From the IMG/VR virus record IMGVR_UViG_3300032224_000318, positions 1 through 29,092 of that record: DNA of 29,092 nucleotides; one strand, 5' to 3'. The notes under the pieces are model-generated. The model was not told the DNA's origin and ran no database searches. It saw only the letters and a program-made list of their open reading frames with translations. The position numbers and the translations under genes are program-made. The DNA comes from a virus. Positions 1 through 29,092 of this stretch are shown in pieces; the first letter of the stretch is position 1, and each line of letters opens with the position of its first letter.

Positions 1-1
1 C

Positions 2-49
2 AAACAAGGTGTAGATACCTTTGCAGACTTGGAGGACGCTATTGAATAA
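2..49 (+). CDS. 3' end of an upstream gene (partial)
   Basis: Fifteen codons run from the window edge to a TAA at 47-49 and read KQGVDTFADLEDAIE. The rest of the gene lies to the left of the window. The acidic, slightly hydrophobic tail would suit a replication or recombination protein of the same early module, but too little is present to name it. It is followed by a short hairpin (65-88) and then the SSB-like gene on the same strand. Confidence 0.55.
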   Translation, partial: KQGVDTFADLEDAIE

Positions 50-64
50 TTTCCGGCATACCTC

Positions 65-88
65 GCCCCAAAGCATCGGGGCATTTTT
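65..88 (+). terminator. possible weak rho-independent terminator
   Basis: GCCCC (65-69) pairs with GGGGC (78-82) across an 8-base loop and is followed by ATTTTT (83-88). A 5-bp all-GC stem followed by a T run fits a weak intrinsic terminator or attenuator between the upstream partial gene and the SSB-like gene. The short stem and interrupted T run keep confidence modest. Confidence 0.4.
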
Positions 89-110
89 ACCAAAGATAAA
101 GGAACCCATT

Positions 111-392
111 ATGAGTGAAGCAAGAGAGTACACAAAGTTTATTCCCCAAGAACTGAAGGGGCGTATTACGCACAACAAATACAAACAGAAGGACACAGAG
201 CCAGACATGAAAGGAACACTCTGCGTTAAAGGACAGATTATCAATTTTGGTATCTGGAAGAACGACGGTCCACATGGCGAATACTTCAACATTAAGGTAT
301 CTGACCCTGATTGGAAGGATAAGCAGAAGGATTCTCAGTATCCAAAAGAGATAACGCCTAAAAGTAAGATGGCTGGCGACATTCCTTGGTAA
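111..392 (+). CDS. small SSB-like (OB-fold-type) protein
   Basis: A 93-residue protein starting at ATG 111 behind AAAGG; a longer reading from 21 has no ribosome binding site and would run through the upstream hairpin. The centre alternates short hydrophobic strands with Gly (GTLCVKGQIINFGIWKND, then GEYFNIKVSDPDW), as in small OB-fold or DUF736-like proteins. The C-terminus is MAGDIPW, which resembles the DDIPF tip that single-stranded-DNA-binding proteins use to recruit partners. The stop overlaps the ATG of the RusA-like gene (TAATG), placing it with recombination functions. A role in binding ssDNA is inferred from the tail and context; no family assignment could be verified. It could also be an unrelated small beta protein. 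Confidence 0.6.
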   Translation: MSEAREYTKFIPQELKGRITHNKYKQKDTEPDMKGTLCVKGQIINFGIWKNDGPHGEYFNIKVSDPDWKDKQKDSQYPKEITPKSKMAGDIPW

Positions 393-787
393 TGCACGCA
401 TGGCTTGAGTTGCCGTTCCCGCCTTCAATGAATACTTATTGGAGGAACTTTCGGGGGAGAACTGTTCTCTCAAAGAATGGACGGCAATTCAAGATAGCTG
501 TGCAGGACTACATAATAGAAAAGAACATTCCTAAATTTGGGGACAAGAAGTTGAAGATAACAATGATTTTGCGCCCTAGAGATAAGAGGAAAATTGACAT
601 CGATAACCGGATTAAGGCGGTGCTAGACAGCCTTCAAGACGCAGGGGTTTTCGATGATGATTTTCAGGTAGACCACATTGAGATGATTCGCGGAGAACAA
701 ATCAAGGGTGGCCTTATACGGGTTTTGATTGAAGAATTGCCAGAGAATCACCAAGACCCCCGCTATCTGGAAGGCGAGTCCCTCTGA
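392..787 (+). CDS. rusA: RusA-type Holliday junction resolvase
   Basis: A 131-residue protein of the RusA family (endodeoxyribonuclease RUS), which resolves four-way DNA junctions during phage replication and before packaging. Visible family marks are PPSMNTYWR at residues 10-18 and the core KIDIDNRIKAVLD at 67-79, followed by DAGVFDDD at 83-90. Asp69, Asp71 and one of Asp88-90 correspond to the catalytic aspartates of E. coli RusA (D70, D72, D91), and the length is close to the 120-residue E. coli enzyme. ATG 392 overlaps the previous stop as TAATG, so translation is probably coupled. A TTG at 386 is the only earlier start. The C-terminal tail after about residue 115 (NHQDPRYLEGESL) is extra and polar. 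Confidence 0.9.
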   Translation: MHAWLELPFPPSMNTYWRNFRGRTVLSKNGRQFKIAVQDYIIEKNIPKFGDKKLKITMILRPRDKRKIDIDNRIKAVLDSLQDAGVFDDDFQVDHIEMIRGEQIKGGLIRVLIEELPENHQDPRYLEGESL

Positions 788-851
788 GGACAGGTTAGGA
801 ACGGTACGGGGCGTCGTTTCCAGTAGCCCCACTAATTTAAAAGGGATAACA

Positions 852-1589
852 ATGAAACACATTTTTGTCAGCACGCCAATGTACGGAGGCTTATGCTATG
901 GCTTCTACACACAATCTTGCTTAAAGCTGCAAACGCTCTGCAAGGAAGCTAACGTCAACTTGAGCTTTTCTTACCTGTTTAACGAATCCTTGATTCAACG
1001 GGCTAGAAACTTACTGGTTAGTCATTTTCTAAAGTCTGACGCTACTCACCTAATGTTCATTGATGCGGATATTCACTTTAATCCTGCTGACATCATGCCG
1101 ATGATGGAGTCGGACAAAGACATCATTTGTGGCATCTATCCCAAAAAAGAAATCAATTGGGTAACGGTCAGAAACGCGATTAATGCCGGTGTACCTGATG
1201 ACCAGCTAAAAAACCATACAGGGGCGTTTGTAGTCAATCTGGTGGATTACCAGACAGAGGTAACGGTGCCAATTAATCAGCCCGTTGAAATCTGGAATGG
1301 TGGCACTGGATTCATGTTGATTAAGCGTCAGGTATTTGAGGATTTAATCGGAAATGTGCCGACGTACTTGAATAACGTCTTAGACCTAAACAACCCCGGC
1401 AATGGTGAACTCATTCATGAGTTTTTTGCGACTCAAATTGAGCCAGAATCCAATATCTTGCTGTCTGAAGACTACGACTTTTGCAAGAAAGCACGAAAAA
1501 TCGGTAAAAAAGTATGGGCAGCTCCTTGGGTGAAGTTAGCTCACGTTGGCACCTATGCGTTTGAAGGCCAGTTGCTGCAAACCCCATGA
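852..1589 (+). CDS. GT-A fold glycosyltransferase
   Basis: A 245-residue protein starting at ATG 852 behind AAAGGGATAACA; an upstream in-frame ATG at 729 lies inside the RusA-like gene and lacks support. It has an N-terminal beta strand (MKHIFVSTPMYGG), the motif FIDADI at residues 69-74 giving a metal/nucleotide-sugar-binding DxD (71-73), then GGTGFMLIKRQVF and a late SEDYDFCKKA segment. These are typical of GT-A transferases common in phages (Anp1-like). It probably transfers a sugar from a nucleotide-sugar donor to phage DNA, a virion protein or a host surface glycan; the acceptor cannot be read from the sequence. Its last bases overlap the next start (ATGATG, four bases). A second, unrelated glycosyltransferase is at 28218-28871. 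Confidence 0.75.
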   Translation: MKHIFVSTPMYGGLCYGFYTQSCLKLQTLCKEANVNLSFSYLFNESLIQRARNLLVSHFLKSDATHLMFIDADIHFNPADIMPMMESDKDIICGIYPKKEINWVTVRNAINAGVPDDQLKNHTGAFVVNLVDYQTEVTVPINQPVEIWNGGTGFMLIKRQVFEDLIGNVPTYLNNVLDLNNPGNGELIHEFFATQIEPESNILLSEDYDFCKKARKIGKKVWAAPWVKLAHVGTYAFEGQLLQTP

Positions 1590-1939
1590 TGCGCGATAAG
1601 TACGCTCCCCATGTTGATTTTGGGGAGTTGTCCGGCTTGCTTGGCAAGATTTTGCCGTCTAACGTAGATATGGTCCTAGAACGCAAGGGGCACTTCCTGT
1701 TCGGTGAATGGAAGCGGGATGGGGAGAAGATAAGCAAAGGCCAAGAAATCCTTTTAAAAGCCCTCTCAGGGTTGCCTAAAACAACCGTTCTGGTTGTTTC
1801 TGGAGATACGGACAATGGGATGCGTGTAGAGCGTTTCTGGAGGATTCTGCCAAACGGCAGCTATGCCGATTGTGGCAAAGGCTTAATCGCTTTTAAAGAC
1901 TACATAACCGAATGGTACCTAGTTGCTGATATAGGTTAA
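1586..1939 (+). CDS. PD-(D/E)XK-like nuclease domain protein
   Basis: A 117-residue protein starting at the first or second ATG of ATGATG (1586 or 1589), overlapping the glycosyltransferase stop by four bases. Residues 26-53 carry a pattern like the PD-(D/E)XK nuclease core: Asp28 in a hydrophobic strand (NVDMVLE), then FLFGEWK with Glu41 and Lys43 (ExK), then KGQ at 51-53, as in VRR-NUC or Hjc-like small nucleases. The preceding helix and following helix (EILLKALSGL) fit the fold. It could trim or nick DNA together with the RusA-like enzyme two genes upstream. The assignment rests on a short motif only; no longer family signature was recognised. A 17-base palindrome begins at its stop codon. 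Confidence 0.5.
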   Translation: MMRDKYAPHVDFGELSGLLGKILPSNVDMVLERKGHFLFGEWKRDGEKISKGQEILLKALSGLPKTTVLVVSGDTDNGMRVERFWRILPNGSYADCGKGLIAFKDYITEWYLVADIG

Positions 1940-1965
1940 TGTTGCAGCGCAACATAGTATTTTCC
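1939..1965 (+). other. tight hairpin after nuclease gene, terminator-like
   Basis: ATGTTGC (1939-1945) and GCAACAT (1949-1955) form a perfect 7-bp stem with a 3-base loop, followed by AGTATTTTCC. It sits in the 33-base gap before the methyltransferase gene. It could be a weak terminator/attenuator, a palindromic operator, or a structure affecting the next start site. A T run of only four argues against strong termination. Confidence 0.4.
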
Positions 1966-1981
1966 TTGGGGGATGGGAACC

Positions 1982-2818
1982 ATGAAACTAATTAGCAATT
2001 GTGTGTGTTGTGGTTCTAAGCGGCTAGAACGGGGTTTAGGGTATTTCCAGCCGTTTATTTCCCATAAGGTGATGGATTACCCTGTCGAGCAGATAAACGT
2101 CAATGGCGGGGCTTTTTACCCCCTCCTGTTCACGAATTCCCTACGGTGTCTGGACTGCTCCTTTGTTTTCTCACAGGTTAGGTTTGATGATGAGGAGATG
2201 GCAAAGATATATACGGACTACAGGGGTCCTGAATACACCGATACACGGTCACTATTTGAGCCGGGTTATGCCCAATTAAACAAAAATTTGGGCAAACACC
2301 CCCAAGAAGTGCAAAGTAGAGCTGCTGCTTTGGCTTCTTTTGTGCAGCCAGAAGTCGATGTAGCCAAGGTTAGCTCTGTCCTAGACTACGGCGGGGATGA
2401 AGGCCAGCACATCCCTTCTTATTTCTCTCAGGCCAAGAAATACGTCTACGAAGTATCCGGTGTAGACGCTGTGAAAGGGGTCACCAAGGTCAATGATGCG
2501 TCTAATGGCTACGTAGACTTTATTATTTGTAGTAACGTCTTAGAACACCTGCCGTATCCAGCACAAGCGTTAGACAAAATATCGAACTGGATGCACAAGG
2601 ACACAATCCTGTTCATTGACGTACCGGATGAGATGACAGGTAACGGAGAGCATCCCCTTTCTTTCCACGAACACATCAACTACTTTACTGAGCCGTCAGC
2701 AAAGGCATTGATGCAAAAGAATGGGTTTGAGGTGCTAAAGGTGAAAACCGTAGAACTAGACTTTGGCTATGCACAGGCTAGACAAGTGTTTTTGCTAGCA
2801 AAGCTGTCTTACCCTTAA
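1982..2818 (+). CDS. SAM-dependent methyltransferase with N-terminal Zn-binding region
   Basis: The start could be ATG 1973 or ATG 1982; 1982 is preferred because GGGGGATGGGAACC lies just before it. The protein has 278 residues. Two CxxC pairs (C7/C10 and C56/C59) form a probable zinc-binding N-terminal part. A class I methyltransferase domain follows: motif I VLDYGGDEG at 133-141 and the acidic/post-II region CSNVLEHLPYP from residue 183. The Zn-ribbon plus Methyltransf_23-type arrangement is known in sugar C-methyltransferases and related enzymes. With a glycosyltransferase two genes upstream, modification of a glycan is a reasonable inference, but protein or DNA methylation is possible. 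Its TAA overlaps the stop of the convergent - strand gene (TTAA at 2815-2818). Confidence 0.75.
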   Translation: MKLISNCVCCGSKRLERGLGYFQPFISHKVMDYPVEQINVNGGAFYPLLFTNSLRCLDCSFVFSQVRFDDEEMAKIYTDYRGPEYTDTRSLFEPGYAQLNKNLGKHPQEVQSRAAALASFVQPEVDVAKVSSVLDYGGDEGQHIPSYFSQAKKYVYEVSGVDAVKGVTKVNDASNGYVDFIICSNVLEHLPYPAQALDKISNWMHKDTILFIDVPDEMTGNGEHPLSFHEHINYFTEPSAKALMQKNGFEVLKVKTVELDFGYAQARQVFLLAKLSYP

Positions 2819-2967
2819 CGACGGCCTTTCCTAGCTGTCTTTTTGGACTTCCTAAACGCTGCTGCTGTGGGCGCACCTTTACTGCCCGGTGTCCTCATAC
2901 GTTCGCCAGAACCCTTGGCTATGCGTCTACGTTTAGCGTGAATATTGGCATATAAACCGGCTTTCAT
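2815..2967 (-). CDS. small basic conserved phage protein (50 aa)
   Basis: A 50-residue, strongly basic protein starting MKAGLYANIHAKRRRIAKG and ending KTARKGRR, with SGERMRTPGSKGAP in the middle. The pattern KAGLYANIHAKR...GSGE.MR.PG.KGAPTA..F resembles a small hypothetical protein that I recall from many aquatic phages; its function is unknown to me. ATG 2967 overlaps the TGA of the upstream gene as ATGA, so it is probably translated by coupling. Its stop codon shares TTAA with the stop of the convergent methyltransferase gene, and it is the last gene of the late cluster. High Lys/Arg content suggests nucleic-acid binding, or a small virion protein packaged with DNA; this is inference. Confidence 0.75.
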   Translation of the reverse strand: MKAGLYANIHAKRRRIAKGSGERMRTPGSKGAPTAAAFRKSKKTARKGRR

Positions 2968-3188
2968 CTGCACCCCCAACGACGTCTAGCTGCTTTTCCC
3001 CTAGTTCCTTTCCAACTCTTAGACCTTGCACAGAAAGACTTATGCCTTGGACCTGATTTAGTTGGAGCCTTTAGATTACTGCCGGTAGCACGGTTGTATT
3101 TCTTTCGACCTTTAGCGGTCAAGCCACCACCAGCTTTGACAGAGAGCTTCTCACCCCTGCCAACAGAAAGGTTGGTGTCTTTAGGCAT
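2964..3188 (-). CDS. small basic protein, DUF6321-like
   Basis: A 74-residue protein from ATG 3188 (MPKDTNLSVGRGEKLSVK...). The stretch GGGLTAKGRKKYNRATGSNL followed by KAP and, further on, KSFCARSKS resembles the short phage family that I recall as DUF6321; the name is from memory. The C-terminus is rich in Arg/Lys/Trp (RGKAARRRWGCR). Its start overlaps the end of the M15 peptidase gene by eight bases and its TGA overlaps the next ATG, so peptidase, this gene and the 50-residue gene form a coupled string. A longer reading from 3212 would lie inside the peptidase gene without need. Two Cys and many basic residues suggest nucleic-acid or zinc binding, unproven. Confidence 0.75.
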   Translation of the reverse strand: MPKDTNLSVGRGEKLSVKAGGGLTAKGRKKYNRATGSNLKAPTKSGPRHKSFCARSKSWKGTRGKAARRRWGCR

Positions 3189-3603
3189 AATCTCGAGTGC
3201 CTTCTTTATCAATAATTAATGCTACTTTTCTTGGCGTTTCAGCAAACGAAACGTGCGTCCAAGTATTGAATTCTCTAATGACTTGGTCGTAAGGCAAGTC
3301 AGAATCAATAATAGCTTTAGTTACTTCATCAGGCGTCATGCCCTGCACCTTAATGTCAGCAGCCTGACCTTTGCAATGCTGGCTTGTGGGTTTGCCGCCT
3401 ACATGGGCATTAACTTCCGGCGAACGGTAGGCCGAATTAACGTGAATAGGCTTGCCAAGTAAGGTTCTAACCTGTTCCAGAAATTCAGCTAGCTTTTGAA
3501 GATTTTCTGTAACTTCAGCATTAGGAGTATTGTCTAAACCAAGTCTGACAGCAGAATCAGACACGGTTAGTTCTTCAAGGGTAAAGTTTTCGGTAAGGTT
3601 CAT
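3181..3603 (-). CDS. endolysin, peptidase M15 (D-Ala-D-Ala carboxypeptidase-like)
   Basis: A 140-residue single-domain peptidase of the M15 type (Peptidase_M15_3). The zinc site is visible as SQHCKGQAADI (His76, Asp83) and WTHVSF (His117), with the likely catalytic Glu111 in VIREF. NSAYRSPEVNAHVGG (56-70) is the usual family lead-in. It should cleave peptide bonds in peptidoglycan cross-links and release progeny at lysis. No signal peptide or cell-wall-binding domain is present, so it relies on a holin, which is the next gene upstream (four-base ATGA overlap at 3600-3603). It is followed by two small basic-protein genes that overlap its 3' end. Confidence 0.9.
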   Translation of the reverse strand: MNLTENFTLEELTVSDSAVRLGLDNTPNAEVTENLQKLAEFLEQVRTLLGKPIHVNSAYRSPEVNAHVGGKPTSQHCKGQAADIKVQGMTPDEVTKAIIDSDLPYDQVIREFNTWTHVSFAETPRKVALIIDKEGTRDYA

Positions 3604-4094
3604 GGCGTTGGCGTCGATTTATGCAACAGTTCATCTTTAGCTTGGCTACCTGCGCTACTACCAAAGTAAAAAGCAATAATGCCTGTCCAAGCCGTACCTA
3701 AACTACCAAGCATCAGCATTAAAGCATCGCTTGTTTGAAACTTTTGCAGCATTAACCCAATTAAGATACCAAAAAAACCAATGGTAACTATTATTGAAAG
3801 CGTTGGAGGAATAAAAGACCGAACATTAGTCTGCATAGTTCTTGCGCTAGACCTGTCTTCATTAGACAGCTTAGCAAAGTCCAGATTCATCTCTTGGGCT
3901 TGCTTCTTTAGCTCTAATTCAGCCTGTTGCAAGGCAGCTACTTGAGTAGCATCCATCTTTCCTGCTTGAATAACATTTTGAACTTCTTCAGGTTTAACAC
4001 CGATTGCTTTGGCAACGCAAGAAACTGCCATACCAGCTAAAGGGCCACCTAATGCGGTAGCAATAGTTGGTGCTATTTGTTCTAACCAATTCAT
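3600..4094 (-). CDS. holin (3TM-type, gene-transfer-agent-like)
   Basis: A 164-residue membrane protein. The N-terminus has a hydrophobic helix (residues 5-30, IAPTIATALGGPLAGMAV...), then a charged linker with SNEDRSSARTMQTNVRSF, then two clear membrane segments (about 94-115, LSIIVTIGFFGILIGLML, and about 125-148, LMLGSLGTAWTGIIAFYFG). The layout, including DR.SAR just before the first strong segment, matches the family described as holin of 3TMs. It would oligomerise in the inner membrane to let the M15 endolysin reach the wall. ATG 4094 overlaps the previous stop (TAATG) and its own stop overlaps the endolysin start. Confidence 0.75.
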   Translation of the reverse strand: MNWLEQIAPTIATALGGPLAGMAVSCVAKAIGVKPEEVQNVIQAGKMDATQVAALQQAELELKKQAQEMNLDFAKLSNEDRSSARTMQTNVRSFIPPTLSIIVTIGFFGILIGLMLQKFQTSDALMLMLGSLGTAWTGIIAFYFGSSAGSQAKDELLHKSTPTP

Positions 4095-4387
4095 TATTCC
4101 CCCTGCAATTCAAGTAATAGTTTAGTCCTCAACGCACGCATCTTTCTTGTTTCCTCTAACGCTGCATTGGTCGCTGTGTTCATATCCATGTACATGACAG
4201 CCATGACAGGGATAACAATTATCAGCACAATACACAAGACCACCAAGGCGACGAGAAATGATAACGGTACGTCTGGCTCATCCTTATCAGTATCATTACG
4301 CATAGAAACCAACACATTATGAATACGACCGCGAGAATTGAGGTCAGTTGCTCCCCTATTTTTCTTCTTATATTTGCCCGTCGCCAT
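4094..4387 (-). CDS. single-pass membrane protein of lysis region (overlapping frame)
   Basis: A 97-residue protein with a basic N-terminus (MATGKYKKKNRGATD), one long membrane segment at about 42-68 (PLSFLVALVVLCIVLIIVIP and on), and a short charged helical C-terminus (ALEETRKMRALRTKLLLEL). Its first 166 bases lie inside the 3' end of the 203-residue membrane protein gene, in a different frame. AGGT eight bases upstream of the ATG supports its start, and its stop overlaps the holin ATG. Position next to holin and endolysin suggests an antiholin, spanin-like or second holin role, but it has no lipobox and its post-membrane region is shorter than that of a typical Rz. Function is therefore unassigned. 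Confidence 0.7.
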   Translation of the reverse strand: MATGKYKKKNRGATDLNSRGRIHNVLVSMRNDTDKDEPDVPLSFLVALVVLCIVLIIVIPVMAVMYMDMNTATNAALEETRKMRALRTKLLLELQGE

Positions 4388-4833
4388 TTCGCTACCTGCT
4401 GCTTGCGTAATTCTTGACGTTGTACCTCTGCCCGTTCTGCCTTAACTCTTTCCCGCATAGCCTCAAATTCAGACCAGATAGCCCCGAGCTGTGGGGGTGC
4501 CGAGTACACGAGGGTTTCGCGTAACTCGGTTTCCAACCTGTTCATTTCTTTGATAGCCATCACCCGATTAAATGCCTCTTGATTCAAAGACAACTCCGGG
4601 TCACGTACCTTTTTACTCTTTAGTTCTTCCTCATGAACGTGCTTTTCAAGCTGCTCATGCGCTTTAAAAAAGTGCCCCAAATGACCGCTAATGTCAGCAA
4701 CGACGTCCTTGGCTTGACCGTAAGCGTCCACCAACTCCATACCTTGTGCTTTGTACTCTTGATAAAGCTCACAGCCTTTGCGTATAGCAGCGGCAGCAGT
4801 CTTAGCAGCGGCAAGGATGGTAAGCGGGTCAAT
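4222..4833 (-). CDS. tail-anchored membrane protein, probable ATT start
   Basis: A 203-residue reading frame opens directly after the TAA of the preceding gene: ATT at 4833-4831, then DPLTILAAAKTAAAAIRKGC. No ATG, GTG or TTG occurs in frame before ATG 4740 (residue 32). GAGGG seven bases before the ATT is an ideal ribosome binding site, whereas ATG 4740 has none well placed. The N-terminal 31 residues look like genuine protein and resemble the DPLT.. ..K.A....KKG.ELYKEYK start of small proteins I recall from other phages. The middle is helical and charged (residues 65-160), with one membrane segment near the C-terminus (TSILAVVFIMCWFLCVMILI). Its last 166 bases overlap the next gene out of frame. 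Function unknown; location suggests lysis or membrane interaction. If only ATG is accepted the gene is 4222-4740. Confidence 0.65.
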   Translation of the reverse strand: MDPLTILAAAKTAAAAIRKGCELYQEYKAQGMELVDAYGQAKDVVADISGHLGHFFKAHEQLEKHVHEEELKSKKVRDPELSLNQEAFNRVMAIKEMNRLETELRETLVYSAPPQLGAIWSEFEAMRERVKAERAEVQRQELRKQQVAKWRRANIRRKIGEQLTSILAVVFIMCWFLCVMILIRMSQTYRYHFSSPWWSCVLC

Positions 4834-5187
4834 TTAGATTCCCTCGCCCGGAGTAAAGTAACACTCAGACGCAGCCTCACCAATAAAGGCAATGTACATA
4901 TTGGTTGAATTACTGAACTGGTACGGTATCGTGTACGACTTGATGGTTCCGGGAACCGATACTAAGCAATACTGAGGACTACCGTTCGTTGGCACTGAAG
5001 CAGTCACCGAAGCATTTGCGCTGACGTTAAAGTACACTGGCTGACCACCTGTACCAGTAGGCTGATGGTTAGAAACCAGCAATTGATTGCAAGGACTGTC
5101 AGCCGTAATAGTAATGGTCTGACTGCCGGTAGTTACGTTGGCTTTATACGTCTTGCCTTGCGCTTGAAACGGTATGTTATTAGCCAT
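4834..5187 (-). CDS. small beta-rich structural-type protein
   Basis: A 117-residue protein (MANNIPFQAQGKTYKANVTT...) of alternating short hydrophobic strands with Ser/Thr/Asn, ending YFTPGEGI. It has no signal peptide or membrane segment and looks like a beta-sandwich virion or adhesin component. It has a likely relative in this window: the 109-residue protein at 13655-13984 ends YITPGDGL and has the same layout, though the rest is only weakly similar. The start overlaps the preceding stop (TAATG at 5185-5189). The next reading frame begins immediately after its TAA and in the same frame, with an ATT codon, so stop-codon readthrough would fuse the two proteins. Confidence 0.7.
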   Translation of the reverse strand: MANNIPFQAQGKTYKANVTTGSQTITITADSPCNQLLVSNHQPTGTGGQPVYFNVSANASVTASVPTNGSPQYCLVSVPGTIKSYTIPYQFSNSTNMYIAFIGEAASECYFTPGEGI

Positions 5188-5393
5188 TAGTACACCTTTT
5201 TGCCGCCACCAGAAGAAGGGCTGCGTTTAGTTTGCGAACCATTGCCGAAATCCCAAACAGAGATATACCCTGCTGGCATCCGGTCTGTATTGTTCTGACC
5301 GTCTCTGCTACCGTCTCTTGGCAACTGTTGACGAACTGATTTAGCAACCTGCTGATTAACGTCACTAGGACGCTTGTGTAGTTTGTCTTTCAT
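5187..5393 (-). CDS. small basic hydrophilic protein (68 aa)
   Basis: A 68-residue protein beginning MKDKLHKRPSDVNQQVAKSV and ending SSGGGKKVY. It is hydrophilic, rich in Gln, Asn, Arg and Gly, without membrane segments. AGGAAAG four bases before ATG 5393 supports this start and frame over the other reading of the same DNA. Its first 29 bases overlap the end of the small membrane protein gene. The C-terminal GxGKKV(Y/I) is also found at the end of the 61-residue protein at 21406-21591, which sits in the head region. Function not recognised; a minor virion protein is one possibility. Confidence 0.65.
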   Translation of the reverse strand: MKDKLHKRPSDVNQQVAKSVRQQLPRDGSRDGQNNTDRMPAGYISVWDFGNGSQTKRSPSSGGGKKVY

Positions 5394-5586
5394 CGTTCTT
5401 CCTTTCCTCGACCTTTACTAAAAGGTAACTGAAAATTACAAATATCGCTAGGGTTGTCACCCGCTCCCATTTCGGGTCCCACATTGTCCAGCAACCTAGG
5501 CCAAAAGATGTCAGTAGTGCCAAAATCGTGATGAGCCGGTCTGAGATGACGCGCAAAGCAATAGTGACTAAAGTAACTCCGTCCAT
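5365..5586 (-). CDS. small two-segment membrane protein (73 aa)
   Basis: A 73-residue protein starting at ATG 5586 with GGGGATATTC directly upstream. Two hydrophobic segments are visible: about 18-33 (LITILALLTSFGLGCW) and about 43-59 (VTTLAIFVIFSYLLVKV), separated by a short polar turn (TMWDPKWER), and the tail is charged (EERKNDERQTTQAS). The size and hairpin topology fit a class II holin or other small inner-membrane phage protein. It lies upstream of the recognised holin, so a second holin or antiholin role is possible but not shown. The overlap with the next gene is 29 bases. Confidence 0.65.
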   Translation of the reverse strand: MDGVTLVTIALRVISDRLITILALLTSFGLGCWTMWDPKWERVTTLAIFVIFSYLLVKVEERKNDERQTTQAS

Positions 5587-5617
5587 GAATATCCCCTAAA
5601 TGAAAGAGATTCACAGT

Positions 5618-5827
5618 CTAATCCTTATCGTCTTCATCGTCCATACCAAAGCCAGAACCCCACTCATCGTCCGACAGCTTGAGCTTAATAGCCTCCAGCT
5701 TTAACGCCCTATCCAAAACCTTTGTCTTGTCTGTAATGGACGCCATTGGGTCATTCATCACAACCACCAACATTTGAGCAATAGCACTCTCAAGCTCTGG
5801 ATTTATCCCCTTTTGTTTCTTAGCCAT
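5618..5827 (-). CDS. small acidic-tailed protein (69 aa)
   Basis: A 69-residue protein, MAKKQKGINPELESAIAQML..., helical in the middle (VLDRALKLEAIKLKLSDDEW) and ending with an acidic tail (GMDDEDDKD). Its ATG overlaps the stop of the 674-residue internal virion protein gene (TAATG), indicating coupled translation. Similar short proteins with a KVLDRALKLEAIKLK-like helix are, from memory, common in tailed phages next to internal virion or terminase genes; no function is known to me. It may assist assembly of the preceding large protein or be a small DNA-packaging accessory. Confidence 0.7.
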   Translation of the reverse strand: MAKKQKGINPELESAIAQMLVVVMNDPMASITDKTKVLDRALKLEAIKLKLSDDEWGSGFGMDDEDDKD

Positions 5828-7851
5828 TATTGCCCCAACCTTGGATTCATGTCGTTAATGCCGCCAGCACCATCTGGAGGAGGGATTTTAGGCTCGCGTT
5901 GAGAAACACCAGCTATAGCTGCACCAGCACGTTTCGTAATTCCGGCATAAGTCTCAGGGTCGCGCAATACTTTTAATACATTGCTGCGTTCCGCTGCTGG
6001 CAAAGTATTTAACAATTGCTCAAGGTTTTGCGCTGATTTAGCACCTTCAGTCAATGCTTTCATGGTGCGTTTATTTAAACGTCCCTCTAAAGAATCAAGC
6101 AAAGCATTTGCCGTTGTTGCCTTAGCACTAAAAAATGCAGGAAATTTAATCTTGCTGACGTTTTCTTTTAACAAATTTGCTAATGCTTCTTGACCAGCGG
6201 TAGCTTGACCGGAAATCGCTTCTCCTCTTTGAACTTCACGGGCAACTCGTTGCATAGCGTTTTGAGCATTGACGCTCATTTCTTTAGCTAAGTTGTAATT
6301 ACCTGCTCCAAATATTTTTTCAACTACCTCTGGAGCGTTACCCTGAACAAGCTCAACAAATGCTTTTGGGTTAGTTTGGTATATATGAAGTGCTTCTGCC
6401 CCTAGTTTAGTCTGAGCAATTTGCTGCATACCAAGACTGTAATCACGCAAATATTGGCGATAACCTGTTCCGCCAGCAGCCTCAACAGCATCAATCAAAG
6501 CAGGACGTACCGCTTCCAAAACCCTCGCAGCTACTTCTTTTTGTGTTTTTGCGTCAGCCGTCGGATACAACTCACGAATGGCTGCATTGACTGAATTTTT
6601 ACGTATGCTGTCTAAAGCAAACGCATCAATTACGCCGCCATTGTTTGTCCACTTTTGAATATCAGTTGCTACCTTGCCTAAAGCTCTTTGTACGTCTGTA
6701 TTGCCAGCCATAGAAGGGTCAGACAATCGACGGTTAATGTTAGCAATAATAGGTGCTGTTTCTAGCGGTTTTAATCCATGAGCCTCAAGGCTTTGGTTAG
6801 CTGCTTCAGCAAATCTACGTGCATCGCCAAATCTTAAAGAAGCATTTGCAGCCTGATTGCTTACGTCTTCAGCACGTTTAGCCAACTCACCCATGTAGGT
6901 ATAGCGGGGAGGCGTAGGACGGCCCATAGTGTCGGCTTTAGCGCGTTCTATAGCTCTTTCACCAGCAGCGGTAAAACGACGAACATCTTCAACCTTTTCT
7001 GTTGCTGCGGCACCCATGCGCTCTGCTTCACCCTTAAATTTAGGGCCAAGTTTTCCAGCTATGTTTGCTGCTCCAAGTTCTGTTTCTAGTGTAGGAATTA
7101 AACGCTCATTGAGCATTTTCTTCATTTCTTCTCTAGCAGCACGGGCAGAGGTTTGGTCAGCACCACCAGCAATTTTATTTAATTGAGCAAGACGTTTTGC
7201 CTCTTGTTCACCTAAAAGATTAGTAAAAAAAGTAGGGTCACGGGCAGCCGCACGTTGTAACAGTGCTTGTGCTACAGGAGCATTTAAAACTGGCTTTCCT
7301 GTTTTTGGGTCAATGCTTGCTAATACTTGGCTTGCTGTCAGGTCATCCGTTGCTTGAGAAAGAATTTGTCTAGCCTTTGGCAAATCTTGACCAAACGCTT
7401 CCCTCGCAATTTTTCCTGCCCTTACTTCAGGCGCAAACAAATCTTTAACGCTAGCTACTGCTCCACTTAATTTTCCACCCAATTTTTCAATGGCTTGACC
7501 GGCAACTTGACCGCCAGCTTCCATTGTTGCTCCGGTCAAAATATCTTTGACTGGCTCCGTAAACAATGCTGCGCCAGTTCTAGGAGGAGCATAACCAAGT
7601 TTTTCCTTGGCAAGTCGCATACCCTCACGACTCATTCCATAACCAAGACCCGCACCTCCAACAGTTCCAGCAGGTCCCAAAGCCGAACCTAAAAGCGCAC
7701 CTCCAGCCGTACCTAAAGCCTCAACAGTTGGCTCAACAAATTCAACAGCCTGTTCTCCAAAAGATTTTTGTTTTGGAGGAGTCGGCAAATCTGAAAAATC
7801 TACTTTAGTAGATGTTTTAGTGGGAACCGGCAGGTCACTAATGTCAGCCAT
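5827..7851 (-). CDS. internal virion / ejection-type protein (674 aa)
   Basis: A 674-residue protein with no recognised enzyme motif. The N-terminus has a two-fold short repeat (ISDLPVP and FSDLPTP, residues 4-25), then a Gly-Ala rich glycine-zipper-like segment (about 47-73, GTAGGALLGSALGPAGTVGG...) that could insert into membranes. The rest is almost entirely helical, Ala-rich and charged, with coiled-coil-like stretches (about 270-360 and 500-620). This composition and its position after the fibres match internal (ejection) proteins of podoviruses that form a channel across the envelope during DNA entry. The family is not recognised by sequence. Stop and start both overlap neighbours by one base (TAATG), tying it to the other three internal-protein genes. 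A tape measure is less likely given the absence of tail-tube genes. Confidence 0.65.
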   Translation of the reverse strand: MADISDLPVPTKTSTKVDFSDLPTPPKQKSFGEQAVEFVEPTVEALGTAGGALLGSALGPAGTVGGAGLGYGMSREGMRLAKEKLGYAPPRTGAALFTEPVKDILTGATMEAGGQVAGQAIEKLGGKLSGAVASVKDLFAPEVRAGKIAREAFGQDLPKARQILSQATDDLTASQVLASIDPKTGKPVLNAPVAQALLQRAAARDPTFFTNLLGEQEAKRLAQLNKIAGGADQTSARAAREEMKKMLNERLIPTLETELGAANIAGKLGPKFKGEAERMGAAATEKVEDVRRFTAAGERAIERAKADTMGRPTPPRYTYMGELAKRAEDVSNQAANASLRFGDARRFAEAANQSLEAHGLKPLETAPIIANINRRLSDPSMAGNTDVQRALGKVATDIQKWTNNGGVIDAFALDSIRKNSVNAAIRELYPTADAKTQKEVAARVLEAVRPALIDAVEAAGGTGYRQYLRDYSLGMQQIAQTKLGAEALHIYQTNPKAFVELVQGNAPEVVEKIFGAGNYNLAKEMSVNAQNAMQRVAREVQRGEAISGQATAGQEALANLLKENVSKIKFPAFFSAKATTANALLDSLEGRLNKRTMKALTEGAKSAQNLEQLLNTLPAAERSNVLKVLRDPETYAGITKRAGAAIAGVSQREPKIPPPDGAGGINDMNPRLGQ

Positions 7852-9341
7852 TATTTATATCCTTGCGTAGATAAATAATCTTTAGCAGCTTTTTCGTCGC
7901 CACTAAAATGTTCTTTAGCGTAATATTTTAATTTCTCACCGGACGGCATAACTTTTTGTTGACCGCTATAAGATTCCAAGAAATTTCTTGGTTTTACTTC
8001 AGGAACTTTGTATCCAGCACGTTCTAAAGCAGACATTCTTCCTTGAGCCGTAGCATCAGAATAATCCGCTTGGTCAAGCAACATGTTTCTAACAATAGTT
8101 GGGTCATCAGATTTTTTGGCAGTAAATGATTGATAATTTTTCAATTCATTTCCTGTCAATGTTGCACCAAATAAAGCGTGTCTATTAGGTGCTTGCAAAC
8201 GCTCATACTTAGACCACCATTGAACTGCTTTTGCGCCTTCTTCATTTCCTAAACGTCGTTTAGCTTCCATTGATAAATCAGCGCCAAAACCTAATAAACC
8301 AAGACTTGCGTATTCTGGTTTAAATTCTTTTTCAAGCTGTCTAAGTTCTTTAGAAAGAGAAGTTAAACCTTCAATTTGTTGAGCTTCTTTTTCTTTTATT
8401 GGCTTATTATCTTTTTGCTGTAATTTTGCATCTAATAAAGCAAAGGCTTGAGCAAATTGCCTTCTTTGCATTTCTTCTGAATGAGCAAATCTTTGCTGTT
8501 GAAGTTTTTCTTGTTGAGCTATTTTTTCTTCTTGAATATCAAGTCTTCTTGTTTCCAAATTTTCTTTAAATTGCTCTTTAAAACCAGCTTGTAATTCTTT
8601 AATGTACTTAACAGCTTCTTGAACACCTTGCAATTTAGCTTTTTCTGTAAGAATTGAACTGCCGGTTTTAGCAACCAATTCTTGCATCATTGCTTCAGCT
8701 TTTCTAACATCATAAGGCAACATCTTTAAAGCTAAATCAGCTTCTCTAGCCGCATCATCAAGATTAGCTTTAACTTGAGCCATGTCTTTTTCAAACTTAA
8801 CTTGTTCTTGCTTCCATAAATCAGCACGACCTTCACGCCAACCTTTTAGCATGCCAGTCATAGAGTTAAGCGCACCCATTGCAGATAGCTTGTTCTTGCT
8901 GCCGCCACCAACAGCTATAACACCAAGCAAGCTAAACAATGTTGAAAGGCTTTGGACGTTTTCCTGAGTTGGAATAAATTTGGGCAATGGATTTTCATTT
9001 ACAATTCTTTGCCTACCTTCTTGAATTTGTTTAGCTTGGTCTGCCGCATATTGAGCAACACCAGATTCGCCAATTTTTTGTGCTTGGCTTTGAGCAGATT
9101 CAAGTTGACCAATGTTTTGTCGCAATCTTTGCTGCTGGTCTTCCAAAGTTCCCAATTCAGAAATAGCTGCTTGAGGAGTAGTTACACGTTCCCTAATTTT
9201 TGAAATGTCGGGTGCGCCGGGAACGCCTTCCATGTTGACGTTCAACGCTTGAGCAATTTTGCCAGTATCAATATAGTCAGCAGGACTTCTTTTCTTCTGT
9301 CCTGTTGGGTCTATATTAGGTTGTGCAATTGGGTCAGCCAT
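7851..9341 (-). CDS. internal virion protein, coiled-coil (496 aa)
   Basis: A 496-residue protein: a polar N-terminus, a helical region with EDQQQRLRQNIGQLESAQSQ at about 67-86, a short hydrophobic stretch at about 131-146 (SLSTLFSLLGVIAVGG), and a long coiled coil from about 165 to 335 rich in Gln, Lys and Glu. The C-terminal part has a compact domain with LFGATLTGNELKNYQSF. Such architecture, one short hydrophobic helix followed by long coiled coil, is expected of podovirus internal core or ejection proteins. It belongs to a contiguous four-gene block (5827-11383) with one-base overlaps or directly abutting genes. Assignment is from architecture and context; no specific family is claimed. 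Confidence 0.6.
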   Translation of the reverse strand: MADPIAQPNIDPTGQKKRSPADYIDTGKIAQALNVNMEGVPGAPDISKIRERVTTPQAAISELGTLEDQQQRLRQNIGQLESAQSQAQKIGESGVAQYAADQAKQIQEGRQRIVNENPLPKFIPTQENVQSLSTLFSLLGVIAVGGGSKNKLSAMGALNSMTGMLKGWREGRADLWKQEQVKFEKDMAQVKANLDDAAREADLALKMLPYDVRKAEAMMQELVAKTGSSILTEKAKLQGVQEAVKYIKELQAGFKEQFKENLETRRLDIQEEKIAQQEKLQQQRFAHSEEMQRRQFAQAFALLDAKLQQKDNKPIKEKEAQQIEGLTSLSKELRQLEKEFKPEYASLGLLGFGADLSMEAKRRLGNEEGAKAVQWWSKYERLQAPNRHALFGATLTGNELKNYQSFTAKKSDDPTIVRNMLLDQADYSDATAQGRMSALERAGYKVPEVKPRNFLESYSGQQKVMPSGEKLKYYAKEHFSGDEKAAKDYLSTQGYK

Positions 9342-10432
9342 TATGGAGTACCTCTAACTTGTTGAGGGTTAAAGCCGTATGTACCGCCACCAGCGATTGC
9401 AGCCAGTTGCGTATAGAACTGCTGATTTGCCTGATTAAGCTGTTGGTCAAGCTGCATACCCGTTCTAATAGCACCCAACGCAATGTTGTCGCCAATCTGA
9501 GAAACCTGTAATCCAAGGTTGTACTGATTTGCTAGTAACTGCTGACGGAAGGCTTCTGTCTGTGCTTGTGCTTGAGCAACGCCAACACCACCCCTAGACT
9601 CAACACCTTGAGCTAACTGCGCTCTCATGGCTTGATAAGCCTGTGCGCTTTGTGGTGTAAGTTCACCTGACATTGCAGCGCGTTGTAATTCTGTACCAGC
9701 TTGTTGGTAAGGCTGTCCTACATTCTTTTGCTCTTGAGTAGCTTGCTGTACTTGTTGCGCAGCCTTCTGAGCTTGCTGTCTTCCAACAATTGCGCCAGCA
9801 CCTGCACCACCAACACGAAGAAGGTCAGCACCAGTTAAACCTGTAGTTGCTTTTAATTGTGCTAATGGGTCGCCAACAAATCTTTGCAAGAAACTTCTTT
9901 GGTCTCCTGCTGCTGTACCTCCACCAGATGCCTGTGCAGCCGCTTGTTGCTCAACAGCTTTTCTAGCTTCAGCAGATACTGGCGCAGGAGGTTGGACAGC
10001 AGGAACTCCAAAAACATTTGCAGGAGCAGGAGCTTCTGCCGCAGCTTGAGGAGGCGTTAATTCAACCGGAGTAGACGGTTGATAATAAAAGTCTTGAGTT
10101 CCAACTTGAGCAGGTGGTTCGTACTGAGTGTATGAAGGGCTGTACGCTACTTCTCCGCTAGCTACTTCTGGAGCAAATGTTTCTGCTGGTTGATAAGATT
10201 CTGGAACAAGTTGTTCATAAGAAAATTCATCATAAAATTCCATCAATCCAGTGTCAGGATTGACAGTTCCAGCACCGCCAGCTTCTTTCAATAACTTGAC
10301 TTCTTTTGGCGTTATGTGGGCAAGCAGGGTATCGCCACCACGACCTTTATCGGCGAGCATCTTAGCAATTGATTTTAAATCGCTAGTCTCTTGAATATCG
10401 GCCCGTAATAGCCGTGCTAGTTTTTTAGTCAT
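9341..10432 (-). CDS. internal virion-type protein, Gln/Ala-rich (363 aa)
   Basis: A 363-residue protein. Residues 1-75 form a conserved-looking globular start containing DTLLAHITPKEVKLLKEAGG and TVNPDTGLMEFYDE, a pattern I recall in other phages' tail-end proteins. Residues 80-165 are a Pro/Ala/Gln-rich linker, and about 180-350 is a Gln/Ala-rich helical domain with a Gly-Ala turn (RVGGAGAGAIVGRQQ) and coiled-coil potential. It probably is a small internal virion protein that joins the ejection machinery; T7 gp14-type is only an analogy. It abuts the upstream gene (stop and start adjacent at 10432/10433) and overlaps the downstream start by one base. Confidence 0.6.
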   Translation of the reverse strand: MTKKLARLLRADIQETSDLKSIAKMLADKGRGGDTLLAHITPKEVKLLKEAGGAGTVNPDTGLMEFYDEFSYEQLVPESYQPAETFAPEVASGEVAYSPSYTQYEPPAQVGTQDFYYQPSTPVELTPPQAAAEAPAPANVFGVPAVQPPAPVSAEARKAVEQQAAAQASGGGTAAGDQRSFLQRFVGDPLAQLKATTGLTGADLLRVGGAGAGAIVGRQQAQKAAQQVQQATQEQKNVGQPYQQAGTELQRAAMSGELTPQSAQAYQAMRAQLAQGVESRGGVGVAQAQAQTEAFRQQLLANQYNLGLQVSQIGDNIALGAIRTGMQLDQQLNQANQQFYTQLAAIAGGGTYGFNPQQVRGTP

Positions 10433-11383
10433 TTAAGCCTCCGAATTACCCATATAGCGCAACGATTCCACGTTCCAGCCAGCTTTCTTACCTTCTTCCT
10501 TGTCACCGCCAAATACCGGCGCACCAGCGTCGCCAATGCGTAATGCTTGAGATAACGCCTGAGAACCAACAGATGCCTGTGTTTGTATCGGACTAACAGG
10601 CTGTTGTTGTTGAGTTGTTTGAGTTGTCGTTGTCCCTCTTGGAGCAGACACAGGAGCTTGCTGCTGCTTGCCAAACAAAGTCGAATACACCGCTGGATAC
10701 AACGCACTGGACAACAATTTACTTTCTGTTGGATTAATAGCAGACTCAGTTGGCAAAGGAACTCCGGGAGCCAACTGTTGCTGCGCGTACTCAGGATTTA
10801 CACCGAGAGCGTTAGGCGTTGGTCCTAGGCTTGGGTCTACAACAGGTTGCCCAGTATCAGCATATACAGACCGTTCTTCAATAGGTGCTGATGGAGTAAC
10901 GTCTGTTTGGAAACCTGCTTTTAATCCTTCAATAGTTCCAGAAGTAATGCCGCCAACCGCAAATGCTTTAGCTCCCGCTGACAATGCGTCAGATAAACTT
11001 TGACCTTTAGCTAAAGCTGTCAATGTGGTTTGCGTAGACGCTCCTGTAGCACTGGAAGCAATTTGTCCAGCAACTTTAGAATCTACGGCAGAAGCAACTT
11101 CTGCACCAACGGCTTTGCCGGCATATTGCCCCGCAGTGGCAGCAACATAAGAAGTAGCAATATCTTTAACGCTGCCACCATTGGCAGCAGTAACAACAGC
11201 AGAAGAAACAGCCGGAGGAACACCAACAGCAGTTAATGCAATTGTCTCAATAACTGGCAATGGATTTTTAACAATATTAGCAACGGCTTTTTCAACATTA
11301 GACGCAACTTTTTGAACGACTTTAGTAACAGACTTTACCGCGCCAGAAACGGCTTTAGTAACAGCTTTGACTGCGCCACCCAT
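10433..11383 (-). CDS. internal virion-type protein, Ala/Val-rich amphipathic (316 aa)
   Basis: A 316-residue protein. The first 35 residues form a regular Lys/Val/Ala amphipathic helix (MGGAVKAVTKAVSGAVKSVT...), likely to bind membranes or DNA. Residues 40-160 are Ala/Gly/Val-rich, with PLPVIETIALTAVGVPPAVS and repeated small-residue helices, and the rest is a Pro/Gln/Thr-rich linker with a conserved-looking end. The membrane-active start fits an ejected internal virion protein. Its ATG overlaps the upstream stop (TAATG). No enzymatic motif was found. A tail-fibre-associated or capsid-internal role is the alternative. Confidence 0.55.
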   Translation of the reverse strand: MGGAVKAVTKAVSGAVKSVTKVVQKVASNVEKAVANIVKNPLPVIETIALTAVGVPPAVSSAVVTAANGGSVKDIATSYVAATAGQYAGKAVGAEVASAVDSKVAGQIASSATGASTQTTLTALAKGQSLSDALSAGAKAFAVGGITSGTIEGLKAGFQTDVTPSAPIEERSVYADTGQPVVDPSLGPTPNALGVNPEYAQQQLAPGVPLPTESAINPTESKLLSSALYPAVYSTLFGKQQQAPVSAPRGTTTTQTTQQQQPVSPIQTQASVGSQALSQALRIGDAGAPVFGGDKEEGKKAGWNVESLRYMGNSEA

Positions 11384-11868
11384 TAAAATTCTCCTATGCC
11401 AATTAAGCCCGGAGTAACACCGTCATCCAACACGGTTCCGCTTGGCTGAGTCTTTATGTCAATGCCAGCCATCTTTAAAACCTTCATGATTTGAGGATTA
11501 TCAATATCAAATTTTCCGGTTTTAAAACCCGACATTTTCATTGCTTGTCTAAACTCTTTAATGCTTTCAACCAAAGCTCTAGGAGAGTCAGCCGTCTCCA
11601 TTGCTATATCAACGCTGCCATCTTTATTGTTGTTGTAAATAAATAGCGTGTTATTTGCTCTCATCACTCTGAAATCAGGGTCAGTAGTAACCAAGTCAGC
11701 AAACGTGTTGTACAACTTAATGGCTTGCGCCCTATCCCCAGTAGCCGATTCCAGAATGTCAATGACATCCATAGGTTCCGCTGGCTGACGTTGCTTCTTA
11801 ACCTGCTCCATAACAGCTTGATTATTTGACAACTCAAAACCTGATTTTTTTTGGGGGACGGGGAGCAT
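11383..11868 (-). CDS. uncharacterised protein between fibres and internal virion genes (161 aa)
   Basis: A 161-residue protein, soluble, mixed alpha/beta by appearance. The middle (PDFRVMRANNTLFIYNNNKDG, 75-95) looks like two beta strands and a turn, followed by a helix (SPRALVESIKEFRQAMKMSG). The C-terminus is hydrophobic and Gly-rich (VTPGLIGIGEF). I do not recognise a family. It is the first gene of the block that continues into the four large internal proteins, overlapping the next start by one base, which suggests a virion or assembly role. AGGA eight bases before ATG 11868 supports the start. Confidence 0.65.
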   Translation of the reverse strand: MLPVPQKKSGFELSNNQAVMEQVKKQRQPAEPMDVIDILESATGDRAQAIKLYNTFADLVTTDPDFRVMRANNTLFIYNNNKDGSVDIAMETADSPRALVESIKEFRQAMKMSGFKTGKFDIDNPQIMKVLKMAGIDIKTQPSGTVLDDGVTPGLIGIGEF

Positions 11869-11870
11869 TT

Positions 11871-12203
11871 TTATAGTCCTAAAGAAGCTGCGATTTGTTC
11901 ATGAATGTACAAATGGCTGGCTATCCAGTCATAGAAATCAGACTCATTATTGAAGTCAACGTCCAACATATTGAACGGATTATTCAATCCTAAGAGGCTT
12001 GCAAATGCTTGATGTTCGACTTGGTGAGCCAATAACCAGTCATCTAGGTTGTCTGTTTGGGCATCAATAATGGGGTAAATAGGCACTGAAATGCCGCTAT
12101 CCATGAATACTTCCTGAAATAGCTTATGTTGCAGCCCATTTTCAAACAAAAACTCTCCTAGGGAATCATTGTTCCCGTATTCAACGATGGAGAGCGTGTC
12201 CAT
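11871..12203 (-). CDS. small acidic protein with three-fold helix repeat
   Basis: A 110-residue acidic protein from ATG 12203; a TTG at 12209, overlapping the upstream TGA, would add two residues. It has three copies of a ~23-residue unit: residues 13-34 (DSLGEFLFENGLQHKLF...), 51-73 (DNLDDWLLAHQVEHQAFASL...) and 88-110 (SDFYDWIASHLYIHEQIAAS...). Each has an aromatic residue followed four and eight residues later by N/H and H, so units two and three carry HxxxH on one helix face (H60/H64, H97/H101), and two end in LGL. The pattern suggests a small helical bundle, perhaps metal-binding. Function unknown; position between tail and internal-protein genes suggests a virion or assembly factor. Confidence 0.7.
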   Translation of the reverse strand: MDTLSIVEYGNNDSLGEFLFENGLQHKLFQEVFMDSGISVPIYPIIDAQTDNLDDWLLAHQVEHQAFASLLGLNNPFNMLDVDFNNESDFYDWIASHLYIHEQIAASLGL

Positions 12204-12205
12204 AT

Positions 12206-12430
12206 TCAAGGTTTGTCTGCCTTATTCTCTAAGCGGTCAAATATCTTGCCTAACATTCCTTTAATCTCAGTAATGTCTGACTTGTAATCATCTTTGCTTA
12301 CATATACGTGCGGTATGTCACGAATATCGTCATCTATACGATTAAGCATCCGTGTAATGTTGTTGAGCGTCCAGCCACCAAAGAAAGCAGCTACACCGAC
12401 AACAAAATTAAACAAAGACTGTCCGTCCAT
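12206..12430 (-). CDS. small XhlA-like membrane-anchored protein (74 aa)
   Basis: A 74-residue protein with one N-terminal membrane segment (about 5-25, SLFNFVVGVAAFFGGWTLNN) and a charged helical remainder (MLNRIDDDIRD, SDITEIKGMLGKIFDRLENK). This layout, hydrophobic helix plus amphipathic coiled coil, resembles XhlA/haemolysin-type small phage proteins. It abuts the fibre gene stop at 12430/12431. In other phages similar proteins accompany either holins or tail tips; the role here is open. It could contribute to membrane permeabilisation during entry or lysis. Confidence 0.65.
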   Translation of the reverse strand: MDGQSLFNFVVGVAAFFGGWTLNNITRMLNRIDDDIRDIPHVYVSKDDYKSDITEIKGMLGKIFDRLENKADKP

Positions 12431-13645
12431 TTAAGTAGTCGCAAAAATAAAATAATTGGAACCGTCTGACTGCAACGTAACGCTCTTGTATATTGTTGGC
12501 AACGAATACGTTAGATTGCCGTCAATCGTTTGTGAGGACGTCGTGCTGACAGTCACCGCATTAGACGAGCTATCAATCTTCTTAACTTTGAATTCTTGTC
12601 CGGGTACTGTAGAGGCTGACGGCAAGACAACGCTAAACGGAGCAGCAGGATAATTAACTAAAATGGTCGCATTGTTGTTAGTGACCGCATACGCTGTATT
12701 GGTCCACGTAACAACACCGCTGGAATTGTTAATCCACGACAAAACAACGCTAGTCGAGTTAGTCCAAGATATTGCTGTGCCAGCAGTAATGGTCACAACA
12801 TTGGAAACTATATTGCCTGTACTGCCACCGCCTCCAGTTGGAACTTGAGATACCCAGTTTGTGCCGTTAGACGTCAACACGTTTCCTGAGTTTCCGGGAG
12901 CAACGGTAACTAAACTACCTGTAGCATTTCCTATTACTACTGCATTAGCTGTAACTGTAGCTAAACCTGTACCGCCTCTATTGACGTTAATGGTTGCGCC
13001 ATTCCATGTAGCAGACGTAATGGAGCCGGGGTAATCAAATGTATTGGTTGACCAAGATACATTAGATGGCGACTGGTCATGCCTGTCCCACGTTCCTGCC
13101 GCAGTAGCGTTATCTAGCAAAACTACTGTTGTATAACCACCAGAAGGAACAGAGGCAACTAAAGTTCCAGAATTGTTATTAACAGTTATTGAGCCGCTAC
13201 TTTGATTGTTGTTAAAGGAAAAAATTGGGCCTTTAGGCAACGTCGTAGCGTCTGGCAACTTAATAACTTGTCCACCAGAACCAGTAACTACATAAACTGG
13301 TGTTGATGCAGCCGTTAAATTAATTTGTGTGCCTGATGCAACTACACTTGTAAAGCCAGCAAAAAAAGCATTTGCGTTTATGTTCTGGTTTGCATCACGC
13401 AATACAACGGAGTTAGCACCAGTAGAAACGGTAACGCCAGTACCTCCGTTAGCAACAGGAAGCGTTCCAACAACTTGCGAAGTCAGACTTACATTAGATA
13501 GATTTCCACCTAAAGTTAAACTGCCTGAGGAAGTAACAGTGCCTGTTAATGTAATTCCATTGACCGTGCCAGTACCAATAACTTGGGTTACTGTGCCGCT
13601 ACCATTACCTCCACCTCCGCCACCGCCACCTGCTACCTTTAGCAT
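12431..13645 (-). CDS. tail fibre / receptor-binding protein (404 aa)
   Basis: A 404-residue fibre-like protein with AAGGAG six bases before ATG 13645. It starts with an eight-Gly run (MLKVAGGGGGGGGNG), followed by beta-rich Ser/Thr/Gly/Asn sequence. Two copies of the phage fibre motif (V)A/NxGGTG occur: LPVANGGTGVTVSTGANSVV and VNRGGTGLATVTANAVVIGN, the second followed by GNVLTSNGTNWVSQVP. Residues 291-318 hold a Trp decapeptide repeat (Trp294, 304, 314) also seen in the nozzle-like protein. A C-terminal beta domain (KIDSSSNAVTVSTTSSQTID) probably caps the trimer. Likely role: side fibre or receptor binding. Confidence 0.8.
   Translation of the reverse strand: MLKVAGGGGGGGGNGSGTVTQVIGTGTVNGITLTGTVTSSGSLTLGGNLSNVSLTSQVVGTLPVANGGTGVTVSTGANSVVLRDANQNINANAFFAGFTSVVASGTQINLTAASTPVYVVTGSGGQVIKLPDATTLPKGPIFSFNNNQSSGSITVNNNSGTLVASVPSGGYTTVVLLDNATAAGTWDRHDQSPSNVSWSTNTFDYPGSITSATWNGATINVNRGGTGLATVTANAVVIGNATGSLVTVAPGNSGNVLTSNGTNWVSQVPTGGGGSTGNIVSNVVTITAGTAISWTNSTSVVLSWINNSSGVVTWTNTAYAVTNNNATILVNYPAAPFSVVLPSASTVPGQEFKVKKIDSSSNAVTVSTTSSQTIDGNLTYSLPTIYKSVTLQSDGSNYFIFATT
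12692..12775 (-). repeat. Trp decapeptide repeat in tail fibre
   Basis: Three consecutive ten-residue units spaced Trp-to-Trp: ISWTNSTSVV, LSWINNSSGV, VTWTNTAYAV. The DNA of the first unit shares 12 exact bases (12758-12769) with the matching repeat in the nozzle-like gene (16014-16025). Confidence 0.7.
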
Positions 13646-13654
13646 AATTGCTCC

Positions 13655-13984
13655 TTACAGACCGTCACCCGGTGTAATGTATATCGTTGCCGTTCCAGCA
13701 GCAGTAATGGCTGTGAAATAAGCATTTGGCACAAACGTCAAAATTTCATCCGTACTTGGCAACAGAGGAAACGCTGTTTGTGAACTGGTCACAACAACAG
13801 CATTGTTTGCAGCTTCAGCCGACGTGCTTCCATAGCCTAGAAACACCGTTACCGTGCCTGTATTGATGACACGGTACTGGTTGCCACCTAGGGTAGTGGA
13901 AGCGCATTGGACAGGCGTAGGAGCCGATGTATTCGCTACAAACGTGATGGTGTTGCCCGTCTTAGTAAAGGCATTAAGTCCCAC
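13655..13984 (-). CDS. small beta-rich appendage protein, GTG start
   Basis: A 109-residue protein beginning at GTG 13984 (VGLNAFTKTGNTITFVANTS). GGAGG six bases upstream is the best ribosome binding site in the neighbourhood, and the start overlaps the end of the preceding gene by 11 bases. Longer readings from upstream would overlap that gene by about 100 bases and are rejected. The protein is made of short beta strands and ends YITPGDGL, resembling the 117-residue protein at 4834-5187 (YFTPGEGI). It sits between two appendage-type genes, so a small fibre, chaperone or decoration subunit is likely. Confidence 0.75.
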   Translation of the reverse strand: MGLNAFTKTGNTITFVANTSAPTPVQCASTTLGGNQYRVINTGTVTVFLGYGSTSAEAANNAVVVTSSQTAFPLLPSTDEILTFVPNAYFTAITAAGTATIYITPGDGL

Positions 13985-14345
13985 TGACCACCTCCCATGT
14001 TTGATTAGTTTCATTCCAGCTATACATATTTCCGTCCGAAGGGGCGGGAACTGGCGGTTGCCAAACAACATTGGAATCTAATGTCCAGCTTGGATATGGC
14101 TGCGGAGGAACAAACGCATCAATGTCTGCTCGGTATGTATAACCTATACCAGCATAGTTACCACGATAAGGAGTGCCGTTATTACTATGAACATTACCTA
14201 TAGTGTTATAGCTAGTACGTTTGCATACTTGACCTCGAAAGTCTCCGTACCATTGTTCCCAATCAATACCGTCTTCACCTTCGTTTTTTCCAACGATGAC
14301 TTCAGTAACAATATTGTTTTCATCTAAAAATGCGTAGTGAGCCAT
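13974..14345 (-). CDS. conserved tail-region protein (MAHYAFLDENN family)
   Basis: A 123-residue protein starting MAHYAFLDENNIVTEVIVGK. The segments KRTSYNTIGNVH, RGNYAGIGYTYRADIDAFVP, and a Trp/Pro-rich end (PYPSWTLDSN, WQPPVPAPSDGN, YSWNETNQTWEVV) match a short protein very common in aquatic phages, usually among tail-fibre genes. Its precise role is not known to me; fibre assembly or a small virion component is most plausible. The Trp/Pro segments look like repeated carbohydrate-facing loops but no motif proves this. The next gene's GTG start lies inside its 3' end. Confidence 0.75.
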   Translation of the reverse strand: MAHYAFLDENNIVTEVIVGKNEGEDGIDWEQWYGDFRGQVCKRTSYNTIGNVHSNNGTPYRGNYAGIGYTYRADIDAFVPPQPYPSWTLDSNVVWQPPVPAPSDGNMYSWNETNQTWEVVSGT

Positions 14346-14357
14346 ATATTTTTTCCT

Positions 14358-15233
14358 TTACGCCCAAGAAACATTGCCGGTTCCAGCAGTAATTGATGTT
14401 ATTTTATAAGCACCAGACGTAACTGTTGAAAATGTTAAACCGCCACCCGGATTGCTAATTGTGTAGGTACTTGGGTATTTAAGAATAACGATTCCAGAGC
14501 CTCCCGCTGCACCACCACCAGAAGTGCCTCCACCACCGCCGCCACCGCCACCAGTATTTGCCGTTCCAGCCGTTCCAGCAGCACCGCTGTTACCCGCTGC
14601 ACCACCACCGCCAGAGCCACCAGCACCACCATTTCCAGCATTACGACCACCACCACCGCCTCCGGAATAAGTGACGCTAGGACCTGTAATAGTAGATGCT
14701 TGACCAGCACCACCGGCACCGCCAGTAGCACCTCCAGTTGCACCTGCCGCAGATGCGCCTCCACCACCACCAGCAGAAAAAGTAGAACCTGCTCCAGCGG
14801 CATCACCACCAGCAAAACCTTGGTACGCTACAGCTGGTGCGCCATTGCCTCCGGCAGAAGGTTGACTAGGAGTATTACCTGCGCCACCTGTATAGTTAAT
14901 TGCATCACCAGATGCAGCACCACCACCAGAACCACCGGAACCACCATTTGATGTGTTTGCTGGAGAACCAAATCCACCACCAGTAGATGTTATTGTGCTA
15001 AATACAGAATCACTTCCTTTAGCACCAGCAGTCCCACCGCCACCAACAGTAACTGTGTAATTTGTAGCAGTAGTAAAAGCTACACTTGTATCTGTTCGGA
15101 ATCCTCCAGCACCACCGCCGCCACCTCGGTTAGTGCCACCACCACCGCCACCGGCAACAACAAGGTAGTCAACAAATTTGCCAAGAACAACAACTCCGCT
15201 TCTGGCTTGCGTAATTTTCGAGAAAGAAAACAT
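14358..15233 (-). CDS. glycine-rich tail fibre / adhesin (291 aa)
   Basis: A 291-residue protein dominated by Gly runs from about residue 27 to 250, separated by short Ala/Ser/Thr/Asn segments, ending with the typical GIVILKYPSTYTI motif and a small beta domain (GLTFSTVTSGAYKITSI). This matches glycine-rich phage adhesins whose polyglycine helices pack side by side with variable loops at the tip that contact the receptor, as known from gp38-type adhesins. The N-terminus MFSFSKITQARSGVV probably attaches to the fibre or baseplate equivalent. Loops between Gly runs are candidate host-range determinants. The reverse strand and other frames give long spurious readings owing to the GGN repeats. 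Confidence 0.8.
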   Translation of the reverse strand: MFSFSKITQARSGVVVLGKFVDYLVVAGGGGGGTNRGGGGGAGGFRTDTSVAFTTATNYTVTVGGGGTAGAKGSDSVFSTITSTGGGFGSPANTSNGGSGGSGGGAASGDAINYTGGAGNTPSQPSAGGNGAPAVAYQGFAGGDAAGAGSTFSAGGGGGASAAGATGGATGGAGGAGQASTITGPSVTYSGGGGGGRNAGNGGAGGSGGGGAAGNSGAAGTAGTANTGGGGGGGGGTSGGGAAGGSGIVILKYPSTYTISNPGGGLTFSTVTSGAYKITSITAGTGNVSWA

Positions 15234-15242
15234 TAGAACCTC

Positions 15243-15845
15243 TTATGCGTAGTTCTGTGAATAGTTTCCGTACCAGTTTGTACCGTCAGCAATAAAGCTC
15301 AGAATATCTTTATTGCCTGTCGTAGTAATTGTCGGTGCTGTATTAGCAGCCCATTTAACGCCAGTAAACGTAGCATTAGCAGTAGCAGCACCAGTAACAA
15401 TTAAGATAAACGACTTACCGGCGGTTGCTGTTGGCATCGTGAACGTACACGTATTAGCCGCCGTCAATGTCACCGTCTGAACCGTACCGTTACTTAACGA
15501 CAACGTATTAGTCGTTGTAACCGTACCAATACCTACAACAGATTCAGTGTAGTTAGTGTACGTACCGTTAGTAACAGTCAAGTTACCAACATTAGTTACT
15601 GTGCTTCCTAAAGTAACTACAGTATTTCCTAATGTAGCAGAACTATTTGTAAGATAACTATTAGGAAATGTACTTGCTACAGAACTAATAGTGACGTTTG
15701 GAAACGTCATATTATTTAATGTAGTAACAGTATTTCCTAATGTCACCGCCGTATTACCAATCGTAATACCAGTATTAAAATTGGAATCCAATTGAGACAA
15801 CGGAATGGATGTGGTTGCCGTAGCAAAAGTATATGGGACAGTCAT
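15243..15845 (-). CDS. tail fibre-type protein with short internal repeats (200 aa)
   Basis: A 200-residue Thr/Asn/Val-rich protein starting MTVPYTFATATTSIPLSQLD. Two copies of a beta-helix-like stretch are visible: IGNTAVTLGNTVTTLNNMTF (about 29-48) and SATLGNTVVTLGSTVTNVGN (about 69-88). The C-terminal half (LSLSNGTVQTVTLTAANTCTF, then FILIVTGA, and SFIADGTNWYGNYSQNYA) looks like a small beta cap that ends many fibres. It directly follows the nozzle-like gene (adjacent at 15845/15846), consistent with a fibre that mounts on the tail. Confidence 0.75.
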   Translation of the reverse strand: MTVPYTFATATTSIPLSQLDSNFNTGITIGNTAVTLGNTVTTLNNMTFPNVTISSVASTFPNSYLTNSSATLGNTVVTLGSTVTNVGNLTVTNGTYTNYTESVVGIGTVTTTNTLSLSNGTVQTVTLTAANTCTFTMPTATAGKSFILIVTGAATANATFTGVKWAANTAPTITTTGNKDILSFIADGTNWYGNYSQNYA

Positions 15846-17825
15846 TTAAAACCTCACTCTCAATTCATGTTCGTATTCAAAACCGTTGTACACAACGCCA
15901 GCATTGGTTGATGTCACGGTCATACCCAAGTATTTGCCATACTGCTTGGCATCTGTTTTGTACAACGTGTACCCTGTCGAGCCAGTATTCCATGCTATTA
16001 CCGCTGAACTATTGTTAGTCCAAGAAATAGCAGTGGAGGAATTATTCAACCAGCTTACTGTTTGATAACCTAATTGAATAACAGAACTAGAACCCGTCTC
16101 AGAATCAATTGAAACACCAATGGTTGATGTATTAGTTAATGTAGCCTCAACACCAACCTTTAATGCTTGTTTTGTTCTAATCGGGTCTTTCATCGGATTT
16201 AAAGACGTCTGGACATAACTGTTAATGCTTGCAGTTACGTTTGCATACATCTTTATGCACGATGTTCCATCTGTACCGTACAACGTAATCTTGCCGCCTA
16301 CCGGCGCAGAAGTAACAAACTTTAGATTGTTTCCTGCGCTAGTAAAAAACCATTTCTTCTCAAAGAAAATGGCTTGTATGTACCTGTTATCGCTTGATGT
16401 TCCCAACCCACCCGTGTACCTAAAATTAAACGCAGCACACAAAATGTTGTTTAACAAAACCTGACCACCGTTGGTATTGCCGTTAGTAAAGTCTATATTC
16501 GGGAATATGCCGTCCAACGAGTCAGAAATCTTTGACGTTGTTGAACCTACCAACGCATACACACCGTAGTCATTCATAAACAACACTGAACGGAAGTACG
16601 GGAAAATTGCATACCCTCGCTTAGTACCTACCGATGCACTGACGTTCGTGTTCGTAAACAGCGTAGTTCCAGCCGTTGTAACCCTAACGTCTGAAAACAC
16701 GTTAATGCTATCGTCGCCAAAAATATACAAAAAGTTATTGGCTGACAATAACTGAATAATGTTTCCGTGCAATGTCGCGTCAGTAAGCACTACCGTACCA
16801 GCCGACACCGTTACAAAGTCACTGTATGAGCCAGCAGCCGAATAATAAATTGTTCTACCGCTAGAAATCCATACCCGTCCAGAAAATGACTGAATACCAG
16901 AGTTTGTCCCAGTATTTATAATTGCTTTAGCCGTAGCGTTAGAACCGCCACCGCTAGATATGGACACCGTAATGTTGGCTGAGTTCGTATAGCCAGAACC
17001 AACATTCGTCATAATGACTTGCGTCACAATGTTGCCACTGACAATAGCCTGACCTGCCGCATTAGTACCGCCACCCCCGGTAATCGTCACCGTTGGATTA
17101 GATGTAAACCCAACGCCACCGTTAGTCACTAGGACGGCTACAGTGCCTTGAGAAAATGTGGTGATAGACGCTACAGCATTAGCACCTGTTCCTCCACCAC
17201 CGTTAAACGTAATGGTTGGAGAAGACGTATATCCAGAGCCAGCTTCTAATAACGTAACAGACGAAACGGCGTTAGCCGAGATAGTAGCAATGGCTGTGGC
17301 TTGTACTCCGTTCGTCTGATTCGGTGCTGATATAACGACAGAAGGTGCAGACGTATATCCTGACCCTTTACTGACAATACCTATTGAGCCTACTGAACCA
17401 ACAGAAATTAAGTTGGTTCCATCCCACGTAAAGTAACCTTTAGACGGGTCGCTAATCAAAACACGGTCATTTTTCCATTGGCTAATGTTCATGCCACTGG
17501 TTGAGAACGTACCGGCAGACGCTAACGTGCCCTTGATGCTTGTTGTCAGATTGACGTACTCGCAGCTTCCATCATCCTCAAACGCTATCAAATAATCGTC
17601 TAAGCCAATATTAGCTGAGAAGAAATTAACAACGGTATGAGAAAAAGTAACACTACCAACAGCATCATAGGTCGGCGTAATCTTTAAGTTGGCGTAGCCC
17701 ACAGGCATCGCGTTCTCAAGCCAGTAGAACTCATCGTCACCAATAGCCGTGCGGTTAGCTTTCGTGTTGACTCCACGAAAGTTCTTAACGACTTCATACG
17801 ATTTTTTCTGTTCTGCCGCTGCCAT
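15846..17825 (-). CDS. tail nozzle-like (tail tubular/stabilisation) protein (659 aa)
   Basis: A 659-residue protein. The N-terminus NFRGVNTKANRTAIGDDEFY and the following WLENAMPVG are typical of podovirus nozzle or stabilisation proteins (T7 gp12 / P22 gp10-like position), and YFTWDGTNLISVG (131-143) looks like a propeller blade. Residues about 150-305 are an insertion of four ~41-residue repeats with G(S/V)G(Y/F)T. The propeller-like part resumes at FSGRVWISSGRTIYYSAAGS and FLYIFGDDSINVFSD. Near the C-terminus (588-616) is a Trp decapeptide repeat (Trp592, 602, 612). It lies just after the connector gene, as expected for a nozzle. Family assignment is from motifs and order, not an alignment. 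Confidence 0.7.
   Translation of the reverse strand: MAAAEQKKSYEVVKNFRGVNTKANRTAIGDDEFYWLENAMPVGYANLKITPTYDAVGSVTFSHTVVNFFSANIGLDDYLIAFEDDGSCEYVNLTTSIKGTLASAGTFSTSGMNISQWKNDRVLISDPSKGYFTWDGTNLISVGSVGSIGIVSKGSGYTSAPSVVISAPNQTNGVQATAIATISANAVSSVTLLEAGSGYTSSPTITFNGGGGTGANAVASITTFSQGTVAVLVTNGGVGFTSNPTVTITGGGGTNAAGQAIVSGNIVTQVIMTNVGSGYTNSANITVSISSGGGSNATAKAIINTGTNSGIQSFSGRVWISSGRTIYYSAAGSYSDFVTVSAGTVVLTDATLHGNIIQLLSANNFLYIFGDDSINVFSDVRVTTAGTTLFTNTNVSASVGTKRGYAIFPYFRSVLFMNDYGVYALVGSTTSKISDSLDGIFPNIDFTNGNTNGGQVLLNNILCAAFNFRYTGGLGTSSDNRYIQAIFFEKKWFFTSAGNNLKFVTSAPVGGKITLYGTDGTSCIKMYANVTASINSYVQTSLNPMKDPIRTKQALKVGVEATLTNTSTIGVSIDSETGSSSVIQLGYQTVSWLNNSSTAISWTNNSSAVIAWNTGSTGYTLYKTDAKQYGKYLGMTVTSTNAGVVYNGFEYEHELRVRF
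15978..16064 (-). repeat. Trp decapeptide repeat in nozzle-like protein
   Basis: Three units, VSWLNNSSTA, ISWTNNSSAV and IAWNTGSTGY, place Trp at residues 592, 602 and 612. The same ten-residue period and near-identical wording occur in the tail fibre at 12692-12775, including 12 identical bases. Confidence 0.7.
16911..17378 (-). repeat. four ~41-residue repeats inserted in nozzle-like protein
   Basis: Residues about 150-305 contain GSGYTSAP, GSGYTSSP, GVGFTSNP and GSGYTNSA at intervals of about 42, 41 and 39 residues, each followed by a beta strand, a Gly cluster (GGGGT) and an Ala-rich strand. The repeats read as a separate beta-rich domain placed inside the propeller. Confidence 0.75.
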
Positions 17826-17828
17826 GAC

Positions 17829-18674
17829 TTAGTACGCTCTAGAGTAAGGGTCAGGCAGTCTCCGAGTGTAGATGGACGCCTGAACCGCTTGAATCTGCTG
17901 CTTGTACTGACCTAAATAGATTTCAGCCTCGCCAAACGACTGTTCGTAGTATTTGGCTAGGTAAGCAGCATAAAATTTAACTGGATTAGAGTACGGGTCA
18001 TTAATGTTATCCGTATCAGACAGATTCACTAAGTCTGTCGGCAGGAGAACCGTATCTAAGTCAATTACGTAAGCTATGTCAGGAACTGGTCCAATATAGA
18101 TTTGAGATTGCCCGTAAATACTGTAAGCAACCGGCGTTCCGATGCGGTTCTGCCAATAACGCAACTGTGCGTTAAAGTCTGTCCAAGGCATATAGCGCAA
18201 CGGTATTCTGGAATTTCCCCAATAGAGGTTAATGTTGATGACGTCCAGAGTCAAAGTTCCAGACGGCAAGCAAGAATAATTGATTAATTCTGAGGGACCG
18301 GCGTACTGAACTGTAGCCGTGCCGCTAGTAAACGGTGTGCTAGGCGGGTAAATGTAGTTTGCGGAAGGGTAATTAGGGTTGTCCCCTAAAACACCGCCGA
18401 CAGTTACCGCATAAATATAGATATTGGAAAATACGTAATCACCCGCACTTACAGCTAAGCCGGATGACCAAATAACAGGGGTTTTACCGCCAGCCACCGG
18501 GGTGCAAGGCGTTTGGCTTGTTTGGACCGTGCGGAGACACCCTGTGTCACGAACAACACGCGCTCTAGCACCATTAATGTAGTCAGTTAGCTGACTGTTG
18601 GTGTAAAAGTTAGCGTTTGCATCGTGCAGCAGGTATCTAACAGCAGTAATGTAGCTTTGCAGTGTCTGCGCCAT
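17829..18674 (-). CDS. head-tail connector / adaptor protein (281 aa)
   Basis: A 281-residue protein. The N-terminal helices (MAQTLQSYITAVRYLLHDAN, then FYTNSQLTDYINGARARVVRDT) and C-terminal helices (YAAYLAKYYEQSFGEAEIYL, QYKQQIQAVQASIYTRRLPD) sandwich a beta-rich middle (WTDFNAQLRYWQNRIGTPVAY, IYIGPVPDIAYVIDLDTVLL). This is the usual layout of podovirus thin connector proteins in the gp4 (P22) or gp11 (T7) position, which bind the portal ring and carry the nozzle and fibres. It lies immediately upstream of the nozzle-like gene (3-base gap) and downstream of the head genes. Function is inferred from architecture plus gene order. Confidence 0.75.
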   Translation of the reverse strand: MAQTLQSYITAVRYLLHDANANFYTNSQLTDYINGARARVVRDTGCLRTVQTSQTPCTPVAGGKTPVIWSSGLAVSAGDYVFSNIYIYAVTVGGVLGDNPNYPSANYIYPPSTPFTSGTATVQYAGPSELINYSCLPSGTLTLDVININLYWGNSRIPLRYMPWTDFNAQLRYWQNRIGTPVAYSIYGQSQIYIGPVPDIAYVIDLDTVLLPTDLVNLSDTDNINDPYSNPVKFYAAYLAKYYEQSFGEAEIYLGQYKQQIQAVQASIYTRRLPDPYSRAY

Positions 18675-18686
18675 TTACGGTCCATA

Positions 18687-19019
18687 TTAAGCTGCTACAT
18701 TGACTTTTCCCCCTGCCTCTTTGGAAGGCAAGGGTACTCTTTCAACCACCGGGGATAACGAGTGGACTTTCTTTGGCGGCTGGTCCGTAATCAGAATCTT
18801 TTCAAGGATTTTTAATCCGGCAGGAATATCTGCCTTCGTCTGAATCATCGCCAACCGCGCCATATACGGTTCTTTATCAGTGTCACCATGCCCGAATATG
18901 TGACAAACAGCCTCCAGCGGCACCTCTACACTTTCGCCTACTGGAAACGTATAGGAGATGTAGTTATAGCTAAAGGTTATGGGTTTTTCCCATTTGTTTG
19001 TCACATAGACGGTTTGCAT
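18687..19019 (-). CDS. conserved head-region protein (110 aa)
   Basis: A 110-residue soluble protein: a beta-rich start (MQTVYVTNKWEKPITFSYNY), the motif FPVGESVEVPLEAVCHIFGH, a helical centre and a Pro/Lys-rich end. The VTNK..KP.TF.Y....Y.FPVG..V.VP.E pattern recalls short proteins found beside connector or capsid genes in other phages; the function is not known to me. It sits between small beta proteins of the head module and the connector gene, so head completion or decoration is possible. Confidence 0.65.
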   Translation of the reverse strand: MQTVYVTNKWEKPITFSYNYISYTFPVGESVEVPLEAVCHIFGHGDTDKEPYMARLAMIQTKADIPAGLKILEKILITDQPPKKVHSLSPVVERVPLPSKEAGGKVNVAA

Positions 19020-19021
19020 GA

Positions 19022-19468
19022 TTAGAAGTTCACTGTATCGCCATAAACCCGAATATCAATAGTCCCTGCTACGTTCGTATTGACCTTCAAGAATAAGGCT
19101 TGGCTGTTGTAACCCGACACAATGACGTTACCACCAGAGATGGCAGCGTCTTGGAATGTGCCGGTACCCGTTAAACTGCTAAGAACAACGTTAGCTATTA
19201 CGGCATTGCTGACATTGCCGTCGCTGCTAGTCAAAATCGAGATGTTGCCTGTTGATACGTTGGCACTTGGATTTTGAATAGTCACACGACGAACAATGAC
19301 CGCACCCGAATTAACTACAGCGTTACCAGCAGTCAACCCACCCTGAAGAATGGGCAGGGCAACAACAGCATTTCCAGTGGCAGCCAAAGACGCACCAGTA
19401 ATTGCGGAAATTGCGTAATTACCGAAACTGTCTGGGTACTTTTGCGAGACTGAATCTGGATTTGCCAT
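19022..19468 (-). CDS. beta-rich head-associated protein (148 aa)
   Basis: A 148-residue protein, MANPDSVSQKYPDSFGNYAI..., Ala/Val/Gly/Asn-rich with repeated short beta strands (GNAVVALPILQGGL, GAVIVRRVTIQNPS, GTIDIRVYGDTVNF) and no membrane segment. GGGGGAATC before ATG 19468 acts as the ribosome binding site. Its position two genes after the major capsid gene suggests a decoration, spike or vertex protein. I do not recognise a family. Composition is similar to that of the neighbouring 110-residue protein at 19478-19810, possibly reflecting a shared fold. Confidence 0.65.
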   Translation of the reverse strand: MANPDSVSQKYPDSFGNYAISAITGASLAATGNAVVALPILQGGLTAGNAVVNSGAVIVRRVTIQNPSANVSTGNISILTSSDGNVSNAVIANVVLSSLTGTGTFQDAAISGGNVIVSGYNSQALFLKVNTNVAGTIDIRVYGDTVNF

Positions 19469-19477
19469 GATTCCCCC

Positions 19478-19810
19478 TTACGATGCAAACGTACTGCTGA
19501 CGTTTTGACCGCCGTTAGTAGCTAACAGAGTTATAGTGTCGCCACCAGAGTTTGTGGTTTTAGCAAATACGTTGACGCCATCAGAAAGAATGACACCACC
19601 AGTGTTTGCAGGAAGCACAGTTGAGTTAGACGTATTGCTTGTAGAAGCAATAATACTAACATTTACTTGTGGAATCAGAATATACACACCAGCCGGAATA
19701 ACCGTACCGTTACCTGTACTAACAGCAGCAACAGTAGTGGTTAAAAAATAGGCACCAGCGGTGTTGGTCTGTGCGCCAGCAAGAATGATTTTATTGGTAC
19801 TTAGTGACAT
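19478..19810 (-). CDS. small beta-rich decoration-type protein (110 aa)
   Basis: A 110-residue protein from ATG 19810 with AAGGAG ahead (GGAG seven bases from ATG). A longer in-frame reading to 19891 lies inside the capsid gene and lacks a site. The sequence is Thr/Val/Asn-rich with a central VIPAGVYILIPQVNVSI and a later GGVILSDGVNVFA, typical of small jelly-roll or beta-tulip capsid decoration proteins. It follows the major capsid gene by ten bases, the usual place for a decoration protein. The role is inferred from position and composition only. Confidence 0.65.
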   Translation of the reverse strand: MSLSTNKIILAGAQTNTAGAYFLTTTVAAVSTGNGTVIPAGVYILIPQVNVSIIASTSNTSNSTVLPANTGGVILSDGVNVFAKTTNSGGDTITLLATNGGQNVSSTFAS

Positions 19811-19820
19811 GGTTAGCTCC

Positions 19821-20822
19821 TTATATGCTGAGAGAGTTGTAACCCGACACCACTGACATCGACTTAGGCTTAGTTGAAACCAACTCAGCAATCATCAATA
19901 CAGCACCAACATAACCAATCTGCCAGTTAGGTAGAGTCGATTCAAAACCAGTAAACACGAACGAACCTTGCTCATGGATATAAAGCGACAGGTAGTTGGT
20001 GTTCAGGAAGTAAACCGTACCTTCTGGACAGTAGGGGTCAGGATAAATAGGTACACCAGCAACCATCAAAGCACGGAACGCTGCTTGTGGGCCATTTGTG
20101 TCGCCGTCAAAGCCGTGACCGGGAGTGATGACGTACTGCTCTTGACCGACAAAGTCTTGAGCCAACAGGGTCCATGTACCAAAACCGCAAACACCGAATG
20201 AAGGCACTTCAGCACCGTTTTTCACAGTACCTGAAATGTATTGCAGGATGTTTTGACGAGTTGGGTTCACGTTACCGGCTGAGTACGACTTCGACTGCCA
20301 CCAGCTATAGGCTGAACGGCTGATATTGCCGTATGTGCCTGAAGCAGAAACAGCGGCTGGCAAGCCAGTGAACTGTTGATTGTTAGTGCTGTTGGTGTAC
20401 AAGGCGGTTGCCATTGCATCCATCATCACGTTAGTCGCGTCGTTCATACGAGCTTCAATCAATGGAATGATTGCAGCGTCTTGCTGAACTGCACCTTCCA
20501 TACCGAGGAACGGTACTGGAGCAATCATCAGCTTCAGGTCGAATTCAGCGTTGAAAGCACCTTGCTGGACTGATGGCTGGTTAAACGAACCAGAGTAGTC
20601 AGACCATTGTGCGTTCACAAACTGTGCGCCCTGAACGGGAACGGTTACGGAAGAAACACCACCGGAAGCCTGTTGCGAGTTAGCAATCAGAGCCGCCATG
20701 AGCGGTGTCGAGTTGTATAGTTGAACTACCAGCTTCGGAATGAACGCACGCCGTGTGACGTAAGTCAACTCGGTATATTGCGTACTACCTGTTGCTGGAA
20801 TGATACCGCCACCAATAGGCAT
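19821..20822 (-). CDS. major capsid protein (333 aa)
   Basis: A 333-residue protein following the scaffold gene and preceded by the strong site AGGAGATAACC before ATG. Features consistent with an HK97-fold coat subunit: a Gly/Pro-rich N-arm (MPIGGGIIPATGSTQYTELT), TRRAFIPKLVVQLYNSTPLM, a long helical spine around residues 110-145 (MEGAVQQDAAIIPLIEARMN, DATNVMMDAMATALYTN), and late beta strands with GVPIYPDPYCPEGTVYFLNT and GSFVFTGFE. Similar coat proteins occur in other environmental podoviruses and siphoviruses. The size and gene order (portal, scaffold, coat) make the assignment secure, although the exact family is not named. As the likely most abundant product it has the most canonical ribosome binding site of the head module. 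Confidence 0.85.
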   Translation of the reverse strand: MPIGGGIIPATGSTQYTELTYVTRRAFIPKLVVQLYNSTPLMAALIANSQQASGGVSSVTVPVQGAQFVNAQWSDYSGSFNQPSVQQGAFNAEFDLKLMIAPVPFLGMEGAVQQDAAIIPLIEARMNDATNVMMDAMATALYTNSTNNQQFTGLPAAVSASGTYGNISRSAYSWWQSKSYSAGNVNPTRQNILQYISGTVKNGAEVPSFGVCGFGTWTLLAQDFVGQEQYVITPGHGFDGDTNGPQAAFRALMVAGVPIYPDPYCPEGTVYFLNTNYLSLYIHEQGSFVFTGFESTLPNWQIGYVGAVLMIAELVSTKPKSMSVVSGYNSLSI

Positions 20823-20856
20823 GGTTATCTCCTAAAAAACTTTATCCCCTACTAAA

Positions 20857-21387
20857 TTAAAATCCAATAGGACGTCTGTTTTGACGTAACTCTTGGAGTG
20901 CTTTTGATGCTTCGTCTCTAGCTGCACCGATAGGGTTCTTGTAGTATTTACCTAGGTCGAACTTACTAACGGCTGACGGGTTGTAACCTGTCGGCGTTGG
21001 TGTAGCGGATTGCTTCATCCACTGCCAGTATTCCGCTGCCGATTCGTGGTTAGTTATGCCTTTTTCCAGCATAATTTTTTCCACTTCGTGAATATCTTCG
21101 TCAGTCTGCACGAAACCTTTTTTCATCAGCTTATTACGGCGTGCTTCAAGGTCACGGACAGCATCTTGCTCTCTGTCTTTTGCATCACGTTCCATAAGCC
21201 GCTGTTCTAGCTTATCGACATACGATTTAGTGGTATTTTCAATATCCAGTTCAGGAATAACGAGGTCTGGTTTAATTTGCTTCGTTAAACGCAGAACATC
21301 TTTTCTGGTTGCTGGATTATCGGAAAGTTCACGCATTAACAACGCTAATTGGTCGCGCTGTTCAAAAGACATATCTTCAAGACTCAT
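20857..21387 (-). CDS. scaffolding protein (176 aa)
   Basis: A 176-residue, highly charged, helical protein directly upstream of the major capsid gene. It has a coiled-coil centre (TTKSYVDKLEQRLMERDAKD and on), an acidic N-terminus, and a short basic C-terminal helix (KALQELRQNRRPIGF) like the coat-binding end of P22-type scaffolds. Scaffolds direct coat assembly and leave before packaging. AGGGGATAAAA lies just before ATG 21387. Identification relies on composition, length and position between portal and coat; sequence families of scaffolds are too variable for more. Confidence 0.75.
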   Translation of the reverse strand: MSLEDMSFEQRDQLALLMRELSDNPATRKDVLRLTKQIKPDLVIPELDIENTTKSYVDKLEQRLMERDAKDREQDAVRDLEARRNKLMKKGFVQTDEDIHEVEKIMLEKGITNHESAAEYWQWMKQSATPTPTGYNPSAVSKFDLGKYYKNPIGAARDEASKALQELRQNRRPIGF

Positions 21388-21405
21388 TTTTATCCCCTAA
21401 CTACG

Positions 21406-21591
21406 TTAGATTACTTTTTTACCGTCACCGGGCTTTTGAACGCCCATCTTATTTTTGCTACCAATTTTGTTAGCAGCATTAAGACCGCCAAATTCTTCAA
21501 AGCGGGGAGGGTTCGTTACAACACCGTTTTGCTGGTTGTTGTCGGTAGGACGGCGAGGGCTGTTAGCACCTCTTGGTTTAAACAAATCCAT
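21406..21591 (-). CDS. small Asn/Pro-rich basic protein (61 aa)
   Basis: A 61-residue, disordered-looking protein (MDLFKPRGANSPRRPTDNNQ...) ending MGVQKPGDGKKVI. It has no membrane segment or recognisable domain. It lies between the accessory gene and the scaffold gene on the same strand, with nine-base and 18-base gaps. The C-terminal GDGKKVI resembles the GGGKKVY end of the 68-residue protein at 5187-5393. Short disordered proteins like this often act as scaffold helpers or minor head proteins; nothing here proves it. Confidence 0.6.
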   Translation of the reverse strand: MDLFKPRGANSPRRPTDNNQQNGVVTNPPRFEEFGGLNAANKIGSKNKMGVQKPGDGKKVI

Positions 21592-21600
21592 GATAATTCC

Positions 21601-22101
21601 TTACATTGGAGTGGGTTGAGGTGAAGCACCGCCACCACCGGCACCGGGCATACTCATCGGAGAAGGTGCTGCTCCGGGCATTGGCGGGAGGTTCGGGACC
21701 ATAGGAGCTTGCGACATTGCACGGCCTTCTGGTGTTGCTCCACCGGCTTGCGGCAAGTTCTGTAGCATCTGAATAATCTCAGATTGCTGGAGTTCATTTG
21801 TTTTTTGCTTGCGAGGGCCAATCAAGCCTGTCAACGCACGAATAGCGTTCAATGCTTTTTGACCTTCTGGAGATTCACTACCTAGACTTGGCAAGGCTTG
21901 TTCAATCAAATCCATTGCCATTGAGATGTTGACTAGCGCACCCTCACGATTTCCCATCTTTGGTTCTGGCGTAGACATCGGTGCCGACATAGGGGCCGTT
22001 GTCGAGTCAGACATTGCTGTCGGGTTTTCAGGAGCAGACTCAGCAGGGTTACCTTGCTGCTTGCCAATCAATTCCATTAACTTATCGGGTGGTACGCTCA
22101 T
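21601..22101 (-). CDS. Met/Pro-rich head accessory protein (166 aa)
   Basis: A 166-residue protein with a short N-terminal helix (MSVPPDKLMELIGKQQGN), a Pro/Ser/Met linker, a helical core (about 55-110, ALVNISMAMDLIEQALPSLG and NELQQSEIIQMLQNLPQAGG) and a Pro/Gly/Met-rich tail (PNLPPMPGAAPSPMSMPGAG). It is the first gene after the capsid-module promoter at 22131-22158. Similar helical core plus Pro-rich tails occur in small proteins between portal and scaffold genes of other phages; none has a role known to me. A head assembly cofactor is the likely class. Confidence 0.65.
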   Translation of the reverse strand: MSVPPDKLMELIGKQQGNPAESAPENPTAMSDSTTAPMSAPMSTPEPKMGNREGALVNISMAMDLIEQALPSLGSESPEGQKALNAIRALTGLIGPRKQKTNELQQSEIIQMLQNLPQAGGATPEGRAMSQAPMVPNLPPMPGAAPSPMSMPGAGGGGASPQPTPM

Positions 22102-22130
22102 AAATAACCTCTATCGTCTAACTAGACGCG

Positions 22131-22158
22131 ATTAGACCAGACTATCAGTAAATGTCAA
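22131..22158 (-). promoter_or_regulatory. sigma70-type promoter for head genes
   Basis: On the - strand a perfect -35 TTGACA (22158-22153) is followed after 16 bases by TCTAAT (22136-22131), five of six matches to the -10 consensus. It points at the accessory, scaffold and capsid genes, with ATG 22101 about 30 bases downstream of the -10. The -35 overlaps one arm of a hairpin (22156-22185), which could make this promoter regulated. It is the best promoter match I saw in the window. Confidence 0.6.
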
Positions 22159-22185
22159 GTGGGGGAGTACATCCCCTCCCCCTTG
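22156..22185 (-). terminator. GC-rich hairpin upstream of head promoter
   Basis: CAAG..GGGGAG pairs with CTCCCC..CTTG: a 10-bp stem with a two-base bulge and an 8-base loop. On the - strand it follows the small ORF string and is followed by ACATTTACTG, not a clean T run. It may terminate portal-operon transcription weakly, or act as an mRNA stem-loop protecting the downstream transcript. It overlaps the -35 box. Confidence 0.45.
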
Positions 22186-22188
22186 GGT

Positions 22189-22208
22189 TTAATCCACAAG
22201 GGGATTAA
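22189..22208. promoter_or_regulatory. perfect inverted repeat TTAATCC-N6-GGATTAA
   Basis: Seven-base arms at 22189-22195 and 22202-22208 separated by ACAAGG. It lies between the 13-codon ORF stop (22209) and the GC hairpin, about 30 bases upstream of the head promoter -35. The shape suits a dimeric repressor or activator site, or a small RNA hairpin. No protein partner is known; the HTH protein at 24639-25046 is one candidate. Confidence 0.45.
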
Positions 22209-22250
22209 TTACTTGCGACCTTTACGGCCTTTACGTTTCATGCGTGCCAT
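22209..22250 (-). CDS. 13-residue basic peptide ORF
   Basis: ATG 22250 to TAA encodes MARMKRKGRKGRK, nine of thirteen residues basic. GGAG seven bases upstream of the ATG is a good ribosome binding site. It is very similar in composition and core wording (MKR-GRK) to the peptide at 22320-22361, which suggests both are kept. It is followed directly by the inverted repeat at 22189-22208. If translated it could bind DNA or RNA, or be a small virion-packaged peptide. Its shortness makes chance possible. Confidence 0.45.
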   Translation of the reverse strand: MARMKRKGRKGRK

Positions 22251-22319
22251 GTGAGTTCTCCAAATAGCAGCGGCCAACTTAAAAGAGGAAGTCAGCCATA
22301 CCTCATCCCTTGCGGGGAA

Positions 22320-22361
22320 TTAACGACGGGTCTTGCGACCACGCTTCATTTTTTTGTACAT
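22320..22361 (-). CDS. 13-residue basic peptide ORF
   Basis: ATG 22361 to TAA encodes MYKKMKRGRKTRR. AGGAG six bases upstream is an ideal ribosome binding site and starts just after the stop of the 54-residue gene (22371). Eight of thirteen residues are Lys/Arg. The 69 bases between this ORF and the next tiny one hold no gene that I can support. Same-length, same-composition neighbours argue for function; a nucleic-acid-binding peptide is the simplest guess. Confidence 0.5.
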   Translation of the reverse strand: MYKKMKRGRKTRR

Positions 22362-22370
22362 GATGTACTC

Positions 22371-22535
22371 CTATCGCTCAGTCATGCGGCCCGTCTTTCT
22401 TGCTTGACGGGGGTTAAAAGACTTAATGCCCGACACCCGGTACTGCATAGATGGCGCAGCCTCGGTCCTTTTTAGTTCGCCGGTCGATACTCTCGGCTGG
22501 TCGGATTTCGGCGTGTAATCAGGTTTGGTTGCCAT
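22371..22535 (-). CDS. small basic protein after portal (54 aa)
   Basis: A 54-residue protein, MATKPDYTPKSDQPRVSTGE... ending RQARKTGRMTER, basic, Pro-rich at the start, no membrane segment. Its ATG overlaps the portal stop (TAATG at 22533-22537), so it is probably translated by coupling with the portal. Its TAG is followed after nine bases by the first 13-codon ORF. The family is not recognised. A portal-associated or DNA-contacting small protein is a possibility. Confidence 0.65.
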   Translation of the reverse strand: MATKPDYTPKSDQPRVSTGELKRTEAAPSMQYRVSGIKSFNPRQARKTGRMTER

Positions 22536-24157
22536 TATTCACCTACCGCTTTCAAATCAGGTTTGCCTTCAGGTTTCCCTTGGGGTTGCTGCGCTTGATT
22601 CTTTTCGCGCTTTTTCAATTTATCTATTAACAATTGTTTCATTGGCGGTTCTAGCAAGTCAAGCAAAGATTCCTTGTCGATAGCTTGTGCCTTGTACAAG
22701 TTGAACGCCAACTGACGCATATCTTCCGTAAATATCGGGCTGTTGGAGTGAGCGTCCACTTTCACCACATAATCCTTGGTAAATTGTTCTGCAATAAACT
22801 TGTTGCCTTCTTCGTCTTTGAAGTGTGTGTTGTCGTAGGCTTGCATTAGCTTTAGGTACAGTGTGGCTACCTTTTCTAAACTGTCTTCTACGATTAGGGC
22901 ACGTTTCTTTGCGCGAGAACTTCCAAGACGGGCCAACTGAGAAGCATGACCAGCGGAGCGTACGCCCTGCTCACCACGACCAGACAGAACGCTTGATATT
23001 CCAGATGCTTCTGCAAACATTGCATCAATTTCATGGATTACCTCAAAGAGTGATGCTGGCATCTCCGGTGCAATGGAATCTACCTTCGCGTTTGGCATAT
23101 CGCTTGAGACAAACGAACCCGGACGGTCAAACGCAAAGGCTTTCTCATCCGTGATACCCATAAAGCCAGAGAAGACCTTTGGAGGAGAGGCTTGCTTAGA
23201 GAGCAGGTCCAAAATCTCTGTCATACGGTTGTTTCGTATAGCTTGCAGCAGGTTCAGACGAGCAACTTCACTCTGACCCCAATAATAATCAAACTGTGGG
23301 TTAGGGCAGATTTGAACAAACGGTAATTCGCCACGTAAGAATACGGACGCACCCGGACGGTCATAGATGAAGATGTCAGGGTCAGCCATTGTGACCACTT
23401 GGTAATCTTGTGTCTCATCGTTCCACACCCACAACTCATACATCTTCACGGTGTCTTCAGCAACACGCGCTTTGTAGCGGTTCGTGCCGGTCAAGTCTAA
23501 GTTGACGTTACCGTAGATAGTTGGGTTGGATTGACTCATGATGATGCGGTCAAGACCTTCCGGCAAATCTTCAGTCTTGGTGTGCATCGCTGTTTGTATA
23601 CGCTTGACGATGTCTTCCCGTTTAGGGTGACTATACAATCGATTATACAAATCGGATTTCGTAATGTAATAGGTTTGTACTATTGCCTCTTGCCTGTCGG
23701 TGTAGGTGACGTCTTCACGTAAGACGCCTACAGAACTAGGTTCCACCATGTACGGGTGGATACCGTTGTTGACTACAAGTTTGACAAAGGTCGTGTTAAA
23801 GACCAATGCCCATGTCAGAGCAGACGAGAATACTTGGTCGGCATTGGAGTTTAGCCACTCATCGTTTAGGGCGAGAGTGAGTCTAGGAATCTTGATGTGT
23901 TCTTGTTCTGGAACCGCAGCACCCACGTTGATTGAGAAGCGAGTTGTTTCAGCGGAATAGAGGAACGATGTTAGCTGGTCTACGTGCGGGAAAATCTTAT
24001 TGAACAGGGCAGGATTTTCATTGGCACCAGCACCGAACAAAAACCAAGAGCGCAGAGAAGCGTAATCCCCTTTGCGCTCTGCCAAAGATACCATGCACTT
24101 TTCGATTAAGTCGCGGTAGAAGAACTCCCGTTCTAAGTCTTTGGTTGGTATCCGCAT
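22535..24157 (-). CDS. portal protein (540 aa)
   Basis: A 540-residue protein located directly after the terminase block. The helical N-terminus (MRIPTKDLEREFFYRDLIEK), the conserved-looking SLRSWFLFGAGANENPALFN and FVQICPNPQFDYYWGQSEVA segments, and the long C-terminal helical region (SSRAKKRALIVEDSLEKVAT, then LYLKLMQAYDN) ending in a Lys/Gln/Pro-rich tail fit portal proteins, which form the 12-fold vertex ring for DNA entry and tail attachment. Length is typical of podovirus portals (500-700). The gene starts at ATG 24157 immediately after the upstream stop (24158). Its stop overlaps the small basic gene. Confidence 0.8.
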   Translation of the reverse strand: MRIPTKDLEREFFYRDLIEKCMVSLAERKGDYASLRSWFLFGAGANENPALFNKIFPHVDQLTSFLYSAETTRFSINVGAAVPEQEHIKIPRLTLALNDEWLNSNADQVFSSALTWALVFNTTFVKLVVNNGIHPYMVEPSSVGVLREDVTYTDRQEAIVQTYYITKSDLYNRLYSHPKREDIVKRIQTAMHTKTEDLPEGLDRIIMSQSNPTIYGNVNLDLTGTNRYKARVAEDTVKMYELWVWNDETQDYQVVTMADPDIFIYDRPGASVFLRGELPFVQICPNPQFDYYWGQSEVARLNLLQAIRNNRMTEILDLLSKQASPPKVFSGFMGITDEKAFAFDRPGSFVSSDMPNAKVDSIAPEMPASLFEVIHEIDAMFAEASGISSVLSGRGEQGVRSAGHASQLARLGSSRAKKRALIVEDSLEKVATLYLKLMQAYDNTHFKDEEGNKFIAEQFTKDYVVKVDAHSNSPIFTEDMRQLAFNLYKAQAIDKESLLDLLEPPMKQLLIDKLKKREKNQAQQPQGKPEGKPDLKAVGE

Positions 24158-24655
24158 TTAGGGCTTCACTTGAAGGTTTTCATGGTCAGCTATATAACTC
24201 GCCGCCTTGGGTCCTGTCAAGTTTCCTGCGTCTCTAGGGTTCATTCCGACCGATTCGCCCATCACGGACCGTACAGCCCCGCCTTTTAGGAGGTTGCCCA
24301 TGCTATATCGGCTATCCCCGCCCCAAATGGCTGCATCTCCGGGTCTTGGCTCTCTTGGACGCTGTTCTGCCTCTCTAGCTTCCTTCTCAAGCTGCTTTTT
24401 GGACGTTTTGTTCTTTCTGGTAAAGAATCCAGACTGATTCTCGCCTTCACGGGTAGATTTGATGTTTGTCATGTCAAAATCCATCGCTAACTGCTTAATT
24501 GTCTTGTCATTCTTCTTTGTACCGTCCGATACTAGTCCAACAGGCTGCAAATAGACGATTGCGACCTCATCAACGCAGTCTTTCATCGGACATTGCGCTT
24601 TTCTGCTCTCAAAATAGCCGTGTCTTGGGCATTTGTAGTCATGTAGAACTGCCAT
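24158..24655 (-). CDS. zinc-binding protein between HTH gene and portal (165 aa)
   Basis: A 165-residue protein from ATG 24655, preceded by AAGGGGATAACA; a longer start at 24670 is less supported. The N-terminus holds a probable zinc site: Cys9 and His12 (KCPRHGYFE), Cys22 and Cys27 (QCPMKDC), like a small zinc ribbon. The rest is hydrophilic, Lys/Arg/Glu-rich (KTSKKQLEKEAREAEQRPRE) with a Gly-rich end. It overlaps the HTH gene by 17 bases and abuts the portal gene. Proteins with this arrangement are, from memory, found next to portal genes of related phages. A packaging or head-assembly accessory is possible; no catalytic motif was seen. Confidence 0.65.
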   Translation of the reverse strand: MAVLHDYKCPRHGYFESRKAQCPMKDCVDEVAIVYLQPVGLVSDGTKKNDKTIKQLAMDFDMTNIKSTREGENQSGFFTRKNKTSKKQLEKEAREAEQRPREPRPGDAAIWGGDSRYSMGNLLKGGAVRSVMGESVGMNPRDAGNLTGPKAASYIADHENLQVKP

Positions 24656-25046
24656 TGTTATCCCCTTCAAATAATGGTGGTTGCGAATAATCGTCTATAT
24701 TCCTCATACCCAATCTAATCCCTATCTTGCCATTAATCATTTGTAGGCCAGTAGTGGGCATGATTCTAGGTTTTGCTTCCCTGCGGTATTCAACGTATTT
24801 GCTACGGTTACGCAATTGCATGATGGCTACCTCGCCGCGCTGCCATGCTTTGTAGCCTTTATCGACTCTGCGCTGGATATATTCGGTTAGCGGTTCCGAC
24901 CGATACCAGAAGACGTCTAGCAGGTGGGCCTTGTTGACCCCACACAAGTCAGCAAAGAGTTTCATGGAGATGCCACGTTCCTTATCCCGGATGAACCGAC
25001 GCATTTGCGTCATCAGCTCCTTCTTGGTTAAGATGTCATTGCCCAT
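24639..25046 (-). CDS. HTH DNA-binding protein in packaging cluster (135 aa)
   Basis: A 135-residue basic protein. Residues 10-65 contain a helix-turn-helix-like unit (MKLFADLCGVNKAHLLDVFW, then EPLTEYIQRRVDKGYKAWQR), similar to Cro/XRE-type domains. The C-terminal half is basic with a short beta region (MINGKIGIRLGMRN). It overlaps the end of the large terminase gene by 11 bases and the zinc-protein gene by 17. It could be a late-gene regulator acting on sites such as the inverted repeat at 22189-22208, or a small-terminase-like DNA recogniser placed after TerL instead of before. The evidence does not separate these. Confidence 0.6.
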   Translation of the reverse strand: MGNDILTKKELMTQMRRFIRDKERGISMKLFADLCGVNKAHLLDVFWYRSEPLTEYIQRRVDKGYKAWQRGEVAIMQLRNRSKYVEYRREAKPRIMPTTGLQMINGKIGIRLGMRNIDDYSQPPLFEGDNNGSST

Positions 25047-26796
25047 ACACGCCGATAGCTTTCAAATAATTTGATACGCCTTTGCCTACAGACAGTTGCT
25101 CCGGGGTTTTTTGTTCTAGCTCTCTGGATACTTTACGGCTTAGTTTGCGCTGAATTAACTGGGGTTGAACTTGCTCCGAGTAAGCAGCGCACGCCAAGGC
25201 CATTGCCATTACTCTGTCATCCTTATTGCGACCAGAAGCCTCGATAGATGCGCCATCACGGATGATGGTCTTCATCTCCTCAATCGTATCAACGGAATAG
25301 ACGTCAAGCATTTGGCGTTCAAACAAGTCTTTGGTGTAACTCATCATTCGCTCTTTAGTTGCTGCCGTTGTCAGCCAGCCTAATGAGTTAGACATCCCGC
25401 CCATCGTGTCATTACGACGCCAGATGTAATTTGACATGGACCCGTAGACGTCCATCAAACTCTTGCCCATAGCGTTACCCATGCTGGCAGCTTGACGACG
25501 CAAGTTCTTAATCTCATTTAGCACAGCCTGTCCCGGCCCGTTAACTTCCAGATTAAGCGTCGAGTTCTTGTAGGCTCCTGCCAAGTGAGCGATAACCCAT
25601 GCAAACTGGTACGTATTAAGTTCTGAAGTGGCAAACTCAGCAACCTGCTCCATTCCATCCGAATAGCAGCGGAAGACTTGAACGCAGAACCTATCAGCCC
25701 AATCAGAAGAACCATAAGCAGGGTCTGCACCGATAACGTAGTAAGCGGTATCAATTGGCTCCTCCCACACCTTTAACGTAGACAGACGCTCAGTAGACTT
25801 TAAGACTTCGGTGTCTTGGAAGTTCACGCCCATCGCATAGCGGTAATGGTCGCACAGAATCTTCTTTGCAATCTTCATGGCGTCAGTACACCGAGAGTTA
25901 GAGAAGAAACTAGTACCTGTCATTACGAACGCATAGTCTTCGGTCGGCGGGAACTCTTGATACATCAAGGAATCGTCTTTGATGCCTTCAATCATTTTCC
26001 AACGCCACCACGCCATCTGGCGCGAGTTAATCTCAAAGTTGTAGAGCTTTTTAATATCTCGCGTCCACTCTTTTTCCTCAGGCGTTAGTTTTCCGTCCCA
26101 ATAGACTTTGTAGACATCGGTATCTGGAGCAGCAGAATAAAACTCATTGCGCCACCAGCCGCAAAAGATTGCCTTCTGAGTCCGTGCGCGTTTAGCTGTT
26201 ACGTACATATCGTGAAACATATTGAACCCGCGAGCAGTGGACTCGAATATGTAGAGACGTTTAGGGTTGGTTTCTGCAAGCGATGCCAGCAAGGAGGCTA
26301 GTCCTTCTTCATCGCCCCACGAAGACGTCTCTGTGCCGTGAAGGAATGTGATGCCCTTGCCACGACCAAGACTTCCTTTCGCTCTAAGCCCTGCGACTTG
26401 ATAAAAGATACGGCTGCGGTTTTTGAGGGCCAGTGAGTTTCGATTGTGTGCAAGTATGGGTATTTTGTACTCTTTAGGCAGACCTTCCATATAACTGCCG
26501 AGCGTTCCTCGGAACATATCTCTGTTTTCTTCTGTGTCTGTAACAAGTGTTCCATTTAACCCCGCATTGATGTAGTGCCAGTAAAGGTCTAAGGCTAGAC
26601 TGATAGTAGTGATGCCAAGCTGACGGCCTTTAAGAATGACAAAGAAATGGATACCGTTCTCTAGTCCTGTAGCAATCTCATCCATGACGTAGGTCTGAGT
26701 GCCGAGAAGGTTATCCATCTTACGTAACCCCTGCTCTTTGGTTTCAATCTTTAACTGAGAGCAGAAGGTGTAGAACTGTTTGAGATTGAACTTCAT
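25036..26796 (-). CDS. terL: terminase large subunit (586 aa)
   Basis: A 586-residue packaging motor and nuclease. ATPase marks: Walker A-like KGRQLGITT (56-64) with the Arg-rich variant usual for TerL, and a Walker B/catalytic region GITFLHGTE (148-156). Coupling-type segments include FESTARGFN (184-192). The C-terminal RNase H-like nuclease has Asp358 in VIGADPAYG, Glu417 in LNLEVNG and Asp526/527 in KDDRVMAM. Length matches family norms. It pumps DNA through the portal and cuts concatemers. The start overlaps the preceding gene by four bases (ATGA), and its 3' end overlaps the HTH gene by 11 bases. Which packaging strategy (headful or cos) it uses cannot be told without phylogeny. Confidence 0.92.
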   Translation of the reverse strand: MKFNLKQFYTFCSQLKIETKEQGLRKMDNLLGTQTYVMDEIATGLENGIHFFVILKGRQLGITTISLALDLYWHYINAGLNGTLVTDTEENRDMFRGTLGSYMEGLPKEYKIPILAHNRNSLALKNRSRIFYQVAGLRAKGSLGRGKGITFLHGTETSSWGDEEGLASLLASLAETNPKRLYIFESTARGFNMFHDMYVTAKRARTQKAIFCGWWRNEFYSAAPDTDVYKVYWDGKLTPEEKEWTRDIKKLYNFEINSRQMAWWRWKMIEGIKDDSLMYQEFPPTEDYAFVMTGTSFFSNSRCTDAMKIAKKILCDHYRYAMGVNFQDTEVLKSTERLSTLKVWEEPIDTAYYVIGADPAYGSSDWADRFCVQVFRCYSDGMEQVAEFATSELNTYQFAWVIAHLAGAYKNSTLNLEVNGPGQAVLNEIKNLRRQAASMGNAMGKSLMDVYGSMSNYIWRRNDTMGGMSNSLGWLTTAATKERMMSYTKDLFERQMLDVYSVDTIEEMKTIIRDGASIEASGRNKDDRVMAMALACAAYSEQVQPQLIQRKLSRKVSRELEQKTPEQLSVGKGVSNYLKAIGVYGQ

Positions 26797-27059
26797 TTAA
26801 ACTTTCGTCGTTCAGTGCTGAACTGCTGTAAGTTCCAGTTAGCTATTCTGTGCCGCGCATCCTTGTCTTTAGCGACACGAAGCAACTCCTCAACTATCTC
26901 GGGCTTGTAAACATCTCTCCAAACGGCTAACAGCTTACGCTTGTCCTCCGCTGTAATAGCCTTCGTAGCCCGCAGCATCTCATTTTTTAAGATGGTACGA
27001 GAGAGCAGAAGTTCTTCTGCGTACTTGTCAGTTGATGGTGCTGAGTCGCTCAAGAGCAT
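26793..27059 (-). CDS. small helical protein before TerL, candidate small terminase
   Basis: An 88-residue, helical, basic protein (MLLSDSAPSTDKYAEELLLS... ending QQFSTERRKFK). Its stop overlaps the TerL start as ATGA, and its own start lies 32 bases inside the preceding gene. Size and position (about 89 residues for T7 gp18) make it a candidate small terminase subunit, which would recognise the packaging site and regulate TerL. No clear HTH is visible, so this rests on position only. The HTH protein downstream of TerL is a competing candidate. Confidence 0.5.
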   Translation of the reverse strand: MLLSDSAPSTDKYAEELLLSRTILKNEMLRATKAITAEDKRKLLAVWRDVYKPEIVEELLRVAKDKDARHRIANWNLQQFSTERRKFK

Positions 27060-27234
27060 CTTTCAGTCTTGCTACCTCATCGGTCGCGTCCCGCAGCAAC
27101 TTAGCTGACTCAGTGTGAACACGCATAAGCTCATGAAATAACTCTGCATGGCTCATCGTGTAGACCTTTTCCATGTAGGCTTTTTTCACATCCTCCATTG
27201 CTAGAGGCATCATGGTTTGAATTGTTTCTGTCAT
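27028..27234 (-). CDS. small coiled-coil protein (68 aa)
   Basis: A 68-residue protein, MTETIQTMMPLAMEDVKKAY..., almost wholly helical with a C-terminal coiled coil (SAKLLRDATDEVARLKDALE). ATG 27234 overlaps the oxygenase stop as ATGA. It overlaps the next gene by 32 bases. It is not recognised as a family. Position directly before the TerS candidate suggests a packaging-module helper, but the small size gives no further clue. Confidence 0.6.
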   Translation of the reverse strand: MTETIQTMMPLAMEDVKKAYMEKVYTMSHAELFHELMRVHTESAKLLRDATDEVARLKDALERLSTIN

Positions 27235-27827
27235 AGCAGTAACTCCGATATATTTAGGTTATCTCCAATAACGCCTTCTAGGAAGGTGTTAAACGCAATA
27301 CTTATTCGTGTGTCTTTTGTCTGAACTGTCTGAACCATGTGACTTAAATTAGATGGAAAGATAACTACTTTCCCGCTTTCTACAGGAAACCACCAGCTCT
27401 CCGAGTTCCATGCGTTCCAATCTTCTGTTGGCACCTTAATCTGCTGGTAGCCTTCTTTGTAAAAATAAAGACGGTCTCTATCTGGAACAGCAGAGACGTA
27501 AAAGACGCCAGAGATAAAGCTGTTAGGGTGTGCGTGCTTGTGGTGGTACTGACCCTTGTTCGTGTAATTAGCCCAACTCTGCGTCACGTAAGGTTTAACC
27601 TTATGCTTTGGGGTATAGACTGCTTGGAAATAGTCTTGAACACACCTGTCTATAAAAGCAGCAATGCGCTTCATCTCTTTGGACTTAAAGAGATAGTTAT
27701 CCACACTCGTTGTGTTGCCGTCATTAGAGCGTGTCTCCAAGTCTTTAATGAACTGGAGTTCTTTCTCAGTGACCGGCTTATCTAGTTCGTAGAAGCCAAC
27801 AGGTGTCGGGAACAAGTTTTCAATCAT
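27231..27827 (-). CDS. 2OG-Fe(II) oxygenase family protein (198 aa)
   Basis: A 198-residue protein of the putative 2OG-Fe(II) oxygenase type common in aquatic phages. It starts with the familiar NLFPTPVGFYELD. The core has WANYTNKGQYHHKHAHPNSF (His98, His100 as likely iron ligands), SGVFYVSAVP, then VVIFPSNLSHMV (His163) and TRISIAFNTF, with Arg174 as probable 2-oxoglutarate anchor. The enzyme would hydroxylate a protein, nucleotide or small molecule using O2 and 2-oxoglutarate; the substrate is unknown. It belongs to the late strand cluster before terminase rather than to the early module. The ATG overlaps the upstream stop by eight bases. Confidence 0.8.
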   Translation of the reverse strand: MIENLFPTPVGFYELDKPVTEKELQFIKDLETRSNDGNTTSVDNYLFKSKEMKRIAAFIDRCVQDYFQAVYTPKHKVKPYVTQSWANYTNKGQYHHKHAHPNSFISGVFYVSAVPDRDRLYFYKEGYQQIKVPTEDWNAWNSESWWFPVESGKVVIFPSNLSHMVQTVQTKDTRISIAFNTFLEGVIGDNLNISELLL

Positions 27828-28020
27828 TGTCAGCTACCGGTGTACTCATGTAAGCCAGTAACTCATGGCAAGCACGACGAACCCTTGGGTCAGACTCGTA
27901 TCTCAAGGTGTCCTTCATACGCCAAATCATGTACTGGTCCAAGAAGTCATCAACAGTCATATCCACATTAAAGTTCAATACGCCGCCGTCTTCTGAATCA
28001 TCGTCTATGCTGTTCTCCAT
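27820..28020 (-). CDS. small acidic protein (66 aa)
   Basis: A 66-residue protein from ATG 28020 (MENSIDDDSEDGGVLNFNVD...), with GAGGGGGTAAGGGT just upstream. A longer in-frame start at 28098 lies inside the neighbouring gene and is less likely. It has an acidic start and two helices (TVDDFLDQYMIWRMKDTLRY; RRACHELLAYM). It overlaps the preceding gene by 16 bases and the oxygenase start by eight. I do not recognise it. Confidence 0.6.
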   Translation of the reverse strand: MENSIDDDSEDGGVLNFNVDMTVDDFLDQYMIWRMKDTLRYESDPRVRRACHELLAYMSTPVADND

Positions 28021-28208
28021 ACCCTTACCCCCTCGACTTCTTTCCTCGCTATGAACTGCATCCCTAATCGCTTGGATGCCCTGTAATTGGCATTGCATAC
28101 AACCTGTAACTTGCCAGCATCGACAAAGAAGCTGTCACCAATATCCATTTCCTTATACGGATAACGCTTCTTGCCTTCAGGTAACGGCACTGACTTTTCA
28201 ACTAACAT
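28005..28208 (-). CDS. small DUF7303-like protein (67 aa)
   Basis: A 67-residue basic protein: KKRYPYKEMDIGDSFFVDAG, then a helix (QVVCNANYRASKRLGMQF) and a final VEGVRVWRTA. The pattern YP.K.M..GDSFFV ... A.....K..G..F..R....GVRVWR is a very common short phage protein family, which I recall as DUF7303; its function is unknown to me. GAGGGGATGA precedes ATG 28208. It probably is a nucleic-acid-binding helper. Confidence 0.75.
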   Translation of the reverse strand: MLVEKSVPLPEGKKRYPYKEMDIGDSFFVDAGKLQVVCNANYRASKRLGMQFIARKEVEGVRVWRTA

Positions 28209-28217
28209 TTCATCCCC

Positions 28218-28871
28218 TCAAATAACACCGGGACGCACACCGTCCATTTTCTGCTTCCATACGGGTTTGCCGTCAGGAAATAGATTCAACATATTCTTTG
28301 CATTGGCTACCTTGTCTTCAATACTCATGTTGTAGAAATGAACTATCCAATCCCCAAGCTGCCATTTGGTCGGATGCTGGTTCATGGTTTTGGCAGGAAC
28401 TAACCTCACCATATCCCGTACCCACTTCTCCTCTTGAATCAAGTTCCACAAGTGAGCTTGCTGACGCCACGGATACTGTTTCCACACATCAAAGTCATTC
28501 ATCATCCGGTCAATCAACTTCTCACACCGACCAGCCCTATAAATCATCACATCGTTGTTCATAGGCCACCAGCCCGTTTCTTCTCTAGCTATCAGCACAT
28601 TGTCATACGGCTCAAATACATCCCTGATACTGATGTCATGATTCATGAACAAGGTATCCATGCCAATCGTCATAACGATGTCGTACTCAGCAAGGTTAGC
28701 CTTTAACCCCATCATGTCTATCAAGGTGACCTTGTTGTAGTTCTGATAGTCCAACTCAGAAGCCACATAGTCATAGCCCCACCGCTTGCAGTACGCCAGA
28801 TGGTTCGGAGAACAGATGTCATACAGCTCCCTAATCTTCTCTGACCAATTAGACCTAATCAATACTCTCAT
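28218..28871 (-). CDS. GT34-like glycosyltransferase (217 aa)
   Basis: A 217-residue protein resembling galactosyl/mannosyl transferases of family GT34. It shows SPNHLAYCKRWGYDYV (21-36), the strand VMTIGMDTLFMNHDI with Asp72 in a DxD-like position, GWWPMNNDVMIYRAG, and the late LGDWIVHFYNM that matches the conserved VHF site of the family. It probably adds a sugar to a glycan or virion component. It is the first gene of the - strand cluster, behind AGAGGGGATAAAG and a putative promoter. Unlike the GT-A enzyme at 852-1589 it would be transcribed with late genes. The acceptor is unknown. Confidence 0.75.
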   Translation of the reverse strand: MRVLIRSNWSEKIRELYDICSPNHLAYCKRWGYDYVASELDYQNYNKVTLIDMMGLKANLAEYDIVMTIGMDTLFMNHDISIRDVFEPYDNVLIAREETGWWPMNNDVMIYRAGRCEKLIDRMMNDFDVWKQYPWRQQAHLWNLIQEEKWVRDMVRLVPAKTMNQHPTKWQLGDWIVHFYNMSIEDKVANAKNMLNLFPDGKPVWKQKMDGVRPGVI

Positions 28872-28897
28872 CTTTATCCCCTCTAATCAATATACAC

Positions 28898-28926
28898 ACT
28901 ATAGACGAAAAAAAGCCCCGGTACAA
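28898..28926 (-). promoter_or_regulatory. possible promoter for the late cluster
   Basis: TATAGT (28903-28898) is a good -10 match. Seventeen bases upstream is TTGTAC (28926-28921), a weak -35 that sits inside the terminator hairpin. It points to ATG 28871. No other promoter is evident between the terminator and this first gene of the strand, which raises the chance it is real; the weak -35 lowers it. Confidence 0.4.
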
Positions 28927-28935
28927 GACCGAGGC
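28908..28935 (-). terminator. rho-independent terminator
   Basis: On the - strand GCCTCGGT pairs with ACCGGGGC (8 bp, one T-G wobble) around a 5-base loop, followed directly by seven T. This is the cleanest intrinsic terminator in the window. It would stop transcription arriving from the right before the late cluster begins. As DNA on the + strand it lacks a T run, so it is one-directional. Confidence 0.8.
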
Positions 28936-29092
28936 CAAATGACTACGCCAAGCGAGAAAGAATGCGTAGCCAACACAGAAGGAAATCAAAAACAAGATTA
29001 CCAGAACTACAGAAAAACACATATTTTTTTTGGGGTGGAAGATGAAAGGGGCACGCACCCACAGACCCCCAAGTCCAACTCAAAGCCAACTC
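28936..29092. other. non-coding window end
   Basis: No supportable gene was found here. A - strand reading with one hydrophobic stretch starts near 29022 but has no ribosome binding site and runs through the terminator. The last bases hold a direct repeat CCAACTC at 29075-29081 and 29086-29092. The sequence is purine-rich on the + strand with an eight-T run near 29024. Confidence 0.5.

Follow-up and report, generated by a model that had tools for sequence, protein, structure and literature searches.

On the minus strand of the viral contig analysed here (IMG/VR record IMGVR_UViG_3300032224_000318; all 29,092 bases, hereafter the window), a terminase gene is followed by a 135-aa ORF, a 170-aa ORF, the portal protein gene (22535-24157, minus; PHROG portal, E 9.8e-11), a 54-aa ORF (22371-22535, minus) and two tiny genes, ORF1 and ORF2. 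A promoter-like site, a 166-aa ORF (21601-22101, minus), a 61-aa ORF, a 176-aa ORF and the major capsid protein (MCP) gene come after ORF2. The 54-aa ORF, which is usually conserved, had no match in the PHROG search, and the 166-aa ORF may encode a scaffold, judging from its position. ORF1 (22320-22361, minus; MYKKMKRGRKTRR) and ORF2 (22209-22250, minus; MARMKRKGRKGRK) each comprise 13 codons and a UAA stop. A sequence-only reading had described a pair of 13-codon, highly basic ORFs with GGAG 6-7 bases upstream in the gap between portal and head genes. Both were confirmed on the minus strand, with GGAG as the Shine-Dalgarno (SD) motif at 22368-22371, 6 nt before the ATG of ORF1, and at 22258-22261, 7 nt before that of ORF2, and their site between portal and head genes is the same in the window and in its relatives. 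The 54-aa ORF ends in a stop codon that overlaps the SD motif of ORF1. Among the tiny ORFs on the two strands of the window (29 kb), only ORF1 and ORF2 combine a K+R fraction above 0.6 with an SD motif. Towards the opposite end of the window, two more small basic proteins are encoded (2815-2979 and 2964-3212, both minus), and the product of the former matches phrog_16028 of unknown function (E 8.8e-25).

Three RNA elements accompany the two ORFs. The hairpin P1 (22306-22318, minus; UCCC-CGCAA-GGGA) lies one base 3' of the ORF1 stop codon. An H-type pseudoknot, PKa (22272-22304, minus), is located between P1 and the SD motif of ORF2, and is formed by stem S1, in which GAGG (22304-22301) pairs with CCUC (22288-22285), and stem P2 of 8-9 bp, in which GGCUGACUU (22297-22289) pairs with AAGUUGGCC (22280-22272). 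The second H-type pseudoknot, PKb (22161-22187, minus), follows ORF2 and further hairpins. It is weak in the window because its S1 (CCC 22187-22185 with GGG 22175-22173) has only 3 bp; its S2 pairs GGGGGAG (22182-22176) with CUCCCCC (22167-22161). Two bases after PKb starts the promoter-like site (22131-22158, minus), consisting of TTGACA (22158-22153), a spacing of 16 nt and TCTAAT (22136-22131), and recurring in relatives. It was unlisted by the consensus scan because its -10 hexamer has no A at position 2. Owing to overly strict or coarse criteria, our promoter and terminator scan had limited power for such sites; on the minus strand of the window it flagged only the PKa stem, and no U-tract terminator was seen after ORF2.

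We collected relatives through the portal protein: a first scan of IMG/VR gave 579, and two more distant portals then served as further queries. The test set of 145 distinct loci was picked by the portal alone, with duplicates removed and at least 600 nt available after the portal gene. At least one tiny basic ORF follows the portal in 144 of these loci and two or more in 109 (one copy in 35, two in 101, three in 8), so that the start, site and basic pattern, for which the sequence-only reading had advised a check in related phages, are indeed conserved. SD motifs precede 259 of the 261 tiny basic ORFs, against 263 of 2343 (11%) other ATGs in the same regions, although the former count is biased slightly upward by our choice of the ATG with the best SD motif in ORFs containing several. 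On these counts, the tiny ORFs at this locus are not a product of chance. A degenerate, back-translated (protein-level) pattern of ORF2 searched against 2.9 million viral contigs found at least 119 new loci, and all those listed adjoin a homologue of the portal, 166-aa or capsid protein of this phage group. Taken across the sequences compared, ORF1 and ORF2 are kept by selection in nearly all members of an abundant group of uncultured freshwater phages.

The tiny ORFs are not indispensable, since one relative with 68% portal identity has neither and another with 63% has only an ORF1-like ORF. Both ORFs are absent from cultured phages with 21-29% MCP identity, and MCP and TerL searches led to Mx8/Mx9, BUCT555, ppBjS10J-1, Mwe-JY13, a TM7 phage and Hydrogenobaculum phage 1, with no such ORFs in the records examined. 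Portal relatives fall in metagenome-assembled genome bins of unrelated phyla, which makes the bins unreliable for host assignment. Two GenBank relatives, MW202753 and MW202825, contain both ORFs and annotate neither, as anticipated by the sequence-only reading that gene finders would skip them. In these two records, hypothetical proteins that are probably spurious are annotated on the opposite strand over ORF1, ORF2 and the pseudoknots (L002, 3798-4096; L003, 3829-4089), and such an opposite-strand frame also exists in the window (22251-22475, plus).

The substitution pattern is that of coding sequence. In the portal-selected set, pN/pS was 0.41 for ORF1 (39 haplotypes, 21 peptides) and 0.31 for ORF2 (44 haplotypes, 21 peptides), and variation at codon positions 1, 2 and 3 was 0.31, 0.27 and 0.57 for ORF1 and 0.15, 0.15 and 0.40 for ORF2. 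An earlier set including pattern-selected loci gave 0.39 for ORF1 and 0.23 for ORF2, the latter value being biased by the pattern selection. Synonymous codons vary freely among the relatives while the residues are kept, and the 101 distinct peptides change in length by whole codons, from 10 to 16 residues. Purifying selection on amino acids, in-frame indels and a ribosome-binding site are thus found together, as expected of protein-coding genes. The 101 peptides contain 62% K+R and no D or E, have a net charge of +5 to +9, and consist almost wholly of K, R, G and small residues. As copy number varies while charge is kept, dose and charge fit these data better than a precise regulatory fold.

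Several peptides depart from the common form. Cysteine occurs almost only at the penultimate position (18 of 20 cases, e.g. RKSCR, GRKGCK and RKMCK, in both ORF1-like and ORF2-like types), where it could allow disulfide-linked dimers. Three tiny basic ORFs follow the portal in the L056/L236 lineage (MAYKSVKRSRRGKRK, MARRKGRKAKR and MRRKARKARR), which has no PKa. In L227 and L228, ORF2 has grown to 22 residues (MARRGRKAHKGHKARKGRKARK), as if by internal repetition, and follows the ORF1-like MKRGKMRKHRKTKR. L010 carries a further basic ORF, some 57 codons long, between ORF1 and the hairpin before PKa, and the stop codon of this ORF directly precedes that hairpin.

Both pseudoknots, which had not figured in the sequence-only reading, are conserved with compensatory changes. 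S1 of PKa is 97% paired in 98 distinct cores, whereas the shuffled maximum was 85%, and it occurs in 21 combinations, including AGGG/CCCT, GGGG/CCCC, GGGT/ACCC, GAGG/CCTC, ACGG/CCGT, CCGG/CCGG, TAAG/CTTA, ATGG/CCAT and AGAG/CTCT. In a 29-sequence alignment, the covariation score of PKa was 0.372, compared with 0.124 +/- 0.016 after shuffling and at most 0.142 with slid partners. A model built on P2 alone (R1) matched the window at 22307-22269 with 42.8 bits; 17 of 18 genomes each had a single strong match, located at the PKa site in every case. By a simple rule, PKa is present in 151 of 161 distinct blocks. Six loci (L056, L236, L362, L365, L367 and L379) have tiny ORFs and no evident PKa, which indicates that PKa is not strictly needed. 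The hairpin P1 is variable but kept in many relatives, for example as UUUCC..GGAAA or UAUUCC..GGAAUA. Of 110 distinct segments downstream of ORF2, 67 contain a perfect H-type PKb, as opposed to 4.2 when their dinucleotides are shuffled. S1 and S2 of PKb occur as many pair types (S1 as TCCC/GGGA, ATTCC/GGAAT, TGTCT/AGACA, CCGC/GCGG or ACCC/GGGT), and the third loop is often A-rich in the relatives. Downstream-peptide and other Rfam pseudoknot RNAs are likewise compact H-type pseudoknots near tiny ORFs; the elements described here differ in matching nothing in Rfam 15, in which no family reached the gathering threshold in 12 sources and the window region had chance-level matches only.

That one stretch holds two conserved pseudoknots raises the question of whether the structured RNA alone matters and the ORFs are incidental. 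We consider this highly improbable and reject it on the coding signal: the ORFs lie outside the pseudoknots, their substitutions depend on codon position, their indels are in frame, their SD motifs are kept, and they survive without PKa. A fusion of ORF1 and ORF2 by readthrough or frameshifting was also rejected. The two happen to be in the same frame in the window, but the distance from the ORF1 stop to the ORF2 ATG is about 72-90 nt in relatives and is not kept modulo 3. A tmRNA-like arrangement, with a tiny ORF among pseudoknots, was considered as well; its tRNA-like part was not seen.

Distant relatives indicate which elements belong together. A portal profile searched against bacterial genome contigs identified L263 (51% portal identity), L264 (about 49%) and L266 (45%). 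L263 and L264 both keep PKa and ORF2 (MARKARKGRKARK and MARKARKASRKAKRK, respectively), and both are without ORF1 and the 54-aa ORF. In L266, an apparent PKa (GCAG/CUGU) could be made out by eye but was missed by the model, and this locus was left out of the PKa evidence. In L264, the model score of PKa is weak (E 0.03) and the S1 pairing, ACGG/CCGT, is perfect; a promoter-like TTGACA site stands in front of PKa and ORF2, and behind ORF2 we recognised by eye a GC-rich terminator-type hairpin (AAGGCAACCCC TTC GGGGGUUGCCUU) with a U-rich tail, followed by a new promoter. The 50-kb contig G016 (31% portal and 44% capsid identity) carries PKa (E 0.05; S1 ACGG/CCGT) and MARKARKAKRSHKRK directly before a gene in the scaffold position and the capsid gene, and a TTGACT-17-TACGAT site precedes the pair. 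L263, L264 and G016/L383 (31% portal identity) thus all retain the pair of PKa and ORF2 between portal and head genes, in differing transcription contexts. The movement of this pair as one unit across these contexts argues for a function of PKa on behalf of ORF2, and against a leader role of ORF2 for one given gene.

This bears on the earlier proposal that the ORFs are leader peptides for the promoter region just downstream, in which case translating ribosomes would determine how the hairpin and pseudoknot that follow are folded, and hence how the downstream genes are expressed. Strong SD sites and the position of P1 directly after a stop codon, even where the preceding ORF is not ORF1 (L065, L075 and L010), would suit such a mechanism. 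On the other hand, selection has kept residues and not codons, the genes after ORF2 differ among lineages, PKb is followed by a promoter-like site, with no evident terminator/antiterminator pair, and the terminator-type hairpin of L264 stands between ORF2 and the promoter and gene that come next, making that unit self-contained. We rejected attenuator control of the next gene on the transcript on account of this hairpin, and regard a leader function in general as quite unlikely.

Arginine-rich regulators in the manner of lambda N/boxB are another conceivable class, in which the peptides would bind PKa, PKb or hairpins in the nascent RNA and alter transcription or translation of the head operon. 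The conserved internal wobble site of the PKa stem, UG/UG (or UU/UC), could be read in this way, as could the order in G016, where promoter, PKa and ORF2 precede the head genes up to the MCP gene, resembling pL-nutL-N. The type of PKa is also associated with the N terminus of ORF2: UU-type PKa accompanies MRK peptides without Ala2 in 19 of 19 cases and UG-type PKa accompanies MAR or MAK peptides in 119 of 122. This association is suggestive but equally explained by linkage, since about 80 bp contain both elements, which travel together. Lambda N has an arginine-rich sequence encoded beside a structured RNA, as is the case here, but is a protein of about 107 aa with NusA- and polymerase-binding parts, and its boxB is a hairpin and not a pseudoknot. 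The entire product here has 13 residues, with nothing beyond the basic motif and too little length for a part that binds RNA polymerase, unlike a lambda N-type antiterminator. Antitermination by ORF1 or ORF2 is hypothetical, the L264 unit is closed by its own terminator-type hairpin, and some lineages have the peptides without PKa. We therefore hold a regulatory role of this kind to be rather doubtful.

Cationic peptides readily bind rRNA and DNA, and the products might act on host ribosomes, RNA or the nucleoid instead of being virion parts. Host expression is the target of many phage small proteins (PMC11323111). Nevertheless, the ORFs always reside within the head-gene block, from portal to scaffold or MCP, where early genes for host takeover are unexpected, and this possibility appears unlikely.

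The K/R/G composition, the sequence drift at constant charge, the presence of one to three copies and the fixed place among head genes suggest nucleic-acid binding that does not require a precise fold. We thus propose that the products of the mini-genes are probably peptides that bind nucleic acid and help to assemble or fill the phage head. Peptides of 10-17 residues and roughly +8 charge would be made together with the head-assembly genes and would bind phage DNA during packaging or inside the head, much as a gene-encoded polyamine or a small condensing peptide would. Composition and neighbourhood hint at a virion role, with the packaged phage DNA as the most likely partner; such basic peptides could instead bind RNA, ribosomes or something else. 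The J protein of phiX174, a small basic DNA-binding protein in the virion of ssDNA microviruses, offers a parallel, as it is also a tiny Arg/Lys-rich product encoded among capsid genes, and ORF1 and ORF2 are highly basic and encoded among head genes just as a J-like DNA-condensing peptide would be. J is, however, about three times longer and belongs to ssDNA microviruses, and the 13 residues of the putative virion peptides of ORF1 and ORF2 are too few to test a sequence relation.

For PKa we propose a cis-acting role in ORF2 expression. It may be a translational operator to which the basic peptide itself can bind, providing feedback, or it may stabilise the 5' end of a short mRNA, with PKb protecting the 3' side. 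Feedback through PKa is plausible because of its likeness to the operator of T4 gene 32, in which a pseudoknot nucleates autogenous translational repression by the nucleic-acid-binding gp32 (PMC535899). In both cases, a short conserved pseudoknot stands immediately 5' of the ribosome-binding site of a phage gene, whose product is a nucleic-acid binder in T4 and a putative one here. The differences are that gp32 is a large folded single-stranded DNA-binding protein and not a 13-residue peptide with putative repression, that the sequences and pairings are unrelated, and that a second pseudoknot follows the gene here.

Taking coding signal, SD motifs, position, pseudoknots and PKa-ORF2 linkage together, we assign a probability of about one half to the joint explanation that ORF1 and ORF2 are real protein-coding genes, that their products are nucleic-acid-binding peptides, and that PKa serves ORF2 as an operator or a stabiliser. 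The former five features are shown by the sequences; from them we infer translation, binding to nucleic acid, a place in the virion and regulation through PKa. A narrower version, in which a minimal self-contained gene yields a 13-residue cationic peptide that is packaged with phage DNA as a gene-encoded polyamine and adjusts its own abundance by binding the pseudoknot before its ribosome site, is considerably less probable.

The ORFs and pseudoknots resemble known kinds of elements, and in the databases and literature searched, with partial coverage, none of them was identified or described. Genes of 13 codons are far below the limits of gene finders, yet these are kept together with pseudoknots absent from Rfam. 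A tiny basic ORF with an SD site and an adjacent pseudoknot between portal and scaffold genes provides a search recipe for similar genes. If PKa is an operator, it would constitute a very small and tractable system of RNA-peptide regulation. Should the peptides belong to the virion, gene-encoded charge neutralisers missed by annotation and standard proteomics would exist in tailed phages, and if the peptides are both packaged and autoregulated, they would be among the smallest virion proteins and their genes among the smallest autoregulated ones.
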